From Streptomyces sp. NBC_00286 (GTDB taxonomy: Bacteria; Actinomycetota; Actinomycetes; Streptomycetales; Streptomycetaceae), in contig NZ_CP108054.1 in NCBI RefSeq assembly GCF_036173125.1, positions 248,001 through 312,000 of the forward strand: a stretch of 64,000 nucleotides of DNA, written 5' to 3'. Shown here piece by piece: positions 1-64,000 of this stretch. Below the pieces are notes generated by a model. The model saw only the letters and a list, made by a program, of their open reading frames with translations, did not search any database and had not been told where the DNA came from. Within the stretch, counting starts at the first letter, position 1, and every line of letters starts with the position of its first letter. Both the position numbers and the translations under genes were made by a program.

Positions 1-6
1 CCGTCC

Positions 7-26
7 CTGGGGGCTGCCGCCCCCAG
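7..26. terminator. GC-rich stem-loop (terminator-like)
   Basis: CTGGGGGC and GCCCCCAG form a perfect 8-bp stem with a TGCC loop. There is no U-tract, as is usual for Streptomyces hairpin terminators. It could end a gene lying left of the window; the gene it serves is not visible. Confidence 0.5.
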
Positions 27-54
27 ACCCCCGCTTTCGGCCTGAACGGCCTCG

Positions 55-194
55 TCCTCAATCGCCGGACGGGCTGATTGATGCGGGACTGGGCTGCAAA
101 GTGCCCCTGGGCAAGGATCCACTTGGGCAGCGGAACCTCAGCTGCGGAAATCAGCCCAGGTCCGCGGAAAATCAGCCCCTCCGGCGTTTGAGGA
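55..194. repeat. Inverted pair of a Streptomyces-type intergenic repeat
   Basis: Positions 55-79 (beginning TCCTCAATCGCCGGAC) recur in inverted orientation at 170-194 (ending CCGGCGTTTGAGGA), with a few mismatches. The two copies flank about 90 bases with no gene. Similar CGCCGGACGGGCTGA-type segments are frequent in Streptomyces intergenic DNA (recalled knowledge). No reading frame here looks coding, so the whole 1-323 stretch is read as intergenic DNA. Confidence 0.55.
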
Positions 195-203
195 GCGGGG
201 GTC

Positions 204-270
204 CGGGGGCTGGCCCCCGAAACGGGGCCGGGGGCGCAGCCCCCAGCGGGGCTCTGGGGCCAGGCCCCAG
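204..270 (-). terminator. Cluster of three stem-loops after the ADH gene
   Basis: Three adjacent perfect hairpins lie just past the stop of the leftward ADH operon: CGGGGGC/GCCCCCG (204-219), GGGGGC/GCCCCC (230-244) and CTGGGGC/GCCCCAG (254-270). Their position makes them the likely transcription end of the importer-ADH operon. Confidence 0.6.
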
Positions 271-323
271 GGACGGGACGGGAAGGGGCGGCGGGGGCGA
301 AAAAACCACGCCCGCATCCCGGC

Positions 324-1367
324 TCACCCGCGCGGCAGCACCACCGCCCGGCCGACGATCTCCCCGGCATGCAAGCGCTCGTACGCCAACGGAGCATCCT
401 CGATCGAGAACGTCTCCACATGGGAGGAGACCAACCCCTCCCGCGCAAGCCCGACAACGTCGATGAGTTCCACCCGGCTCCCCCAGTACGGCGCCGACGC
501 GGACACCCCGAACGGCAACCCCCCACCGAAGCCGACCGCCAGAGTCCCGCCCCCGATGCCGACGACGGTCACATCCCCCGCCACCGCCACCGCCGCGGCG
601 GCCACCGCCAAGGTCGCCTCGGCCCCCACGAAGTCCAGCACGACCTCCGCCCCGGTGCCGCCGGTCAGCTCCCGTACCCCTGCCGCCGCCTCGCCGTCGG
701 AGAGCAACGTCTCGTGGGCGCCCACCGTGCGCGCCAGCTCCAGCTTCTCCTTGCTCACATCGAGAGCGACCACCCGGGCCGACGTCAGCGCACGCAGCAG
801 CTGCACGGCGAGATGCCCCAGACCACCGACACCGATCACCACTGCCGTGCTGCCGGGGACCAGCTTCGGCAACACCTGCCGGATCGCGTGATACGGCGTC
901 AGCCCGGCATCGGTGAGCGGTGCCGCCTGCACCGGGTCCAGTCCGCCCAACGGCACCAAGTGGCGGGGCGAATCCACCACCATGTACTCGGCGAGGGCAC
1001 CGGGAGAGCCCAGGCCGGGCGGCATGATGCCGAGCCCGGCGGCGTGCGGGCAGTAGTTCTCCCTGCCCTCGGCGCAGGTGCGGCAGCGGCCGCAGCCCCA
1101 CGGGCCGTACACCGCCACCTCGTCGCCCTCCGCGACCTCGGTGACACCGCTGCCCAGAGCCGCTACCGTGCCGACACCTTCGTGTCCGAGCGTCATCGGC
1201 AGCGGGTAGGGGAAGATTTCCTCCGGCCAGCTCATGACCGCCAGGTCGGAGTGGCACAGCCCCGCCGCCGTCACCTTCAACAGCACCTGGCCCGGGCCCG
1301 GCTCGGGCACCGGAACCTCGACCACCTCGGGCGCGCTGCCCACCGTGCGGTACTGAACCGCTTTCAT
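324..1367 (-). CDS. Zinc-dependent NAD(P)-alcohol dehydrogenase
   Basis: A 347-residue medium-chain alcohol dehydrogenase that should oxidise an alcohol to an aldehyde or ketone (or the reverse) with NAD(P) in the cytosol. Catalytic-zinc ligands are visible in GLCHSDLAV and GHEGVG. The structural-zinc cysteines are in CGRCRTCAEGRENYC, and the nucleotide-binding glycines in IGVGGLGHLAVQ. Length is normal for the family. The ATG has a good AAGGAG ribosome site 8 bases upstream and overlaps the permease stop by one base (TGATG), so it is the last gene of the importer operon. That context suggests it acts on the imported compound or an early product. The substrate is unknown. Confidence 0.85.
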   Translation of the reverse strand: MKAVQYRTVGSAPEVVEVPVPEPGPGQVLLKVTAAGLCHSDLAVMSWPEEIFPYPLPMTLGHEGVGTVAALGSGVTEVAEGDEVAVYGPWGCGRCRTCAEGRENYCPHAAGLGIMPPGLGSPGALAEYMVVDSPRHLVPLGGLDPVQAAPLTDAGLTPYHAIRQVLPKLVPGSTAVVIGVGGLGHLAVQLLRALTSARVVALDVSKEKLELARTVGAHETLLSDGEAAAGVRELTGGTGAEVVLDFVGAEATLAVAAAAVAVAGDVTVVGIGGGTLAVGFGGGLPFGVSASAPYWGSRVELIDVVGLAREGLVSSHVETFSIEDAPLAYERLHAGEIVGRAVVLPRG

Positions 1368-2467
1368 CAGCAGATCTCCTTGTCAGGGGTGGCTACGGGC
1401 TCGGCGGGCGGCGACTTCCGGCGGCGCAGAACCGTCGGCAGCGCGATCCGCCCACCCGTGAGGACCAGCGCAACGATGAGGACCGAGCCGGTGAACAGGC
1501 TCGCTGCCCACTGCGCGCTGGTGGCGAGCCCGAGCCCGGTGATGCCGGTGCCGAGGAGCAGTACGGCGAGCACGGTGCCCCAGGCGTTGAAGCGACCCGC
1601 GCGCAGCTGGGTCGCCCCGACGAAGGCCGCCGCGTAGGCGGAGAGCAGATACGGCGTGCCGGCGGTCGGCGACCCGGATCCCACCGAGGACGCGAAGACG
1701 ATCCCGGCGAAACCGGAGAGCAGCGCGGACGCCACCAGTGTCAGGAAACGCAGCCGGTCGGTGCGTACTCCTTGCAGGCGTGCCGCGTCGGCGTTGAATC
1801 CGGTCGCGTACAACCGGCGCCCGCCGGCGGTGTGTTCGAGCAGGAACCAGATGGCCGTCGCGGCGAGCAGCAGATACAGCACCGGCAGCGTGATGCCGCC
1901 CGCGTCCAGCTGGGCGATGCTCGCAAACGGCTTGTCGAGCAGCTGCACACCGGTGATGGAGCTGTCGTTCGTGACCATGGTGATCAGGGACTGGATCAGT
2001 GCCCCGGTGGCCAGGGTGGCGATGAACGAGTCGACCCGCAGCACCACCACCACGATTCCGTTGACCACGCCGATGAGCAGCGCGGCGGTCATCGCCAGGG
2101 CGATCGCCGCGCCGGGGCCCAGGCCCGTGGAGACCATGAAGTACGCGGTCAGCACGCTGGTGAGCGACATGATGAAGGCGACGGACAGGTCGAAGACGCG
2201 CGCGGCGAGCGGCAGTACGACGCTGAGGGCGACCAGCCCTGCCACGGCGTTGCCGTTCAGGACCTGCTTGACCGTGATGGCTGTCGGGAACGTCTCCGGC
2301 ACCCAGACGGAGAAGAGCACGACGATGACCAGCCATACGTAGACGGCGCCGATGTTCCGGAACGACAGGGCCGCCGCTGCCCGTCGGCCCCACGCACCAG
2401 GGGCGGGCGCGGGCCTGTCCGGTTCCGGTGGCGCGGCGGGGCGGGCCCGGGTCGGGGTGGATGTCAT
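1367..2467 (-). CDS. Sugar-type (CUT2) ABC transporter permease
   Basis: A 366-residue RbsC/XylH-type inner-membrane permease. After an Ala/Pro-rich cytoplasmic tail of about 45 residues there are 8-10 hydrophobic segments, for example VYVWLVIVVLFSVWV, VVLVLRVDSF and AAFVGATQLRAGRFNAWGT, which resembles the family's C-terminal signature region. The ATG at 2467 forms an ATGA overlap with the ATPase stop, so translation is coupled; the longer upstream frame inside the ATPase gene is a shadow. It should form the channel for the solute bound by the lipoprotein encoded upstream. CUT2 systems import ribose, xylose, autoinducer-2, inositol and other polyols; the ligand here is not evident. Confidence 0.85.
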   Translation of the reverse strand: MTSTPTRARPAAPPEPDRPAPAPGAWGRRAAAALSFRNIGAVYVWLVIVVLFSVWVPETFPTAITVKQVLNGNAVAGLVALSVVLPLAARVFDLSVAFIMSLTSVLTAYFMVSTGLGPGAAIALAMTAALLIGVVNGIVVVVLRVDSFIATLATGALIQSLITMVTNDSSITGVQLLDKPFASIAQLDAGGITLPVLYLLLAATAIWFLLEHTAGGRRLYATGFNADAARLQGVRTDRLRFLTLVASALLSGFAGIVFASSVGSGSPTAGTPYLLSAYAAAFVGATQLRAGRFNAWGTVLAVLLLGTGITGLGLATSAQWAASLFTGSVLIVALVLTGGRIALPTVLRRRKSPPAEPVATPDKEIC

Positions 2468-3981
2468 GTCCCTGAAGTTCCTTCCATGGCATGGACGAGC
2501 GTGGGCTCGGTGATGTCCCGGCCGCCGATCTCCCGTACGACCCGGCCGTCCCTCACTACGAGGACTCGGTTGCACAGCGCGAGCAGGTCCTGCGTGTCGG
2601 AGGAGGACACGATGACGCCCATGCCCTCGTCGGCCTGACGCTCGATCAGGTCGTACAGCTGCAGGCGGGTGCCGATGTCGACGCCGGCCGTGGGTTCGCA
2701 GAGCATCAGCACCGGCGGGCGCTGGGCCAGGCAGCGGGCCATCACGACCTTCTGCTGGTTGCCGCCGCTCAGGGTGGTGATCCGGGCCCCGCGCCCGGCG
2801 GTGCGCACGCCGACCCGCTCGATCCACTCCTCGGCGAGCGCGCCCTCCCGTCCTCGGTGCAGCCGGCCGACGCGGGCACGGAGGCGGTCGAGCAGGGGAA
2901 GGGTGAGGTTCTCCCCCACCGAGAAGTCGCCGATCACTCCCTCGCCCGCCCGGTCCGCGGGGACCAGGGGGAGGCCGAGACCGCCGGCGTCGCGCGCGTC
3001 AACCCACCGCTCGGAGCGCTCCGGCAGGCGCAGTCTGCCGCGTACCGGCCCGGTGTGGGCCCCGCACACCGCGTACGGCACGATCTCGTGGCCGGAGCCG
3101 ACGAGGCCGGTGATGCCCAGGCGCTCGCCCCTGGCCAGGTCGAAGTCGATTCCGCGCAGGGGGCCCGCCCACAGGTCGCGGACCTCCAGTACGGCCTCGG
3201 AGGGACCGAGAGCAGAAGCCGGCCGGTGGTCGGTCTCCATCTCCTCTCCCGCCATCAGCTCCGCCAGCGAGCGCGGAGTGAGGCCGGCGACGGGAAGGGT
3301 GGCGATCCGGCGCCCGCCGCGGATCACGGTGACCCGGTCGGCGAGCGCGAAGATCTCGTCCATCCGGTGCGAGACGTACAGGACGCCGGCACCCGTGTCG
3401 CGGATCTCCCGCACGATGTCGAAGAGCCGGGCCACCTCCCCGGGCGGGAGGACAGCGGTCGGTTCGTCGAGTACCAGGACGCCGCGCCGGCCCTCCCAGC
3501 CCTGCAGCGCGGCGGCGATGGCCACCACCGCGCGCTGGACGGGAGAGGCCAGGGCCAAGGGCCGGCGTACGTCGATGCCGAGGCCGAACCGTTCCACCAG
3601 CGCTGTCGTCCGCCGCTCCATCTCCGGCCAGCGGATGTTGCCGAAGGCCGTACGGGCGAAGCCGCGACTGAGCGCGAGGTTGTCGATGGCGCTCAACTCG
3701 CCCACCAGGCCCAGTTCCTGGTGGACAAAGCGGAGCCGGTCATGGCGGGAGGCGGCGACCTGGCTCAGGTCGAACGGCTCGCCGTCCAGTTCGGCGACCG
3801 CCCCGGGGTCCGCATGGTGGTAGCCGGCGAGGATCTTGATGAGGGTGGACTTGCCGGAACCGTTGGGGCCGATCAGTGCGTGGATTTCGCCGGGTGCGAC
3901 CTCCAGATCGACGTCCTTCAGCGCCTGGGTTCCGCCGAATCGCTTCGACAGGGCGGCCACCCGGAGCAGCGGCCGGGTCAA
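2464..3981 (-). CDS. Sugar-type ABC transporter ATPase, tandem NBD
   Basis: A 505-residue RbsA/XylG-type protein with two nucleotide-binding domains. NBD1 has Walker A GPNGSGKST and Walker B VLVLDEPTAVLP but a weak signature motif. NBD2 has a degenerate Walker A (GLVGSGHE), a good signature LSGGNQQKV and a Walker B in which Asp is replaced by Cys (LMLCEPTAGVD). Asymmetric NBDs are normal in this family. I place the start at TTG 3981, which overlaps the stop of the binding-protein gene (TTGA) and gives the usual length; the first ATG in frame lies far inside the neighbouring gene. It powers the import system made with the two flanking genes. Confidence 0.82.
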   Translation of the reverse strand: MTRPLLRVAALSKRFGGTQALKDVDLEVAPGEIHALIGPNGSGKSTLIKILAGYHHADPGAVAELDGEPFDLSQVAASRHDRLRFVHQELGLVGELSAIDNLALSRGFARTAFGNIRWPEMERRTTALVERFGLGIDVRRPLALASPVQRAVVAIAAALQGWEGRRGVLVLDEPTAVLPPGEVARLFDIVREIRDTGAGVLYVSHRMDEIFALADRVTVIRGGRRIATLPVAGLTPRSLAELMAGEEMETDHRPASALGPSEAVLEVRDLWAGPLRGIDFDLARGERLGITGLVGSGHEIVPYAVCGAHTGPVRGRLRLPERSERWVDARDAGGLGLPLVPADRAGEGVIGDFSVGENLTLPLLDRLRARVGRLHRGREGALAEEWIERVGVRTAGRGARITTLSGGNQQKVVMARCLAQRPPVLMLCEPTAGVDIGTRLQLYDLIERQADEGMGVIVSSSDTQDLLALCNRVLVVRDGRVVREIGGRDITEPTLVHAMEGTSGT

Positions 3982-5120
3982 CTCAGGCCCCAGAGCGCCT
4001 TGAACTGCGCCTCGTAGTCCTCGATGAGCGGGAAGTCGCCGTCGGCTGAGGGGAGGTTGTCCTTGGTGACCAGCATGTTGGGCAGCACCGCCTCCTGGGC
4101 CACGTCCATGGACTGGCCGGTGAAGTGGCGGGCCAGCGCGTCTGCCTGGAGCCATGCCGTCTCGTGGGAGTTCAGGGCCATGGCACCGTCGGTGAGGCCG
4201 CTCTGGATGTACTGGTAGTTCTGCGCGTCACCGACGTTGACGACGATGTGCTTGCCGGTGATGCCGGCGGTCTTCAGCGCTGCCGGGACGCCGACGTTGA
4301 GGAGGCCCAGGGAGAAGACGACGTGGGTCACCTTCGGATGCGATCTGAGGTACGACACCACGCGGTCCGGCATGTCCTTGCCGACGGCCGTGATCGGCAC
4401 CTCGACGGTGTCGAGTGCACAACTCTGGCACCACTGCTCGTACTTGGCCGCGAACCCTTCCTTGACGGGCTTGAGGATCGTGTAGGCCGGGAGTTCGAAG
4501 TACACGGTGTTGGCCTTGGCGCCGCTGTCCGACACCACCCATGAGGCGAGCATCTCGCCCTGGACGCCGACGTCCTTCGGTCCGTTCTTGAGCAGGGAGA
4601 TGCCGTCGCCCACCACGTCGTCGGCGTTCGACTGGATGACGGGGATGTCGGCCGCCTTCAGCCGCGCCAGCTGCTTGGCGTAGACCGCGCGTGGGAAGCC
4701 CGAGGCGACGACGGCGTCCGGCTTGTCGCGTACGGCCTGCTCGTAGGCGGCCTGGACGGACTCCGGCGTGCCCTGCGTGGGGATCTGCTTCACCGTCCAG
4801 CCCAGTTCCTCGGCGGCGGCCGTGAAGAAGTCGGCGAGATCCTTGCAGGACTGGACGCCGCAGAGGATGAAGTCGATCTGCTTGCCCTTGGGGATCTCCT
4901 TGCCCACCGGCTTGGTGATGGGGATGCGGGCCGGGCGGTCGGAGTACATCTCCGCGGCCTCGCGGGCTGCCGCGAGGCCCGGGCTGTTGGCCGCGGCGGC
5001 CTGGGAGGCGCCTGTGGCCGGAGTGGCGTCGCCGCCGCACGCCGTCAGGGCGAGCAGAGCGGTGACGGGGACGATGGCGGTGAGGGCGCGGCGGACCGCG
5101 CTACGGGGTCTGGAACTCAT
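3978..5120 (-). CDS. Sugar-type ABC substrate-binding lipoprotein
   Basis: A 380-residue periplasmic-binding-protein-like lipoprotein (Peripla_BP_4 / RbsB type). The N-terminus has basic residues, a hydrophobic stretch and the lipobox LLALTAC, so it should be lipid-anchored outside the membrane. The body has the DxxxxxGFP, QSNADD and VNVGDAQNYQY regions typical of the fold, and cysteine pairs CGVQSC and CQSC that are unusual for the family. The chosen ATG at 5120 gives a proper signal peptide; the longer frame upstream does not. It is the first gene of a four-gene operon and is divergent from a Rieske oxygenase, suggesting uptake of the substrate of that pathway. Confidence 0.83.
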   Translation of the reverse strand: MSSRPRSAVRRALTAIVPVTALLALTACGGDATPATGASQAAAANSPGLAAAREAAEMYSDRPARIPITKPVGKEIPKGKQIDFILCGVQSCKDLADFFTAAAEELGWTVKQIPTQGTPESVQAAYEQAVRDKPDAVVASGFPRAVYAKQLARLKAADIPVIQSNADDVVGDGISLLKNGPKDVGVQGEMLASWVVSDSGAKANTVYFELPAYTILKPVKEGFAAKYEQWCQSCALDTVEVPITAVGKDMPDRVVSYLRSHPKVTHVVFSLGLLNVGVPAALKTAGITGKHIVVNVGDAQNYQYIQSGLTDGAMALNSHETAWLQADALARHFTGQSMDVAQEAVLPNMLVTKDNLPSADGDFPLIEDYEAQFKALWGLS

Positions 5121-5457
5121 CGTTGAGTGCTCCCACGCATGGAGGGTCGAGAAGGCTGCGTGAACCGCCGTCGTGGGGTACGGCGCGGGCCGCCGGGGTG
5201 ACCGCGCGGCGCTGCGGCCGGGGCGGCGAAACTCCGCCCAGGCCAAGAAACTTATGAGGCACTACAGCCTCGAGTGCGTCGGAGTGTGACACGCCCCGGC
5301 AGGCTTGGGGAGAGGTTCGTCACCATGAATTCAAGCCCGTACGGGACTTTCCCTCGACAACCTCGGCCGATCCGGGATCCGGACACCGTCACGAGTGTTG
5401 CTCCCGGCCGCACCTGCTAACTACACTCACTCTAAAGTTTCTGTCGGAGGAGAGATG
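5121..5457. promoter_or_regulatory. Divergent promoter region, importer / Rieske operon
   Basis: 337 bases without a gene between two divergent operons, so both promoters and probably a shared operator must lie here. The stretch from about 5245 is relatively AT-richer. GGAGGAGAG at 5446-5454 is the ribosome site of the rightward operon; it decides for the ATG at 5458 over the ATG at 5455 on spacing. I could not identify convincing -35/-10 boxes or a palindromic operator. Confidence 0.5.
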
Positions 5458-6864
5458 ATGGACGAAACGTCGGAGTCGGTCGCCGCGCGGTGCCCCGGGC
5501 CCAGCGTCCAGGACTACCTCGACCAGGACAGCCGCCCCGTTCCCGCCGCCCTGAGGCATGACAGGAACGACTACATCGGCAGCGAGGACATCGACTCCGC
5601 GCGCTTCGTCTCCCGCGATTGGGCGGAGCGCGAGATGCGGCAGGTGTGGCGGCGCGTGTGGCAGTTCGCCTGCCTGGAGAGCGAGATCCCGGAGGTCGGC
5701 GACCACGAGGTCTACGAGATCGGCGACGACTCGCTGATCGTCGTACGGACGGCCCCCGACGAGATCCGCGCGTACGTCAACGTGTGCCTGCACCGCGGCC
5801 GCAAACTGCGCACCAGTGGCGGCAACGTCGGCGAGTTCCGCTGCTCGTTCCACGGTTTCACCTGGAACCTCGACGGCACCATGCAGACCCCGCCCTGCGC
5901 CTGGGACTTCCCGCACGTCACCCCGGAGAAGTTCGCGCTCCCCGAGGCCCAGGTGGCGACCTGGCGCGGCTTCGTCTTCATCAACATGGATCCGTACGCG
6001 GAGTCCTTCGAGAGCTATCGCGGCACCTTCGACGAGTACTACATCTGGCCGCTGGAGGACCGCTACAAGTCGCTGCACATCGCGAAGGTGCTGCCCTGCA
6101 ACTGGAAGGTCGCCCAGGACGCGTTCATCGAGTCCTTCCATGTGATCGCCACCCACCCGCAGATGCTGCCGTGGCTGGCGGACGCCAACTCCCAGTACGA
6201 CGTCATGGCGGACCAGCCCAACTGGAACCGCATGATCAACATCCAGGGTGCCCCCAGCCCGCACGTGGCGGACTCCGTCACGGAGGAGGACGTCCTGGAG
6301 ACGTTCTACGACTCGCGTGCGTTCTACGCGGCGGCCCAGGGCCGTGACCTGGTGATGCAGGAGGGGGACGAGATGCCGGCGATCCCGGCCGGCGGCACCG
6401 CCCGCCAGGTCCTCGCCGAGCGGATGCGCGCACAGCTGGCGGCCACCTCGACCCAGGACTTCTCCCAGACCGCCGACACCGAACTCCTGGACGCCATCAA
6501 CTACTTGCTGTTCCCCAACTTCAACCCCTGGGGCGGCGCCAAGTCCAACATCATCTACCGGTTCAGGCCCAACGGTCTCGACCCCGACTCCTGCACCGCC
6601 GAGATCATCTTCATGTCGGCCCCGAAGAAGCCCGGCGAGATGCCGCCCCCGGCCAAGATCCGCTGGGTACCGGAGGAGATGCTCTTCGCGGACATCCCCG
6701 AACTCGGTGTCCTCGGGCCCGTCTTCGACCAGGACTGCGAGAACCTCCCCTACGTCCAGCAGGGGCTGAAGGCGATGCGCAAGCCGGGCATCACCCTGGC
6801 CAACTACCAGGAGAGCCGCATCCGCCACTTCAACCAGACGCTCGACCGGTGGATGAACACGTGA
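5458..6864 (+). CDS. Rieske non-heme iron oxygenase, alpha subunit
   Basis: A 468-residue aromatic-ring-hydroxylating-type oxygenase large subunit. The Rieske [2Fe-2S] ligands are CLHRG (about Cys111, His113) and CSFHG (about Cys129, His132). The mononuclear iron site is in DAFIESFHVIATH (about His228, His233). No small beta subunit gene follows, which points to a homomeric monooxygenase or dioxygenase fed by a ferredoxin. The ferredoxin gene follows directly with a GTGA overlap. A dedicated ferredoxin reductase is not present in this window. The substrate is unknown; the neighbours (CurA-like reductase, importer, CoA-ester genes) suggest an early oxidation step in catabolism. Confidence 0.85.
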   Translation: MDETSESVAARCPGPSVQDYLDQDSRPVPAALRHDRNDYIGSEDIDSARFVSRDWAEREMRQVWRRVWQFACLESEIPEVGDHEVYEIGDDSLIVVRTAPDEIRAYVNVCLHRGRKLRTSGGNVGEFRCSFHGFTWNLDGTMQTPPCAWDFPHVTPEKFALPEAQVATWRGFVFINMDPYAESFESYRGTFDEYYIWPLEDRYKSLHIAKVLPCNWKVAQDAFIESFHVIATHPQMLPWLADANSQYDVMADQPNWNRMINIQGAPSPHVADSVTEEDVLETFYDSRAFYAAAQGRDLVMQEGDEMPAIPAGGTARQVLAERMRAQLAATSTQDFSQTADTELLDAINYLLFPNFNPWGGAKSNIIYRFRPNGLDPDSCTAEIIFMSAPKKPGEMPPPAKIRWVPEEMLFADIPELGVLGPVFDQDCENLPYVQQGLKAMRKPGITLANYQESRIRHFNQTLDRWMNT

Positions 6865-7190
6865 CGCACCGTGTGGCGGGCCATCGTGTGTCGGTCAGGC
6901 CCTCCGGCGTCGAACTCGAAGTGCTCGACGGCGAAGACCTGTTCAGCGCCGCCCAGCGGCTCGGATACCGCTGGCCCACCGTCTGCGGTGGCAAGGGCAC
7001 CTGCCGTACCTGCTTCGTAGCGGTCGAGGAGGGCACCGAGAACTGTTCCCCCGTGGACCCGCTGGAACGCGAGGGCATCGAAGCCCTGCGCAAACCCGTG
7101 GACGGCCTGACCCGGCTCGCCTGCCGGCTCCGGGTCGAGGGCCCGGTGACCGTGACCAAGCGCGGCGTACGCCGCCGAGTGCAGGAGTGA
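6861..7190 (+). CDS. Adrenodoxin-type [2Fe-2S] ferredoxin
   Basis: A 109-residue ferredoxin with cluster ligands in CGGKGTCRTC (C-x5-C-x2-C) and a distal Cys in LACRLRV, spacing as in adrenodoxin/putidaredoxin-like proteins. It should pass electrons to the Rieske oxygenase encoded just upstream. GTG at 6861 overlaps that gene's stop (GTGA); an in-frame GTG at 6849 would add four residues. No reductase partner is adjacent. Confidence 0.82.
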   Translation: MTHRVAGHRVSVRPSGVELEVLDGEDLFSAAQRLGYRWPTVCGGKGTCRTCFVAVEEGTENCSPVDPLEREGIEALRKPVDGLTRLACRLRVEGPVTVTKRGVRRRVQE

Positions 7191-7195
7191 GCCCC

Positions 7196-7411
7196 ATGTC
7201 CAAGCAAGTGATCCACCCGCTGACCGGGCATGTGTACCGGCTCACCGAGGACGGTCTGGTCGAGGTGACCGACCCGAAGACCGGAGCACGGGGCATCTTC
7301 GACTTCCAGGCCCGTTGGCAGTCGGGCGAACTGCGCCATGCCGACCTCCAGATGGCCGGCTGGGTGGGCCGCCTCGCCCGGCGGCGCGTCCCCGAGCAGC
7401 CGGAGGAGTGA
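7196..7411 (+). CDS. Small protein of unknown function in Rieske operon
   Basis: A 71-residue soluble, charged protein that I do not recognise. It begins MSKQVIHPLTGHVYRL and contains a GIFDFQARWQSGEL stretch followed by a basic tail. A CAGGAG ribosome site sits 9 bases before the ATG. It lies 5 bases after the ferredoxin gene and 4 bases before the CurA-like gene, so it is clearly translated as part of the operon. Its position suggests an accessory or adaptor role for the oxygenase, but nothing in the sequence proves this. Confidence 0.7.
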   Translation: MSKQVIHPLTGHVYRLTEDGLVEVTDPKTGARGIFDFQARWQSGELRHADLQMAGWVGRLARRRVPEQPEE

Positions 7412-7415
7412 CCCC

Positions 7416-8468
7416 GTGACGCCCCGTACGACCCGGGTGGTCTGTCTCGTGCGCCGGCCCGACGGAGAGCCGGTCCCCGGTGACTTCGCCGTCGAGGAAC
7501 GCCCGCTCCCGTCCCTCGGCGAGGGTCAACTGCTCGTCCGCAACCTCTACATGAGCGTCGACCCGTCCATGCGCGGGCGGCTGGAGAGCACCGAGAAGCA
7601 CTACACGCACAACTTCACGCCCGGATCGCCGCTCGACGGCCGGGCGTTGGGTGTCGTGGAGGAGAGCCGCTGTTCGTCCGTGCCGGCGGGGGCGTATGTG
7701 CGCCACCAGCTGGGCTGGCGGGAGTGGGCCGTGCTGGATGCCTCGGACACCGACGGCGCCGGTCGTATCGATCCTGAACTCGCGCCGCTGCCCACATGGT
7801 TGGGGCTGCTCGGGCAGACCGGCTTCACCGCGTACGTCGGGCTGGCCCGGATCGCCGAGATACGCGCTGGCGACACCGTCTTCGTGTCGGCGGCGGCCGG
7901 GGCCGTGGGCAGTGCCGCCGGGCAGTTCGCGCGGCTGCTGGGCGCGGAGCGGGTCGTCGGGACCGCCGGAGGGCCGGACAAGTGCGCCCTGCTGGTGAAG
8001 GAGTTCGGCTACGACGACGCCGCGGACTACCGCGCCGAGCCGGTGCGCGAGGCGCTGGCGCGGATGGCGCCCGAGGGCGTCGACGTCTACTTCGACAACG
8101 TGGGCGGGGAGCAACTGGTCGCCGCCCTGCACGCGTTGCGGACCGGTGGCCGGGTCGCCCTGTGCGGCATGATGTCGCAGTTCGGCGGGGAGCGGCGGTC
8201 CGCCGGCAGCAACCGGCGGTCGGCCGACATCAACCAGTTGATCCAGGCGGTGCTCAAGCGGCTGACCCTGCGCGGCTTCATCGTCCGCGACCACGAGGAT
8301 CTGCGGCCGGAGTTCGAGGAGCGGGTCGCGGGCTGGCTCCGTACGGGCCGGATCACCGCGCGCGAGACGGTGGTTGACGGCCTGGAGAACGCTCCCGGGG
8401 CGCTGCTGTCCCTGCTGGACGGTGGCAACGTCGGCAAGATGCTCGTCCGGCTGAGCGATTCCGCGTAA
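7416..8468 (+). CDS. CurA-like NADP-dependent double-bond reductase
   Basis: A 350-residue medium-chain reductase without zinc ligands, of the leukotriene B4 dehydrogenase / CurA / alkenal-reductase group. MSVDPSMRGR near the N-terminus and the glycine-rich SAAAGAVGSAAGQFARLLG cofactor motif are typical, as is YFDNVGGE. Expected reaction: NADPH reduction of an alpha,beta-unsaturated ketone or aldehyde. GTG at 7416 has a GGAGGAG site 7 bases upstream. It is the last gene of the Rieske operon and converges on the ABM gene with an 18-base gap. Confidence 0.8.
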   Translation: MTPRTTRVVCLVRRPDGEPVPGDFAVEERPLPSLGEGQLLVRNLYMSVDPSMRGRLESTEKHYTHNFTPGSPLDGRALGVVEESRCSSVPAGAYVRHQLGWREWAVLDASDTDGAGRIDPELAPLPTWLGLLGQTGFTAYVGLARIAEIRAGDTVFVSAAAGAVGSAAGQFARLLGAERVVGTAGGPDKCALLVKEFGYDDAADYRAEPVREALARMAPEGVDVYFDNVGGEQLVAALHALRTGGRVALCGMMSQFGGERRSAGSNRRSADINQLIQAVLKRLTLRGFIVRDHEDLRPEFEERVAGWLRTGRITARETVVDGLENAPGALLSLLDGGNVGKMLVRLSDSA

Positions 8469-8486
8469 CCGCAGGGGGTTTCGCCG

Positions 8487-8801
8487 TCAGCGCATGGGGC
8501 GCGACGCTGCCACCACGTGGGCCTGCAAGGAGACGCCCACGCGGGTCAGCCCGGCCACGGCGGCCCGGAAGTCCTTGATGTGCGGGGTGGTGAAGTGCTC
8601 GTCGAGAGCCTGCTGGGATGCCCACCGCTCGTACACGCGGATCCGTCGCTCGTCGCTCGGGTCCGCGGTCATGGCGTAGTCCAGACAACCGGGCTCTTCT
8701 TCGAGAGTCCGGTGCCCCAGTTCGACCAGCTGCCCCAGCATCGTGTCGCGGTCGCCAGGCTCGTAGTCCATCCAGCCGGCGACGATGACTTCCTCTGACA
8801 C
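8487..8801 (-). CDS. ABM-domain (antibiotic biosynthesis monooxygenase-type) protein
   Basis: A 104-residue single-domain ferredoxin-like-fold protein with the usual ABM pattern: a TLEEEPGCLDYAM strand region, an RIRVYERWASQQALDEHF core and a TPHIKDF C-terminal helix. Members are cofactor-less oxygenases or small ligand-binding proteins. The GTG start follows AGAGGA at good spacing. A strong hairpin at 8836-8877 separates it from the leftward gene upstream, so it is probably transcribed alone. Confidence 0.75.
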   Translation of the reverse strand: MSEEVIVAGWMDYEPGDRDTMLGQLVELGHRTLEEEPGCLDYAMTADPSDERRIRVYERWASQQALDEHFTTPHIKDFRAAVAGLTRVGVSLQAHVVAASRPMR

Positions 8802-8835
8802 GGTGGTCCTCTTCTCGGGTTTCTCGGGTCATGCG

Positions 8836-8877
8836 CGCGGGCCCGTCGCCCCTGTCAGGGGAAGCGACGGGCCCGCG
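8836..8877 (-). terminator. Strong stem-loop terminator
   Basis: CGCGGGCCCGTCGC (8836-8849) pairs perfectly with GCGACGGGCCCGCG (8864-8877), a 14-bp stem. It lies just after the stop of the dikinase-like gene and should end the leftward Rieske/SDR/dikinase operon. Confidence 0.75.
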
Positions 8878-8882
8878 GCGGT

Positions 8883-10619
8883 TCAGATGACGAGCGCCGC
8901 CGGGACGCTGTCCACGGTGACCGTTCCCTTGTCGCCGTCGACCGTGATCACCATGCCGTCCCGCAGCCGTCGCGTACCGCCCTCGACGGAGATGACGGCC
9001 GGAATGCCGAGTTCGCGGCAGACCACGACGGCGTGGCTGTTGAGCGCGCCCACATCCACGACGGCGGCTCCGGCGACGAGGAACAGCGGGGTCCAGGCCG
9101 CGTCCGTGATCGGCGCCACCAGTACCTCGCCCGGCTCCAGCGCCTCGCAGGAGGCCGGGTCGGTGACGACGCGGACCTTTCCGGTGTACGTCCCCTGGCT
9201 GCCGGCCACTCCGCTGAGCACATCGCCCTCGATCGCGGCCTCGGTCCGCCCCTCGGCACGCCGCGGCCAGCTGTCGACCTCGGTCTCCGCGTCACCGGCG
9301 ACGAAGAACGGCGGCTCCAGCTCGTGCAGCCCGGCGTACTCCTCGAGGCGCTGCGCGATGACGGGGCCGAAGGACTCCGGGTCGGCGACATAGTCGTCGA
9401 GTTCGGTGTCCAGCAGCATCATCACGTCCTCCGGCCGGGCGAAGCGCCCCGCCTCGACGCCGCGGCGGCCGAGTTCACGTACCGTCATCCGGATCTCGTT
9501 GATGACGGTCACACAGTTCGCCTTGGTGCGCTCGCGGGCCGGGATCCACACCTGGGCGGCGTGCATTCCGGCGTCGAACATCGGCTGCACGTCCTCCGGG
9601 AGCAGGGCCCGGATCTCCGAGGCGAGCTGCTCGCGCCGCTCGGCCAGCCGGCGGTGACGTTCGGCGGGGGAGTCGTCGTCGGCGCTGTGCCGTACCCGGT
9701 CGACCAGGGCCAGCGCCTGGACGGGCGAGGCCTCCCAGGACAGCGCGTGGATGTCCCACTCGTTGGGCCCGCGGTCGCCGGAGGCGGCCAGGAACTCCTC
9801 GAAGGAGTCGCGGAACGCCTTCACGTCCCCGCTCGCCCCGTCGAGCGCCCGTTCCACGGCGGCCGGACCCTGGTCGAACAGCGCAGTCAGCTCGGCCGAG
9901 GCCACGACCTGACGGGACAGCGTCCACAGCCCGGTCGAGGGGGAGGCCGAATCGACATTACCGAGACCGCTGATGAGGTCCAGCATGGTTCCCGGACGGT
10001 CCACGCTCGCACACAGCGGGCCGAGGATCGCCGGTCCGACCGACGCGGGCAGCGAGGTCTCGACATGCCGTTGGAAGGTCGTCTCCACTTCGTCCAGCAA
10101 GGAGCGGGCGTACGCCACCAGCTCGACGTCGGACAGGGACGCCAGATCGGGTCGCTCGCGGCGGATCCGGCGCAGCCGCTCCTGGTCGGCGTCGCCCTGC
10201 GGGTAGTCGGCCTGGCCGAGCATCCGCTGGAGCGTCCCCCCGGCCTTGGCCGTCAGTTCCGGATCCTGGTCGTCGGGATGCGGCACGTACACCGGTGTGT
10301 CGGAGCGCTGGCCGACGAAGGCCGCGTCGATGTCGTCCGCGGTCTGCCCCATGCGGATGCCGAACAGCCGCAGGTGCGACAGGTTGAGGTAGAAGTAGCC
10401 GCCGAAGATTCCCACGAAGGGAGGCCGGTCGCCGGTGATCTCGTCCCCGCGGTAGATGCCGAACTCGACGAAGCCGCGGCGCCAGCCCTGCAGACCGCGC
10501 CCCCAGATCAGGGACCAGCCCAGCGGACTGGCCGGCTCCGGCAGGGTCTCGCCCGCGTTGGCCCGGGTGTAGTGGGGCAGTCGCTCGCTGCGCTGCCAGT
10601 CGGTGATCCAGTGCTTCAT
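8883..10619 (-). CDS. PEP-utilising (swivelling His domain) protein without ATP-grasp
   Basis: A 578-residue protein that resembles the middle and C-terminal parts of rifampin phosphotransferase / PEP synthase-like dikinases. It begins with a long substrate-domain-like region (LPHYTRANAGETLPEPASPL, then WGRGLQGW). It ends with the mobile phospho-histidine domain, APITDAAWTPLF...GALNSHAVVVCRELGIPAV, whose His is in SHAVVV. The ATP-grasp domain expected at the N-terminus is absent. ATG 10619 has GGGAG upstream; GTG 10655, overlapping the SDR stop, would add 12 residues. It may phosphorylate a substrate only with a partner that supplies the phosphoryl group. It is last in the operon with a Rieske oxygenase and SDR. 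Function is inferred, not established. Confidence 0.65.
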   Translation of the reverse strand: MKHWITDWQRSERLPHYTRANAGETLPEPASPLGWSLIWGRGLQGWRRGFVEFGIYRGDEITGDRPPFVGIFGGYFYLNLSHLRLFGIRMGQTADDIDAAFVGQRSDTPVYVPHPDDQDPELTAKAGGTLQRMLGQADYPQGDADQERLRRIRRERPDLASLSDVELVAYARSLLDEVETTFQRHVETSLPASVGPAILGPLCASVDRPGTMLDLISGLGNVDSASPSTGLWTLSRQVVASAELTALFDQGPAAVERALDGASGDVKAFRDSFEEFLAASGDRGPNEWDIHALSWEASPVQALALVDRVRHSADDDSPAERHRRLAERREQLASEIRALLPEDVQPMFDAGMHAAQVWIPARERTKANCVTVINEIRMTVRELGRRGVEAGRFARPEDVMMLLDTELDDYVADPESFGPVIAQRLEEYAGLHELEPPFFVAGDAETEVDSWPRRAEGRTEAAIEGDVLSGVAGSQGTYTGKVRVVTDPASCEALEPGEVLVAPITDAAWTPLFLVAGAAVVDVGALNSHAVVVCRELGIPAVISVEGGTRRLRDGMVITVDGDKGTVTVDSVPAALVI

Positions 10620-10651
10620 GGCGATGGGTCTCCCGCCGTCCGTTCCCTCGC

Positions 10652-11476
10652 TCACCACTGCGCCGTTCCGCCGTCGACGCTGATCAGCGTGCCCGTGATG
10701 CCCGCGCCCGCGTCGCTCGCGAGCAGTGAGGCGACGCCCGCGATCTGCTCCACGGTGGTGATCTTCTTGGTGGCGGCGTGCTCGGCGAAGCGGCCCAGCC
10801 ACTCCTCGTACGAGATGCCCTCGGCCTCGGCCGCAGCGGGGCCTGCGGCCCGCATCAGGTCGGTGTCGACGGCGCCGGGGCAGATGGCGTTGCAGGTGAT
10901 GCCCTGGGTGCCGTACTCGAAGGCCGTCGCCTTGGTCAGACCGTGGATGGCGTGCTTGTTGGTGATGTAGTGGCTGATCGCCGGCTTGTTGGCCTGCTTG
11001 CCTTCGACGGAGGAGATGTTGATGACGCGGCCCCAGCCGCCCGCGAGCATCTTCGGCAGGGCGCGGCGGGTGCCGTAGAAGTAGGCGTTGAGGTTCAGGT
11101 TGAGGGCGTTGTGCCAGGCCTCGTCGCTGAGCTCGTGGACGGGGGCGAAGCCCGAGGTGCCGCCGACGTTGTTGACCCAGATGTCGAGGCGGCCGAAGCG
11201 CTCCGCGGCGAAGTCCGCCAGCCCCTCGATGTCCTCCTGGCTGTTTGCGTCGCAGGGGTGGAAGACCGCCCGGTCCCCGGCGTCCATCTCCTCCAGGGCC
11301 TGCTTGCCCTTGAGCTCCGAACGGCCGCTGATCACGACCGTCGCGCCGTCGGCCAGAAAGGCCTCGGCGATGGCGCGGCCGATGCTGCGTGTGCTGCCCG
11401 TGATCACCGCGACACGTCCGTCGAGGCTGCCAGTAGCCACCATGCTGTTCTCCTGCGAGTTCTGAGAGTTCGTCAT
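10652..11476 (-). CDS. Short-chain dehydrogenase/reductase (SDR)
   Basis: A 274-residue classical SDR with a cofactor motif near TGSTRSIGRAIAEAF, the NNVGG motif, catalytic NISSVEG serine and YITNK (Tyr-x3-Lys). The C-terminus keeps the GTLISVDGGTAQW ending typical of the family. It should oxidise or reduce a hydroxyl/keto group with NAD(P)(H). The ATG at 11476 overlaps the Rieske gene stop (ATGA), so the two are translationally coupled; the longer frame inside the Rieske gene is rejected. It probably dehydrogenates the hydroxyl or diol formed by the oxygenase. Confidence 0.82.
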   Translation of the reverse strand: MTNSQNSQENSMVATGSLDGRVAVITGSTRSIGRAIAEAFLADGATVVISGRSELKGKQALEEMDAGDRAVFHPCDANSQEDIEGLADFAAERFGRLDIWVNNVGGTSGFAPVHELSDEAWHNALNLNLNAYFYGTRRALPKMLAGGWGRVINISSVEGKQANKPAISHYITNKHAIHGLTKATAFEYGTQGITCNAICPGAVDTDLMRAAGPAAAEAEGISYEEWLGRFAEHAATKKITTVEQIAGVASLLASDAGAGITGTLISVDGGTAQW

Positions 11477-12741
11477 CTGGACGCTTCGTCCAGGAGGCGG
11501 TGGATGGTGCGGTGGAAGTGCTGGAGTCCGGGCTCGTTGCGTCCGAAGACGAAGTCGGTCCCGGCGAGGGCCTTGAGTCCCCGCTGCACTCCGTAGGTGG
11601 TCGCGTAGTCCTCGTCGCGGACCACCTCGTAGAACCACTCGCCGAACTGGTCGGCGGCGTGCCGCTCCTCCTCGGTGACGGCCGGCTCGCGCAGCAGGAT
11701 GATCTGCTGGGTCACCGATTCGGTGGCCGTTCGGGGGATCACGATGGAGACGGCGATCTTGTTGCGCCAGGTGCCGGCGATGGCCAGGCCGGGGAAGAGC
11801 CAGTAGATGGCTCCGACCACGTCGCCGGGGTCACGCTTGTCCGGCGGCAGGTCCACCACGTCGGCGACGGGTCGCAGGGCGGCGCCGAGGCGCTGGTGGG
11901 GGCCCCAGGTGTCGTGGGCCATCATGTTGGAGAAGTTCGTCTCGAAGACCGTCTTCGTGTGCAGCGAGGCGAAGTGGTAGGTCTCCAGGTACCCGTCGAG
12001 GGTGACCTTCCAGTTGGGGCTGGTCAGCTCGCGGGTGCCGTAGTGGTGGCAGTCCGCGAAGCGGAGCCCCTCCAGCAGTGGCTGCAGATCGCCGAGCCAG
12101 GCGTCCAGGTCGTGCTCGGCGGAGGGGTCCAGTGATACGAAGACGATGCCGGCGCGCTCACCCACGGGGAGCTGTACGAGGCTGCGCTTCTCGCGCGGTA
12201 CGTCGCCGAAGGTCTTCTCGGCGTACACGCCGCGCAGCTCGCCCGAAAGGTCGTACGACCAGGCGTGGTAGGGGCAGGTGATGCGCTTCGCCACGCCGCA
12301 GCCCGGCTCGACGAGTTCGGCGCCACGGTGCCGGCAGGCGTTGATCATCGCGTGCACGACGCCTTTGCGGTCCCGGGTGATCAGGACCGGCATGCCGAGC
12401 ACGTCCAGCGCCTTGTAGGTGCCTGGTCCGGGGAGCTCGCACGACATGGCGAGGGGGAGCGGAACACTCCGGTGGACGGCGTCCATCTCCCGCAGCCAGC
12501 GGTCGGCGTCGAGGTAGTTGTCGACCGGTTCCGTCCACTGCTCCTCGACCTCATGGGTCGTGTTGTTGCGGTAGTGCTCGATGACGCGCTCGGCGAGCTC
12601 GGCCGCGTCCTGCCGCATGGCCGCGCTCGCGGCATCGGTGGCGTGGTTCTGGCCGATCCATGAGTGGTATTCCGGGGCGGGCGGCGGCAGGGGACGCTCG
12701 TCGCCTGCCGCCCGGGTCTCCGGTGAATTGATCTGGACCAC
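11473..12741 (-). CDS. Second Rieske non-heme iron oxygenase, alpha subunit
   Basis: A 422-residue oxygenase with Rieske ligands CRHRGAEL and CPYHAWSYD, and an iron site in GYLETYHFASLHTKT (two His). It is only distantly similar to the oxygenase at 5458, so the two probably act on different intermediates. The start is placed at GTG 12741 after a GGGAGG/GAGGA run; the frame stays open to 12816. No ferredoxin or reductase gene is adjacent, so it may share the ferredoxin of the 5458 operon. First gene of a three-gene leftward operon. Confidence 0.8.
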   Translation of the reverse strand: MVQINSPETRAAGDERPLPPPAPEYHSWIGQNHATDAASAAMRQDAAELAERVIEHYRNNTTHEVEEQWTEPVDNYLDADRWLREMDAVHRSVPLPLAMSCELPGPGTYKALDVLGMPVLITRDRKGVVHAMINACRHRGAELVEPGCGVAKRITCPYHAWSYDLSGELRGVYAEKTFGDVPREKRSLVQLPVGERAGIVFVSLDPSAEHDLDAWLGDLQPLLEGLRFADCHHYGTRELTSPNWKVTLDGYLETYHFASLHTKTVFETNFSNMMAHDTWGPHQRLGAALRPVADVVDLPPDKRDPGDVVGAIYWLFPGLAIAGTWRNKIAVSIVIPRTATESVTQQIILLREPAVTEEERHAADQFGEWFYEVVRDEDYATTYGVQRGLKALAGTDFVFGRNEPGLQHFHRTIHRLLDEASR

Positions 12742-12808
12742 GATGTCCTCAATCCTCCCAGCCGCGAGCTGGTGAAGGGTTCTGGTGCTACAGCTCCGCT
12801 GCGATCGC

Positions 12809-12833
12809 CACAACAACAGGAGTTAGTGTTGTG
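12809..12833. promoter_or_regulatory. Inverted repeat, candidate operator
   Basis: CACAAC and GTTGTG form perfect 6-bp arms separated by 13 bases, upstream of the second Rieske gene and in the gap between divergent transcription units. It fits a dimeric repressor site (TetR or similar), but no factor is assigned. Confidence 0.35.
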
Positions 12834-12986
12834 TGTCAATAGAAAGTGCCGAAGTCGGCTGCACGACATTCCGCAGGTCATCTTCGCTATCCGCTGCGAG
12901 GGTAACCCTGGCCCGACTGGATCTTTCTAGGGATCGGCTCCAGCTGCGGGAGTGCGGTGGGTAATGGCCCGACGGAAGGTGGTCCG

Positions 12987-13523
12987 GTGACCCATGACGC
13001 GCCCGATCCGGCCAGGGCCGCCCTGAGGGCGGCGATGACTCAACCCTTCGAGGCCGGCGTCGTGGTGCGCGACCTGGAACTGATGGAGCGCTTCTATCGT
13101 GAGGCGCTCGGCTGCGTCCCGGTGCACCGGTCGCACATCCCGCAGTCGATCGGTGGCCCCGCCGGGCTGGGCGGACCGCTTCTGGTCGTATGGCTTCAGG
13201 TGCCCGTCGGGGCGGCGCCCGGGACGTCCTCCGGCGGGCGGATCAAGCTGGTGCAGCCTCGGGTGAGTGCCGCACCCGTCCCCGCCCCGCCGGCCGTGCC
13301 GCTGACCGCACGCCGCGGCTTGTCCTATCTCACGTTCCACCTGGAGGACATCGCGCCGGTCGTCGCCGCACTGCCGGCTGCCGGTGCCCGCCCGCTGTCG
13401 TCCCCGGTCGTCGTCCGGGCACGGGGGCGGCGGATCAGCTTCTGGGCGGACCCGGAAGGCAACACGGTGGAGTTGGTCGACGGCCGGGGCGACGATCCGG
13501 GGCCGGATCGGACAGAGGCGTAG
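12987..13523 (+). CDS. VOC (glyoxalase/dioxygenase-fold) protein
   Basis: A 178-residue single-chain vicinal-oxygen-chelate protein with two beta-alpha-beta units: VVVRDLELMERFYREALG at the start and ISFWADPEGNTVELVDG at the end, the latter holding the usual metal Glu. Members are epimerases (such as methylmalonyl-CoA epimerase), glyoxalases or extradiol-type enzymes. GTG 12987 follows a GGAAGGTGG site; GTG 12957 is an alternative. It is the first rightward gene before the 2-oxoacid dehydrogenase operon. The exact reaction cannot be read. Confidence 0.72.
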   Translation: MTHDAPDPARAALRAAMTQPFEAGVVVRDLELMERFYREALGCVPVHRSHIPQSIGGPAGLGGPLLVVWLQVPVGAAPGTSSGGRIKLVQPRVSAAPVPAPPAVPLTARRGLSYLTFHLEDIAPVVAALPAAGARPLSSPVVVRARGRRISFWADPEGNTVELVDGRGDDPGPDRTEA

Positions 13524-13540
13524 TAATTAGAGAGCCTGTT

Positions 13541-13567
13541 CAGTAAGGTGCCCACTGCTACTTACTG
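13541..13567. promoter_or_regulatory. Inverted repeat before the 2-oxoacid dehydrogenase operon
   Basis: CAGTAAG (13541-13547) and CTTACTG (13561-13567) are perfect 7-bp arms with a 13-base spacer. They lie about 70 bases before the E1 alpha start and 18 bases after the VOC stop. A regulator site is more likely than a terminator because no T-run or GC stem is present. CTGTTCAG just upstream resembles the half-sites of TetR regulators, two of which are encoded nearby. Confidence 0.4.
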
Positions 13568-13635
13568 TAGACCGGCACAACAAAGTCCGAATGCGTGGCA
13601 CACCGGCACACCTCCCTCGGGCGAAGGGGCGGACG

Positions 13636-14691
13636 ATGGCTCAACGGGCCTCAAGCACATCAAGCGCATCAAGCACAGCCAGGCCATCAAGGGCCCGGAA
13701 GAAGTCGGCCGATCCGGCCGCGAACCAGGCATCCGCGCAGGTCGTCAGGGACCTGCACGAGCGCATGGTGCGCATCCGGCTGTTCGAGACCGAGGCGGGC
13801 AAGCTCATGGAAGCCGGCAAGCTGCCGGGCTTCCTCCACCTGTACGTCGGCCAGGAAGCCGTGGCCGCGGGCGTGATGGCGGCACTGCGCGACGACGACC
13901 AGATCACCTCCACCCACCGCGGACACGGGCACGCCGTGGCCAAGGGCGTCAGCTTCCGGCACATGTACGCCGAGCTGTACGGCCGGGTCACCGGAGCCTG
14001 CCTCGGACGCGGCGGCAGCATGCACATCAACGACCTCACCCTCGGCATGCTCGGCGCCAACGGCATCGTCGGCGCGGGCATCCCGATCGCCGTCGGCGCC
14101 GCCTTCGCCGCCCACTACAAGGGCGAGGACAGCATCGCCGTCTCCTTCTTCGGCGACGGCGCGACCAACATCGGCACCTTCCACGAGGCCGCCAACATGG
14201 CCGCCGTACTGCGCCTGCCGGTGCTGTTCATCTGCGAGAACAACGGCTACGCCGAGTTCACCCCCCAGTCGAAGCACATGCTGATCACAGACGTCGCCGA
14301 CCGGGCGGCGGCTTACGGCATGCCCAGCGTGATCGTCGACGGCATGGACGCGGCCGCCGTCCACCAGGCCGCCGCCGAGGCCGTCGCACGCGCCCGGGCA
14401 GGCGAGGGTCCGATGATGATCGAGGCCAAGACCTACCGCTTCTACGACCATCAGGGCGTCAAGGGACTGCGCCACCCCTACCGCTCGGACGAGGAGGTCG
14501 CCGAGTGGAAGGCCCGCGACCCGATCGACCTGCTGGAAGCCCGCGCCCTCGCCGACGGCACCGCCACCCGCGCGGAGCTGGACGACACCTGGCAGCGCAC
14601 CCGGGACGACATCGCCGACGCCATCGCGTACGCCGAGGCCAGCCCGCTGCCCGACACCGCCGACCTGCTCCTCAACGTCTACTCGGGGTGA
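13636..14691 (+). CDS. 2-oxoacid dehydrogenase E1, alpha subunit
   Basis: A 351-residue thiamine-diphosphate-dependent dehydrogenase subunit like acetoin, pyruvate or branched-chain E1 alpha. The ThDP motif GDGATNIG...ENN spans about residues 173-203, and HRGHGHAVAKG and GRGGSMH match the family. The extended N-terminus (about 30 residues) is Ser/Ala/Lys-rich. The ATG has a GAAGGGG site upstream. With the next two genes it should form a complex that decarboxylates a 2-oxoacid (or cleaves acetoin) and makes an acyl-CoA. In this setting it could process an end product of the catabolic route. Confidence 0.85.
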   Translation: MAQRASSTSSASSTARPSRARKKSADPAANQASAQVVRDLHERMVRIRLFETEAGKLMEAGKLPGFLHLYVGQEAVAAGVMAALRDDDQITSTHRGHGHAVAKGVSFRHMYAELYGRVTGACLGRGGSMHINDLTLGMLGANGIVGAGIPIAVGAAFAAHYKGEDSIAVSFFGDGATNIGTFHEAANMAAVLRLPVLFICENNGYAEFTPQSKHMLITDVADRAAAYGMPSVIVDGMDAAAVHQAAAEAVARARAGEGPMMIEAKTYRFYDHQGVKGLRHPYRSDEEVAEWKARDPIDLLEARALADGTATRAELDDTWQRTRDDIADAIAYAEASPLPDTADLLLNVYSG

Positions 14692-14696
14692 CCGCC

Positions 14697-15722
14697 ATGA
14701 CCACCATCACCGAAGCACCCGCCGTCGCCCCGGACGCCACGGCCCGCGAACTGACCTACGTCAAGGCCTTCAACGAAGGACTCGCACAGGCCATGCGCGA
14801 GGACGAGAACGTCTTCGTCGCCGGCGAGGACGTGGCCGGATACGGCGGCGTGTTCCGCATGTTCGACAACCTCCTCGATGAGTTCGGCCCACGCCGCATG
14901 ATCGACACCCCGATCTCCGAGGCCGCCCTGGTCGGCCTCGGCGTGGGCGCCGCGGCCCGGGGTCTGCGCCCCGTCGTCGACCTGATGTTCATGGACTTCA
15001 TCGGCGTCTGCCTGGACCAGATCGTCAACCAGGCCGCCAAGATGAAGTACATGTTCGGCGGCGCCCTCTCGGTGCCGCTCACCATCACGACCGCCTCCGG
15101 CGCGGGCCTCGGTGCCGCAGCCCAGCACAGCCAGAGCCTGGAGGCCTGGCTCGCGCATGTGCCCGGCCTCAAGGTCGTCATGCCGTGCGACGCGTACACC
15201 GCCAAGGGCCTGACCGTCTCGGCGATCCGGGACGACAACCCGGTCGTCGTCATGCTCAACAAGGTCCTGCTGGGCAGCAAGAGCCAGGTGCCCGAGCCGA
15301 TCTACGGCATCCCGCTCGGCCAGGCCCACACCGCGCGCCAGGGCTCCGACGTCACCGTCATCGCGCTGGGCCGCATGGTGGGCGAGGCCCTCGCCGCGGC
15401 CGACGAACTCGCCGCCGAGGGCGTCGAGATCGAGGTGATCGACCCCCGCACCGTCCAGCCCCTGGACACCGAGACCATGATCGCCTCCGTACGCCGCACC
15501 AACCGGGTCCTCGTCGTGCACGAAGCCGTCACCTTCGGCGGGCTCGGCGGGGAGATCGCCGCCCAGATCCAGGACGCGGCCTTCGACTACCTGGACGCAC
15601 CGGTCCTGCGCATCGGCGCCCCCTTCTCCCCCGTGCCCTTCTCCCCCGTTCTGGAGAAGGCGTACGTCCCCGATGGCGCCCGCATCGCACAAGGGTGCCG
15701 CCGTCTCCTCGAAAGGTCGTGA
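14697..15722 (+). CDS. 2-oxoacid dehydrogenase E1, beta subunit
   Basis: A 341-residue transketolase-like subunit that pairs with E1 alpha. It shows FVAGEDVAGYGGVFR, DTPISEAALVGLGVGAA and the C-terminal EAVTFGGLGGEI region expected for AcoB/PdhB-type proteins. ATG 14697 is preferred; GTG 14688, which overlaps the E1 alpha stop as GTGA, would add three residues. It is directly followed by E2 with a 4-base gap. Confidence 0.86.
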   Translation: MTTITEAPAVAPDATARELTYVKAFNEGLAQAMREDENVFVAGEDVAGYGGVFRMFDNLLDEFGPRRMIDTPISEAALVGLGVGAAARGLRPVVDLMFMDFIGVCLDQIVNQAAKMKYMFGGALSVPLTITTASGAGLGAAAQHSQSLEAWLAHVPGLKVVMPCDAYTAKGLTVSAIRDDNPVVVMLNKVLLGSKSQVPEPIYGIPLGQAHTARQGSDVTVIALGRMVGEALAAADELAAEGVEIEVIDPRTVQPLDTETMIASVRRTNRVLVVHEAVTFGGLGGEIAAQIQDAAFDYLDAPVLRIGAPFSPVPFSPVLEKAYVPDGARIAQGCRRLLERS

Positions 15723-15726
15723 CGAA

Positions 15727-17334
15727 GTGGCGGTCGAGGTTCTGCTGCCGAAGATCGGCCTGACCATGCAGGAAGGCACGATCGACGAGTGGCTCGTTCC
15801 CACCGGAACGGCCGTCTCGGAGGGCGAGGCCCTGCTGCGGCTGGCCACCGACAAGGTCGACGTGGACGTCGAGGCGGAGGCCGGTGGACTGTTCCACCCT
15901 GTGGTTCCGGTCGGGGCGACCGTCCCGGCGGGGGCGCTCATCGGCTGGCTGCTGGCCGAAGGAGAGCAGCCGCCGGAGCCGGGGGGTACGCCGATGGCTT
16001 CCGGATCCGGGTCCAGTGGTACGGCCGCCCAGTCCGTGGCCGTGGGCGCTGTCTCCGCGGCGTCGGCATTCGATGGCGGCGGGACTTCCGTGGCCCCAGC
16101 AATCAACGGCACCGGAGCGGTCGCGTCACCGTCCGGTCATGCCGGCAATGGCTCGGCGGCGTTGGGATTCGATGCCGACAGGGCTTCCGTGGCCCCGGCA
16201 CTCAATGGCAACGGCGCAACACCCTCCGGTCACGGCGGCCATGGCTCCGCGGCGCCATCCCTCAACAGCAGCACGGCCTCCGTCGGTCACGGAGGTCGAC
16301 TCCTCGCCTCGCCGAACGCCCGGCGCGTGGCGGCCGAGGCCGGCGTGGACATCACCGCCGTACGCGGCACCGGGCCCGGAGGCCGGATCGTCTCCGAGGA
16401 TGTGGAGGACTTTCTCGCCGCCGCTGCCGCCGCGCCGGTGGCACAGGTGCCGTCCGCCGCTGCCCTGCACGGCGACGCGGTCACCCCTGTCTCGCCCCTG
16501 GTCCGCCGGCTGGCGAAGGAGCGCGGCATCGATCTGTCAGGGGTGAACGGCACCGGTCCGGGCGGCAAGATCCGCAGGTCAGACCTCGACGCCGTGACCC
16601 CGACGCCCGCACCGGCGCCCGTACGTCCGAAGGCGGTGCCCCAACCGGGGGACGTCCTCCCCCTCACCGGAATGCGCGGCACCATCGCCCGCCGGATGCA
16701 TGCCAGCCTCCAGGAGATGGCCCAGCTGACGCACGGTTACGAGGTGCGGATGGACGCCGTCGTGTCCTTGCGGGCCCGGCTCAAGGAGGAATGGGCCGAC
16801 AGCGACTTGCCCGTCCCCAGCCTCAACGACTTCCTGCTCAAGGCCGCCGCACTGGCCCTACGCGAACACCCGCTGCTCAACGCGACGGTGCGGGACGACG
16901 GCATCCATCTGCTCGGCGACATCCACCTCGGCTTCGCGGTGGCCGTGCCGGGCGGCCTGATGGTCCCCGTGATCGAGGACGCGGTGGAGTTGCCCCTGCC
17001 CGAGATCGCCCGCCGGTCGAGAACCCTGGCCGAGGCCGCGCGTGAGGGGCGGATCTCGCCGACCCAGTTGGAAGGCGCCACCTTCACCGTCACCTCGCTG
17101 GGCGGATACGGCGTCGACTTCTTCACCCCCGTGGTCAACCCCGGCAATGTCGCCATCCTCGGCGTGGGCAGGCTCAGGGACGGTGTCGAGTGGGTGGACG
17201 ACCGGCCGCTGCGGACACAGGTTCTCACCCTGAGCCTCACCTTCGACCACCGTGCCGTCGACGGGGCACCGGCGGCCGAGTATCTGCGCACGGTCGGTGA
17301 GTTGCTGCGCAAGCCGCTCCGGCTGCTGGTCTGA
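15727..17334 (+). CDS. 2-oxoacid dehydrogenase E2 with two E3-binding-like domains
   Basis: A 535-residue dihydrolipoyl acyltransferase. A single lipoyl domain has the modified lysine in TDKVDVD (about Lys43). A long Ala/Gly/Ser linker (about 100-190) contains imperfect 33-residue repeats (SVAPAINGTG / SVAPALNGNG). Two peripheral-subunit-binding-like domains follow: ASPNARRVAAEAG...GTGPGGRI (about 194-230) and VSPLVRRLAKERG...GTGPGGKI (about 255-290). The catalytic domain (about 311-535) has DHRAVDG. Most E2 proteins have one such binding domain. No E3 (lipoamide dehydrogenase) gene is present, so a housekeeping E3 is presumably used. GTG 15727 is chosen after GAAAGG. Confidence 0.83.
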   Translation: MAVEVLLPKIGLTMQEGTIDEWLVPTGTAVSEGEALLRLATDKVDVDVEAEAGGLFHPVVPVGATVPAGALIGWLLAEGEQPPEPGGTPMASGSGSSGTAAQSVAVGAVSAASAFDGGGTSVAPAINGTGAVASPSGHAGNGSAALGFDADRASVAPALNGNGATPSGHGGHGSAAPSLNSSTASVGHGGRLLASPNARRVAAEAGVDITAVRGTGPGGRIVSEDVEDFLAAAAAAPVAQVPSAAALHGDAVTPVSPLVRRLAKERGIDLSGVNGTGPGGKIRRSDLDAVTPTPAPAPVRPKAVPQPGDVLPLTGMRGTIARRMHASLQEMAQLTHGYEVRMDAVVSLRARLKEEWADSDLPVPSLNDFLLKAAALALREHPLLNATVRDDGIHLLGDIHLGFAVAVPGGLMVPVIEDAVELPLPEIARRSRTLAEAAREGRISPTQLEGATFTVTSLGGYGVDFFTPVVNPGNVAILGVGRLRDGVEWVDDRPLRTQVLTLSLTFDHRAVDGAPAAEYLRTVGELLRKPLRLLV

Positions 17335-17363
17335 TCCTGGGCGGAGAGCGGATCCTGGTTGGG

Positions 17364-17975
17364 CTACTCGGCCGCCGCCGGGTCGGCGATCCGCTCGGCG
17401 AGGCGGCCGACCTCGCGGACGAACGAGCGGTGTCCGAGCGAGCGGTAGACGTCGTCCCCGCGTACCTGCGAGATCGCCGAGGTCTCCAGCAGCGACAACA
17501 GGCCCAGGGCGATGACGGCGGCCTCGGCATCGGACACCGACTCCCGGGCCTTGCGGGTCAGCCGTACCAGTTCCTCCAGCAACTGCGTCCGGCTCTCGTG
17601 GCGCAGCGCCTCCGCCTCCTGGCTCATGCCGGCCGAGGACGTGAAGAAGACGGTGGCGGCGGAACGGTGTTCGCCCAGCCAGGCCACCAGAGCGGTGACG
17701 GTCGGTCCGACGGGCGAGCCGGGCGTGTGGGCCTCCGTGAGCGCGTGCAGCTCTTCGCGCAGCGCGGTGGCGAACACCCGCATCCCCTCCACCAGCACCT
17801 TGTCCTTGGAGGAGAAGTGGTAGTAGACCGCTGCCGAGGTCATCTCCGCACGAGCGGCGATGTCGGCAACCGTCACCTCGTCCGGCGACTGGGTGGCGAA
17901 CAGCTCCGTGGCCGCTTCGATCACCCACTGCTTGCGCGAAGGACGGTGCGCGGCGCGGGCTCCGGATGTCGTCAT
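17364..17975 (-). CDS. TetR-family regulator
   Basis: A 203-residue TetR/AcrR-type regulator with the DNA-binding helices at VTVADIAARAEMTSAAVYYHFSSKD. The remaining helical part should bind a ligand and dimerise. It converges on the E2 gene (29 bases apart) and is divergent from the next TetR gene. It probably controls part of the surrounding catabolic genes; an acyl-CoA ligand would be typical for such regulators but is not shown by the sequence. Confidence 0.82.
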   Translation of the reverse strand: MTTSGARAAHRPSRKQWVIEAATELFATQSPDEVTVADIAARAEMTSAAVYYHFSSKDKVLVEGMRVFATALREELHALTEAHTPGSPVGPTVTALVAWLGEHRSAATVFFTSSAGMSQEAEALRHESRTQLLEELVRLTRKARESVSDAEAAVIALGLLSLLETSAISQVRGDDVYRSLGHRSFVREVGRLAERIADPAAAE

Positions 17976-18051
17976 GGTGTCAAGTATGCCGGGATCTTCG
18001 TACTCCGACGGCACACGCGCAGCAGGAATTACGCCATCGACCTGCCGGAGT

Positions 18052-18071
18052 TACTGGATAGCATGGTCAGT
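18052..18071. promoter_or_regulatory. TACTG-N11-CAGT element before TetR gene
   Basis: TACTG and CAGT are inverted arms separated by 11 bases, 49 bases upstream of the second TetR start and in the gap to the divergent TetR gene. The same TACTG-N11-CAGT arrangement occurs at 26514-26533 between the enoyl-CoA hydratase and acyl-CoA dehydrogenase genes. It is a candidate common TetR operator. Confidence 0.4.
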
Positions 18072-18119
18072 GAACAGGGCCCACACAGACGCGGGTCGCG
18101 GCAGCCGCCAGGGAGCATG

Positions 18120-18773
18120 ATGGCCACCACGCAGAACGGTAAGCAGCCCGCCCACCGCCCCTCGCGACGGCAGCACATCATCACTGCCGCCGTGCGCGTG
18201 TTCGGCCGCAACGGATTCGCGGAGACCAGCATCCAGGACATCGCGGACGAGGCCCAGGTGGTACCCACGGCCGTCTACTACCACTTCGACGGCAAGGAGG
18301 AGCTGCTCGAACTCGCCATGCGGCGGGTCTTCGACCAGCTCAACGCGGTGGTGGAGGCGGCCCGTCCGGAGTCCGAGCCGGGTAGTGCGGAGGGTTTGCT
18401 GCGGGTCATCGACGCGGTGTGGGACTGGGTGGAGCAGAACCCGGAGGAGGCCCGGCTGTACCAGGTGCAGATCTCCTCGGCCAACGGCAACGTCAAGGTG
18501 TTGCGGGACGAGTTCGAGCAGCGGCACATCCAGCGGGCGTACGACTACCTGCCGGAGAGCACCACGCGCAGTCCCCGGGCGGCCAAGTCACGGCACGCGG
18601 CACAGGCCCTCGCTGTCCGCACGCTGATCAGTACGACCATCCTGGTCACCGCGCTGCGAGCGGAAGGCGGGCCGCTGTCCCAGTTGCCCTCCCGGTCCGT
18701 ACAGGAGGCGGTCAGGTCGCTGGCGCTGCGCATCGTCACCGCCGAGCAGAAGCCGGCCGCGGCTTCTAGCTGA
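18120..18773 (+). CDS. TetR-family regulator
   Basis: A 217-residue TetR-type regulator. The helix-turn-helix is at TSIQDIADEAQVVPTAVYYH, preceded by RQHIITAAVRVFGRNGFAE. The C-terminal domain resembles the TetR groups that control fatty-acid and acyl-CoA genes in actinomycetes. Two ATGs (18117, 18120) compete; GGGAG at 18111-18115 favours 18120. It probably binds the element 49 bases upstream and the matching one at 26514-26533. Confidence 0.82.
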   Translation: MATTQNGKQPAHRPSRRQHIITAAVRVFGRNGFAETSIQDIADEAQVVPTAVYYHFDGKEELLELAMRRVFDQLNAVVEAARPESEPGSAEGLLRVIDAVWDWVEQNPEEARLYQVQISSANGNVKVLRDEFEQRHIQRAYDYLPESTTRSPRAAKSRHAAQALAVRTLISTTILVTALRAEGGPLSQLPSRSVQEAVRSLALRIVTAEQKPAAASS

Positions 18774-18793
18774 GGGGGTTCACCAGGTCCAGT

Positions 18794-19498
18794 TCACCAG
18801 GGCAGGGGCTTGCGGTCGGCGAACAACCTGCCCGTCGTCCCGTCGCCCTCGGGGAGGGTGGCCAGCCAGACCGGGGTGTCCGCGCCGGCCTCCGGACCGC
18901 GCGGGGCAGCGGGACCGCCCATACCGCTGCGGGTCCAGCCCGGATCGGCGGCGTTGACCAGGACGCCTGTGCCGGCCAGTTCGGCCGCGAGCATACGGGT
19001 CAGGGCGTTGAGGGCGGTCTTGGAGATCCGGTAGGCCGGGTGGCGGCCGGAGTCCATGAGCGCCAGCGAGCCGTATGAGCTGGTGACGTTGACGACCCGT
19101 CCGTAGCCGGTCTCCACCATGCCTGGCACGACGGCTTCCGCCATGCGCCAGGCACCCGCGAGGTTCGTCTCCAGGGTCGTGCGCAGGATCTCCTCGTCGA
19201 GGTACGGGGGCCGTAGGTCGCCGTCCAGGGACACTCCCGCGTTGTTCACCAGGACGTCAATCCCGCCAGTCAACTCCCCGGCTTCCCGCGCCGCTTCGGC
19301 GACGCTCTTCGCCGAGGCCACGTCCAGGGCCAGCGGCAGTGCCGCCGGACCGATGGCGCGGCACGCCTCCTCGGCCGCCTCCCAACTTCGCGCCCCGACC
19401 AGGACCCGCAGCCCCCCGTCCGCGAGCTGTCGGCATATCTCCAGGCCGATGCCGCGCGCTCCGCCGGTGACCAGTGCGGTTCTGTCGCCGTGCCACAT
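18794..19498 (-). CDS. Short-chain dehydrogenase/reductase (SDR)
   Basis: A 234-residue SDR with cofactor motif TGGARGIGLEI, NNAGV, a serine in NVTSSYGS and catalytic YRISK. It is shorter than the classical family by about 15 residues, mainly near the C-terminus. ATG 19498 is 17 bases below the thiolase-like stop, and AAAGGCGG lies upstream. It is the last gene of the long leftward set and probably acts on a hydroxyacyl or hydroxy intermediate. Confidence 0.8.
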   Translation of the reverse strand: MWHGDRTALVTGGARGIGLEICRQLADGGLRVLVGARSWEAAEEACRAIGPAALPLALDVASAKSVAEAAREAGELTGGIDVLVNNAGVSLDGDLRPPYLDEEILRTTLETNLAGAWRMAEAVVPGMVETGYGRVVNVTSSYGSLALMDSGRHPAYRISKTALNALTRMLAAELAGTGVLVNAADPGWTRSGMGGPAAPRGPEAGADTPVWLATLPEGDGTTGRLFADRKPLPW

Positions 19499-19515
19499 GG
19501 TGCGTTTGCCGCCTT

Positions 19516-20670
19516 TCAGATCGTCAGTACCGAGCAGGCGCTGATCCCGGGCGCCCCGTACACATGGGTGAAGCCGACCCGGGGAGCACCCGGCACCTGC
19601 ACACCCGGCGCCCGGCCCTGCAACTGCCGTACGACCTCGTGGAACTGGCGCAGTCCGGAGGCGCCGACGGGCTCGCCACCGGCCAGGCAACCGCCGTCGG
19701 TGTTGACCGGGATCCGGCCCGTGGGATCGGTGTCCCCGTCGGCGAGGAGTTCCTCCTGCTCGCCGTGGCCGCACAGTCCGGTTTCCGCCAGGTGGATCAG
19801 TTCCGATCCGCTGTCGGTGTCCTGCAGTTGGGCGACCTGTACGTCCGCGGGCCGCAGCCCCGCCGTGCGGAAGGCAGCCTCCGCGGCGTCGACGCTCGGG
19901 CTGCGGTGCGGTCCGGGCGGCAGCCAGGGCGAGAACACCTCGAACGAGCCGAACCGTCTGGTCCTGAAGGCCAACGACGCCAGTTTTACGGGGCGTTCGC
20001 ACAGGTCGAAGGCACGGTCGCCGAGCGCCAGTACCAGAGCCGCCGCGCCCTGCCCCGGCGAGCAGAACATGTACTGGGTGAGGGGCGGACTGACCTCGGC
20101 GGAGTTGAGGATCTCCTCCTCCGTCAGCTCCTTGCGCCGCCAGGCCAGGGGGTGCTGGGAGCCGTTGCGGAAGGCCCGCGCGGCCACCTTCGCCAGCGCC
20201 CGCTCCGAGATCCCGTGCTCGTGCAAGTACCGCTGAGTCTTGAGGGCGAAGAACTGGGTGGTCAGCATCATGCCGGTCTCGGCATACCAGTCGGGCAGTC
20301 CGTAGCGTGCCGCGGAGACGTTGAAGGCGCCCCGCTCGTGCTTGTCGAAGCCCACGGCCAGTCCGAGCGAGGCCTCGCCGGCGCGCAGTGCGTTGGCCAC
20401 CGCGAGCACCGTCGAGGCTCCGGTGGCGCAGCCGTTCTGTACGTTGGCGAACGGCACACCGGTCAGGCCCAGACGGCCGACCAGGGTGTCGGGCTTGCCG
20501 GACACGTCGGAGCCGCCCGCCGCGTAACCGATGTCCTCCCAGGCGACACCGGCGTCGGCCAGGGCCTCGCGTACCGCGCGCTCGGCCATGTCCATCCCGG
20601 TAACGCTCTCGTCGCGGCCGAAGGGATGCATTCCGCAGCCGACGACATAGACCTCGTCGCTCCGGCTCAT
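19516..20670 (-). CDS. Thiolase-fold lipid-transfer-type protein (thiolase or retro-aldolase)
   Basis: A 384-residue thiolase-superfamily protein of the SCP-x/Ltp group. It keeps the N-terminal nucleophile-type cysteine in NVQNGCATGAS. The usual GHP motif is replaced by GEP (NTDGGCLAGGEPVGASG), so the catalytic histidine of true thiolases is missing. The gene overlaps a DUF35 gene by ATGA. Such Ltp/DUF35 pairs act as retro-aldolases in steroid side-chain degradation, or as acyl-CoA thiolases. Either a C-C cleavage of a beta-hydroxyacyl-CoA or thiolysis is possible; the GEP substitution favours the former. This is an inference. Confidence 0.72.
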   Translation of the reverse strand: MSRSDEVYVVGCGMHPFGRDESVTGMDMAERAVREALADAGVAWEDIGYAAGGSDVSGKPDTLVGRLGLTGVPFANVQNGCATGASTVLAVANALRAGEASLGLAVGFDKHERGAFNVSAARYGLPDWYAETGMMLTTQFFALKTQRYLHEHGISERALAKVAARAFRNGSQHPLAWRRKELTEEEILNSAEVSPPLTQYMFCSPGQGAAALVLALGDRAFDLCERPVKLASLAFRTRRFGSFEVFSPWLPPGPHRSPSVDAAEAAFRTAGLRPADVQVAQLQDTDSGSELIHLAETGLCGHGEQEELLADGDTDPTGRIPVNTDGGCLAGGEPVGASGLRQFHEVVRQLQGRAPGVQVPGAPRVGFTHVYGAPGISACSVLTI

Positions 20671-21098
20671 CGCTCCCCATCCCCGTCCGGATCCCCGTCC
20701 GGGCGGAACGCGAAGGTCAGCACCTCGGTCCCGTCCTCGTCGCGGTAGGCGGTCACCGTGGTGAGCCGGACCGGCAGCCCGATCCGTATCTCGGCGCGGG
20801 GAACCTCCAGCCGCGCCTCGACCAGCACCTCACCGAGGTCGACATAGCCCACGTGGTACGGGCGATAGCCCCCGGCCGGCGGCCGGTACGGCGGCTTGGG
20901 CTGGAACGCCTGCAGCGTCCACGACCACACCCGCCCGCTCACCGGCAGCACATGCGCGGACATGGCTCCGTCCGAGCACTTGGGGCACGAGTCCTGCCGG
21001 GGAAAGACCACGGTGGCGCAGCCGGAGCAGCGCGCGCCCGTGAGGCGCGGTGGATTCACGCTCTCGAACAGGTCCTCATCGATGAGTCTGCTGATCAT
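20667..21098 (-). CDS. DUF35 OB-fold zinc protein, partner of thiolase-like protein
   Basis: A 143-residue protein with an N-terminal helix, a zinc ribbon CSGCATVVFPRQDSCPKC (two CxxC) and an OB-fold body (SGRVWSWTL, PYHVGYVDL). DUF35 proteins bind thiolase-fold or MaoC-like partners and help bind the acyl-CoA. The 4-base overlap with the thiolase-like gene supports a complex. An 81-base gap with two direct repeats separates it from the acyl-CoA dehydrogenase upstream. Confidence 0.8.
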   Translation of the reverse strand: MISRLIDEDLFESVNPPRLTGARCSGCATVVFPRQDSCPKCSDGAMSAHVLPVSGRVWSWTLQAFQPKPPYRPPAGGYRPYHVGYVDLGEVLVEARLEVPRAEIRIGLPVRLTTVTAYRDEDGTEVLTFAFRPDGDPDGDGER

Positions 21099-21114
21099 GC
21101 CGTCCTACCCTTTT

Positions 21115-21157
21115 CTGCACGGTCGTCGTGCGGTTCCCTGCACGGTCGTCGTGCGGT
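21115..21157. repeat. Exact 20-bp direct repeat, each with a small hairpin
   Basis: The 20-mer CTGCACGGTCGTCGTGCGGT occurs at 21115-21134 and again at 21138-21157. Within each copy GCACG and CGTGC form a 5-bp stem around GTCGT. It fills the gap between the acyl-CoA dehydrogenase stop and the DUF35 start, inside a leftward gene set. It could be an operator pair, an RNA processing or attenuation site, or a recent duplication. Confidence 0.6.
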
Positions 21158-21179
21158 GGTGCTGTGACCGCGGGTGAAG

Positions 21180-22298
21180 TCACCAGCCCAGCAGTCCCGC
21201 CAACCGTTCCCGATGGTGTGCGGCGCCACCCAGCAGGACGGCGTCGGACTGGGCGCGCCGGAAATACAGGTGCGCGTCGTGCTCCCAGGTGAAGCCCATG
21301 CCGCCGTGCAGTTGGACGCACTCGGCGGCCACGAACACGAACGCCTCGCCGCACCACGCCTGCGCCACCGCCGCCGCCTCGGCCAGCACCTCGGGAGAGT
21401 CGGCCGACCGGACGGCGCGCACCACCGCCGACCGCGCGGCCTCGACCTGAAGCAGCATGTCGGCACAGGTGTGCTTGATCGCCTGGAAGCCGCCGATGGC
21501 CCTGCCGAACTGTGTGCGGTCCCGTACATGGGCCACCGTCATGTCCAACGCGGCCTGCGCTCCGCCGAGTTGCTCGGCGGCCAGGGCCACCAGGGCCACG
21601 TCAAGGGCGCGGCTCACGATGTCCGCTCCCTCGCCCCCGGCGGTCAGGGGCCGGGCACGGGCGCCGGAGAAGGAGACGACCGCCTGTCCGCGGCTGAGGT
21701 CCAGGGTGGGTACGCGGCGGACGGTCACTCCGGGCTCGCGCGGGTCGGCGAGGAAGAGGTCCAGGCCGTCGGCCCCGGCCGCGGCGACGACCAGCGCTTC
21801 GGCGTCGGCACCGTCCAGTACGAAGGGAGCGGTGCCGTCGAGGAGCGGGACGCCGCCTCGCCAGGTGACGGCCACCGGCACGGCGTCCGGCCGCCACACC
21901 CCGTCAGGTGCCGCCACCGCGAGGGCGTGCGCCTTGCCCTCGGCCAGCTCCTCCAGTGCCCGCTCGGCCGTGCCGCAGCCTGCCAGGACCTGCCCGGCCA
22001 GCACGGTGGACGACAACAGGGGCACCGGCGTCAGTGTCCGGCCCAACTCCTCGCAGACCGCGGCGATCTCGGCGAGGCCGCCGATGCCTCCGGCCGCCTC
22101 GGGCAGACCGAGGGCCGCGAGGCCGACCTGCCCGCCGAGGGTGTCCCACAACTTGGCGTCGATGCCCGGGGAATGCTCGGACAGCCGGCGCACCGCGGCG
22201 GTACCGCCCGCGTCGGCGCACACCGACCGTACGGTCTCGCGCAGGTCGTCCAGTTCGGCGTCCGACAGGGCCGTGCTATCGGTCACGGTGCTCGTCAT
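21180..22298 (-). CDS. Acyl-CoA dehydrogenase
   Basis: A 372-residue FadE-type flavoprotein of the divergent group common in actinobacterial steroid and terpenoid catabolism. It contains RDRTQFGRAIGGFQAIKH and the QLHGGMGFTWEHDAHLYF C-terminal motif of the family. The N-terminal domain is Ala-rich. Expected reaction: alpha,beta-dehydrogenation of an acyl-CoA with FAD. ATG 22298 overlaps the PPDK-like stop (ATGA); the longer frame upstream is rejected. Many enzymes of this group are heterodimers with a second FadE, and another family member lies at 26585. Confidence 0.8.
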   Translation of the reverse strand: MTSTVTDSTALSDAELDDLRETVRSVCADAGGTAAVRRLSEHSPGIDAKLWDTLGGQVGLAALGLPEAAGGIGGLAEIAAVCEELGRTLTPVPLLSSTVLAGQVLAGCGTAERALEELAEGKAHALAVAAPDGVWRPDAVPVAVTWRGGVPLLDGTAPFVLDGADAEALVVAAAGADGLDLFLADPREPGVTVRRVPTLDLSRGQAVVSFSGARARPLTAGGEGADIVSRALDVALVALAAEQLGGAQAALDMTVAHVRDRTQFGRAIGGFQAIKHTCADMLLQVEAARSAVVRAVRSADSPEVLAEAAAVAQAWCGEAFVFVAAECVQLHGGMGFTWEHDAHLYFRRAQSDAVLLGGAAHHRERLAGLLGW

Positions 22299-24868
22299 CG
22301 TGCGCTCCCGCTCTCGTCGCGCTGCTCCCGCACGGCACTGTGGGCCGCCGCCATCCGGGCGACCGGCACGCGGTGCGCGGAACAAGAGACGTAGTCGAGG
22401 CCCAGGCCGTCGCAGAAGGCGATGGACTCCGGATCTCCGCCGTGCTCACCGCACACGCCCAGCTTGATGTCGGGGCGTACGCTCCGAGCCCGCTCCACCG
22501 CCAGGGCGATCAGCGCGCCCACCCCGTGCGGGTCGAGCCGGGCGAACGGGCTGGCCGTCAGGAACCCGCGTTCCTGGTAGGAGGCGAGTACCTGGCGCTC
22601 GACGTCGTCGCGGGAGAATCCGTAGGTGAGCTGGGTGAGGTCGTTGGTGCCGAAGGAGAAGAACTCGGCGTGTTCGGCGAGTTCGCCGGCCAGCAGCGCG
22701 GCCCGCGGTGTCTCGATCATCGTGCCGAGCCGGTACGGGACCTCCACGCCGGTGCGGGCGGCGACCGCCTCGGCGGCGCCCCGTACGTAGGCTGCCGCGG
22801 CAGCCAGTTCCTCCGGCAGGCTGACGAGCGGGATCATCACTTCGAGCTGGGGGCGGACTCCGGTGGCAGCCACATCGGCCCAGGCGGTGAAGAGCGCCTC
22901 GGCCTGCGCCGGGTAGAGCCTCTCGTGCAGCAGGGCCAGGCGCACGCCGCGCAGACCGAGCATCGGGTTCGCCTCGCGCAGTGCGGCGGCCCGCTGTTCC
23001 TCGGCGGCGTCCTGAGCTTCCCCGGCAGCAGGCAGGAACTCGTGCAGCGGGGCGTCCAGAAGGCGTACGGTCACCGGCCGGTCCCCCACCGCGGCCAGCA
23101 GGGCCTTGAAGTCCTCGTGCTGAGCCTCTTCCAGTGCCGACAGCGCCTCGTCTCGAGCCTCGGCGTCGGCGGCCAGAATCACCCGGCGGATCAGCGGCAG
23201 CCGGTCGCCGAGGAACTGGTGCTCGGTACGGCACAGCCCCACCCCCTCCGCGCCCAGGGCGACGGCGGTGCTCACCTCCGCGGCGGTGTCGGCGTTGGCC
23301 CGCACGCCCAGCCGGCGCATGCCGTCCGCCCACTCCAGCAGGGTGGACAGTTCGGGCGGTGGTCCGGCGACACTGACGCTCAGTGTCCCCTCGTAGACGG
23401 CTCCGGTACGGCCGTCCAGCGAGACGGCGTCGCCCTCGCGCAGCACCCGGTCCCCGATCCGTACGGTGCCGGCGGCCCGGTCGGCGCGCAGTCCCTCGGC
23501 GCCGCACACGGCGGGTTTGCCCGCGCCCCGCGCCACCACGGCGGCGTGCGAGGCGATGCCGCCGCTGCCGGTGAGTACGGCGACGGCGGCCAGCATCCCG
23601 GGGACGTCGGCGGGAGTCGTCTCATGGGCCACGAGCACGACCTGCGTGCCGTCCGCGGCCAGTTCGAGGGCACGTTCGCTCGACAGGACGATCGCGCCGG
23701 TCGCCGCCCCCGGGGAGGCGGGCAGTCCCTTCACCAGGAGCTGCTCGCCGCCGGTCAGCCGGAGCTGGGGGTGCAGCAGTTCCTGCACCTGCGCGGGGCT
23801 GATCCGCCGTACGGCTTCTTCCCGGTCGAGTGCTCCGTCCCCGGCCAGGTCCGCGGCGAGGCACACCGCCGCACGGAGCGGCGGGCGGCTCTGCGCCGAG
23901 GCGGCCAGCAGCGAGATCTCGCCGTCGCGCACCTCGAAGTCGACGGTGACCGGGGCGTGCAGATGACGTTCGAGCGTGAGCAGCGAGTGCTCGAGCAGCG
24001 CGGAACTCCCGCCCAGCTTCTCCAGCGGCTCGCCCGTGCGCGGGGGCGGCGCGCTGCGGCGTACGCCCCGGAAGAAGGAGCCCTGCGGCGAGAAGCGGCC
24101 GCTGTCGGGGTGCCGGCTGACCGCCGTGCCGAAGCCGGAGTGGTCCCATGGCCCGATGCGCACGGCCTGGACATGCAGTGCGATGCCCAGCTCCGCAGGG
24201 AGCCGCTGGGCTTTGCGGGACCGCCTGGCCCGGGGTGAGGCCCACCGCCCCAGCACCGCCCGAGCGGCCAGCGCGAGCTGCTCGGCCGGGTCGTCGGGGT
24301 ACGGCCGCTCGGCATGCCGGGCGACCGTCGAGAGCAGTGCGTCGACGCGGGCCCTGGCATCAGGGGCGTCGAGCGAAGCGTCGTCGAGCTCCGGTGCGGG
24401 CACGTCAAGGGCGTACTCCGCGATCATCCGGACGGTGGCCGCCCATACCTCGTACAGCACATCGTCGCGGCCGATGACGGCACGGATGCCATCGGCGTCG
24501 GCCGGGGTGATACCGATGCAGGCGAGTTCCGGCGGCAGCCCGGCGACCTCGGTCGACGCGCTCGCCGACAGACGCAGCAGCAGCGGCCTGCTCCGGTCGC
24601 CGATCCGCCGTCCCGTCAGCTGCTCCACGAGTTCCAGGGCGGTGCGGGCGGTGCCCGGCTCGCACAGCGACGCGGCCGAGCCCGCCGGCACCGTCAGTCC
24701 GGGCACCACTGGGAGTCCGAGGGCAACCAGCCGGTCCATGGCGATGCCGTGCGTGCCCAGTTCACCGGCGTCCAGCCCTCGGATCCGTCCCTGGCCGTAG
24801 GGCACCAGGGCGTGGCTAGGGGGGTGCGCCTGTGTGGGTACGCCGGAGTGGCGGTCGGTGATGCTCAA
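22295..24868 (-). CDS. PPDK-like PEP-utilising enzyme with eroded ATP-grasp
   Basis: An 857-residue pyruvate,phosphate-dikinase-like protein. The swivelling domain keeps its phospho-His in SGGIASHAAVVARG. The C-terminal PEP/pyruvate barrel is well kept: LCRTEHQF, VMIPLVS, FFSFGTNDLTQLTYG, CGEHGGDP. The N-terminal ATP-grasp is eroded: the usual GGKGANLAEM is GTHGIAMDRL, the SVRSGA...MPGMMDT region is RLSASASTEVAGLP, and the LQTR region is LLAASAQ. It may therefore use PEP but not make it from ATP in the usual way. TTG 24868 overlaps the upstream stop (TTGA), so translation is coupled to the helical protein. Its presence in a CoA-ester operon is unexplained. Confidence 0.72.
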   Translation of the reverse strand: MSITDRHSGVPTQAHPPSHALVPYGQGRIRGLDAGELGTHGIAMDRLVALGLPVVPGLTVPAGSAASLCEPGTARTALELVEQLTGRRIGDRSRPLLLRLSASASTEVAGLPPELACIGITPADADGIRAVIGRDDVLYEVWAATVRMIAEYALDVPAPELDDASLDAPDARARVDALLSTVARHAERPYPDDPAEQLALAARAVLGRWASPRARRSRKAQRLPAELGIALHVQAVRIGPWDHSGFGTAVSRHPDSGRFSPQGSFFRGVRRSAPPPRTGEPLEKLGGSSALLEHSLLTLERHLHAPVTVDFEVRDGEISLLAASAQSRPPLRAAVCLAADLAGDGALDREEAVRRISPAQVQELLHPQLRLTGGEQLLVKGLPASPGAATGAIVLSSERALELAADGTQVVLVAHETTPADVPGMLAAVAVLTGSGGIASHAAVVARGAGKPAVCGAEGLRADRAAGTVRIGDRVLREGDAVSLDGRTGAVYEGTLSVSVAGPPPELSTLLEWADGMRRLGVRANADTAAEVSTAVALGAEGVGLCRTEHQFLGDRLPLIRRVILAADAEARDEALSALEEAQHEDFKALLAAVGDRPVTVRLLDAPLHEFLPAAGEAQDAAEEQRAAALREANPMLGLRGVRLALLHERLYPAQAEALFTAWADVAATGVRPQLEVMIPLVSLPEELAAAAAYVRGAAEAVAARTGVEVPYRLGTMIETPRAALLAGELAEHAEFFSFGTNDLTQLTYGFSRDDVERQVLASYQERGFLTASPFARLDPHGVGALIALAVERARSVRPDIKLGVCGEHGGDPESIAFCDGLGLDYVSCSAHRVPVARMAAAHSAVREQRDESGSAR

Positions 24869-25503
24869 CCCCGGCTCCTGGTGACCAGTTCCTCTTCGAG
24901 CGCCTCGTCCTGCGCCCGGCTGATCCCCAGAACCAGCAGCAGCTCCTGGTGGAGCCGCATCCACACGGTGTGGTACGAGTCGCACAGGGGCGAGGCCAGC
25001 CACTCCACCGCGCCGTCGTCGAACCGATCGAGGGCTTCCTCCAGCGCCGTGACATAACTCCCGCTGCCCGACGGAAGCCCGTCCAGCCTGCGCAGTACGG
25101 GCTGGATGGCCTCGTGCACGTCTTCCAGCGACTCGCGCACCCCGGCGTCGTAGACGCTGTCGCTGTGGTCGTTGACCGTGCCGTCGGGCCGGCACTGCCA
25201 GGCCGTGCACACCTCGCGGAGCGTCCTGTTGACGGGCAGGAAAGCCTCGTAGGCGGCGGTGATCCGCTGCTCCTGTTCGGAATCGGCGGCGACCCGCAGG
25301 ATCCGCGCCGCGGCTGCCCTGGCGGGCTCGGTCGGCAGCACCATCGGACCCTTCACCATGGCCAGCCCGGCGTCGACCAGGGGGCGATGGTCGGACTCGG
25401 GCCTCCCGCGCCACATTCCGCGCAGAACGAGGTCGACAACGGCTTCGGTGAGGTTCTCGTCGAGAGCGTCCGTCCGGCCCACGGCAGCAGATTGCATCGC
25501 CAC
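24865..25503 (-). CDS. Helical protein of unknown function, coupled to PPDK-like gene
   Basis: A 212-residue protein, almost entirely predicted helix, that I do not recognise. Visible stretches are AVVDLVLRGMWRGRPE, FLPVNRTLREVCTAWQ, DSVYDAGVRESLEDVH and SPLCDSYHTVWMRLHQELLL. It has no signal or membrane segment. GTG 25503 follows a GGGGAA site; ATG 25497 is an alternative. It overlaps the PPDK-like gene by TTGA, so a 1:1 complex or regulator of that enzyme is likely. It could supply the part lost from the neighbouring ATP-grasp, but this is speculation. Confidence 0.65.
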   Translation of the reverse strand: MAMQSAAVGRTDALDENLTEAVVDLVLRGMWRGRPESDHRPLVDAGLAMVKGPMVLPTEPARAAAARILRVAADSEQEQRITAAYEAFLPVNRTLREVCTAWQCRPDGTVNDHSDSVYDAGVRESLEDVHEAIQPVLRRLDGLPSGSGSYVTALEEALDRFDDGAVEWLASPLCDSYHTVWMRLHQELLLVLGISRAQDEALEEELVTRSRG

Positions 25504-25588
25504 ACCATTTCCCCGGTGCTGTCGCCCGGTCCTCAGTTCTGTGTTGCCCGGAGGTTACGCTCCGACGGAGGGGTTAGTGAAGAGGGAA

Positions 25589-26413
25589 TCAAGAAACACT
25601 TTCCGGACTGCCGGGCGCGGACTGGCCGCTGCCCACCCGTGCACGAACCCGCGGGGCCAGGAACGACGTCATCCGCGCCTGCGCCTCGTCGCTCCCCGCC
25701 AGGCCGGCGATCAGCCGCGCCTCCTCGTCGAGGTGACGACTCAGCCCGCCCTCGGCACCGTCACGCAGCAGGCGCTTCGCGGCGCGCAGTGCCTCACCCG
25801 CCCCACCTGCGAGTTCGGCGGCGGTCCGGTACGCGGCCTCGTCCACTTCGTCGTCCTCGACGGCCCGGGAGACCAGACCGAGCCGCTCGGCCTCGTCGCC
25901 CGTGAGAACCCGGTTGGTGAGGACCAGGTCAGTCGCCAGACGGGGGCCCACCAGGCGCGGCAGAAGCCAGGTGGCCCCGCAATCCGGGGTGAGCCCCATC
26001 GCCGTGTAGGCCAGCCGGAAGCGCGCCGACCGTGCGGCCAGGACGATGTCGCCGACCAGGGCAAGACCGATCCCGCCGCCCGCGGCGGCGCCGCGCACGG
26101 CGGTCACCACGGGGACCGGCAGCTCGTACAGAGTCCGCACCGCCGCATGTGCGGCGGTCGCCACGGCGTGCACATAGGCGCCCGTGTCCTCGCCCCGGCC
26201 GGCGAAGGCACGCAGGTCACCGCCCACACAGAAGGCGGCGCCGGCCGCCCGCAGCAGAACCGCGCCGCCCGGATCGGCGGCCACCTCGACGGCTGCGTCC
26301 CGCAGCGCCTCGGCCGTCGGGAGGTCCAGGGCGTTGCCTCTCCCGGGATCCTCCAGCCTCAGCTCGACGACTCCGTCGGGGTGACGGACGACACGGACCG
26401 GCTGGGTGCTCAT
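25589..26413 (-). CDS. Enoyl-CoA hydratase/isomerase family protein
   Basis: A 274-residue crotonase-fold enzyme. Oxyanion-hole regions are AFCVGGDLRAF and GAAAGGGIGLAL. The region LTPDCGATWLLPRLVG has Asp followed by Cys-Gly, as in PaaG-like isomerases (PDGGAT), and lacks the Glu pair of true hydratases. It may therefore isomerise or hydrate an enoyl-CoA. It is first in a long leftward set; the gap to the next gene is 85 bases. Confidence 0.8.
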   Translation of the reverse strand: MSTQPVRVVRHPDGVVELRLEDPGRGNALDLPTAEALRDAAVEVAADPGGAVLLRAAGAAFCVGGDLRAFAGRGEDTGAYVHAVATAAHAAVRTLYELPVPVVTAVRGAAAGGGIGLALVGDIVLAARSARFRLAYTAMGLTPDCGATWLLPRLVGPRLATDLVLTNRVLTGDEAERLGLVSRAVEDDEVDEAAYRTAAELAGGAGEALRAAKRLLRDGAEGGLSRHLDEEARLIAGLAGSDEAQARMTSFLAPRVRARVGSGQSAPGSPESVS

Positions 26414-26513
26414 AAGGGTCTTCTTCCGTCGTCGAGGACCGCCGGGCCGAGTGCCCCCAGATCAAGCGCTCCTCAGATCCCACGCTCCTCAAGACGAGCG
26501 CCACCCAGCAAGA

Positions 26514-26533
26514 TACTGAAGACGCTGTACAGT
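26514..26533. promoter_or_regulatory. TACTG-N11-CAGT element, divergent promoter
   Basis: The same TACTG-N11-CAGT arrangement as at 18052 lies between the divergent enoyl-CoA hydratase and acyl-CoA dehydrogenase genes. It contains the perfect 8-bp palindrome CTGTACAG (26525-26532). TACAGT may also be a -10 box for the rightward gene. It is a candidate TetR operator. Confidence 0.42.
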
Positions 26534-26584
26534 TTCTAGGACGCGACGGGCATCGGTGCCCGGAGCCCGTCGGCAGGAGGAACC

Positions 26585-27805
26585 GTGCCTATCCAGTTCG
26601 ATGTCGATCCACCTGTCGCCCGACTCGCCGCCGCCACCGCGGAGTTCGTACGCGAGGTGGTCATCCCGGCCGAGCGCGAGTGCGGAGGGTCGGTGCACGA
26701 CGCTCCGGAGGCCCTGCGCGACACCCTGCAGAAAGGCGCCCGCGAGGCAGGCGTGTTCGCGCCGCACGTGCCGGCGCGGTGGGGCGGGCACGGGCTCGAC
26801 CTGCGCGGACAGGCGGTGGTGTTCGAGGCCGCCGGGTACTCGCTGCTGGGCCCCCTGGCGCTGAACTGCGCCGCTCCGGACGAGGGCAATATGCATCTGC
26901 TGGAGAAGGTGGCCACGGAGGAGCAGAAGGACCGCTTCCTGCGGCCGCTCGCCGCGGGCGAGGTGCGGTCCTGCTTCGCGATGACCGAACCGGCTCCGGG
27001 CGCGGGCGCCGATCCCCGTTCCCTGCGAACCACCGCGACCCGGGTCCCCGGCGGGTGGCGCATCGACGGGCGCAAGTGGTTCATCAGCGGAGCTCATGGC
27101 GCCGGCTTCGCGATCGTCATGGCCCGCACGTCCGGCAGGCCCGGCGACCCGGGCGGCGCGACCATGTTCCTGGTTGACGCCGGCACCCCGGGCATGCGCG
27201 TCGTCCGGGACATCGAGACCCTGGACGAGAGCATCTTCGCCGGGCATAGCGAACTCGCCTTCGAGGAGTGCGTGGTGAGCGACGACAGGGTGCTCGGAGC
27301 CGTGGACCGCGGCTTCGAGAACGCCCAGGTCCGGCTCGGCCCCGCCCGTATGACCCACTGCATGCGCTGGCTGGGAGCAGCCCGTCGCGCCCAGGACGTC
27401 GCGCTGGAGCGGGCAGGCACCCGGATGGCGTTCGGCTCCGTGCTGGGCGACCTCGGCATGGTGCAGCAGATGCTGGCCGACTCCGAGATCGACATCGAGG
27501 CGAGCCGCGCCCTGATCCTGCGTACCGCCTGGGAGTTGGACACCGGCTCCGCGGCCGCCGCACAACTCACATCGGTGTCCAAGACCTTCGTGGCGGAGGC
27601 CGTGAACCGGGTCGTCGACCGGGCGGTGCAGATCTGCGGAGCACTCGGCATCTCGGCCGCCGACGCCCCCCTGGCACGCCTGCTGAGGGAGGTGCGGCCG
27701 TTCCGGATCTACGACGGCCCGTCGGAGACGCACCGCTTCGCCATCGCACGCCGCGCGGTGAAGCCCTATCGGCAGCCTCGCCCGGAGACGGCCGCCGGCT
27801 CGTGA
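26585..27805 (+). CDS. Acyl-CoA dehydrogenase (ACAD10/11-like)
   Basis: A 406-residue flavoprotein of the acyl-CoA dehydrogenase superfamily. It has the FAD/substrate motif FAMTEPAPGAGADP, a WFISGA segment and a C-terminal IYDGPSETHRFAIARR, which resembles the ACAD10/11 group that handles 4-hydroxy or branched acyl-CoAs. The GTG follows GAGGAACC. It is a single rightward gene, divergent from the enoyl-CoA hydratase, and shares the candidate operator with it. Confidence 0.82.
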   Translation: MPIQFDVDPPVARLAAATAEFVREVVIPAERECGGSVHDAPEALRDTLQKGAREAGVFAPHVPARWGGHGLDLRGQAVVFEAAGYSLLGPLALNCAAPDEGNMHLLEKVATEEQKDRFLRPLAAGEVRSCFAMTEPAPGAGADPRSLRTTATRVPGGWRIDGRKWFISGAHGAGFAIVMARTSGRPGDPGGATMFLVDAGTPGMRVVRDIETLDESIFAGHSELAFEECVVSDDRVLGAVDRGFENAQVRLGPARMTHCMRWLGAARRAQDVALERAGTRMAFGSVLGDLGMVQQMLADSEIDIEASRALILRTAWELDTGSAAAAQLTSVSKTFVAEAVNRVVDRAVQICGALGISAADAPLARLLREVRPFRIYDGPSETHRFAIARRAVKPYRQPRPETAAGS

Positions 27806-28209
27806 CGGGGCCCGGCTCGTGACCGGGTCGGCTCCGGCGCCTGCCGGGATTCCGGGAACCTACGGCATCATCTCCAACAACCCAATCGCGTACGGCAGCT
27901 CATGGCCGGCCGCGGCATGCGGCTGCCCACGCTCATCATGGCCCGGGGCAACCACGTGGCGAAAAACACGTCCGGGTGCGCGGCGCGGCCTGCTCGCCGG
28001 TGCGCCGCTCCACCTCCGCGCGAGGGAGGCACTCTCCAGGTCCCGCCAAACTCCTTGCTTCGCAACGCTGTTGGGTCTGCGCGCGCGAAGCGCGAAGCGC
28101 GGAGAAAGATCCAACAAGTCGGCATCCGGGCGGAGATGTCGCACTCCATACCCGGCTCCGCCCCCGGCACAACGGTCGGCGTTCACCGCACGCGGGCACA
28201 TACTCAGTC
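27806..28209. other. 404-base gap with a long imperfect hairpin
   Basis: No convincing gene. TGTTGGGTCT (28069-28078) pairs with AGATCCAACA (28107-28116) with one G-T pair. Between them CGCGC...GCGCG segments with repeated GCGAAGCGCGAAGCGCGG form an inner stem, giving a 48-base hairpin. It may end transcription of the acyl-CoA dehydrogenase gene or be a small repeat element. A 303-base leftward frame here (27868-28170) has no ribosome site or family likeness. Confidence 0.45.
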
Positions 28210-29718
28210 ATGCGCTGCTGTTTCTCCGCTCCCCTCGCGGCCCTGTCGGCCCTGCCCTCCCCCTGCGAAGTTCTACGGTCCGGTGCCCTCTTCGCCCCCG
28301 CTCTGCTGCGGGCCGCCGCCGGTGCACTGCACGGCTCCGCGCACAAGAACCGCCGTCACCACCCCGACACCCTGGCGGCCGTCAATCTGGAACTGGTCAC
28401 CCTGACCGAGGACCGCGCCATCATCACCTGGTACACGGGGATACCCGGCACCGACGACGGGCTTGGCCACATGCTCCCCGCCGTCACGGAGGGCGAAGTC
28501 GTCTACGGCACCCACCCCTCCCGGCTGGACCGCAGCGCGGCGGAGGACCGCCCCACCGCACACCACCAGGTGGAGCTCACGGGCCTGGAGCCGGGGCAGA
28601 CGTACTACTACCAGGCCCGCTCGCGGGGCCGGGCGGCCAAACCCACACCCCTGCACCTCGTGCGCGGCAACGCCGTCGGCACCAACCTCTACGGGCTCGG
28701 CTGGAGCGGAGGCACGTACTCCTTCACCACACCGCAGCCCCCGCCGGGACGGCACCTGCTGTCGATCGCGCTCTGCAACGACCTCCACATCGGGGAGACC
28801 ACCTCCGGTCTCATGACCGGCGTACCGCTGATGCGCGGGGTGGCGCAGGAGCCGGGGCTCGCTCCGTATCCGGAGATCATGAGCCGCGCCCTGGTGGAGG
28901 AGGCCCGGCGGCGTGGAGCGGATCTGCTGCTGGCCGCGGGGGACATCTCGGCCGGCGGTGCGCTGCATGACCTGGCCGAGGCCAAGCGGATCCTGGACGG
29001 CTTCGGCAGCCATGGGCAGGACTACTTCGTCGTACGCGGCAACCACGACCGGCCCCACCGCGACGGCGACGGCGACGCCTTCCGCGACGGTTTCCTCGGC
29101 GGCGATGGGCCAGCGTACTTCGCCCGCGACCTGGGCGGGCTACGGATCATCGGGCTCGACACCTACGAGAAGCGCGGCAACGGCGCGGACGCGGGTGGGC
29201 TCGGTGCCGAGCAACTGTCCTGGTTCCGGGCCCGGTTGAGGGAGCACAGGGAGCAGCCCACGATCGTGTTCGGCCACCATCCGCTGACCGTACGGGACTC
29301 CGCCTTCCCGGTGGCCCGCGGTCAGCGCCTGGGCCGTCGCCAGGCCCGCTCCATCCTGGAGGCCTACGCCGCCGCGCCCGGTGTCTTCCTCCACCATGCG
29401 GGCCACACCCACCGCAACAAGCGCACCGTCCTGCCGCAGACCCCGCACGTCACGCTGCAGGAGGTCAGCGCCGTCAAGGACTATCCGGGCGGCTTCTGTC
29501 TGCTCCGTATCCACTCCGGCGGCTACGCGCTCAACCATTACAAGACCAGCAGCGCACCCTCCCGCGAATGGACCGAGCGCAGCCGCCGCGTGGCCGGGGG
29601 CCTGTGGCCGCACCACGCCCTCGGCCGCTCGGTCGCCGACCGCAACAGCGTGACCGCCCACGACCTGTCCGGCATCAGCCCTCTCCGACTTGCAGCCACA
29701 GGGCCGGCAGGCCCCTGA
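28210..29718 (+). CDS. Metallophosphoesterase with N-terminal Fn3-like domain
   Basis: A 502-residue calcineurin-like phosphoesterase. The N-terminal part (about 50-170) looks like the fibronectin-type domain of purple-acid-phosphatase-like proteins (HHQVELTGLEPGQTYYYQAR). The metal site is complete: CNDLHIGE, AAGDISAGG, RGNHDRPH, FGHHPL and AGHTHRNK. The N-terminus is hydrophobic but has no clear signal-peptidase site. The start at ATG 28210 is uncertain because the frame is open upstream. A strong hairpin follows the stop. Substrate unknown; it stands between the CoA-ester genes and the Liv importer. Confidence 0.75.
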   Translation: MRCCFSAPLAALSALPSPCEVLRSGALFAPALLRAAAGALHGSAHKNRRHHPDTLAAVNLELVTLTEDRAIITWYTGIPGTDDGLGHMLPAVTEGEVVYGTHPSRLDRSAAEDRPTAHHQVELTGLEPGQTYYYQARSRGRAAKPTPLHLVRGNAVGTNLYGLGWSGGTYSFTTPQPPPGRHLLSIALCNDLHIGETTSGLMTGVPLMRGVAQEPGLAPYPEIMSRALVEEARRRGADLLLAAGDISAGGALHDLAEAKRILDGFGSHGQDYFVVRGNHDRPHRDGDGDAFRDGFLGGDGPAYFARDLGGLRIIGLDTYEKRGNGADAGGLGAEQLSWFRARLREHREQPTIVFGHHPLTVRDSAFPVARGQRLGRRQARSILEAYAAAPGVFLHHAGHTHRNKRTVLPQTPHVTLQEVSAVKDYPGGFCLLRIHSGGYALNHYKTSSAPSREWTERSRRVAGGLWPHHALGRSVADRNSVTAHDLSGISPLRLAATGPAGP

Positions 29719-29749
29719 CATCCCTTGCCTCCCAGGTAGGCGTTCTACT

Positions 29750-29776
29750 CGGCGCCGGACTCCTCGTCCGGCGCCG
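29750..29776 (+). terminator. Perfect 11-bp stem-loop terminator
   Basis: CGGCGCCGGAC and GTCCGGCGCCG pair perfectly around TCCTC, followed by TTT. It lies 32 bases after the metallophosphoesterase stop. Confidence 0.75.
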
Positions 29777-30220
29777 TTTGCATGAGTTCTCCCGCTCGGT
29801 GAGGTCGTCCGCTGTCTCGAGCACCTTTAACGCTCGAACCCGAGGCATGCGTCACGAGCGGTCCACTCGGGACGAATATCAGGAAACCTGCGAAACAAAT
29901 ACGCCTGCGAACAAGCCGCGTCAAGGCCGTCGCGGCAACTCCTCTCCCCCGAGGGGCCGGATGGGCGGCCCCCGAGGAGTGCGTCCGAGATGTCTCGGCA
30001 ACACCCTTGTCATCCGGCGTCGCCGCGTGCATCATCGTGGCCATCATCAGGGTTCCTGATATCCGGGCACGTTGCCCGGCCCTACCGGGACGCGAAGGAA
30101 CCCGCCACCGCTTTCTGCTGCCGGCCACGGCTTCCCCCAGCGGCTTCAGCCGCCCGTTCCGGCTTCCTCAGCAGCTTCACCACCCTCAGCTCCGCTCCCT
30201 CGAAGTGCCCGGAGGCATTC
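29777..30220. promoter_or_regulatory. Leader/promoter region of the Liv importer operon
   Basis: About 440 bases without a believable gene; the frames on both strands lack ribosome sites and family likeness. It must hold the promoter for the Liv operon and is somewhat AT-richer around 29865-29925. GGAGG at 30211-30215 is the ribosome site of the first gene. I see no clear operator. Confidence 0.45.
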
Positions 30221-31549
30221 ATGAGCGCGCCCATCAGCACACCCGCGAACGGCAATTTGTCCCGAAGATCCATTATCCGGGGGACGGCCGGAGCCGCCGG
30301 GCTGTTCACCGCAGGCGGTTTGCTGACCGCGTGTGGCGGCATCAAGGAGTCCGCCGCGCAGGCCGACACGGTGCTCCGGATCGGCTATGTCTCGCCCAGC
30401 ACGGGCCCGGCCGCGGGCTTCGGCGAGCCGAACGCGTTCCTGCTGAAGAAGCTGCGCGCCACCTTCAAGGACGGTTTGAAGATCGGCGGCAAGAAGTACT
30501 CGGTCGAGATCGTCGACCGCGACAGTCAGTCGAACCCGCAGACGGCCGCGCAGGTCGCGAGCGATCTGATCAACAGCGAGAAGATCGATCTGATGCTCGT
30601 CACCTCCACGCCGGAGACGGTCAACCCCGTCGCCGACGCGTGCGAGGCGGCCAAGATCCCGTGTCTGTCGACCGCCGTGCCGTGGGAGGCCTGGTACTTC
30701 GGCCGCGGTGCCACCCCCGAGAAGCCGTTCGCGTACACCTACCACTTCTTCATCGGCGTCGCGGAGATCCATGCCGCGTACGTCTCCCTGTGGACGAAGG
30801 GCGGGGTGGAGACCAACCGGCGGGTCGGCGTCATGTGGCCCAACGACCCCGACGGCAAGGCGATCCGGCAGGGGCTCGGACCGCAGCTGAAGAAGAGCGG
30901 GTTCAGGATCGTCGACCCGGGGGCGTACGAGGACGGGACGAACGACTACTCGGCACAGATAGCGGCGTTCAAGAAGGCGGACGCGGAGATCTTCAACACC
31001 TTCCCGCTGCCGCCCGACTTCGCCACCTTCTGGAAGCAGGCCCGGCAGCAGGGCTATCGGCCGCGTATCGCGTCCATCGCCAAGACCGGTCTCCTCCCCT
31101 CCCAGGTCGAGGCGCTCGGCTCGCTCGGACACGGCCTCAGCGCCGGCTTCTGGTGGTCGCCCCAGTTCCCGTACACCTCCACCCTCACCGACCAGACCGC
31201 CAAGCAACTGGCCGACGACTACGAGAAGTCGACGGGCAAGCAGTGGAACCAGGTCATCGGGTCCAACATGGCGCTCTTCGAGGTCGCGGTCCACGCACTG
31301 AAGGCGACCTCCGACCCCAAGGACCGTACGGAACTGGCGGCCGCCCTCGGCAAGGCCAAGCTCACCACCGTCGCCGGGCCGCTGGACTTCACGTCGGGGC
31401 CGGTGAAGAACGTGTCCACGGAGCCGCTGGTCATGGCGCAGTGGCGCAAGGCAACGGGGGGCAGCAAGTTCGCCGTCGAGCCGGTCATCGTCGACAACGG
31501 CGGCTTCGGCGACATCCCGCTGGGAGGCGAACTTGAGCCCCTCCGCTGA
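30221..31549 (+). CDS. Branched-chain amino acid-type ABC substrate-binding lipoprotein (Tat type)
   Basis: A 442-residue LivJ-like solute-binding protein. The signal has a twin arginine (SRRSIIRGTAG) and the lipobox LLTACGG, so it should be Tat-exported and lipid-anchored. The body matches Peripla_BP_6: IGYVSPSTGPAAGFG, IDLMLVTSTPETVNPVADAC, GTNDYSAQIAAFKKADAEI. Such proteins also bind aromatic acids, urea or short-chain amides, and the catabolic setting allows an acid ligand. First of five tightly coupled genes. Confidence 0.83.
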   Translation: MSAPISTPANGNLSRRSIIRGTAGAAGLFTAGGLLTACGGIKESAAQADTVLRIGYVSPSTGPAAGFGEPNAFLLKKLRATFKDGLKIGGKKYSVEIVDRDSQSNPQTAAQVASDLINSEKIDLMLVTSTPETVNPVADACEAAKIPCLSTAVPWEAWYFGRGATPEKPFAYTYHFFIGVAEIHAAYVSLWTKGGVETNRRVGVMWPNDPDGKAIRQGLGPQLKKSGFRIVDPGAYEDGTNDYSAQIAAFKKADAEIFNTFPLPPDFATFWKQARQQGYRPRIASIAKTGLLPSQVEALGSLGHGLSAGFWWSPQFPYTSTLTDQTAKQLADDYEKSTGKQWNQVIGSNMALFEVAVHALKATSDPKDRTELAAALGKAKLTTVAGPLDFTSGPVKNVSTEPLVMAQWRKATGGSKFAVEPVIVDNGGFGDIPLGGELEPLR

Positions 31550-32318
31550 GCCGATGACCGTGGGCACAGGGGAGGCCGCCGGGGCGGCCTCCCCCGCCCC
31601 GCCGGTGCTCTCGGCGAACGGCATTCACCGGCGCTTCGGCAGTCTGGTCGTCCTCGAAGGCATCGACATCACCCTTGCCCCCGGCGAGGCCCTCGGCATC
31701 GTCGGCCCGAACGGCGCCGGAAAGACGACCCTGCTCGACATCCTCTCCGGGGCGCAGGCCCCCTCCGAGGGCAGCGTCACCTTTCAGGGGCAGGACGTGA
31801 CCCGCTGGAAGGTCGACCGTCGTTGTCGCAGCGGTATCGGGCGCTCCCATCAGGTGCCGCGCCCCTTCACCGGCATGACGGCCTACGAGAACGTGCTGGT
31901 CGCGTCGGTGCAGGGCGGTACGCACCGGCGTCGGGCCGCGCAGCAGCACGCGCTCGGCGTACTCGAGCGCTGCGGCATGCTCGGCCAGGCCAACCGGCCC
32001 GCGGCCGCGCTCACCCTGCTGGAGCGCAAGCGGCTCGAGATGGCGCGGGCGCTGGCAACCGATCCGCAGGTACTGCTCCTTGACGAGATCGCCGGTGGTC
32101 TCACCGACGCCGAGACGGACGAACTGATCGCCACCATCGGGCAGTTGCGCGCCGAGGGCATCGCCATCGTCTGGATCGAGCATGTCATCCACGCGCTGCT
32201 GCGGGTGATCGACCGGTTGGTCTGTCTCGCGCAGGGCCGGGTCCTGGCCGAGGGCGAACCGGACGCCGTCATGTCCGATCCCCGGGTCGTCGAGGCGTAC
32301 CTCGGGAGCGCGGCATGA
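31533..32318 (+). CDS. ABC transporter ATPase, LivG type
   Basis: A 261-residue ATPase with Walker A GPNGAGKTT, a family-type degenerate signature TLLERKRLEMARAL and Walker B VLLLDEIAGGL. TTG 31533 is chosen because GGGAGG ends 5 bases upstream; the gene then overlaps the binding-protein gene by 17 bases. ATG 31554 is an alternative that would remove 7 residues. It drives the Liv importer together with the next ATPase. Confidence 0.82.
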   Translation: MSPSAEPMTVGTGEAAGAASPAPPVLSANGIHRRFGSLVVLEGIDITLAPGEALGIVGPNGAGKTTLLDILSGAQAPSEGSVTFQGQDVTRWKVDRRCRSGIGRSHQVPRPFTGMTAYENVLVASVQGGTHRRRAAQQHALGVLERCGMLGQANRPAAALTLLERKRLEMARALATDPQVLLLDEIAGGLTDAETDELIATIGQLRAEGIAIVWIEHVIHALLRVIDRLVCLAQGRVLAEGEPDAVMSDPRVVEAYLGSAA

Positions 32319-33052
32319 GTCTGCTGACGGTCGAGAATCTCGAAGTACGGCACGGGCTGCTGCGCGCCGTCCGCGACGTCTCCTTCGCCGTGGACGAGGG
32401 CGAGGTCGTGGCGGTGGTCGGGGCCAACGGTGCCGGAAAGTCCACCCTGATGCGGGCCGTCGCCGGAGCACACCAGCCGGCCGAGGGCCGTATCGGCCTG
32501 GACGGTGTGGATGTGACGGCCCGGCGGGCACACGACCGTGTCGCAGGCGGGATCGCGCTGGTCCCGGAGGGGCGGCGGCTCTTCGCCGACCTCACCGTGG
32601 AGGAGAACCTGCTGGTCGCGTCCCGGGTACGGCGCCCCGGACCATGGGACCTGGCAGCCGTCGTGGCCGCCTTCCCGCTGCTCGACGGGCTGCTGAAGCG
32701 GCGCGCCGGCAACCTGTCGGGCGGCGAGCAGCAGGCCGTGGCCATCGGCAGGGCGCTGATGACCAACCCCCGGCTGCTGCTGCTCGACGAGGTCTCGCTG
32801 GGCCTCGCGCCCGTCATGGTCGACACCCTCTACGACTCGCTCGGCACGATCCTCTCCGGCGGTACGACGGTGCTGCTGGTGGAGCAGGACCTCGGCCGCG
32901 CCCTGGGGGTGGCCCGGCGCGTGCTGTGCATGCTCGAAGGCCGCGTCGTCCTGGACGAACCCGCCGGCGACGTCACCCGCGAACAGGTGGTCGAGGCGTA
33001 CTTCGGGCTGAGCCGCGCCGCAGCCGCAACCGTGCAGGAGGAGCCGGCATGA
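32315..33052 (+). CDS. ABC transporter ATPase, LivF type
   Basis: A 245-residue ATPase with Walker A GANGAGKST, signature LSGGEQQAVAIGRAL and Walker B LLLLDEVSLGLAP. It overlaps the LivG-type gene by ATGA and the permease by ATGA. It forms the ATPase heterodimer of the importer. Confidence 0.85.
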   Translation: MSLLTVENLEVRHGLLRAVRDVSFAVDEGEVVAVVGANGAGKSTLMRAVAGAHQPAEGRIGLDGVDVTARRAHDRVAGGIALVPEGRRLFADLTVEENLLVASRVRRPGPWDLAAVVAAFPLLDGLLKRRAGNLSGGEQQAVAIGRALMTNPRLLLLDEVSLGLAPVMVDTLYDSLGTILSGGTTVLLVEQDLGRALGVARRVLCMLEGRVVLDEPAGDVTREQVVEAYFGLSRAAAATVQEEPA

Positions 33053-33921
33053 ACTGGATCAACGCCATCGTGCAGGGCGTGATGCTCGGCGGTGTCTACG
33101 CGCTCTTCGCCTGCGGCCTCTCCCTGATGTTCGGCGTCATGCGGACCGTCAACCTGAGCCACGGCGACCTCGCGGTCCTCGGCGCGTTCCTGGTGGCGGT
33201 GCTGGCCGCCGCCGTCGGCATCAGCCCGTTCTTCGCGGTACTGCTGGTCCTGCCCGTGATGGGCCTGGTCGGAGTGGCGTTGCAGCGGGGCATCCTCAGC
33301 AGGGCGCTGCGCACGGGCGGGATGTCGTCGATGCTGGCCACCTTCGGTCTCGCCATCGTGCTGCAGAACGTACTGCTGGAGATCTTCAGCGCCGACTCCC
33401 GCTCCCTGAACGTCGGTTCGCTGTCCACGGCCGGTCTCCAGCTCGGGTCGTCGGTGAGCATCCCGTATCTCGGTGTGCTGACCGTGGTGGTGGCGGTCGC
33501 GCTGCTCGGCGGGCTGCAACTGCTGCTGGCCCGTACGGGAATCGGCCGGGCGATCCGCGCCACGGCCGCCGACGCGGACACCGCCGAGCTGGTCGGGGTC
33601 GACAGCCGCCGGGTGTACGCCTGGGCCGCCGCCATCGCCGTCGCCACCGCCGGTCTGGCGGGAGCGTTCTTCGCGATGCGGTCGTCGTTCAGCCCGTCCA
33701 TGGGGCCGACCCAGCTGCTGTTCGCCTTCGAGGTCGTCGTGATCGGAGGGCTCGGTTCGCTGTGGGGGACGCTCGTGGGGGGCATGGTCCTCGGCGTCGC
33801 CCAGACGGTCGGCGCGCAGGTGGATCCGCGCTTCTCCATCATCGCCGGACACGCGGTGTTCCTCGCGGTCCTGGCCTTCCGTCCGCAGGGACTGCTCGGC
33901 ATGAGAAGGAGCCGCACATGA
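33049..33921 (+). CDS. ABC transporter permease, LivH type
   Basis: A 290-residue inner-membrane permease with about 8 hydrophobic segments, the N-terminal VQGVMLGGVYALFACGLSLM motif typical of LivH, and the cytoplasmic GRAIRATAADADTAELVGVD loop that contacts the ATPases. ATG 33049 overlaps the upstream stop. Longer frames upstream lie within the LivF-type gene. Confidence 0.85.
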   Translation: MNWINAIVQGVMLGGVYALFACGLSLMFGVMRTVNLSHGDLAVLGAFLVAVLAAAVGISPFFAVLLVLPVMGLVGVALQRGILSRALRTGGMSSMLATFGLAIVLQNVLLEIFSADSRSLNVGSLSTAGLQLGSSVSIPYLGVLTVVVAVALLGGLQLLLARTGIGRAIRATAADADTAELVGVDSRRVYAWAAAIAVATAGLAGAFFAMRSSFSPSMGPTQLLFAFEVVVIGGLGSLWGTLVGGMVLGVAQTVGAQVDPRFSIIAGHAVFLAVLAFRPQGLLGMRRSRT

Positions 33922-34949
33922 CCACCGCACCACCGGTGACCCCCGCTACCACCACCGCCCCCTCGACCATCCACCGATGGACCCCCGTCTCCCGTACGGC
34001 CTCGAGTGCTCTGGCTGCCCTGCTTCTCGTCCTGGCATTCGCGCCCTTGGTCTTCACCCCTGAGGTGACCGCGAAGCTGACGACCCTGTTCGTCCTCGTC
34101 ATCATCGCGGCCATGTGGAACGCTCTGGCGGGCTACGCCGGTCTGGTCTCCGTCGGCCAGCAGGGCTTCATCGGTCTCGGCGCGTACGGTGTCTTCCTCT
34201 TCGTCGACCGGGGCGTCAACCCCTTCGTCGCGGTCGTCCTGTCGGCCCTGCTCGCCGGTGCCCTCGCCGTACCCACCTCGCTGCTCGCATTCCGGCTCAC
34301 CGGTGGGCAGTTCGCCATCGGCATGTGGGCGATCGCGGAGTTCTTCCGGCTGGTCGTGGTGAACACGCCTTCGCTGGGCGGCGGTTCCGGCCGCTCGCTC
34401 ACCGATCTGTCGGCCACCGATCCGGCGGTGCGGCAGGCCCAGGTGTACTGGCTCGCCCTGGCGCTGATGAGTGCGCTGCTGCTGTCCGTGTTCGTGCTGC
34501 TGCGCAGCAGGCTGGGGGCTTCGCTGGAGGCGATCCGCGACGACCCGGTGGGCGCGGCATCCGTCGGGGTACGGGTGACCTCGGCGAAGCGGCTGGTCTT
34601 CGTCCTGGCGGCGGTGGGCGGTGCCGCGGCCGGTGGACTCACCCTCGCCAACACCCTGCGGGTGCAGCCGGACTCCATCTTCGGGGTCCACTGGTCCGCG
34701 TACATGATCTTCATGGTGGTCATCGGCGGCCTCGGCACCTTCGAGGGACCGATCATCGGAGCGATCGTGTTCTTCCTGGTGCAGGACTGGTTCGGGGACA
34801 CCGGAGGCACCTGGTACCTGATCGGGCTCGGCGCCCTCGCCATCGGAATGACGTTGTGGATGCCCCATGGTCTGTGGGGTACCGTGGCTCGCCGACGTGA
34901 CCTGGAACTACTACCTGTCGGCTATCGGGTGAAGACACCGGTCGTCTGA
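33918..34949 (+). CDS. ABC transporter permease, LivM type
   Basis: A 343-residue permease with a Thr/Pro-rich cytoplasmic head and about 9-10 hydrophobic segments. The family motifs LAGYAGLVSVGQQGFIGLGA and LGASLEAIRDDPVGAASVGV are present. It completes the five-gene importer. The stop is 54 bases before a MarR gene, which may be co-transcribed. Confidence 0.85.
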   Translation: MTTAPPVTPATTTAPSTIHRWTPVSRTASSALAALLLVLAFAPLVFTPEVTAKLTTLFVLVIIAAMWNALAGYAGLVSVGQQGFIGLGAYGVFLFVDRGVNPFVAVVLSALLAGALAVPTSLLAFRLTGGQFAIGMWAIAEFFRLVVVNTPSLGGGSGRSLTDLSATDPAVRQAQVYWLALALMSALLLSVFVLLRSRLGASLEAIRDDPVGAASVGVRVTSAKRLVFVLAAVGGAAAGGLTLANTLRVQPDSIFGVHWSAYMIFMVVIGGLGTFEGPIIGAIVFFLVQDWFGDTGGTWYLIGLGALAIGMTLWMPHGLWGTVARRRDLELLPVGYRVKTPVV

Positions 34950-35003
34950 CCTCGACGACGGCCTCGCCCGACCTCCCCGACGACCGAGCAAGAGGTGCGC
35001 ACG

Positions 35004-35522
35004 ATGGCGGAGGCAGCCGATCGGGATCCGGGGCCGGCGCCGGGTGCGGGGCCGGCACCTGGTGCGGATCCCGATCCGGACCCCGAGGGCCACAAGGGCC
35101 CGCTGACGATCTATCTCGTCAAGCAACTCGAACTGGCCATCCGCCACTTCATGGACGAGGCCCTGCGGCCGTACGGGCTGACGACGTTCCAGTACACGGC
35201 CCTGACCGTGCTTCAGCACCGCGGCGGGCTCTCCTCCGCCCAGTTGGCCCGCCGCTCCTTCGTCAGGCCCCAGACGATGCACGAGATGGTGCGGGCGTTG
35301 GAGGAGCGCGGGCTGATCGAGCGCGCCCATGCCCCGGGGAACCGGCGGATCATGGAGGCCCGGCTGACGCGGGAGGGGGAGGAACTGCTGGCGGCATGCG
35401 CGCCGGCCGTGCAGAAGCTGGAGGACCGGTTGCTGCTCGACATACCGGAGGAACGGCGGTCAGCGTTCCGTCAGGGCCTGGAGGACGGGCTCGCCTCCTT
35501 GACGGGGCGGCAGCACGGCTGA
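35004..35522 (+). CDS. MarR-family regulator
   Basis: A 172-residue winged-helix regulator with an unusual N-terminus of Pro/Gly/Ala/Asp repeats (PGAG-type, about 20 residues). The winged helix is LSSAQLARRSFVRPQTMHEM and the wing EERGLIERAH...NRRIMEARLT. GAGG lies 8 bases before the ATG. It is close behind the Liv importer and may sense the imported ligand, but no operator could be identified. Confidence 0.8.
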   Translation: MAEAADRDPGPAPGAGPAPGADPDPDPEGHKGPLTIYLVKQLELAIRHFMDEALRPYGLTTFQYTALTVLQHRGGLSSAQLARRSFVRPQTMHEMVRALEERGLIERAHAPGNRRIMEARLTREGEELLAACAPAVQKLEDRLLLDIPEERRSAFRQGLEDGLASLTGRQHG

Positions 35523-35865
35523 CGATGCGGATCGTCGGGCCGCCCGCCCGGGCACGCCTGCTGCCTGCCCTTCCACACCAACAGCCTCTCCGCACCAAGT
35601 TGATCGATCTCGTCCGACTGCAAACTGCCCTTCCCGCCCCGGCCCCGGCCCGCGCACGGGGACTGGGACGGACGGGGACGGCGTTCCCTGTCCCCGCCGA
35701 TGAACCGGCCCGGGTGCGCGCCGAGTTCCCCCGCCGGTGACCCGCGCTACCGGCATGGAGCGATGCGCGGAGCGGGTCCGACTGCCGTTGCATCTGCTCG
35801 CGGCGGAGGAGGCGGGAAGACCGGCTGAGGCGAGATCCCGCGAGATCCGGTCTGTGACCTGGCGC
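35523..35865. other. Gap with one weak terminator-like hairpin
   Basis: 343 bases between the MarR stop and the stop of the leftward DUF6247-like gene, with no credible gene. GGGGAC (35674-35679) can pair with GTCCCC (35690-35695) around a 10-base loop and may end both convergent units. The rest is Pro-codon-rich GC sequence. Confidence 0.4.
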
Positions 35866-36189
35866 TTAGGAGCTGTCCCGTACGTCGAGGTGGGCCCACG
35901 GATCCTCGGCCGGCTGCGCCGCGGCCGATTCGTCGATGGGGTCCGCGAGGGGCGTCATCTCGGCGCGGTTCGAGAACGCCACGGTGCGGCGGGCTTTGGC
36001 GATGACCTCGGCGTGCTCCTCACCGAAGGTCGCGGCGTCCAGCCGGGCATTGAAAGCCGTCAACACCCCGGGGCTGATCACCGCGAGCGCCGCGCGCAAC
36101 TCGCCGAGCGTCTGCGGACCCTCGGCGTGTTCGAGTCGCTGCGGATCCGAATCGGCCTGCGGGCTCGGCTCGTGCGGTAGCGCGGACAT
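35866..36189 (-). CDS. DUF6247-like small protein
   Basis: A 107-residue acidic protein with QTLGELRAALAVISPGVLTAFNARLDAA, a pattern I associate with the DUF6247 family of small actinobacterial proteins (role unknown, sometimes beside toxin-antitoxin-like genes). ATG 36189 has a GGAGG site 8 bases upstream. The antisense frame of similar length is rejected as a shadow. No partner toxin is next to it. Confidence 0.6.
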   Translation of the reverse strand: MSALPHEPSPQADSDPQRLEHAEGPQTLGELRAALAVISPGVLTAFNARLDAATFGEEHAEVIAKARRTVAFSNRAEMTPLADPIDESAAAQPAEDPWAHLDVRDSS

Positions 36190-36665
36190 GTGCGTGACCT
36201 CCGGTTGTGATGCCTCCACGGTACGCGGTTGCTGTGCCCCGCGGTGCAAGGGTACGAACGCTCAACAGCCCCCGCGCACAACCGTTCCCCTGAGGGTATG
36301 GCCGACATTCAAGCGGTCTGGACGGGCCCCGCCGTGAAGGAGCCCGCGCACGACGCCGGTGGCGGCCGCGGACCGCTCCCCCGCCGCACGCGAACCGGGT
36401 TTCACTCCGGGCCGGCAACGCCCAGCCGTTGCCGGTGCGGTTCTCGTGCCAGCCGACGAGCGGCCAGTACGCGAAGTCGACGTCGGTGCGGAATGGAATG
36501 GGACGTCACCATGGCCGAGGGTGCGGCACCAGTCCAGTCCTGCGCGTACCGGGCCCGCCCGCCGTCGAATGCAGAGGCCACTGCCTCGCAGGGCCCGAAG
36601 CCCCTGGCGACCAGACGGTCACCAACGCCCTTGCCCCAGCCACCCACCCCACCTAGCCTGACTTT
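36190..36665. other. Gap with a possible gene remnant and an MFS promoter
   Basis: 476 bases without an intact gene. On the minus strand, about 36402-36505 read a protein-like piece (FAYWPLVGWHENRTGN) without a start or a continuous frame, perhaps a decayed gene. TTGCCC (36631-36636), 17 bases, TAGCCT (36654-36659) form a promoter whose -10 box lies 6 bases before the GTG of the MFS gene. Confidence 0.4.
36631..36665 (+). promoter_or_regulatory. Promoter for a leaderless MFS mRNA
   Basis: TTGCCC and TAGCCT boxes are spaced by 17 bases, and the GTG start begins 6 bases after the -10 box. No Shine-Dalgarno sequence is present. This geometry is that of leaderless actinobacterial mRNAs. Confidence 0.6.
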
Positions 36666-37871
36666 GTGCCGCAAATAAACAAAGCCCGAACGCACAACGC
36701 CGTGCCGGGCAGCGACAACGACCTCGCCCGACTCCGTATCGCCCTCACCACCTTCTTCGCCCTCGACGGCTTCATCTTCGCCGGGTGGGTCGTACGTATC
36801 CCCGCCATCAAGGAGCAGACGAACGCCTCCGCCAGCGAGCTCGGACTCGCGCTCCTCGGAGTCTCCGCGGGCGCTGTGGTCACGATGATCCTCACCGGAC
36901 GACTCTGCCGCCGCTTCGGCAGCCACCCGGTGACGGTCCTCTGCGGCGTCCTGCTGTCGCTCAGCGTCGCGCTGCCGCCGCTGACGCACTCCGTAGCCGC
37001 ACTGGGCGCGGTGCTGCTGGTCTTCGGCGCCGCCTACGGCGGGATCAACGTCGCCTTCAACAGTGCCGCCGTCGACCTGGTCGCGGCACTGCGGCGACCG
37101 GTCATGCCCAGTTTCCACGCGGCCTTCAGCCTGGGCGGCATGATCGGTGCGGGGCTCGGCGGACTGGTCGCGGGCTCCTTGTCCCCCACGCGCCATCTGC
37201 TCGGCCTCACGTTCATCGGCCTGGCGGTGACAGGCGTCGCGGGACGCACCCTGCTGCGGTACGAGGCCCCGGTGCCGCCGGGCGGCGGGCAGGTCCAGGA
37301 ACGCGCACCGCGCCGCCTGAACGCCCGTACCCGCACTCTGGTGACCGTCTTCGGCCTGATCGCCCTCTGCACCGCGTACGGCGAAGGCGCCCTGGCCGAC
37401 TGGGGAGCACTGCACCTGGAGCAGGACCTGGACGCTCACCCGGGCGTCGCCGCGGCGGGCTACTCCTGCTTCGCGCTCGCCATGACGATCGGCCGGCTCA
37501 GCGGTACGACGCTTCTGGAGCGGCTCGGGCGCACCCGGACGGTGGTGGCCGGCGGCGCCCTGGCCGCCGGCGGCATGCTGCTCGGGTCGCTCGCCCCCTC
37601 GGTCTGGGCGACGCTGATCGGCTTCGCGGTCACCGGGCTCGGCCTCGCCAACATCTTCCCGGTGGCCATCGAACGGGCCGGCGCCCTGGCGGGCCCCAGC
37701 GGCGTCGCGACCGCGTCCACCCTCGGCTACGGCGGTCTGCTGCTGGGACCGCCCGCGATCGGCTTCATGGCGGACTGGTTCTCCCTGCCGATCGCCCTCA
37801 CGAGCGTGGCGGCGCTGGCGGCGGTCGCCGCCCTCATCGGCGTGACGACACGTCATACGGCGGAGCGCTGA
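36666..37871 (+). CDS. MFS transporter
   Basis: A 401-residue major-facilitator protein with about 11-12 membrane segments, for example FFALDGFIFAGWVVRIPAI, AVVTMILTGRLCRRFG (the loop 2-3 motif region) and LGLANIFPVAIERAG. The likeness is to the YbjJ/FucP-like carrier group of single-gene MFS in Streptomyces. The GTG start and the promoter geometry point to leaderless translation. Cargo unknown. It is a single gene with a hairpin after the stop. Confidence 0.8.
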   Translation: MPQINKARTHNAVPGSDNDLARLRIALTTFFALDGFIFAGWVVRIPAIKEQTNASASELGLALLGVSAGAVVTMILTGRLCRRFGSHPVTVLCGVLLSLSVALPPLTHSVAALGAVLLVFGAAYGGINVAFNSAAVDLVAALRRPVMPSFHAAFSLGGMIGAGLGGLVAGSLSPTRHLLGLTFIGLAVTGVAGRTLLRYEAPVPPGGGQVQERAPRRLNARTRTLVTVFGLIALCTAYGEGALADWGALHLEQDLDAHPGVAAAGYSCFALAMTIGRLSGTTLLERLGRTRTVVAGGALAAGGMLLGSLAPSVWATLIGFAVTGLGLANIFPVAIERAGALAGPSGVATASTLGYGGLLLGPPAIGFMADWFSLPIALTSVAALAAVAALIGVTTRHTAER

Positions 37872-37884
37872 CGTCCGCACCCCC

Positions 37885-37926
37885 GACGACCCGTTTCCCG
37901 TCGGTCGTCTCGATCGTCACGGGAAA
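37885..37926 (+). terminator. Two mutually exclusive hairpins after the MFS gene
   Basis: GACGACC (37885-37891) pairs with GGTCGTC (37903-37909), and TTTCCCGT (37894-37901) pairs with ACGGGAAA (37919-37926). The stems interlock, so only one can form. They lie just after the MFS stop and most likely act as a terminator. Confidence 0.5.
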
Positions 37927-38294
37927 TGGCTGAAGTTCGATTGCCGTCACGTGAATTCGGCACCACCGGTCGGCATGCTTCCGCCGGAATTCCCCGTAAT
38001 TATCGCGTGTATAGAGGCATGCCGAAAACGTCTGCTGCACCCCTGGCTGGGGGGTGTTCAGGGGGATTCGAAGGCGAAGTGCCGTCGGTCCGTGCTTAGC
38101 ACAGGTACGTCCGCCGGGGCTCAGAATGCGTCGAATTGTTTTCAGCATGTGTGGGCGATGTGGAGGCCCGGCTTCCGGCCAGAACGCGTGGTTAGCATGG
38201 TTCGCAGTTCAACCGCCGTGGCACAGGGGCGAGTTGACCCTCCCACGCGTGCGCGGCACGCACATCACCCCCGAGAAACATCGAGGATCGCGGC
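37927..38294. promoter_or_regulatory. Upstream region of the conservon operon
   Basis: About 370 bases with no credible gene. A leftward 315-base frame across 37834-38148 has no ribosome site and overlaps the MFS gene. A locally AT-rich stretch (TAATTATCGCGTGTATAGA, about 37997-38015) and TAGCAT (38193-38198) are possible -10 elements for cvnA. GAGG at 38284-38287 is the ribosome site of cvnA. Confidence 0.4.
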
Positions 38295-40313
38295 ATGGCA
38301 CATCCCGACGCGTCCAGTCCACGCCAGAGGTCGGCATGGCGGCTTCTGCCGATCGCCTCGGCGGTGGTGACCGCGGCCGTCGGCACTCCTCTCGTACTCG
38401 CCGCACCGGACGCCGCACGCGTCTGGGTCGCGGGCACAGTCGTGGGGGCGGGCAGCTGCCTCGTCCTGCTCGCCGCGGCGGCCACTCGGCTGCACCGCAA
38501 GCTCACCTCGCAGGTGGACAGGTCGATGGCGGAGTCGGCGCGGCGCCGCTCCGAGGCGGAGTACCTGGCCGGCGCGGTGCTCCCGGAGCTGACCTCGGCG
38601 ATCGAGGACCCCACGAGCGGTCCCGTGTCCGCCGCAATGGGATCGGCCAGTGCCTGGCAGCCGACGGAGCCTCAACTCAGGGCTGTGCAGCACGCGGTGA
38701 CGGAGGCGCTGGGCGCGGCGCAGCGGCGCGCGGCCAGGGCGGACGGCGAGCGCGAGCAGGCGGTACGGGCCTGGGAGGCCGTCACCCGCGATCTGCAGAA
38801 GGCGACGTCGCAGATCCTGCCCACGGCGGTACGGAGACTGGGCGAGGGAGCCTCACTGGATACAGTCCGCGCGGAGCTGCGGCTGTCCCAGTTCTCCAGC
38901 ACCGTCGTGCGCGAGCTGGTGGACGCCGGCATACGCGAACTCGCGGTCAGCGAGCGGCGTTCCGCGGCGGCCCGGGCCGCCAGTGCGAAGGCGCTGAGCC
39001 GGGTGCAGGCCCAGGCCGTGGGCATCCTGGCGGATCTGCGGGAGATGCAGGACCGGCACGGCGAGGCGGTCCTCGGCGACCTGCTCGAGCTGGACCACAG
39101 CACCTCCCAACTCGGCCTCCTCACCGACCGGTTGGCGCTGCTCATGGGCGGACGGGCCAGCCGCTCCTGGAACAAGCCGATCCCGATGGAGAGCATCCTG
39201 CGCGGCGCCGTGGGCCGGATCGCCGCGTACCGCAGGGTCAGCCTCAACTGCGCCAGCAAGGCCGCCGTGGCCGGGTTCGCGGCCGAGGGCGTGATGCACC
39301 TCCTGGCCGAACTGATGGACAACGCGACCAGCTTCTCCGCGCCGATCGACCAGGTCCACGTCTATGTGGAAGAACGCTCCGCCGGCATCGTCGTCACCAT
39401 CGAGGACAGCGGCCTGAAGATGGCCGACGCCGCGCTGCGACGCGCCGAGGAGGCGGTGTCGGGCGCGATGAGCGACCTCGCCTCCCTCCAGGGGACTCGG
39501 CTGGGGCTCGCGGTCGTCGGGCGGCTCGCCGTCAAGTACGGCATCTCCGTCAGCTACCGCCCCTCCTCCCGCGGGGGCACCGGAGTCGTCGTACACCTGC
39601 CGGCCCAACTGCTCGCCCAGCAGCGCACGGCACTCGTGGAGCCCCCGTTGCACGACCCGTCGGCGCGACCGCGCGAGCGCATGCCGGCGAGCGCCGGGGG
39701 CACCGAGGCGCGGGCGGGCGACAGGCGGCGTGCGGCATCGGGTGGCGGTTCGCGGACGCCGGACACGCTGGACGGGTCGCGGACGCCTGGGACGCCGGAC
39801 ACGCTGGACGGGTCGCGGACGCCTGGGACTCCGGCCGCACCGGCCGGTTCACGGACGCCCAACGCCCCCGCCGCGACGGCCGGTTCGCGGACGCCGGACA
39901 CACCAGCCGCTTCGCCGATGCCCGACACTCCGGCCGCACCGCACAGTCCGCGGACACCCAACACCCCCTCCGCACGGGCCGGTTCGCGCATGCCGGACAC
40001 ACCGGCCCCCGCACCCGCCGCCTCCCCGCCGACCCCTTCCGCCCCGACCGGCGACAACGGTTCGGTGACCGCCAACGGCCTCCCGGTACGTCCCCCAGGT
40101 CGCACGATGGCGGCAGCCGAGCGTGTCCGTACCCCCGGGGAACGCCCGGCGGGCGGCCGACCCGCAGCCCGTGACGCCGGCAAGAGCTTCGGCGCCTTCC
40201 ACCGTGCGCGCCTCGCCGCGGCGGCCGGTGAGGCCGCGGCAGCCGAGGAGGCGGCCCGAGCCGCCGAACCGGCCGAAACGGCCGACCCGACCGACCCGCA
40301 CGACGCCGACTGA
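38295..40313 (+). CDS. cvnA: Conservon sensor-kinase-like protein CvnA
   Basis: A 672-residue membrane protein. There are two N-terminal membrane helices (about 12-35 and 42-62), a coiled helical region, and a HATPase domain with N-box ELMDNATSFS and a G-box-like GTRLGLAVVGRLA. The long C-terminal tail (about 485-580) is a low-complexity array of SRTPxTP units. CvnA proteins recruit the CvnB-D proteins at the membrane and act with the GTPase in a G-protein-coupled-like module that affects development and antibiotic production. The usual phospho-acceptor His box is not evident. First gene of a five-gene operon. Confidence 0.85.
   Translation: MAHPDASSPRQRSAWRLLPIASAVVTAAVGTPLVLAAPDAARVWVAGTVVGAGSCLVLLAAAATRLHRKLTSQVDRSMAESARRRSEAEYLAGAVLPELTSAIEDPTSGPVSAAMGSASAWQPTEPQLRAVQHAVTEALGAAQRRAARADGEREQAVRAWEAVTRDLQKATSQILPTAVRRLGEGASLDTVRAELRLSQFSSTVVRELVDAGIRELAVSERRSAAARAASAKALSRVQAQAVGILADLREMQDRHGEAVLGDLLELDHSTSQLGLLTDRLALLMGGRASRSWNKPIPMESILRGAVGRIAAYRRVSLNCASKAAVAGFAAEGVMHLLAELMDNATSFSAPIDQVHVYVEERSAGIVVTIEDSGLKMADAALRRAEEAVSGAMSDLASLQGTRLGLAVVGRLAVKYGISVSYRPSSRGGTGVVVHLPAQLLAQQRTALVEPPLHDPSARPRERMPASAGGTEARAGDRRRAASGGGSRTPDTLDGSRTPGTPDTLDGSRTPGTPAAPAGSRTPNAPAATAGSRTPDTPAASPMPDTPAAPHSPRTPNTPSARAGSRMPDTPAPAPAASPPTPSAPTGDNGSVTANGLPVRPPGRTMAAAERVRTPGERPAGGRPAARDAGKSFGAFHRARLAAAAGEAAAAEEAARAAEPAETADPTDPHDAD
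39755..40020 (+). repeat. 36-bp tandem repeat inside cvnA
   Basis: A 36-base unit (beginning GACGCCGGACACGCTGGACG) occurs at 39755-39790 and 39791-39826, then decays into related TPxTP-coding units up to about 40020. It encodes a 12-residue unit TPDTLDGSRTPG. It is in frame and makes a Pro/Thr/Ser-rich tail that can vary in length by slippage. Confidence 0.7.
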
Positions 40314-40431
40314 GCCCGGCCCTTCTTCTCGCGGGACGCCTCGACCGGGCGCCCCGACCCGCCACAGACCGGAGATTGGAGGAAAGGGCCGGTGGCCGGG
40401 CCTCAACGGATCACCTGCTCTTCACCCACCC

Positions 40432-40851
40432 ATGCAGACCACTGACACCACACTGACCTGGCTCCTGGAAGGTCTTCTCGAGCGCGCCCCCGGCACCCGG
40501 CACGCCCTCGTGCTCTCCCGCGACGGGCTGAAGCTGTGCTGGACCCAGCAGTTGGGCGTCGATCAGGCGGATCAGCTCTCGGCCATCGCCTCCGGGATGC
40601 AGGCCCTGGCGCAGGGCGCCTCGGTCGAGTTCGGCGACGGCAGCGGCGGCGTACGCCACTCGATGACGGAGTTCTACGGCGGGCTGCTGTTCATCGTCGA
40701 GGCCGGGCAGGGAGCGCACCTCGCGGTTGTCGCGGACGACGGCGCCGACCCGGGTGTGGTGGGGCACCACATGACCGACCTGGTGGAGCGGATCGGCGAG
40801 CACCTGCGTGCCGAGGCCCGCGACCCGATGGACCCGACAGAGGAGAGCTGA
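40432..40851 (+). CDS. cvnB: Conservon roadblock/LC7 protein CvnB
   Basis: A 139-residue roadblock/LC7-domain protein (MglB-like), with ALVLSRDGLKLCW and QLSAIASGMQALAQGAS as expected. It should bind or regulate the CvnD GTPase. The ATG at 40432 has no good Shine-Dalgarno nearby; GGAGG lies about 50 bases earlier and out of reach, so the exact start is a little uncertain. Confidence 0.85.
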   Translation: MQTTDTTLTWLLEGLLERAPGTRHALVLSRDGLKLCWTQQLGVDQADQLSAIASGMQALAQGASVEFGDGSGGVRHSMTEFYGGLLFIVEAGQGAHLAVVADDGADPGVVGHHMTDLVERIGEHLRAEARDPMDPTEES

Positions 40852-40856
40852 TCCCG

Positions 40857-41213
40857 ATGAGCCGACGTCCGGTCGACACCGGGGACCCGGACCGGCTGTA
40901 CACCATCACCGGGGGCCGCAGCGAAGCTCCCGACGATCTCGACCTCGTCTCGCTGATCGTCAGCGAGTGCGAGCCCGCTCGGGGCATGCAGTCCGAGCAC
41001 GTCCGGATCCTGGAGCTGTGCCGTCGCCCGGCCGCCGTGGTCGAGATCGCCGCCGAGTTACGGCTGCCGGTGACGGTCGTCCGGATCCTGGTGGGCGACC
41101 TGCTGGCGATGGCGAAGGTCACCGCTCGCCATCCTCGGCCCGCATCGGCGGCGGCCGCCCTGCCCGAATCCGCTCTCCTGCTGGAGGTTCTCGATGGACT
41201 CCGTAAGCTTTGA
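40857..41213 (+). CDS. cvnC: Conservon DUF742 protein CvnC
   Basis: A 118-residue DUF742 protein of winged-helix type: LYTITGGRSEAP at the start and ILELCRRPAAVVEIAAELRL in the core, with LVGDLLAMAKV. The ATG is 5 bases after the cvnB stop, with GAGGAGAG upstream. It overlaps cvnD by 20 bases. DUF742 proteins belong to the conservon core; a DNA-binding role is not demonstrated. Confidence 0.85.
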   Translation: MSRRPVDTGDPDRLYTITGGRSEAPDDLDLVSLIVSECEPARGMQSEHVRILELCRRPAAVVEIAAELRLPVTVVRILVGDLLAMAKVTARHPRPASAAAALPESALLLEVLDGLRKL

Positions 41214-41826
41214 GCCCTCCACACGCTCTGAGCCCCCTGCCCGTACGCCGCTCAGCGCCACGGCCGAGACCGGGCTCAAGATCGTCGTGGTGGGCGGCTT
41301 CGGTGTCGGCAAGACCACGCTGGTCCGCTCGGTGAGCGAGATCCGGCCCCTGAACACCGAAGAGGTCATGACCGAGGCCGGTGTCGGCATCGACCGGACC
41401 GCAGGTCTGGCCGACAAATCCACGACGACCGTCGCCTTCGACTTCGGCCGGATCAGCCTGAGCGAGCGCACGGTTCTGTATCTGTTCGGCGCCCCGGGCC
41501 AGGAGCGCTTCTGGTTCCTGTGGGACCGGCTCTTCGCGGGAACGCTGGGCGCCGTCGTCCTGGTGGACACCCGGCGGATGAGCGACTGCTGGTACGCGAT
41601 CGACCGCCTGGAGCACCACAGGACGCCCTTCGTCGTCGCGGTCAACCGGTTCGAGCACGACACCAACGCCTTCTCCCTGAGCGAGATACGCCAGGCACTC
41701 GCGCTGCCCGAGCACGTACCGCTGATCGACTGCGACGCACGGGTCCGCTCGTCCGGCAAGAACGTCCTGATCAGTCTTGTCGACCACCTCTACGAACTGG
41801 CCATGGCCCGGGAGATGACCCCATGA
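41194..41826 (+). CDS. cvnD: Conservon small GTPase CvnD
   Basis: A 210-residue GTPase with P-loop GGFGVGKTT, G3 FGAPGQERF, and a G4-like VAVNRF instead of NKxD, as in this actinobacterial family. The N-terminal 25 residues are a Ser/Pro extension. It should cycle between GDP and GTP and be controlled by the CvnB roadblock protein. Overlaps: 20 bases with cvnC and ATGA with the P450 gene. Confidence 0.87.
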   Translation: MDSVSFEPSTRSEPPARTPLSATAETGLKIVVVGGFGVGKTTLVRSVSEIRPLNTEEVMTEAGVGIDRTAGLADKSTTTVAFDFGRISLSERTVLYLFGAPGQERFWFLWDRLFAGTLGAVVLVDTRRMSDCWYAIDRLEHHRTPFVVAVNRFEHDTNAFSLSEIRQALALPEHVPLIDCDARVRSSGKNVLISLVDHLYELAMAREMTP

Positions 41827-43106
41827 ACGACGACGCGACCGGCTTCGACCCGCGCCCCGCCGACCCGAAGCGGACCACTTCGGGCTGCCCGGCGCACGCG
41901 GACGCGGTTCCGCTGAGCGGCCTGGAGTACCAGCAGACGCCCGCCGCGCTGTACCAGGAGCTGCGCCGCATCCACGGCTCCGTGGCGCCCGTACTGCTGG
42001 ACGGGGACGTACCCGCCTGGCTGGTTCTCGGCTACCCGGAGGTCTCGTTCGTCACCGCCCACGACGAGCTCTTCGCCCGCGACTCGCGGCGCTGGAACCA
42101 GTGGGAGAACATTCCCGCGGACTGGCCGCTGCTGCCCTTCGTCGGTTACCAGCCCTCGGTGCTGTTCACGGAGGGCGCCGAGCACCAGCGGCGGGCCGGT
42201 GTCATCACCGAGGCCCTGGAGGGCGTCGACCAGTTCGAGCTCGGCGTCAACTGCGCGCGGATCGCCGACCAGCTCATCGACGCCTTCACTGGCAGCGGCG
42301 AGACCGAGCTGATGAGCACGTACGCACACCCTCTGGCGATGCGGGCCGCGGTGGAGATGTGCGGCATGTCGGCCCACAGCACGGACACCGACGATCTCGT
42401 ACGGGACCTGCGGATCTCCCTGGACACGGGCGAGGGCGAGGATCCGGTCGCCGCGTATGTGCGCGTACAGGAACGCATTCAGCAGCTGGTGAAGGACAAG
42501 CGGGCTGAGCCCGGCGCGGACGTGGTCTCCCGCATGCTGGCCCATCCCGAGGGGCTGAGCGACGACGCGATCGTCCAGGACCTGATCTCGGTCGTCGCGG
42601 CGGCCCAGCAGCCCACCGCCAACTGGATCTGCAACACGCTGCGGCTGTTGCTCACCGACGACCGTTTCGCGCTGAACGTCTCCGGCGGCCGGGTCAGCGT
42701 CGGTGAGGCCCTCACCGAGGTGCTCTGGCTGGACACGCCCACCCAGAACTTCATCGGCCGCTGGGCGGTGCGCGACACCCTGCTCGGCGGGCGCCGGATC
42801 AAGGCGGGCGACTGCCTGGTCCTCGGGCTCGCCGCGGCGAACACCGATCCGCAGATCTGGCCCGAGGGCCATGTCGGCGCTGAGGGGAACGGCGCCCATC
42901 TGTCCTTCTCCAACGGCGAGCACCGCTGCCCCTACCCGGCTCCGCTGCTCGCCGACGTCATCGCCCGCACGGCCGTCGAGACGCTCCTGGAGCGTCTGCC
43001 CGACGTCGTCCTGTCGGTGGAGCCGGAGGAGCTCGTGTGGCGGCCGTCGATCTGGATGCGGGGGCTGACGTCACTGCCGGTGGAGTTCACGCCGATTCTG
43101 CGGTGA
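41823..43106 (+). CDS. Conservon-linked cytochrome P450 lacking EXXR
   Basis: A 427-residue P450-fold protein. The heme ligand region is FSNGEHRCPYPAP (about Cys369). The K-helix motif EXXR is replaced by EVLW (about Glu299 to Trp302), and the I-helix has AAAQQPTANW in place of the usual A-G-x-E/D-T-T. Streptomyces CYP156/CYP157 proteins next to conservons are known to lack EXXR (established for CYP157), and this gene looks like a member. It is the last gene of the conservon operon, coupled by ATGA. Its reaction is unknown; low or altered monooxygenase activity is possible. Confidence 0.78.
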   Translation: MNDDATGFDPRPADPKRTTSGCPAHADAVPLSGLEYQQTPAALYQELRRIHGSVAPVLLDGDVPAWLVLGYPEVSFVTAHDELFARDSRRWNQWENIPADWPLLPFVGYQPSVLFTEGAEHQRRAGVITEALEGVDQFELGVNCARIADQLIDAFTGSGETELMSTYAHPLAMRAAVEMCGMSAHSTDTDDLVRDLRISLDTGEGEDPVAAYVRVQERIQQLVKDKRAEPGADVVSRMLAHPEGLSDDAIVQDLISVVAAAQQPTANWICNTLRLLLTDDRFALNVSGGRVSVGEALTEVLWLDTPTQNFIGRWAVRDTLLGGRRIKAGDCLVLGLAAANTDPQIWPEGHVGAEGNGAHLSFSNGEHRCPYPAPLLADVIARTAVETLLERLPDVVLSVEPEELVWRPSIWMRGLTSLPVEFTPILR

Positions 43107-43116
43107 GACCCCGGCC

Positions 43117-43145
43117 GTGCCCGTACGAGCCTGTCGTACGGGCAC
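43117..43145. terminator. Perfect 12-bp stem-loop between convergent P450 genes
   Basis: GTGCCCGTACGA pairs perfectly with TCGTACGGGCAC around a 5-base loop. It is 11 bases after the rightward P450 stop and 17 bases before the leftward one, so it can serve both. Confidence 0.8.
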
Positions 43146-43161
43146 GTCATGCGGGCCGGGC

Positions 43162-44388
43162 TCAGTGCGTGGCCGGGGTGAAGCGCACCGGCAGCGCCTG
43201 CGGTCCCCGGGTGAACACGCCCTGCTCGGCTGGCTGGAAACCATCGGCGAGCCGTAGGTCGGGCATGGCATCGAGGAGTTGGTTGACGCCGATCTCGACC
43301 TCGGCGCGGGCCAGCAGGGCGCCCACACAGAAGTGGCGGCCCAGGGCGAACGCCAGATGGTCGGCCGCTGCGGAGAATGCCTTCGTGGTGGTCAGGTCGT
43401 CGCGGAAGATGTCGAAGCGGTCCGGCTCCCGGTAGCGGGCGGGGTCCCGGTTTGCGGCGCCGATCAAGCAGGTCACCGTGGCTCCCGGCGGAACGGTGCC
43501 GCCGCTCAGCTCCACCTCCTCGGCCGACTGACGCATGATCATGTGGACCGGCGGGGTGTACCGCAGGGTCTCCGCGAAGGCCCGCTCGATCAGTGAGCGG
43601 TCCTCCCGTACGGCCTGGAGCTGTTCGGGATGCGCGAGCAGGTTGGCGAAGATGCTCGCGAGGGCCTTGTCCGTGGTCTCCCCGCCCGCCGCGAGCAGCA
43701 GGCTGCAGAACGCCTTGATGTCCTCGTCGCTCATGCGCACGCCTTCCACTTCGGCGGCGCACAGCGTGGACAGCAGGTCGTCGCCGAGGTGGTCACGGCG
43801 GTGCCGGATGATCGGGATCATGTAGTCGGCGAACTCCACGCGGGTGCGCTCACCGGCCGCGGCGACCTCCGGATCGCCCGCGAGATTGCCGAGGAAGGCG
43901 ATCACGGACGTGTACCAGCGGTGGAAGCGGTCGTGGTCGGCCTTGTCCAGGCCGAGCATGTCGGCGATGACGTTCACGGGAAAGCGCGTCGCGAAGTCCG
44001 CGACCAGATCGGCATTTCCCGTGTGACGGAAGCAGTCGATGAGGGCCCGGGCGTTGTCCTCGATGACGGGCAGGAACTTCTCCTGCAGGTCACGGCCGCG
44101 GAAGGCCGGGGCCACCAGGGCCCGGCGCACGGCGTGTTCGCGCCCGCTGAGCGTCAGGATCGTCCGGCCGTGCACGGGCTCGATCTGCCATACGTAGTTG
44201 TCGGTGGTGAACTGTCCGTCGCGGTCCTTGAAGATCCGTTCGACGTCTTCGTAGCGCGACACGATGTAGCTCTGGGTGGCCTCGTGCCAGATCAGCGGGG
44301 CGTTCTCGCGCATGATCCGGTAGGCGGGATAGGGGTCTTCGGCGAATTCCTGCGACAGGATGTCGGGCAGGTCCGGTGCGGTGGTCAC
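43162..44388 (-). CDS. Cytochrome P450 (canonical)
   Basis: A 408-residue bacterial P450 with all motifs: I-helix LLLAAGGETTDKAL, K-helix ETLRY and heme region FALGRHFCVGALLARAE. It should hydroxylate an unidentified small molecule using external ferredoxin and reductase, neither encoded nearby. It converges on the EXXR-lacking P450. Pairing of an EXXR-lacking P450 with a canonical (CYP154-like) P450 next to a conservon is a known arrangement in Streptomyces, usually co-directional; here the two are convergent. GTG 44388 is used. Confidence 0.85.
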   Translation of the reverse strand: MTTAPDLPDILSQEFAEDPYPAYRIMRENAPLIWHEATQSYIVSRYEDVERIFKDRDGQFTTDNYVWQIEPVHGRTILTLSGREHAVRRALVAPAFRGRDLQEKFLPVIEDNARALIDCFRHTGNADLVADFATRFPVNVIADMLGLDKADHDRFHRWYTSVIAFLGNLAGDPEVAAAGERTRVEFADYMIPIIRHRRDHLGDDLLSTLCAAEVEGVRMSDEDIKAFCSLLLAAGGETTDKALASIFANLLAHPEQLQAVREDRSLIERAFAETLRYTPPVHMIMRQSAEEVELSGGTVPPGATVTCLIGAANRDPARYREPDRFDIFRDDLTTTKAFSAAADHLAFALGRHFCVGALLARAEVEIGVNQLLDAMPDLRLADGFQPAEQGVFTRGPQALPVRFTPATH

Positions 44389-44542
44389 GTGGGGGGACTC
44401 CTTGAAGCGTCAACCGGCAGACCGCTCAAGGCTATTGATCATGCGGGGCCCGGCACAGCCGATTACTGGCCGAGCCGCTCCGCCCGCGGGACCGGGGTAA
44501 ATCTCCTCCCTTCGACCGCACTCCATCCGGCAGACTCACCGC

Positions 44543-45274
44543 ATGGAGACTGCGCAGTTCATCGGAACCCTCGACACCGAGGGCAAGTTGCTGGCGACGG
44601 CCGCCGAAGAGGCCGGGACCGACGCCAAGGTGCCCACCTGTCCCGGCTGGCAGGTGCGGGACCTGGTGCGGCACACGGGCATGGTGCACCGCTGGGCGAC
44701 GGCGTTCGTCGCCGAGAGACACACCTCGTACCACCCCGACGAGGGCCTGCCGGATCTGGACGGTACGGAGCTGATGACCTGGTTCCGCGAGGGCCACCGG
44801 CGGCTGGTCGACACGCTCGCGGGCGCCCCCGCCGACGTGGACTGCTGGAGCTTCCTGCCCGCACCCTCACCGCTCGCCTTCTGGGCACGGAGGCAGGCGC
44901 ACGAGACGACGGTGCACCGGTACGACGCGGAGTCGGCGCTCGGCGGCACCCCGAGCCCGATCGCCGTCGACTTCGCAATCGACGGGATCGACGAGCTGCT
45001 CTTCGGCTTCCACGCCCGCAAGAAGAGCGCGGTGCGCACGGAGGTGCCGCGCGTGCTGAGGGTGCGGGCCGAGGACACCGACGCCGTGTGGACCGTACGG
45101 CTGTCAGCCGAGCCGCCGGTCAGCGAGCGGGGCGAACTGGCGGGCGCCGACAGCGAGTTGACGGGCCCGGCGGCCGAGCTCTACCTGTCGCTGTGGAACC
45201 GTCGGCCCTTCCCGGGCGTGAGGGGAGACTCCTCCCTCGCGACGCTGTGGCGCGAGAAGTCGGGGGTCACTTGA
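44543..45274 (+). CDS. DinB/maleylpyruvate-isomerase-type protein
   Basis: A 243-residue protein with the mycothiol-dependent maleylpyruvate isomerase N-terminal fold. Metal-ligand candidates are in RHTGMVH and the QAHETTVHRYDAE helix (His and Glu). The start has TCPGWQVRDLVRH, typical of the family. These proteins may transfer mycothiol or isomerise; here no partner gene is adjacent. It converges on a MarR gene. Confidence 0.75.
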   Translation: METAQFIGTLDTEGKLLATAAEEAGTDAKVPTCPGWQVRDLVRHTGMVHRWATAFVAERHTSYHPDEGLPDLDGTELMTWFREGHRRLVDTLAGAPADVDCWSFLPAPSPLAFWARRQAHETTVHRYDAESALGGTPSPIAVDFAIDGIDELLFGFHARKKSAVRTEVPRVLRVRAEDTDAVWTVRLSAEPPVSERGELAGADSELTGPAAELYLSLWNRRPFPGVRGDSSLATLWREKSGVT

Positions 45275-45295
45275 AGCTGACCCGCGCGCCGATGA

Positions 45296-45703
45296 TCAGT
45301 CGCCCGGACCGGCCGCCAGCATCCGCCCCAACACCGCGCGCTGCACCGGCAGTACGTCGCCGTGCAGCGCGCGCCCCTCGAGCGTGAGCGAGACGCGTAC
45401 GCCCCGCCGGTCCTGCGGGCACATGCAGCGCTCCACCAGACCGTCCTTCTCGAGCCGGCCGATCAGCCGGGACAGTGCGCTCTGGCTGAGATGGACCCGC
45501 TCGGCGATCTCCTGGACGCGATACGCACCGGCGCCGTCGGCCGCGGCGCAGCCTGCCAGCACGTCGAGCACCTCGAAGTCACTGGCGCACAAGCCGTGTT
45601 GATGCAGTGCGCGGTCGAGCTCGGACACGGTGCGCGCGTGCACCGCGAGGAGGTCGCGCCACTGGTCGACGAGCCCCTGCTCAACGTTCTCCGCAGCCGC
45701 CAT
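45296..45703 (-). CDS. MarR-family regulator of the adjacent efflux pump
   Basis: A 135-residue MarR regulator with VQEIAERVHLSQSALSRLIGRL and the wing LVERCMCPQDRRGVRVSLT. It is divergent from an MFS drug-efflux gene, and the gap holds a clear 25-bp palindrome. A repressor of the pump and of itself is likely. A dyad of Cys in ERCMCPQ is present in the wing and could in principle sense redox state (inference). Confidence 0.82.
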   Translation of the reverse strand: MAAAENVEQGLVDQWRDLLAVHARTVSELDRALHQHGLCASDFEVLDVLAGCAAADGAGAYRVQEIAERVHLSQSALSRLIGRLEKDGLVERCMCPQDRRGVRVSLTLEGRALHGDVLPVQRAVLGRMLAAGPGD

Positions 45704-45750
45704 GACGCCGGACCGTAGCAGAAATCGGGCTTTGTTGCATCCGAATTAAA

Positions 45751-45783
45751 TGCGCTTGCATTGAATGCATGCGCATGTAGTGT
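45751..45783 (+). promoter_or_regulatory. MarR operator overlapping the MFS promoter
   Basis: A 25-bp palindrome covers 45751-45775, with arms TGCGC/GCGCA and TGCATT/AATGCA and one mismatched pair besides the centre. It overlaps the -35 box TTGCAT (45756-45761); the -10 box TAGTGT (45778-45783) follows at 16 bases. The ATG comes 7 bases later, so the mRNA is leaderless. Binding at the palindrome would block RNA polymerase. A weaker TTGCAT...ATGCGC half-match lies at 45735-45755. Confidence 0.7.
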
Positions 45784-45790
45784 GTGGCGC

Positions 45791-47287
45791 ATGACCTCTC
45801 CGCTCCCCGATTCCGCGACCCAGGAACGCTGGACACCTCGCCTGTGGGGCACCCTTCTAGTGCTCTGCGCCGCGATGTTCCTGGACGCGCTGGACGTATC
45901 GATGGTCGGCGTCGCCCTGCCGTCCATCGGCTCCGAACTCGACCTTTCCACCTCGGCCCTGCAATGGGTCGTCAGCGGCTACATCCTGGGCTACGGCGGC
46001 CTGTTGCTCCTCGGCGGACGGACCGCCGACCTGCTCGGCCGCCGCCAGGTCTTCCTGGTCGCCCTGGCCGTGTTCGCGCTCGCCTCGCTGCTCGGCGGGC
46101 TCGTCGACTCAGGCCCGCTGCTGATCGCCAGCCGCTTCATCAAGGGCCTGAGCGCGGCGTTCACCGCGCCCGCGGGCCTGTCGATCATCACCACGACGTT
46201 CGCCGAGGGCCCGCTGCGCAACCGCGCCCTCTCGATCTACACCACCTGCGCCGCCACCGGCTTCTCCATGGGCCTCGTCCTGTCCGGTCTGCTCACCGAG
46301 GCCAGCTGGCGCCTCACCATGCTGCTGCCCGCGCCGATCGCGATCATCGCCCTGATCGCCGGCCTCAAGCTGCTCCCGCGCAGCGAGCGCGAGAAGAACC
46401 ACAACGGCTACGACATCCCCGGCGCCATCATCGGCACGGCCTCGATGCTGCTGCTCGTCTTCACCGTCGTCCAGGCCCCGGAGGTCGGCTGGGCATCGGC
46501 CCGTACGCTGCTCTCGTTCCTCGCCGTCGCCGTCCTGCTCGCGGTCTTCGTCCGGATCGAACAGCGCTCGGCTGGACCGCTGGTCCGGCTCGGCGTACTG
46601 CGCTCCGGCAACCAGATACGGGCCCAGCTCGGCGCGATGACGTTCTTCGGCTCGTACATCGGCTTCCAGTTCCTGGCCACGCTGTATCTGCAGACGCTGC
46701 TCGGCTGGTCGGCCCTGGAGACGGCGCTCGCCTTCCTGCCCGCGGGCGCGCTGGTGGCGCTGTCCGCCACGAAGATGGGAGCCGTCGTCGACCGGTTCGG
46801 CACGCGGCGGCTGATCCCGGTGGGCTTCGCCAGCATGGTCATCGCGTACGCGCTGTTCCTGAACATCGACCTCAACCCCGTGTACGCGGCGGTGATCCTG
46901 CCGACGATGCTCCTGATCGGCGTCGCCTGCGCCCTGGTCTTCCCCTCGCTCAACATCCAGGCCACCAACGGCGTGGACGACCACGAGCAGGGCATGGTCT
47001 CAGGCCTGCTCAACACCTCGGTGCAGGTGGGCGGCGCGATCTTCCTGGCGGTCGTCACGGCCGTCGTGACCGCGAGCGCCTCCGACGACGCCTCTCCGCA
47101 AGCCGTCCTCGACAGCTACCGCACGGGGCTGATCGTGGTGACGGCGATCGCGGTACTCGGCCTGCTGATCACGGCCACGGGTCTGCGCAAGCAGCGTACG
47201 CAGCAGACGACGATCCTGGTCGCCAAGTCCGACTCTGTACAGGAGGGACAGGAGGCGCGCGAGGAGCGGGTGCCGGTCCGCGACTGA
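45791..47287 (+). CDS. MFS multidrug efflux transporter (DHA2 type)
   Basis: A 498-residue carrier with 14 predicted membrane helices, including the DHA2 motifs ALDVSMVGVALPSI and GRTADLLGRRQVFL. It likely exports drugs or metabolites by proton antiport. The leaderless promoter contains the MarR palindrome. A hairpin follows the stop. The N-terminal start at 45791 is chosen over 45761 because of the promoter position. Confidence 0.84.
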   Translation: MTSPLPDSATQERWTPRLWGTLLVLCAAMFLDALDVSMVGVALPSIGSELDLSTSALQWVVSGYILGYGGLLLLGGRTADLLGRRQVFLVALAVFALASLLGGLVDSGPLLIASRFIKGLSAAFTAPAGLSIITTTFAEGPLRNRALSIYTTCAATGFSMGLVLSGLLTEASWRLTMLLPAPIAIIALIAGLKLLPRSEREKNHNGYDIPGAIIGTASMLLLVFTVVQAPEVGWASARTLLSFLAVAVLLAVFVRIEQRSAGPLVRLGVLRSGNQIRAQLGAMTFFGSYIGFQFLATLYLQTLLGWSALETALAFLPAGALVALSATKMGAVVDRFGTRRLIPVGFASMVIAYALFLNIDLNPVYAAVILPTMLLIGVACALVFPSLNIQATNGVDDHEQGMVSGLLNTSVQVGGAIFLAVVTAVVTASASDDASPQAVLDSYRTGLIVVTAIAVLGLLITATGLRKQRTQQTTILVAKSDSVQEGQEAREERVPVRD

Positions 47288-47318
47288 TCCCTCCCCCCTT
47301 CCCTCTACGCAACTACGC

Positions 47319-47351
47319 GCGCCCGGCGGGCTGTTCTTGCCCGCCGGGCGC
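47319..47351 (+). terminator. Perfect 12-bp stem-loop terminator
   Basis: GCGCCCGGCGGG pairs with CCCGCCGGGCGC around CTGTTCTTG, 32 bases after the MFS stop. Confidence 0.75.
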
Positions 47352-47372
47352 TCTGCTGTGAGACTTCCGCCC

Positions 47373-47657
47373 ATGGGGAACAGCGGGGGACGGCGCACTC
47401 AGGCCGAGCGGGACGCGATGACCGTCGAGATCGGCTACGCGCTGGCGAGTGCGGCGGTCGCGGCCGCCGTTGTCTTCGGGGCCATCGCCGGTCCGGCGCT
47501 GGTCTTCGAGCTGCCTGCCGGCGCCGAAGATCTGCTGCTCATGGCCGGGATGTGGCTCGCGGTCGTGGTCTTCTTCGTACGGGTGGTCAGTGTGCTGGTC
47601 CGTTTCGGGCGTGGGTCTCAGCCCAGCCAGCCCGGCCGCACCAAGCCCGACTCGTAG
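47373..47657 (+). CDS. DUF6332-like small membrane protein
   Basis: A 94-residue protein with two hydrophobic helices (about 22-45 and 52-72), preceded by RTQAERDAMTVEIGYALAS, which I associate with Streptomyces DUF6332 proteins. No function is known. The last 40 bases overlap the convergent response-regulator gene. No strong ribosome site is seen, so a leaderless start is possible. Confidence 0.6.
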   Translation: MGNSGGRRTQAERDAMTVEIGYALASAAVAAAVVFGAIAGPALVFELPAGAEDLLLMAGMWLAVVVFFVRVVSVLVRFGRGSQPSQPGRTKPDS

Positions 47658-48283
47658 GCCAGTACGACCAGTTGGGCCCGGTCGCGGGCGCCCAGCTTCA
47701 CCATCGTGCGGCTCACATGGGTCTTCGCCGTGAGCGGGCTGACGACCAGTCGGCGGGCGATCTCGTCGTTGGACAGCCCGATGCCCACCAGGGCCATCAC
47801 CTCCCGCTCCCGCTCGGTGAGTTCGGCGAGCGACTGAGCGGCAGCGGGCTCCTTGGACCGGGCCGCGAACTCGGCGATCAGCCGCCGCGTCACGCCGGGC
47901 GACAGCAGCGCGTCGCCGTCGACCACCGCCCTGACCGCGCGCAGGAGTTCGTCCGGTTCGGTGTCCTTGACGAGGAAGCCGGAGGCCCCGGAACGGATGG
48001 CTTCGAAGACGTACTCGTCGAGCTCGAAGGTGGTGAGCATGACCACCTTGATGTCCTGCAGCCCGCCGTCCTCCGTGATGCGGCGGGTCGCTTCGAGACC
48101 GTCGAGCAGGGGCATACGGATGTCCATCAGGACGACGTCGGGGCGCAGTTCACGCACCTTGCGCAGCGCCTCCTCGCCGTCGGCTGCTTCGCCGGCCACC
48201 TCGATGTCCTTCTGTGCGTCGAGGAGCGCCTTGAAGCCTGCGCGGACCAGTGACTGGTCGTCGGCGAGCAGTACGCGGATCAC
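47618..48283 (-). CDS. NarL/LuxR-type response regulator
   Basis: A 221-residue regulator. The receiver has ADDQSLVRAG and phospho-acceptor DVVLMDIRMP (about Asp54). The HTH domain is LTEREREVMALVGIGLSNDE...TAKTHVSRTMVKL. It is the partner of the histidine kinase encoded upstream with an ATGA overlap. It overlaps the convergent small membrane gene by 40 bases. Confidence 0.87.
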   Translation of the reverse strand: MIRVLLADDQSLVRAGFKALLDAQKDIEVAGEAADGEEALRKVRELRPDVVLMDIRMPLLDGLEATRRITEDGGLQDIKVVMLTTFELDEYVFEAIRSGASGFLVKDTEPDELLRAVRAVVDGDALLSPGVTRRLIAEFAARSKEPAAAQSLAELTEREREVMALVGIGLSNDEIARRLVVSPLTAKTHVSRTMVKLGARDRAQLVVLAYESGLVRPGWLG

Positions 48284-49563
48284 CGGTCCTCCTTGAGTTC
48301 GGCGAGCTTGGCTTTGCGTTCGAGCGGCAGCACGGCCAGTACCCGGAAACCGCCGTCCTCGCGCGGCCCAGCCTCGATCGTGCCACCCAGGGCCGCGGCC
48401 CGCTCCCGCATTCCGGCCAGTCCGTTACCGCCGCCGCCCGCGTCGGCGCCGGTCGCCGGTCCGTCGTCGTCGATACGGAGCTTCAAGGCGTCGTTCTCGT
48501 AGCGGAGCAGCACGCGCGCGTGCCGCGAACCGGAGTGCCGTACGACATTGGTCAGCGCCTCCTGCACGATGCGGAAGGCCGCGAGATCGGCACCCGGCGA
48601 CAGGGCCCGCCGCTTTCCCTCGGTCTCGACGCCGACGGTCAGTCCTGCGCTCGCGGCCTGCTCAACGAGTTCGGGCAGCCGGGAGAGTCCGGGCGCCGGC
48701 GCACGCGGCGCGTCACCGGGCGTGCGGAGCGTGTCGAGCACCTGGCGGACTTCGCCGAGGGCCTCCTTGCTCGCCGCCTTGATGGTGGTGAGCGCGGTAC
48801 GGGCCTGTTCCGGGTCGGAGTCGAGCAGGGCGAGGCCCGTGCCCGCCTGGACGTTGATGACCGAGATGCTGTGCGCCAGCACGTCGTGCAGTTCGCGGGC
48901 GATCCGCAGCCGTTCCTCGTCGGCGCGCCGCCGGGCCGCCTGCAGACGTTCCGTACGCTCCCGATCCCACTGCTCCCGGCGCACGCGGACCAGCTCGGAC
49001 ACCGCGGCGATGGCCACCATCCAGATGGCGACTGAGACGTCCTCGCCCCAGTCGCCCACCGTGTCCCCCTCCGGCGGCAGCCACTGATAGAGCCAGTGCC
49101 CCTCCAGCAGATGGGCCACCCACAGCAGGCCGAGCGCCGCCCAGGCCGCCCGCCGATGCCCGGCGACAACCGCGCTGAAGCAGGCGAGCGCGACGGTCAA
49201 GAAGATCGGGCCGTACGGATAACCGGCACCGAAGTAGAGCAGCGCCGACACCGCGACACCGAACACCACCAGCACCGGATACCGATGCCGCCACAGGAGC
49301 AGCAGGGTGCCCACAAGCAACAACGCCCGGGCGAGGAGGCCGAGGTGCTCGCGGGTAGCCTCCTGCTCCTGCGCGGCGAAGTTACTGCCGACCTGCACGA
49401 ACACGGTGAGCAGCAGCGTCGAACGCCACGGCCGGCGCGGCCGACTCTCCGCTGCCCAGTCATCGCCCTCGTTCCACCACGGCGGCCCGTGCCGCCATCG
49501 CCACGGGGGCCCACCGCGCGCCCAGGGCGGACCGCCGCACAGGCGTGTGCGCTGCTCTTCCAT
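48280..49563 (-). CDS. NarL-type membrane histidine kinase
   Basis: A 427-residue kinase with an unusual N-terminal GPPW motif repeated three times (GGPPWARGGPPWRW, GPPWW), then 4-5 membrane helices, a HisKA_3 box RIARELHDVLAHSISV (His) and a HATPase domain with GGGGNGLAGMRERA. The signal is unknown. ATG 49563 is supported by a TAGCGT -10-like box 7 bases upstream on the minus strand, consistent with a leaderless mRNA. The longer upstream frame overlaps a TetR gene. Confidence 0.83.
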   Translation of the reverse strand: MEEQRTRLCGGPPWARGGPPWRWRHGPPWWNEGDDWAAESRPRRPWRSTLLLTVFVQVGSNFAAQEQEATREHLGLLARALLLVGTLLLLWRHRYPVLVVFGVAVSALLYFGAGYPYGPIFLTVALACFSAVVAGHRRAAWAALGLLWVAHLLEGHWLYQWLPPEGDTVGDWGEDVSVAIWMVAIAAVSELVRVRREQWDRERTERLQAARRRADEERLRIARELHDVLAHSISVINVQAGTGLALLDSDPEQARTALTTIKAASKEALGEVRQVLDTLRTPGDAPRAPAPGLSRLPELVEQAASAGLTVGVETEGKRRALSPGADLAAFRIVQEALTNVVRHSGSRHARVLLRYENDALKLRIDDDGPATGADAGGGGNGLAGMRERAAALGGTIEAGPREDGGFRVLAVLPLERKAKLAELKEDR

Positions 49564-49700
49564 GCCTGCCACGCTAGACGCCGCGGCCGGTCCGGGCGTC
49601 CGCCGAGCGTGGCGATCACACGTACTCCCGGGGAAGTACCTCCTCTGTTCGCGGCTGCTCCCCCTTACATCGCCACGAGGGCGGTCCCGGGCATCCTGCG

Positions 49701-50441
49701 TCAGGCCCCCGACCTGCTGCTGTCTCGTGCTCCTCCCATGCCGGTGTCCTGAGGGAACACCAGGCCGACGCCATGGCCGAGTTGGGCGGCGGCGTGCCGG
49801 AAGAAGGCTTCGCGGTCCTCCACCACGCGGTTGAACTGGCCGAACAGCTCGAAGCCGATCAGCCCGAACAGCTGGGCCCAGGCCGCGACGAGGGCCGTCA
49901 CCACCTCCGGCGGCAGATCCGGTGCGAGGTCCTGGGCCAGCCGCTGTGCCTCCGGCTTGAGCTCGGCGGGCAGGCGGGGCAGGGCGACGCCCACGCCCCG
50001 GTGCGCGTCCCGGACGATCTCGATGAGCAGCAACGCGACCCGGGACGCCGCGGGCACGGTCGAGTCGGGGGCGGCGTATCCGGGCACGGGCGAACCGTAG
50101 ATCAACGCGTACTCGTGCGGATGCGCGAGCGCCCAGCCACGCACCGCCTCGCACACCACTGCCCAGCGCCGGATCGGGCCGGCGTCGGCGACCTTCTCGT
50201 GCGCGGCCTCCGCACTCTCGCCCAACGAGTCGTAGGCGTCGATGATGAGGGCGGTCAACAGGTCGTCGCGGCTGGGGAAGTAGCGGTACAACGCGGAGGA
50301 GACCATGCCGAGTTCGCGGGCCACGGCCCGCAACGAGAGCTTGGCGGCGCCTTCCTTCGCGAGCTGTCTGCGCGCCTCGTCCTTGATGGCCGCGGTGACT
50401 TCGGTCCTGGCTCGGGCGCGGGCTCCTCGGGCGGTACTCAT
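49701..50441 (-). CDS. TetR-family regulator (WHG domain), next to operator array
   Basis: A 246-residue TetR regulator. The HTH is LSLRAVARELGMVSSALYRYFPSRDDL. The C-terminal part (EAVRGWALAHPHEYALIYGSPVPGY) is the WHG type. ATG 50441 lies 22 bases before the first clear unit of an array of near-palindromes that fills the gap to the divergent DDN-family gene. The regulator is the natural candidate to bind the array and to repress itself and the divergent gene. Not proven. Confidence 0.82.
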   Translation of the reverse strand: MSTARGARARARTEVTAAIKDEARRQLAKEGAAKLSLRAVARELGMVSSALYRYFPSRDDLLTALIIDAYDSLGESAEAAHEKVADAGPIRRWAVVCEAVRGWALAHPHEYALIYGSPVPGYAAPDSTVPAASRVALLLIEIVRDAHRGVGVALPRLPAELKPEAQRLAQDLAPDLPPEVVTALVAAWAQLFGLIGFELFGQFNRVVEDREAFFRHAAAQLGHGVGLVFPQDTGMGGARDSSRSGA

Positions 50442-50463
50442 GCCGGGCAGTGTGCCATGAATT

Positions 50464-50779
50464 CGGAGCACTGCACACAAACGTGAGCGGTGCTCTGGAT
50501 TCGGATCGACGCTCTCGCGCCGCCGCAACGCCCCGGACCGAGATCAACGCTCTACCGCGAGATCAACGCCCAGGTCCGAGAGCAGCGCTCCAGCTTCGAG
50601 AGCAGCGCTCGAGCCGGAGAGCAGTGCTCCGCCCTGAGAGCAACGCTCAACTCAGAGAGCAAGAATCGAGTCCGAGAGCGGCACTCAACTCCGAGAGCGG
50701 TGCACACACCCGAGAGCACTGCTCTTGCTTTGGATCACCGATCTCGTGCACACTGCTCTCAAGCGAGAGCAGTGCTCTC
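50464..50779. repeat. Array of about 17 near-palindromic 15-bp sites, 19-bp period
   Basis: Consensus GAGAGCArYGCTCTC. Units start at 50464, 50483, 50502, 50521, 50540, 50559, 50578, 50598, 50617, 50636, 50655, 50674, 50693, 50712, 50731, 50746 and 50765. All steps are 19 bases except one of 20 and one of 15. The last unit, GAGAGCAGTGCTCTC, is a perfect palindrome; 50578, 50598, 50617 and 50712 are close; 50521 and 50655 are the weakest. A possible extra degenerate unit lies at 50443. The array occupies the whole 367-base gap between the TetR start and the DDN-type start, except the last 29 bases. Open frames in it are only a by-product of the repeat. Confidence 0.9.
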
Positions 50780-50808
50780 GCAACCGACCTCAACCACTGG
50801 GGGACCCC

Positions 50809-51261
50809 ATGACGGCACAGCAGCGCTACATCAAGCCCGGCGGCTTCGAGGCCGGCATGAACCGCTTCATCGGCTGGCTCGCCCGCCGCGGCCTCAGCCT
50901 CGTCGGCAGCGCCGAACTCTCCGTCCGCGGACGCAAGAGCGGCGAGTGGCGGCGCGTGCCGGTCAACCCCCTCCCGTACGAGGGCGGCCCCTACCTCGTC
51001 TCGGCGCGCGGCCACTCCGAGTGGGTGCGCAATCTCCGGGCGGCCGGCGGCGGGCGGCTCCAAGTGGGCCGCAAAACGCGGGAGTTCACGGCCGTGGAGC
51101 TGCCCGACGAGGAGAAGCCCGTCGTCCTGCGCACCTACCTCAAGAAGTGGGGCTGGGAGGTCGGCCGCTTCTTCGGTGACGTCACGGCCAAGTCCAGCGA
51201 CGAGGAGCTGCTCGCCGCCGCGCACAACCACCCCGTCTTCCGGATCACCGTCAAGGACTGA
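50809..51261 (+). CDS. F420-type (DDN family) nitroreductase-like oxidoreductase
   Basis: A 150-residue deazaflavin-dependent nitroreductase-family protein with the split-barrel motif LSVRGRKSGEWRRVPVNPL and YLVSARGHSEWVRNLRA, typical of F420-binding enzymes such as Ddn. The ATG follows GGGGGA. It is directly downstream of the operator array and therefore very likely controlled by the divergent TetR. Substrate unknown; quinones and unsaturated compounds are common for the family. Confidence 0.8.
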   Translation: MTAQQRYIKPGGFEAGMNRFIGWLARRGLSLVGSAELSVRGRKSGEWRRVPVNPLPYEGGPYLVSARGHSEWVRNLRAAGGGRLQVGRKTREFTAVELPDEEKPVVLRTYLKKWGWEVGRFFGDVTAKSSDEELLAAAHNHPVFRITVKD

Positions 51262-51287
51262 ACCACGCCCCGGCGGTCCTGGTCAGG

Positions 51288-52490
51288 TCAGCGGTCGAGG
51301 GCGGTCAGAGCGCGCCCCGCCATGGGATGCGTACGGACGATCTCACCGAGCGAGGTCGCCCCACGGGTGATCCCCGTGAACGCCTTCCAGGCGGGCCGGA
51401 AGCCCGTGAGCGCCGCGTGGAACATACCGGGACGGCGGGCGAAAACGATGAGCAGGCGTTTTCCCACGCTCATTTCGACGCCCAGTCCCGCCTTGATGGC
51501 GAAGGCGTAGTTGAGGGCCTGTCGCCGGGTGTCCACGGCGTCGTGTGCCTCGGAGATCCGTACCGCCCACTCCCCCGCGAGCCGCCCCGACCGCAGCGCG
51601 AACGAGATGCCCTCGCGGGTCCACGGCTCGAGCAGCCCCGCCGCGTCCCCGCACACCAGCACCCGCCCGCGAGAGAGCGGCGAGTCGTCGGCGCGGCACC
51701 GCGTCAAATGCCCCGAGGAGATGCTCGGCTCGAAGCCGGCGAGCCCGAGCCGGGCGGTGAAGTCCTCCAAGTACCGCTTGGTGGCGGCTCCTTCACCGCG
51801 CGCCGAGATCACACCGACGGTGAGGGTGTCGCCCTTGGGGAAGACCCAGCCGTAACTGCCGGGCATGGGGCCCCAATCGATGAGGACGCGCCCCTTCCAG
51901 TCCTCTGCGACGGTCTCCGGTACGGGAATCTCCGCCTCCAGGCCGAGGTCGACCTGGTCGAGCTTCACCCCGACGTGTGCTCCTATCCGGCTGGCGCTGC
52001 CGTCCGCGCCGACCACGGCCCGCGCCAACACGGTCTCGCCGTCCTGCAGTACGACGGCCACGGTGCGCCGGTCCGGTACGGCGGAGCCATGCTGTTCCAC
52101 CCGTGCGACCGTGACGCCGGTGCGCAGTTCGGCGCCCGCCTTCTGTGCGTGCTCGACGAGCCGTTGGTCGAACTCGGGCCGGTTGATGAGCCCGAAGAGC
52201 ATCTGCTTGGAGCGGCGGGTGCGGGTGAACCTGCCGTCGAGCGAGAACGTGACCGCGTGCACCCGGTCCCGGAGCGGCAGCTCGAAGCCGGGCGGCAGGG
52301 CGTCGCGCGAGGGGCCGATGATGCCGCCGCCGCACGTCTTGTAGCGGGGCAGCTCCGCCTTCTCCAACAGGAGCACGCGGCGCCCCGCGACCGCTGCCGC
52401 ATAGCCCGCCGAGGCGCCCGCGGGCCCCGCACCGACCACGACGACATCCCATACCCGCTGTGCGTCGCCCGAAGAGTTCTCGCTGCTCAC
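51288..52490 (-). CDS. Geranylgeranyl-reductase-family FAD oxidoreductase
   Basis: A 400-residue flavoprotein with the FAD motif VVGAGPAGASAGYAAA, the family motif KTCGGGIIG, and GDAAGLLEPWTREGISFALRSG. Such enzymes reduce isoprenoid chains, as in lipid or menaquinone side-chain reduction (MenJ-like). The start is GTG 52490; the longer frame upstream has no support. It converges on the DDN-family gene. Confidence 0.8.
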   Translation of the reverse strand: MSSENSSGDAQRVWDVVVVGAGPAGASAGYAAAVAGRRVLLLEKAELPRYKTCGGGIIGPSRDALPPGFELPLRDRVHAVTFSLDGRFTRTRRSKQMLFGLINRPEFDQRLVEHAQKAGAELRTGVTVARVEQHGSAVPDRRTVAVVLQDGETVLARAVVGADGSASRIGAHVGVKLDQVDLGLEAEIPVPETVAEDWKGRVLIDWGPMPGSYGWVFPKGDTLTVGVISARGEGAATKRYLEDFTARLGLAGFEPSISSGHLTRCRADDSPLSRGRVLVCGDAAGLLEPWTREGISFALRSGRLAGEWAVRISEAHDAVDTRRQALNYAFAIKAGLGVEMSVGKRLLIVFARRPGMFHAALTGFRPAWKAFTGITRGATSLGEIVRTHPMAGRALTALDR

Positions 52491-52678
52491 GATGGTCCGC
52501 TGCTCCGATCCAGCCGCCTGCCGCTCCTGCCTCCCGCATCCTACGGCGGACCCCGGCGCAGACCGCTGTGGGAGTATCGGCAGCGTATGCACGAGGCGCA
52601 CCCGTACGCGCGTGCATCCCTCACGTACCAACCACACGTACCCAGCCGTACAACGTCGCACCTACGAGGAGCGTGCCC

Positions 52679-54034
52679 ATGTCGTCGAACCCGGTCGCCG
52701 AGACCGTCGCCTCGCTGATGCCCAGGGCGAAGGCGGAGCTCACCGAGTTGGTGGCCTTCAAGTCGGTGGCGGACTTCGACCAGTTCCCCCGCAGCGAGAG
52801 CGAGGGCGCCGCGAACTGGGTGGCCGAGGCCCTGCGCACCGAGGGCTTCCAGGATGTGGCGCTGCTCGACACCCCGGACGGCACGCAGTCGGTGTACGGG
52901 TTCCTGCCCGGGCCCGAGGGCGCGAAGACGGTGCTGCTCTACGCGCACTACGACGTGCAGCCGCCGCTCGACGAAACGGCGTGGGTGACACCGCCGTTCG
53001 AGCTGACGGAGCGCGAGGGCCGCTGGTACGGGCGGGGCGCCGCCGACTGCAAGGGCGGCGTCATCATGCACCTCCTCGCGCTGCGCGCGCTCAAGGCGAA
53101 CGGCGGCGTCCCGGTCAACGTCAAGGTGATCGCGGAGGGTTCGGAGGAGCAGGGCACGGGCGGACTCGAGCGGTACGCGGAGGACCACCCGGAGCTGCTC
53201 ACCGCCGACACGATCATCATCGGCGACGCCGGCAACTTCCGGGTCGGTGTGCCGACGGTCACCACGGCACTGCGCGGCATGACGCTCGTACGGGTCCGGA
53301 TCGACACCCTCGGCGGCAACCTGCACTCGGGGCAGTTCGGCGGCGCGGCACCCGACGCGCTGGCCGCGCTGATCCGGGTACTGGACTCACTGCGGGCCGA
53401 GGACGGTTCGACGACGGTCGACGGGCTGACGGGCGAGGCGCGCTGGGACGGCCTGCAGTACGAGGAGGGCCAGTTCCGCGAGGACGCCAAGGTGCTCGAG
53501 GGCGTCGAGCTGATCGGCTCCGGCACGGTGGCCGACCGTATCTGGGCGCGTCCTGCCGTGACCGTGCTCGGCATCGACTGCCCGCCGGTGGTCGGCGCCA
53601 CCCCGTCCGTGCAGGCGGGCGCCCGCGCCCTGGTCAGTCTGCGGGTTCCGCCGGGCGTGGACGCGGCCGAGGCGACCAAGCTGCTCCAGGCCCACCTGGA
53701 GGCGCACACGCCGTGGGGCGCGCGGGTGAGCACCGAACAGATCGGCCAGGGCCAGGCGTTCCGCGCCGACACCTCCAGCCCGGCGTACGCGGCGATGGCC
53801 GAGGCGATGCGCGACGCGTACGACGGGGCGGAGATGCAGTACGCCGGGCAGGGTGGCTCCATCCCGCTGTGCAACACCCTCGCGTCCCTCTACCCGAGCG
53901 CGGAGATCCTGCTGATCGGCCTGAGCGAGCCGGAGGCGCAGATCCACGCGGTGAACGAGAGCGTGTCTCCTGAGGAACTGGAGCGACTGTCGGTCGCCGA
54001 GGCGCTGTTCCTGCGCAACTACGCGGCGGGCTGA
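52679..54034 (+). CDS. M20-family dipeptidase
   Basis: A 451-residue zinc peptidase with the metal and catalytic motifs HYDVQPP, GAADCKGG, EGSEEQGTGG and a C-terminal EAQIHAVNE, plus the dimerisation-domain NLHSGQFGG. It probably cleaves short peptides or acylated amino acids in the cytosol. The ATG has a GAGGAG site 7 bases upstream. Confidence 0.87.
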   Translation: MSSNPVAETVASLMPRAKAELTELVAFKSVADFDQFPRSESEGAANWVAEALRTEGFQDVALLDTPDGTQSVYGFLPGPEGAKTVLLYAHYDVQPPLDETAWVTPPFELTEREGRWYGRGAADCKGGVIMHLLALRALKANGGVPVNVKVIAEGSEEQGTGGLERYAEDHPELLTADTIIIGDAGNFRVGVPTVTTALRGMTLVRVRIDTLGGNLHSGQFGGAAPDALAALIRVLDSLRAEDGSTTVDGLTGEARWDGLQYEEGQFREDAKVLEGVELIGSGTVADRIWARPAVTVLGIDCPPVVGATPSVQAGARALVSLRVPPGVDAAEATKLLQAHLEAHTPWGARVSTEQIGQGQAFRADTSSPAYAAMAEAMRDAYDGAEMQYAGQGGSIPLCNTLASLYPSAEILLIGLSEPEAQIHAVNESVSPEELERLSVAEALFLRNYAAG

Positions 54035-54065
54035 GGGAGTTCAGCAGCCCCCGACGGACGGGTAC

Positions 54066-55109
54066 TTATCCCACGGGCACGCCGGCCTCGAGATAGAGCG
54101 CCGCTCCCCGTTCCCGTGCGCGCAGTGCCCAGCGCAGCCGCTCGTAGCGGACCGGTGGCAGCAGGGTGGCGGCCTCCTCTTCGCTGGCGAAGCGCCAGTC
54201 GCGCAGTTCGGGGCCCGGCAGCAGCATCCGCCGGGCCTCGGTGCTGTCGAGCTGTCCACCGTCGAAGAGGAGGCGCAGTCCGCCGTAGCCGGGGGGTGCG
54301 GGCGGCTCCCAGTCCACGACCAACAGGCTTGGTACGTCGTCGAGTTGGATGCCGGTCTCCTCGGCGACCTCGCGGATGCCCGCGCGTGCGGGTGCCTCGC
54401 CGCGTTCGACGACACCGCCGGGGAACTCCCAGCCCGCCTTGTACGTGGGATCGACGAGAAGTACGCGATTCTGCTCGTCGAAGAGGAGCACCCCGGCGGC
54501 GACGGTCTCCGCGGTGGGCTCCGGAGTCTGCACGATGTCGCAGACGGGGACGGCGCCGGTGCGCACGGCGTCGGCGATGCGTTCCGCGGACTCGTACGGG
54601 GTGAGTGTGCTGGTGTCCACGAGATGGGCGTCGGCGGTGAGCCAGCCGGCCAGGGCGGCGCGGTAGGGCTCGATGTGGTCGTACGACCACTGGCGCACCC
54701 GTATCTCCCCGTCAGGGAGGTCGGGTGGTACCTCGCGGTCGGCTATTCGTTCCCGCAGGATCGTTTCCGCCGGGGCGAGGAGCACATGCCGTACCGGAAT
54801 CCTGCGGGAGGCGAGTCCGCCGAAGATCTCGTCGCGGTATTCCTGCCGGAGCAGGGTCATGGGTACCACCAGGACGCCGCCGAGTTCGGCGAGCAGGGCG
54901 GCCGCGGTGTCGACCACGAGCCGGCGCCAGATGGGCAGGTCCTGGTAGTCACCGACCTCGGCGAGGTGCTTGGGCGGCAGCATGTGCGTCAGCCCGGCTC
55001 CGATGAGCTCGGGGTCGAAGAGTGTGCTGTTCGGGATCAGGTCGATCAGTTCCCGTGCGGTGGTGGTCTTCCCCGCACCGAACGCGCCGTTGATCCAAAC
55101 GACGGTCAC
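54066..55109 (-). CDS. Fused P-loop kinase-like and Nudix protein
   Basis: A 347-residue two-domain protein. N-terminal (about 1-180) is a P-loop domain with INGAFGAGKTTTARELID and a DREVPPDLP region, like small-molecule kinases or chloramphenicol-phosphotransferase-like proteins. C-terminal (about 210-330) is a Nudix hydrolase with a complete box: GG, ERGEAPARAGIREVAEETGI. GTG 55109 has AGGGGG at 5 bases. The fusion suggests that the two activities act on one nucleotide or sugar-phosphate metabolite. Substrate unknown. Confidence 0.8.
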   Translation of the reverse strand: MTVVWINGAFGAGKTTTARELIDLIPNSTLFDPELIGAGLTHMLPPKHLAEVGDYQDLPIWRRLVVDTAAALLAELGGVLVVPMTLLRQEYRDEIFGGLASRRIPVRHVLLAPAETILRERIADREVPPDLPDGEIRVRQWSYDHIEPYRAALAGWLTADAHLVDTSTLTPYESAERIADAVRTGAVPVCDIVQTPEPTAETVAAGVLLFDEQNRVLLVDPTYKAGWEFPGGVVERGEAPARAGIREVAEETGIQLDDVPSLLVVDWEPPAPPGYGGLRLLFDGGQLDSTEARRMLLPGPELRDWRFASEEEAATLLPPVRYERLRWALRARERGAALYLEAGVPVG

Positions 55110-55233
55110 GGTTCCCCCTCTTCTGTTGACCCCCTGAGGCTTGCCCTCCACCTTGCCACGGAAACCAGGTCCTGATGAGTGCGCCTTCCGCCGCCTCGGA
55201 GACAAGAGCCTGGCACCGGGTCGTACACATGCG

Positions 55234-55266
55234 GAAGCCCGGCCGTGGGCGGGCCGGGCTTCTTGT
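55234..55266 (-). terminator. 11-bp stem-loop terminator
   Basis: GAAGCCCGGCC (55234-55244) pairs with GGCCGGGCTTC (55252-55262). It lies downstream of the leftward small secreted-protein gene. Confidence 0.7.
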
Positions 55267-55330
55267 CGGGACATCGAGATGTCGATATGCCGAGCTATCG
55301 GGATGTCGGGCTACTGAGATGTCGAGATAC
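55267..55330. repeat. Degenerate short tandem repeat
   Basis: A low-complexity stretch made of related GAGATGTCGATATGC, CGAGCTATCGGGATGTC and GAGATGTCGAGATAC pieces. It looks like slippage or a decayed repeat between a terminator and the small secreted gene. Confidence 0.45.
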
Positions 55331-55353
55331 GGCCCCGCGGAGCCGCAGTTGGC

Positions 55354-55557
55354 TCAGCCCTTCTGATGCTGAGTGTTCTCCACCACGGGGTTGACGGCCG
55401 CCTTGCCCTCGCCGACCGTCTTGTCCAGCGTGCTGAGCGTGTCCTGTACGTCGAGCTTGCCGAGAGCGTCGCCTTCGAGTGAGTGGGACGGGGTGACGGC
55501 CGCCACCACGAATCCGGCGGCGAGGGACGCGACGGCGAGCATGCTTCGCTTCTTCAT
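55354..55557 (-). CDS. Small secreted protein, unknown
   Basis: A 67-residue protein with a signal peptide (MKKRSMLAVASLAAGFVVAA, cleavage near PSHS) and a mature part of about 40 residues rich in Lys, Asp and Val (LDVQDTLSTLDKTVGEG). ATG 55584 in the same frame would add 9 residues. I do not recognise a family. It is followed by a terminator. Many Streptomyces make similar small secreted proteins. Confidence 0.6.
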   Translation of the reverse strand: MKKRSMLAVASLAAGFVVAAVTPSHSLEGDALGKLDVQDTLSTLDKTVGEGKAAVNPVVENTQHQKG

Positions 55558-55715
55558 GCCCGGCTCAACTGCGAAACGGCGCATGAGTCACGGTCATCCC
55601 TTCTTCCCACACGGTCCGCTCTTCCAACATGGTTCGGTGCGGCCTACCGTGAGCGCCGCCGACGACTTCCACCCCGGTAGTCACCCATCTTTCGCGAGTA
55701 CGGAGGAACGTAACG

Positions 55716-57014
55716 ATGCGTCATCTCCCAACCCGCACCACCCGACGAAGAGTGCTCGGAGCGCTCGCCACCGCCGTCCTGTGCACGAGCGGGCTCACGG
55801 CCTCCGTCGCGGCACAGGCCCCGGGCGACACCGACACAGCCGGCCCCCTCCTGGACGACGGGCAGGCCCGCACCCCGCCGATGGGCTTCAACAACTGGAA
55901 CGCCACGCACTGCCGGGCCGAGTTCGACGAGTCGATGGTCAAGGGCATCGCCGACATCTTCGTCGAGAAGGGGCTCAAGGACGCCGGCTATCAGTACGTC
56001 AACCTGGACGACTGCTGGGCGCTGCCGGAGCGCGACGCGAACGGCAAGTTGGTGCCGGACCCGGTCCGGTTCCCCAATGGAATCAAGGCAGTTGCGGACT
56101 ACGTCCACTCCAAGGGACTCAAGCTCGGCATCTACACCAGCGCCGGCACCAAGACATGTAACACGGCCGGCTTCCCCGGTGCGCTGGGCCACGAGTACAG
56201 CGACGCCCAGCAGTTCGCGGACTGGGGCGTCGACTACCTCAAGTACGACAACTGCAACAACCAAGGCGTGGACGCCAAGCAGCGCTACACGACCATGCGC
56301 GACGCCCTCAAGACCGCCTCCGAGAAGACGGGGCGCCCCATCGTCTACAGCATCTGCGAGTGGGGCGAGAACAAGCCCTGGGAGTGGGCGGCGGACGTCG
56401 GGCATCTGTGGCGTACGACCGGAGACATCAGCGACAACTGGGGCTCGATGTTGTCAATCATGAAGAAGAACCTGCCGCTCGCCGAGTACGCCGGTCCCGG
56501 GCACTGGAACGACCCCGACATGCTGGAGGTCGGCAACGGCGGGATGACGGACACGGAGTACCGCACCCACTTCTCGATGTGGTCGATCATGGCCGCGCCG
56601 CTGCTCATCGGCTCCGATCTGCGGTCGGTGTCCGAGGAGACCTTCGACATCCTCGGCAACGAGGAGGTCATCGCGGTCGATCAGGACCCGCTGGGCACGC
56701 AGGGCGCGGTCGTTTCCTCCGAGGGCGGGCGCTGGGTTGTCGCCAAGGAGATGCAGGACGGCAGCCGCGCAGTGGCCCTGTTCAACGAGACCGGCAGCCC
56801 TCAGAACATCGCCACGACCGCGCAGGCCGTCGGGCTGCCCGAGGCCGCCGCGTACACGGTGCGCGACCTGTGGCAGCACAAGAGCGACACCACGACGGGC
56901 GCGATCACGGCGACCGTACCGGCGCACGGCACGGTTCTCGTCCGCGTCTCGGCCGACACCAAGGGGGCCGAGCACCCGGCCGCCGCCGAACTCGCCCTGG
57001 AGGCAGCCGGTTAG
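55716..57014 (+). CDS. Secreted GH27 alpha-galactosidase
   Basis: A 432-residue glycoside hydrolase family 27 enzyme with an arginine-rich export signal (TRRRVLGALATAVL, Tat-like). The nucleophile is Asp in YLKYDNCN and the acid/base is Asp in GHWNDPDMLEVGNGG. The barrel runs from GFNNWNATHC; a C-terminal beta-domain follows. No carbohydrate-binding module is attached, unlike some Streptomyces GH27 proteins. GGAGG lies 9 bases before the ATG. It should release galactose from oligosaccharides outside the cell and fits with the nearby ROK kinase and LacI regulator. Confidence 0.87.
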   Translation: MRHLPTRTTRRRVLGALATAVLCTSGLTASVAAQAPGDTDTAGPLLDDGQARTPPMGFNNWNATHCRAEFDESMVKGIADIFVEKGLKDAGYQYVNLDDCWALPERDANGKLVPDPVRFPNGIKAVADYVHSKGLKLGIYTSAGTKTCNTAGFPGALGHEYSDAQQFADWGVDYLKYDNCNNQGVDAKQRYTTMRDALKTASEKTGRPIVYSICEWGENKPWEWAADVGHLWRTTGDISDNWGSMLSIMKKNLPLAEYAGPGHWNDPDMLEVGNGGMTDTEYRTHFSMWSIMAAPLLIGSDLRSVSEETFDILGNEEVIAVDQDPLGTQGAVVSSEGGRWVVAKEMQDGSRAVALFNETGSPQNIATTAQAVGLPEAAAYTVRDLWQHKSDTTTGAITATVPAHGTVLVRVSADTKGAEHPAAAELALEAAG

Positions 57015-57038
57015 GCCGATGCGGGCAGGCTGACCGCC

Positions 57039-57235
57039 GCGCTCCGTTCGGCCGAGCCGGGTCCGGTCGACGCGGCAAGCGCCGCCTGGCGCCGGCCTCC
57101 GCGCTCCGTTCGGCCGAGCCGGGCCCGGACGACGCGGCAAGCGCCGCCTGGCGCCGGCCTCCGCGCTCCGTTCGGCCGAGCCGGGCCCGGACGACGCGGC
57201 AAGCGCCGCCTGGCGCTGACCGCCGCGCTGTTCGG
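57039..57235. repeat. 62-bp tandem repeat with hairpins between convergent genes
   Basis: The unit beginning GCGCTCCGTTCGGCCGAGCC starts at 57039, 57101, 57163 and (partial) 57225, exactly 62 bases apart. Each full unit contains GCGGC-AAGC-GCCGC, a 5-bp GC stem, and a GGCGCCGGCC segment. It sits in the gap between the GH27 stop and the ROK stop and probably acts as a bidirectional terminator made of tandem hairpins. Confidence 0.8.
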
Positions 57236-57271
57236 CCAAGCAGCTCGTACGAGATCCCGCGCGGCGCGGCG

Positions 57272-58231
57272 TCAGCCTCCCACCCCCGCCGCTGTCGCGC
57301 TCGGCCTCCGGCTGAGCGCGGCTGCCGCGGCGCCGACCAGGCCGGCGTCCGTCCCCATCTGGGCGGGCGCCACGGTGAGGCGCTGGGCGAATGACAGCGT
57401 CGCGTAGTCGCGCAGGGCGGCGCGCAGGGGCGTGAACAGGAGGTCGCCCGCCTTGCCCACTCCCCCGCCGATCACCGCGATGTCGATCTCCACCAGGTTC
57501 GCCGTCGCGGCGATACCCGCGGCCAGGGCCTGGGCGGCGCGTTCGAAGGAGGCCAGGGCGACCGGGTCGCCCGCGCGGGCGGCGTCGGCCACCGCGGCGG
57601 CCGAGGTGTCCCCGTCGGGGCCAGGCTGCCAGCCGCCCTCGATGGCGCGGCGCGCGATGTTCGGCCCGCTCGCGATGCGCTCCACGCAACCGCGGGACCC
57701 GCACGGGCAGAGGTCGCCGTCGAGGTCCACGCTGATGTGACCGATGTGGCCGGCGTTGCCCGTGGGCCCCGGATGCAGCCGGCCGCCCAGGACCAGACCG
57801 CCGCCGACGCCGGTGGAGACGACCATGCACAGCGCGTTGTCGTGCCCGCGGGCCGCGCCCTGCCAGTGCTCGGCGGCCGTGATCGCCACACCGTCGCCGA
57901 TCAGCTCCACGGGCAGCCCCGCTGTGGCGGCGCGAACCCGCTCGACCAGCGGATAGTCGCGCCAGCCCGGGATGTTCACGGGGCTCACCGTGCCCTTCGA
58001 GGCGTCCACCGGGCCCGCGCTGCCGATACCGAGGGCGGTGGCGCGGCTCCACAGCGGCGAGCCGGTGATCTCGCCGAGCACTGCCTCGACGGCCCCCATG
58101 ATGGTGTCGCCGTCCTCCTGTGCGGGCGTGGCGCGCTGCGCGCGCAGGAGGATCCGGCCCTGGCCGTCGACCAGCGCTCCGGCGATCTTGGTGCCGCCGA
58201 TGTCGAGCGCGGCCACGAGGTCGGTGTGCAT
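57272..58231 (-). CDS. ROK-family sugar kinase (glucokinase-like)
   Basis: A 319-residue ROK kinase with DIGGTKIAGALVD, a GHISVDLDGDLCPCGSRGCVE zinc motif and VGGGLVLGG. It should phosphorylate glucose or a related sugar with ATP, or act as a fructokinase/ManNAc kinase; the zinc-motif HIS fits the glucokinase-like branch. It is leftward and divergent from a LacI regulator across a perfect operator. A galactose-derived or glucose substrate is consistent with the adjacent alpha-galactosidase. Confidence 0.83.
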   Translation of the reverse strand: MHTDLVAALDIGGTKIAGALVDGQGRILLRAQRATPAQEDGDTIMGAVEAVLGEITGSPLWSRATALGIGSAGPVDASKGTVSPVNIPGWRDYPLVERVRAATAGLPVELIGDGVAITAAEHWQGAARGHDNALCMVVSTGVGGGLVLGGRLHPGPTGNAGHIGHISVDLDGDLCPCGSRGCVERIASGPNIARRAIEGGWQPGPDGDTSAAAVADAARAGDPVALASFERAAQALAAGIAATANLVEIDIAVIGGGVGKAGDLLFTPLRAALRDYATLSFAQRLTVAPAQMGTDAGLVGAAAAALSRRPSATAAGVGG

Positions 58232-58564
58232 TTGTGTCTGCTTCTCCCGGTGCGGTGTCGTTCCTGCGGCGGCCGCGGCGGCGGCGCCCCCGAAGTCTTA
58301 CCAGGGATGTCCCCCTTGACCCCGGCCGATGGAACAGGCAGCACGACTGGCCTCGACGTCAGGCAGCACGACTGGTCCCGTAGCAGGGCGGGCCGGAGAA
58401 TGCGGGGGATAGTGTCTCCCGCATCTGACAACGTTGTCCAGGCCCTATGCTCGACGCCACATCCGTATGAGCACGGAACAACCACGCATTGACCACGCAC
58501 TGAGTACGCATAGAGCACGTCAGGACCAACGCACCCCGTGGACAACAGGACAGGACAGCGCATC
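58232..58564. promoter_or_regulatory. Divergent promoter region with LacI operator
   Basis: 333 bases between the ROK kinase and the LacI gene. GACAACGTTGTC at 58427-58438 is a perfect 12-bp palindrome with the CG centre of LacI-family sites. CTGACA (58425-58430) and TATGCT (58446-58451) are possible promoter boxes, though their 15-base spacing is short. No gene was seen. Confidence 0.7.
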
Positions 58565-59602
58565 GTGGCCGAGACCGCCCGCCGAACCGACAACCGCTAC
58601 GGCAACCGTCCGACCATGAAAGACGTCGCGGCGCGTGCCGGAGTCGGCCTAAAGACGGTGTCGCGCGTAGTCAACGGTGAGCCCGGGGTCACCCCGGACA
58701 CCGAGCGCCGGGTGCAGGAGGCGATCGACGCGCTGGGTTTTCGCCGTAACGACAGCGCGCGGGTGCTGCGCAAGGGACGTACCGCGAGCATCGGCCTGGT
58801 CCTGGAGGATCTCTCCGACCCGTTCTACGGCCCGCTCAGCCGCGCGGTCGAGGAGGTGGCCCGCGCCCACGGCGCCCTGCTGATCAACGGTTCCAGCGCC
58901 GAAGACCCGGACCGCGAGCAGGAGTTGGTGCTGGCACTGTGCGCGCGCCGGGTGGACGGGCTCGTCGTCATCCCGGCCGGTGACGACCACCGCTATCTGG
59001 AACCGGAGATAAAAGCGGGCGTCGCCACGGTCTTCGTGGACCGCCCCGCCGGCCAGATCGACGCGGACGTCGTCCTGTCCGACAACTTCGGCGGTGCACG
59101 CGACGGCGTCGCCCATCTCATCGCCCACGGGCACCGCCGGATCGGCTTCATCGGCGACATGCCCCGCATCCACACCGCCGCCGAGCGGCTGCGCGGCTAT
59201 CGCACCGCCATGGACGCCGCGGGCATCCCGGTCGAGGAGGCCTGGACGTCCCTGGGCATCACCGATCCGCAGCGGGTCCGCCGGGCCGCCGAGGCCATGC
59301 TGTCGGGGCCCTCTCCCGTCACCGCGATCTTCACGGGCAACAACCGTGTGACGGTCACCGTCGTCCGCGTCCTCGCCGAACACTCCCGGCCCGTCGCCCT
59401 GGTCGGTTTCGACGACATCGAACTCGCCGATCTCCTCCAGCCCGGCGTCACCGTCGTCGCCCAGGACTCCGCCCAGCTCGGCCGCACCGCCGCCGAGCGC
59501 CTCTTCCACCGCCTCGACGGCACACTCGCCCTCCCGGAGCGCGTCGAGCTCCCGACCAGGCTGATCACCCGCGGCTCGGGCGAACTGCCCCCGGCGAGCT
59601 GA
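58565..59602 (+). CDS. LacI-family regulator
   Basis: A 345-residue LacI/GalR regulator. The HTH and hinge are TMKDVAARAGVGLKTVSRVV. The ligand-binding domain has the usual periplasmic-binding-like fold (VFVDRP, GFIGDM, ALVGFDD). GTG 58565 follows GGACAG; GTG 58538 would add 9 residues. It probably binds GACAACGTTGTC at 58427-58438 and controls the ROK kinase and itself. The sugar effector is not known. Confidence 0.84.
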   Translation: MAETARRTDNRYGNRPTMKDVAARAGVGLKTVSRVVNGEPGVTPDTERRVQEAIDALGFRRNDSARVLRKGRTASIGLVLEDLSDPFYGPLSRAVEEVARAHGALLINGSSAEDPDREQELVLALCARRVDGLVVIPAGDDHRYLEPEIKAGVATVFVDRPAGQIDADVVLSDNFGGARDGVAHLIAHGHRRIGFIGDMPRIHTAAERLRGYRTAMDAAGIPVEEAWTSLGITDPQRVRRAAEAMLSGPSPVTAIFTGNNRVTVTVVRVLAEHSRPVALVGFDDIELADLLQPGVTVVAQDSAQLGRTAAERLFHRLDGTLALPERVELPTRLITRGSGELPPAS

Positions 59603-59605
59603 CCG

Positions 59606-60385
59606 ATGACCCATCCGGATCACCACACCCTGGCGGCACTCGGCCTCGCCGAGGCCCCGCGCGACCACCCCCTGACCTATCCGGGCGCCTGGCCCGAGGA
59701 GTCCGGACTCCTGGACGGCGACCGGCTGTTGCCGCTGACCCGCCTCACCTTCGAGGACCGCGTCCCGGTCCTCGCGGTCGGCTCCAACGCCTGCCCCGCC
59801 CAACTCCGCCACAAGATGCGGGAGTACGGGATCGCGGCGCCCCTTCCCCTGGTGAAGGCGAAGGTCACAGGCATCGAGATCGGTGTCTCCGCGCACATCA
59901 CCGGGCTCGGTTACGTGTCCGCCTCCCCCTTCCGCGCTCCCGGACTCACCCGCGAGTTGTTCCTCACCTGGCTGAACCCGGCGCAGCTCGACGCGATCGA
60001 CAGGAGCGAGGGCGTCACCTCGCCGTCCGGTCCGTACGACCGTGTCCTGCTGCCCGCTGCCGACGTTCCCGTCGAGCTGGAGTCGGGCGAGCTGCTCGAC
60101 GGCGCACATCTCTACGTGAACCGGCGGGGCGTCCTCCACAACGGCTCCGGAACCCCGCACACACATCCCGGCGAGCATGCACTGCTGATCGAACTCCTCG
60201 CCGAATCACCGCGGTTGAGGGAGCTGTTCGGCTCCACCCCCGAGGAGTTCTGCGCCCGGGCGCGCGGCAACCTGGCCCTGTGCATGCGCGGCACCCGGCT
60301 GTTCGCCGAGTTGGGGTGGACGACGGCCTCCGGCCTGGAGAAGTACGTACGCGCTCAGCAGAGCGGCAGTCCCGGCACCGGTTGA
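59606..60385 (+). CDS. GGCT-like fold protein, unknown function
   Basis: A 259-residue protein that starts 4 bases after the LacI stop and is likely co-transcribed. Residues about 52-75 (VPVLAVGSNACPAQLRHKM) resemble the YGSN motif of the gamma-glutamylcyclotransferase-like fold. The catalytic Glu of that fold could be the one in RSEGVTS. The remaining part has no family likeness I recognise. Its last 31 bases overlap the convergent kinase gene. Confidence 0.5.
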   Translation: MTHPDHHTLAALGLAEAPRDHPLTYPGAWPEESGLLDGDRLLPLTRLTFEDRVPVLAVGSNACPAQLRHKMREYGIAAPLPLVKAKVTGIEIGVSAHITGLGYVSASPFRAPGLTRELFLTWLNPAQLDAIDRSEGVTSPSGPYDRVLLPAADVPVELESGELLDGAHLYVNRRGVLHNGSGTPHTHPGEHALLIELLAESPRLRELFGSTPEEFCARARGNLALCMRGTRLFAELGWTTASGLEKYVRAQQSGSPGTG

Positions 60386-62055
60386 TCGTTGTCGCCGCCC
60401 TTGATGTAGACGTCGCTGATGAAGACGTCCTTGTTGCCGCTGTCGTCGTCGGTCTTCGCCCACCAGATGTTGGTCCACTCGCCGTATGTCTCGCGGCGGC
60501 CCAGGTTCTGCTGGCAGTAGAAGTAGTTGATGCCCTCGTTCAGGGTGCCGACCTCGGTCCCGTCCGCGGTGTAGGACGTGGCGGTGCGCCAGACGTCGCA
60601 GTTGTACTTGCCGCCGCCGATGGACTCGCAGCCGGGGGCGGGCTCAGCGCCGCCTCCGCCGCCACTCGTGCCGCCCGAGTTGCCGCCTGTGGAGCCGCCG
60701 TCGTCGGTGGCGCTCGGCGCGGGGGCGGGGTCCTTCTTCGTCGGCTCGGCGGCCTCCGTGCGCTCCGGCTTCCCGGGTCCGGGTGTGGGCGAGGTCCGCT
60801 TGTCGCCCTGCTCTGTGGGGTCGTCGGACGGCTTCAGCGTGCCGGGGCTGGGGTCCGCCGAGGACGGGGAGTCGCCGGCTTCCTGGGAGGCCGAAGGCCG
60901 CGCGGAGTTCTCGGAGTCGTCGGTGTTGGTCAGCAGGGCCACGGTGACGCCGGTCGCGGCCAGGACGGCGGTGACTGCGGCGGCGGCGAGAAGGGCTCGG
61001 GCCTTACGAGGCCGAGGGCCGCGGCCGGAGGCGGAGTCGGAGGCGGTGGTCTCGCCCTGAGGCTGTGGCGCTGCGGGGCCTGGTGCGGCCGAGCCCGGCG
61101 GCCCGAAGCCGGGCGGTACCGCCGGGGCGCTTCGCTCGGTGGCCTCGCGTTGCTTCGCCGCGGGTCCGCCCAGGTTGGTGGTGGCCGAGTCCTGGCCGGC
61201 CGCCCGCGCCACCGCTTCCAGCAGCTCGCGTGCCCGGTCGGCGTCCGGCCGGTCCTCCGGCTGCTTCTGCATGAGTTCCTGCAGTACGGGGGCCAGCGGC
61301 CCGGAGGCCCGTGGCTCGGGCAGCGGTTCGGACACGATCGCGGTGAGCGTGGACCAGGTCGACGTACGCCGGAACGGTGAGGTGCCCTCGACGGCCGCGT
61401 ACAGCGTGGCGCCCAGGGCCCACACGTCGGAGGCGGGCCCGAAGTCGTGGCCCTGGGCCCGCTCGGGCGCCAAGTAGTCCAGGGAGCCGACCAGTTCACC
61501 GCTTCGGGTGAGATGCGTGGTGGCGCCGTCGCCGGGGTCCTCCATCGTCGCGATGCCGAAGTCGGTGAGGACCACGCGGCCGGAGCGGTCGAGCAGGATG
61601 TTGCCGGGCTTCACGTCGCGGTGCAGGACTCCGGCGCGATGGGCGGCCGCCAGGGCGTCCATGACTTTCGCGCCGATCTCGGCGGCCTCGCCCGGTTCGC
61701 AGGGCCCTTCCTCACGCAGGACATCGTCCAGGGAGGGCCCGTCGACCAGCTCCATGACGATCAGCGGACGCCCGTCGACCTCGGCGACGTCGTGCACAGC
61801 AATGACTCCGGGGTGGCGCACGCGGGCCGCCGCACGCGCCTCGCGCTGCATCCTGCGCCCCAGGTCGGCGAGTTCGGGACCTCCGGCGTCGGTGTACGTC
61901 CGCAGTTCCTTGACCGCGACCTCACGGCCCAGGACCTCGTCGAGAGCCCGCCAGACGACGCCCATACCGCCGCGCCCGAGCTGGGCCACAACGCGATAGC
62001 GCCCGGCCAGCAGCCGACCGACCCCGTCCGTGCTTTCGTTCGCCCCCGAAGACAC
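60355..62055 (-). CDS. Membrane Ser/Thr protein kinase with extracellular sensor domain
   Basis: A 566-residue Hanks-type kinase. The kinase domain (about 20-280) is intact: GRGGMGVV, VAVKEL, HRDVKPGN, DFG and APE. A Pro/Ala linker, one membrane helix (ALLAAAAVTAVLAATGV), and a long Ser/Thr/Pro/Gly linker lead to an extracellular C-terminal module of about 90 residues with cysteines (CESIGGGKYNCDVW, YFYCQQN, PGLPLC). No PASTA repeats are present. The ligand is unknown. It overlaps the convergent GGCT-like gene by 31 bases. Confidence 0.86.
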   Translation of the reverse strand: MSSGANESTDGVGRLLAGRYRVVAQLGRGGMGVVWRALDEVLGREVAVKELRTYTDAGGPELADLGRRMQREARAAARVRHPGVIAVHDVAEVDGRPLIVMELVDGPSLDDVLREEGPCEPGEAAEIGAKVMDALAAAHRAGVLHRDVKPGNILLDRSGRVVLTDFGIATMEDPGDGATTHLTRSGELVGSLDYLAPERAQGHDFGPASDVWALGATLYAAVEGTSPFRRTSTWSTLTAIVSEPLPEPRASGPLAPVLQELMQKQPEDRPDADRARELLEAVARAAGQDSATTNLGGPAAKQREATERSAPAVPPGFGPPGSAAPGPAAPQPQGETTASDSASGRGPRPRKARALLAAAAVTAVLAATGVTVALLTNTDDSENSARPSASQEAGDSPSSADPSPGTLKPSDDPTEQGDKRTSPTPGPGKPERTEAAEPTKKDPAPAPSATDDGGSTGGNSGGTSGGGGGAEPAPGCESIGGGKYNCDVWRTATSYTADGTEVGTLNEGINYFYCQQNLGRRETYGEWTNIWWAKTDDDSGNKDVFISDVYIKGGDNDQPVPGLPLC

Positions 62056-62184
62056 CGCTGCCCCGTTCCTGTGTCACGCCATGAGTGGCGTTCAGCCTAC
62101 GGGGCACGAGTGACAGTCGATGCACAGGAGCGGCCGCTGTGACGATCTCGGTACGCGAAGGTCGCCTCCGGCCCAACGGGCCCT

Positions 62185-63489
62185 CTACCTGGCCGAGTTC
62201 GTCAAGTCGGCACGCCTCGGCGCCGCGTAATCCTCCAGGTCCGCGCGAGTCAGGCCCGTCGCGCGCGCCACCTCCGCGATGTCGAGGGCGCCGCAGTCCA
62301 GGCCGCGCAGCAGGTAGCCGCTGAGCGCCTTGGCGGTGGCGGGTTCGTCCATCACGTCGCCACCCGTGCGGTTGACATACCGGGCGAGGCGCAACGCGGC
62401 CTGCCCGAAGCCCTCGCGATAGTAGGCGAACACGGCGGCGTACCGGGTCGGGAGGTGACGCGGGTGCATGTCCCAGCCCTGGTAGTAGGCGCGGGCGAGG
62501 GCGCGGCGGGTGAGGCCGTAGTGCAGCCGCCAGGCGTCGTGGACCTGCGAAGTCGGGCCCACGGGAAGGACGTTGGTGGAGCCGTCCGAGACGCGTACGC
62601 CGGTGCCTGCCGCCGCGACCTGCATGATCGCCTTGGCGTGGTCGGCTGCCGGGTGGTCGCTCGCCTGGTGGGCGGCGCTGACGCCGAGGCAGGCGCTGTA
62701 GTCGAAGGTCCCGTAGTGCAGGCCCGTGGCGCGGCCCTCGGCGGCCTGGATCATCCGGGCGACGGTGGCGGTGCCGTCGGTGGCGAGAATGGCCTGGCTG
62801 GTCTCGATCTGGATCTCGAACCCGATCCGCCCGGGCTCGAGTTGGTGTGCCTTCTCGAACTCCTCCAGCAGCCGCACCATCGCGGTGACCTGCTCGGCGT
62901 ACGTCACCTTCGGCAGCGTCAGGACCAGCCCGTCCGGCAGTCCGCCCGCCTCCATCAGCCCGGTCAGGAAGATGTCGAGGGTCCGGATGCCCCGGTCGCG
63001 TACCGGCGCTTCCATGCACTTCATACGGATGCCCATGTACGGGGCTGCCGTGCCCTTCTCGTACGCCTCCGACACCAGCCGCGCGGCACGGGCGGCGGCC
63101 TCGTCCTCCTCGGCGTCGGGGCGCGGGCCGTAGCCGTCCTCGAAGTCGACGCGCAGGTCTTCGATGGGCTCGTGCTCCAGCTTGGCCCGTACACGGGCGT
63201 GGACGGGTTCGGCCAGTTCGTCGGCGAGGCCGAGAACGGCGGCGAACGAGGCGGCGTCCGGGGCGTGATCGTCGAGGGCGGCGAGGGCCTGCTCGCCCCA
63301 GGAGCGGATGGTGTCGGCGGCGAACACGTCACCGGGTACGTAGACGGTGTGGACGGGCTGACGGGTCCCCGGGTCTCCGGGGTAGCGGCGCTCCAGTTCG
63401 GCGTCGACCGGGGCGAGGGAGGCGCTGATCTCCTCGCTGACGGCGCCCGCGAGGCTCGTCGCCACCTTCTCCTGCGCGCCCTGGCCCAT
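62185..63489 (-). CDS. HpcH/HpaI aldolase-fold protein (DUF6986-like)
   Basis: A 434-residue protein with the PEP/pyruvate-barrel fold of HpcH/HpaI and CitE-like enzymes: DFEDGYGPRPDAEED, FEIQIETSQAIL and GLHYGTFDYSACLG. The acidic and arginine residues for metal-enolate binding appear present. I associate the family with the actinobacterial DUF6986 group. Expected chemistry is aldol or lyase cleavage of a 2-oxoacid or acyl-CoA; the substrate is unknown. Confidence 0.7.
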   Translation of the reverse strand: MGQGAQEKVATSLAGAVSEEISASLAPVDAELERRYPGDPGTRQPVHTVYVPGDVFAADTIRSWGEQALAALDDHAPDAASFAAVLGLADELAEPVHARVRAKLEHEPIEDLRVDFEDGYGPRPDAEEDEAAARAARLVSEAYEKGTAAPYMGIRMKCMEAPVRDRGIRTLDIFLTGLMEAGGLPDGLVLTLPKVTYAEQVTAMVRLLEEFEKAHQLEPGRIGFEIQIETSQAILATDGTATVARMIQAAEGRATGLHYGTFDYSACLGVSAAHQASDHPAADHAKAIMQVAAAGTGVRVSDGSTNVLPVGPTSQVHDAWRLHYGLTRRALARAYYQGWDMHPRHLPTRYAAVFAYYREGFGQAALRLARYVNRTGGDVMDEPATAKALSGYLLRGLDCGALDIAEVARATGLTRADLEDYAAPRRADLTNSAR

Positions 63490-63702
63490 CCCGACACCCT
63501 CTCGATTTTCCGCTGGCCGGAATCAACAATCCGTAGAGCGAAGCTATCCGCGGACCTTCCCGCTGGTCAACACCCACCTCCGCCCAGCTCCACCCCGGGA
63601 CTTCCCTCTGTGGCCACCACGCCCTCTCGACATGTTCACGACCAACTCCGACACTTCGGTGCGCACGACTCGCCCGGCATCCGTCATCGAAGGAGCCCAC
63701 CC

Positions 63703-64000
63703 GTGCCCATCAAGCACAGCCGAGTCACGCGTCGTCTGGGCCTGAAGACCGCCATCGCCGCCGCGGTCGCCCTGCCTCTGTCCAGTACAGCACCCCTCAC
63801 CGCGACCGCCGCGGCGCCGGACAGATCCAGCCGCCGCCTGGAAGTCATGTCGTTCAATCTCCGGTACGCGAGCACCAGCGAACCCAACAGCTGGGCCGCC
63901 CGCCGCCCCGTAACGCGCGAACTGCTGCGCCGCGAAAGCCTCCACGTCATCGGCACCCAGGAGGGCCTCTACCAGCAGGTGCGCGACATCGAGGCCGACC
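63703..64000 (+). CDS. Secreted endonuclease/exonuclease/phosphatase-family protein (cut by window end)
   Basis: The first 99 codons of a gene that continues beyond the window. GTG 63703 has AAGGAG 7 bases upstream. The N-terminus is an arginine-containing signal peptide (VTRRLGLKTAIAAAVALPL), followed by the EEP-fold start VMSFNLRYAS and the metal-binding GTQEGLYQQ. The fold includes secreted nucleases and phosphodiesterases. It is divergent from the HpcH/HpaI-like gene across 213 bases. Confidence 0.75.
   Translation, partial: MPIKHSRVTRRLGLKTAIAAAVALPLSSTAPLTATAAAPDRSSRRLEVMSFNLRYASTSEPNSWAARRPVTRELLRRESLHVIGTQEGLYQQVRDIEAD

Follow-up and report, generated by a model that had tools for sequence, protein, structure and literature searches.

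A conserved, length-variable array of 19-bp-spaced palindromes in the gap between divergent TetR-family and DDN-family genes of Streptomyces, with a probable role as an operator region

Operators of TetR-family regulators usually comprise one site or a few. What, then, is the role of an intergenic region in which an operator-like near-palindrome follows itself 17 times at an almost constant distance? Such a region lies in the window, by which we mean the whole stretch of 64,000 nucleotides from Streptomyces sp. NBC_00286 analysed here, and it covers 316 of the 367 bp that separate a TetR-family gene from a divergently oriented gene of the DDN (deazaflavin-dependent nitroreductase) family. The features of the locus are as follows.

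47618..49560, minus strand: two-component genes (histidine kinase, response regulator), downstream of the TetR gene
49704..50441, minus strand: TetR-family regulator, 246 aa, PF00440 (TetR_N) and PF13305 (TetR_C_33); proposed binder of the array
50464..50779, no strand assigned: array of 17 near-palindromes resembling GAGAGC-RNY-GCTCTC, period 19 bp, with one step of 20 and one of 15
50464..50497, no strand assigned: TetR-proximal unit pair; a site near the TetR start is common in orthologous loci
50540..50707, no strand assigned: interior units, variable in number
50712..50779, no strand assigned: DDN-proximal core, strong site-19-weak-15-weak-19-strong
50809..51261, plus strand: DDN-family oxidoreductase, 150 aa, PF04075/TIGR00026; proposed divergent target
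51288..52550, minus strand: geranylgeranyl reductase family FAD oxidoreductase, adjoining the DDN gene

A chain search of the window recovered the array just as the preliminary description had given it, with 17 units joined by 14 steps of 19 bp, one of 20 and one of 15, and a perfect palindrome as the last unit (50765-50779). Matched to the core GAGC-N3-GCTC, seven units have all 8 letters, five have 7, four have 6 and one has 5, so that the five units with at most 6 of 8 are clearly degenerate. The period is nevertheless plain: at lags 19, 38 and 57, the region has an autocorrelation of 0.53, 0.48 and 0.41, and at the other lags from 5 to 59 one of at most 0.34. The chain scores 29.5, compared with a best of 5.0 among 1000 dinucleotide-preserving shuffles and of 3.0 among 2914 random window pieces of the same length. 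When nominal periods from 11 to 30 were compared, the runner-up to 19 was 20 (score 12.0), the rule for which also permits 19-bp steps. Within the window array, the mean information content is 1.5 bits for the eight core columns and 0.44 bits for the five spacer columns counted, indicating that the motif is kept while the spacers diverge. The centre of the unit reads R-N-Y in 89 of 93 units from seven arrays, namely that of the window and six of the distal arrays described below. Scans of the TetR-DDN gap gave 0 matches for a sigma-70-like promoter, the terminator scan likewise gave 0 matches, and no Rfam match of the array was found. The letters TTGCTTTGG (window 50725-50733) lie between two neighbouring units, the last strong one ahead of the 15-bp step and a weak one; by eye, they recur in several of the genus pattern matches and could belong to the DDN promoter. 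The window holds other repeats as well, i.e., a 62-bp tandem repeat of 3.3 copies with 94% matches at 57037-57241, and overlapping tandem repeats with periods that include 27, 36 and 99 bp at 39746-40003.

To see how far this arrangement extends, we collected orthologous loci, taking the best 80 of at least 507 related stretches from named genomes and examining all 80. A DDN-family gene lies divergently opposite the TetR gene in every one, as it does in the window, across a gap of 120 to 394 bp. The 81 chains have 2-17 units (median 5); the window holds the maximum and the other 80 loci have 2-13. Their steps are overwhelmingly of 19 bp (284), followed by 15 (26), 34 (6), 38 (5) and 20 (4). 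Distances between good sites (7-8 of 8 core letters) peak at 19, 38, 57 and 76 bp and then at 53 and 72 bp, the last two each including one 15-bp step. A 15-bp step was assigned to 26 of the 81 chains, and the DDN-side order strong-19-weak-15-weak-19-strong recurs among loci. At the opposite end, 52 of the 80 orthologous loci (counted by eye) have a good site 32-37 bp upstream of where the TetR match begins. All orthologues but L043 and L096 (78 of 80) have, in the 1.2 kb upstream, at least one pair of good sites 19, 38 or 57 bp apart. The TetR-DDN array is thus a conserved architecture; its 19-bp period is kept at orthologous loci and its length varies among strains, both of which the preliminary description had singled out for comparison.

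The nearest comparison shows where the length changes. In Streptomyces scabichelini (L020), whose TetR is 93% identical to that of the window, the DDN-proximal block is identical over 76 bp, which include the whole DDN-proximal core, and the TetR-proximal end is nearly so, while the gap is 214 bp instead of 367 bp. The difference of 153 bp amounts to about eight units and falls in the interior, the exact edges of the extra stretch not being fixed by the alignment. Total gap lengths across loci are not clearly quantised at 19, which is not their best period, a comparison that differences in start codons may blur. As to the neighbourhood, L134 and L147 likewise have a histidine kinase and a response regulator downstream of the TetR gene, and L149 has the kinase there (by eye, from gene calls). 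The DDN neighbours in the 80 loci fall into two groups, 48-58% and 62-87% identical to the window DDN, which suggests two DDN types at the same place.

Is the adjacent TetR the protein that reads the array? Its N-terminal helix-turn-helix domain is present (PF00440, 46.3 bits against a cut-off of 24), with GMVSSALYRYF as the recognition helix. The predicted fold is TetR-like and all-helical, with a mean pLDDT of 78.2 in a model from 24 sequences that is weak in the helix-turn-helix part (residues 31-60 average 49-67 per block). A Foldseek comparison of the model with the PDB gave TetR-type regulators as best matches (E 1e-11; top 5d1r). By sequence and fold together, the nearest solved structures are Rv1816 (5d1r) and SCO4313 (2oi8), 37% and 34% identical to the window TetR in the Foldseek alignments. 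Six further genes of the genome match PF13305; a motif finder found a GAGC array at 0 of the five that were examined (the L193 gene itself is uncalled).

More telling is a comparison of recognition helix and upstream motif over 142 rows, made up of the 80 orthologues, another 3 from Streptomyces and 59 rows of more distant homologues chosen from search lists; the rows share ancestry, and two genes are counted twice. Where the helix has the residues V-S or A-S, an exact GAGCN3GCTC lies upstream in 87 of 88 rows; the exception, L188 (A-S), has a GAAC motif, and its alignment carries an insertion. Where the residues are V-P, GAACN3GTTC is found in 7 of 8 rows and the GAGC motif in none, with one gene counted twice. 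These V-P paralogues are L180, L183, L184, L189, L191, L192 and L200, of which L189 alone has neither exact motif. By count, a 19-bp partner site is present in 3 of the 8 V-P rows. In the remaining 46 rows, the GAGC motif is absent throughout and the GAAC motif occurs in two (L187 and L244). Three genomes from another family of the order have both helix types, with each gene next to the motif of its type (L180/L181, L183/L182 and L184/L185). S-type homologues of that other family, only 44-46% identical, keep the 19-bp partners and a 34-bp (19+15) step. Because the recognition-helix residues covary with the motif, the window TetR is likely to bind the array at its own locus, in line with the earlier proposal of an operator-like array for the adjacent regulator. 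The S/P switch suggests a simple specificity rule, GAGC versus GAAC, for this TetR clade.

The consensus also occurs far from the TetR-DDN locus. In the source genome, three further arrays lie within 6.6 kb (G000:C1:7537120-7543727), and places with two units occur at several other loci.

G000:C1:7537120-7537211 (L008 7121-7212): array of 5 units inside a Gfo/Idh-type oxidoreductase gene
7540517-7540737: array of 11 units upstream of the arginyl-tRNA synthetase gene
7543675-7543727: array of 3 units inside a gene with weak similarity to methyltransferases

The genes of this stretch are those for the Gfo/Idh protein, a Bcr/CflA transporter, arginyl-tRNA synthetase and the methyltransferase-like protein, and the in-gene arrays of the set recur in several other genomes. 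Across 121 genomes of the genus, a three-unit pattern with at most 3 mismatches gave 279 matches in 56 genomes, own loci included, compared with 7 matches in 6 genomes for the reversed control. A two-unit pattern was found in 41 of 121 genomes and its control in none, counts that overstate arrays because some matches (G006, G039, G071, G074 and G083) are terminator-like inverted repeats. We read 30 loci with pattern matches: 23 gave chains and 7 (L338, L343, L345-L349) had no chain at threshold, and the same loci reversed gave none in 361 kb. The distal arrays span 3-19 units and have the same motif and period as the own-locus array. With the same place in relatives merged, and with gene ends from a home-made GC3-based caller that makes the assignments rough, there are 23 distinct distal arrays: 9 in codirectional, 5 in convergent and 2 in divergent gaps, 4 within genes and 3 unassigned. 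Those in convergent or in-gene positions cannot be ordinary operators. Several distal arrays contain higher-order copies, so that growth by block duplication is likely. The longest, of 19 units (L341 5772-6125), contains a repeated multi-unit block and lies upstream of a gene that reads by eye as oxidoreductase-like. An array of 15 units (L342 5850-6126), in whose later part strong and weak sites alternate, is flanked by a MarR-like gene and an MFS transporter gene, judged by eye from their starts. The preliminary description had counted the consensus at unrelated loci against its proposal. The consensus does occur at such loci; since it often does so again as 19-bp arrays, the finding is widened, and the idea of a sponge for the regulator becomes more plausible.

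Across the genus, arrays are associated with the presence of the TetR. We scored a genome as TetR-positive on a match at E < 1e-50 (86 of 121), and for most comparisons dropped three incomplete genomes, leaving 85 TetR-positive and 33 TetR-negative genomes that are at least 90% complete; none of the p values takes account of the relatedness of the genomes. At least one three-unit match is present in 49 of 85 TetR-positive and 5 of 33 TetR-negative genomes (p = 3e-5, partly driven by own-locus arrays), at least three in 22 of 85 and 1 of 33 (p = 0.004), and at least five in 14 of 85 and 0 of 33 (p = 0.010). Over all 121 genomes, the last comparison becomes 14 of 86 versus 1 of 35 (p = 0.064), the sole TetR-negative exception being G050, an 82% complete genome with 24 three-unit matches and no TetR orthologue found. 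G006, which is complete, has 3 three-unit matches and no TetR match; two of the three overlap a terminator-like inverted repeat. Single sites average 13.9 per TetR-positive and 9.5 per TetR-negative genome (p = 3e-5, 118 genomes, own-locus sites contributing), with no difference for the reversed control.

The array inside the Gfo/Idh gene behaves otherwise. Its codon choice is biased towards the motif: in each of six chosen genomes that have the array, not one of 5000 synonymous shuffles attained the observed score. Among the 70 of 81 homologues examined, the z score of this bias ranges from -0.8 to 5.4 and is at least 4 in 16 genomes. The array score does not differ with the presence of the TetR (33.2 in 53 TetR-positive versus 32.1 in 17 TetR-negative genomes, p = 0.57). 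G022 and G026 keep the array with clear synonymous bias and have no close TetR homologue; at E <= 1e-8, the one match is a protein of another helix type in G022, 38% identical. In G109, the array is weaker than in its TetR-positive relatives. These results do not support a dependence of the Gfo/Idh array on the TetR. Such TetR-free arrays may be either relics or sites of another protein with the same preference.

Taken together, the analysis makes it probable that the array is an operator region common to an autoregulating TetR and the divergent DDN gene, occupied by cooperative dimers, with the distal arrays as extra targets or decoys. Each 15-bp near-palindrome would hold one dimer. A step of 19 bp is about 1.8 helical turns, so adjacent dimers would wind round the DNA, each rotated by about 70 degrees and close enough to touch its neighbour, and weak units could be filled through contact with strong ones. 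Two anchored ends, the strong-weak-15-weak-strong block on the DDN side and the unit pair just upstream of the TetR start, are predicted to cover the two promoters, so that dimers lying side by side would repress both genes. The variable interior units might render repression both tighter and steeper and sequester regulator. Cooperativity, helical winding and the all-or-none switching already raised in the preliminary description are what we infer and did not observe. The distal arrays, which share the motif and period, most likely provide the same regulator, or one closely related to it, with additional sites; those upstream of genes would act as extra operators and those between convergent genes or within genes as titrating decoys. 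We count against this operator model the Gfo/Idh array, its retention in G022 and G026, the matches in G050 and G006, the odd rows L188 and L189, the gap length not clearly quantised at 19 and the lack of a sigma-70-like promoter match in the gap. More tentatively, and with less confidence than we have in the operator model, the TetR could be a sequence-guided DNA-coating protein that forms helical side-by-side runs on 19-bp arrays, both at its own autoregulatory locus and at scattered places. Scattered arrays might then set the level of free TetR, as a built-in sponge, or shape the chromosome, and strains might tune the response through copy number as arrays grow or shrink by 19-bp units or blocks.

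Other explanations have to be set against the operator model. The persistence of in-gene arrays in TetR-free genomes, and the lack of any obvious link between distal arrays and a single gene class, could mean that the distal arrays are bound mainly by another, widespread DNA-binding protein that prefers the same motif, for which the TetR-DDN locus is one of many targets. We consider this unlikely: the TetR recognition helix covaries with the motif at its own locus, none of the 33 sufficiently complete TetR-negative genomes has five or more three-unit matches, and no candidate protein was identified. Rather unlikely, too, is a mostly neutral array, in which tandem duplication of a 19-bp operator unit yields passengers and only the end units matter. 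It would account for the different interior lengths of close relatives (367 versus 214 bp), for the higher-order duplications in some distal arrays and for the several degenerate units, but not for a conserved core among diverged spacers in the window array, nor for the motif-biased codon choice of the Gfo/Idh array in the six chosen genomes.

We find it improbable that the arrays are chromosome-organising sites coated by a TetR-family protein in the manner of SlmA or RefZ and form no transcriptional operator system at all. These two proteins are TetR-family precedents, and 9 of the 23 distal arrays are convergent or in-gene by our rough gene calls. However, the most conserved array occupies a classical operator position, the divergent TetR-DDN gap (81 of 81), and distal positions differ among genomes at the places listed, whereas RefZ sites, according to the parts of the source consulted, are fixed relative to oriC (PMC6657595). 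Least credible of all is that the array serves replication or partition in the manner of iterons, or acts as a tandem-hairpin RNA element, a reading to which we assign very little probability. Tandem palindromes of constant period do resemble iterons, and every unit could fold as a short RNA hairpin. Yet the window lies within a single contig of 9.85 Mb, the motif tracks the TetR helix, and the array has neither an Rfam nor a phage match. An iteron-like origin, one of the functions first proposed, also fits poorly with an array that accompanies the TetR-DDN pair at all 81 loci and whose further neighbours are the two-component system and a geranylgeranyl-reductase-like oxidoreductase. No replication initiator was found among the five neighbour genes scanned (approximately 3 kb on each side), which are regulators and oxidoreductases. 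Two candidates were accordingly dropped: an iteron or plasmid element, as the TetR matched 4 plasmid records, none of which reached 60% identity, and the array DNA is without a phage match; and a known RNA family, for want of an Rfam match.

The conserved, length-variable array offers a natural series, from 2 to 17 units, in which to study the effect of operator number on a genetic switch. Transcription-factor titration is known mainly from synthetic decoys, and the arrays scattered outside promoters provide a testable natural case. Among the literature matches listed, judged by titles and the starts of abstracts, there was no natural counterpart of a 19-bp TetR array, and nothing was found on an operator of Rv1816 in the literature searched; PMC12093943, in the part seen, concerns a different TetR.

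How does the array compare with known systems? Among the closest known systems is EthR of Mycobacterium, which places several dimers along one long operator as a cooperative octamer on 55 bp (cited in PMC9210681). The trait of several adjacent sites on one operator is present here, in the form of 2-17 units at mostly 19-bp steps; the EthR operator, as far as the text at hand describes it, is a single compact 55-bp site with neither a 19-bp array of up to 17 units nor distal arrays. Streptomyces SCO7222 has three TGGAACGNCGTTCCA copies at a divergent pair and, with other divergent TetR regulators of the genus, shares the divergent enzyme gene, the repeated palindromic operators and the logic of genome context; the portion consulted gives three repeats of another motif and reports no constant short period (PMC3511530). 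QacR, CgmR and RolR bind as two dimers (PMC9210681) and DarR makes direct contacts between dimers (PMC10636190), so that all four resemble our model in having TetR-family dimer pairs on one operator, but, in the passages available, with two dimers per site and, for DarR, overlapping palindromes. Neither a long 19-bp array nor arrays scattered outside promoters appear in the descriptions of EthR, QacR, CgmR, RolR, DarR or SCO7222 in those excerpts. RefZ and SlmA belong to the TetR family, have chromosomal sites other than ordinary operators and are reported to bind as multiples or to spread (PMC6657595). The same source, in the sections seen, places five RefZ motifs in B. subtilis at positions fixed relative to oriC and describes no arrays, whereas a conserved divergent neighbour gene is a feature of the window TetR.
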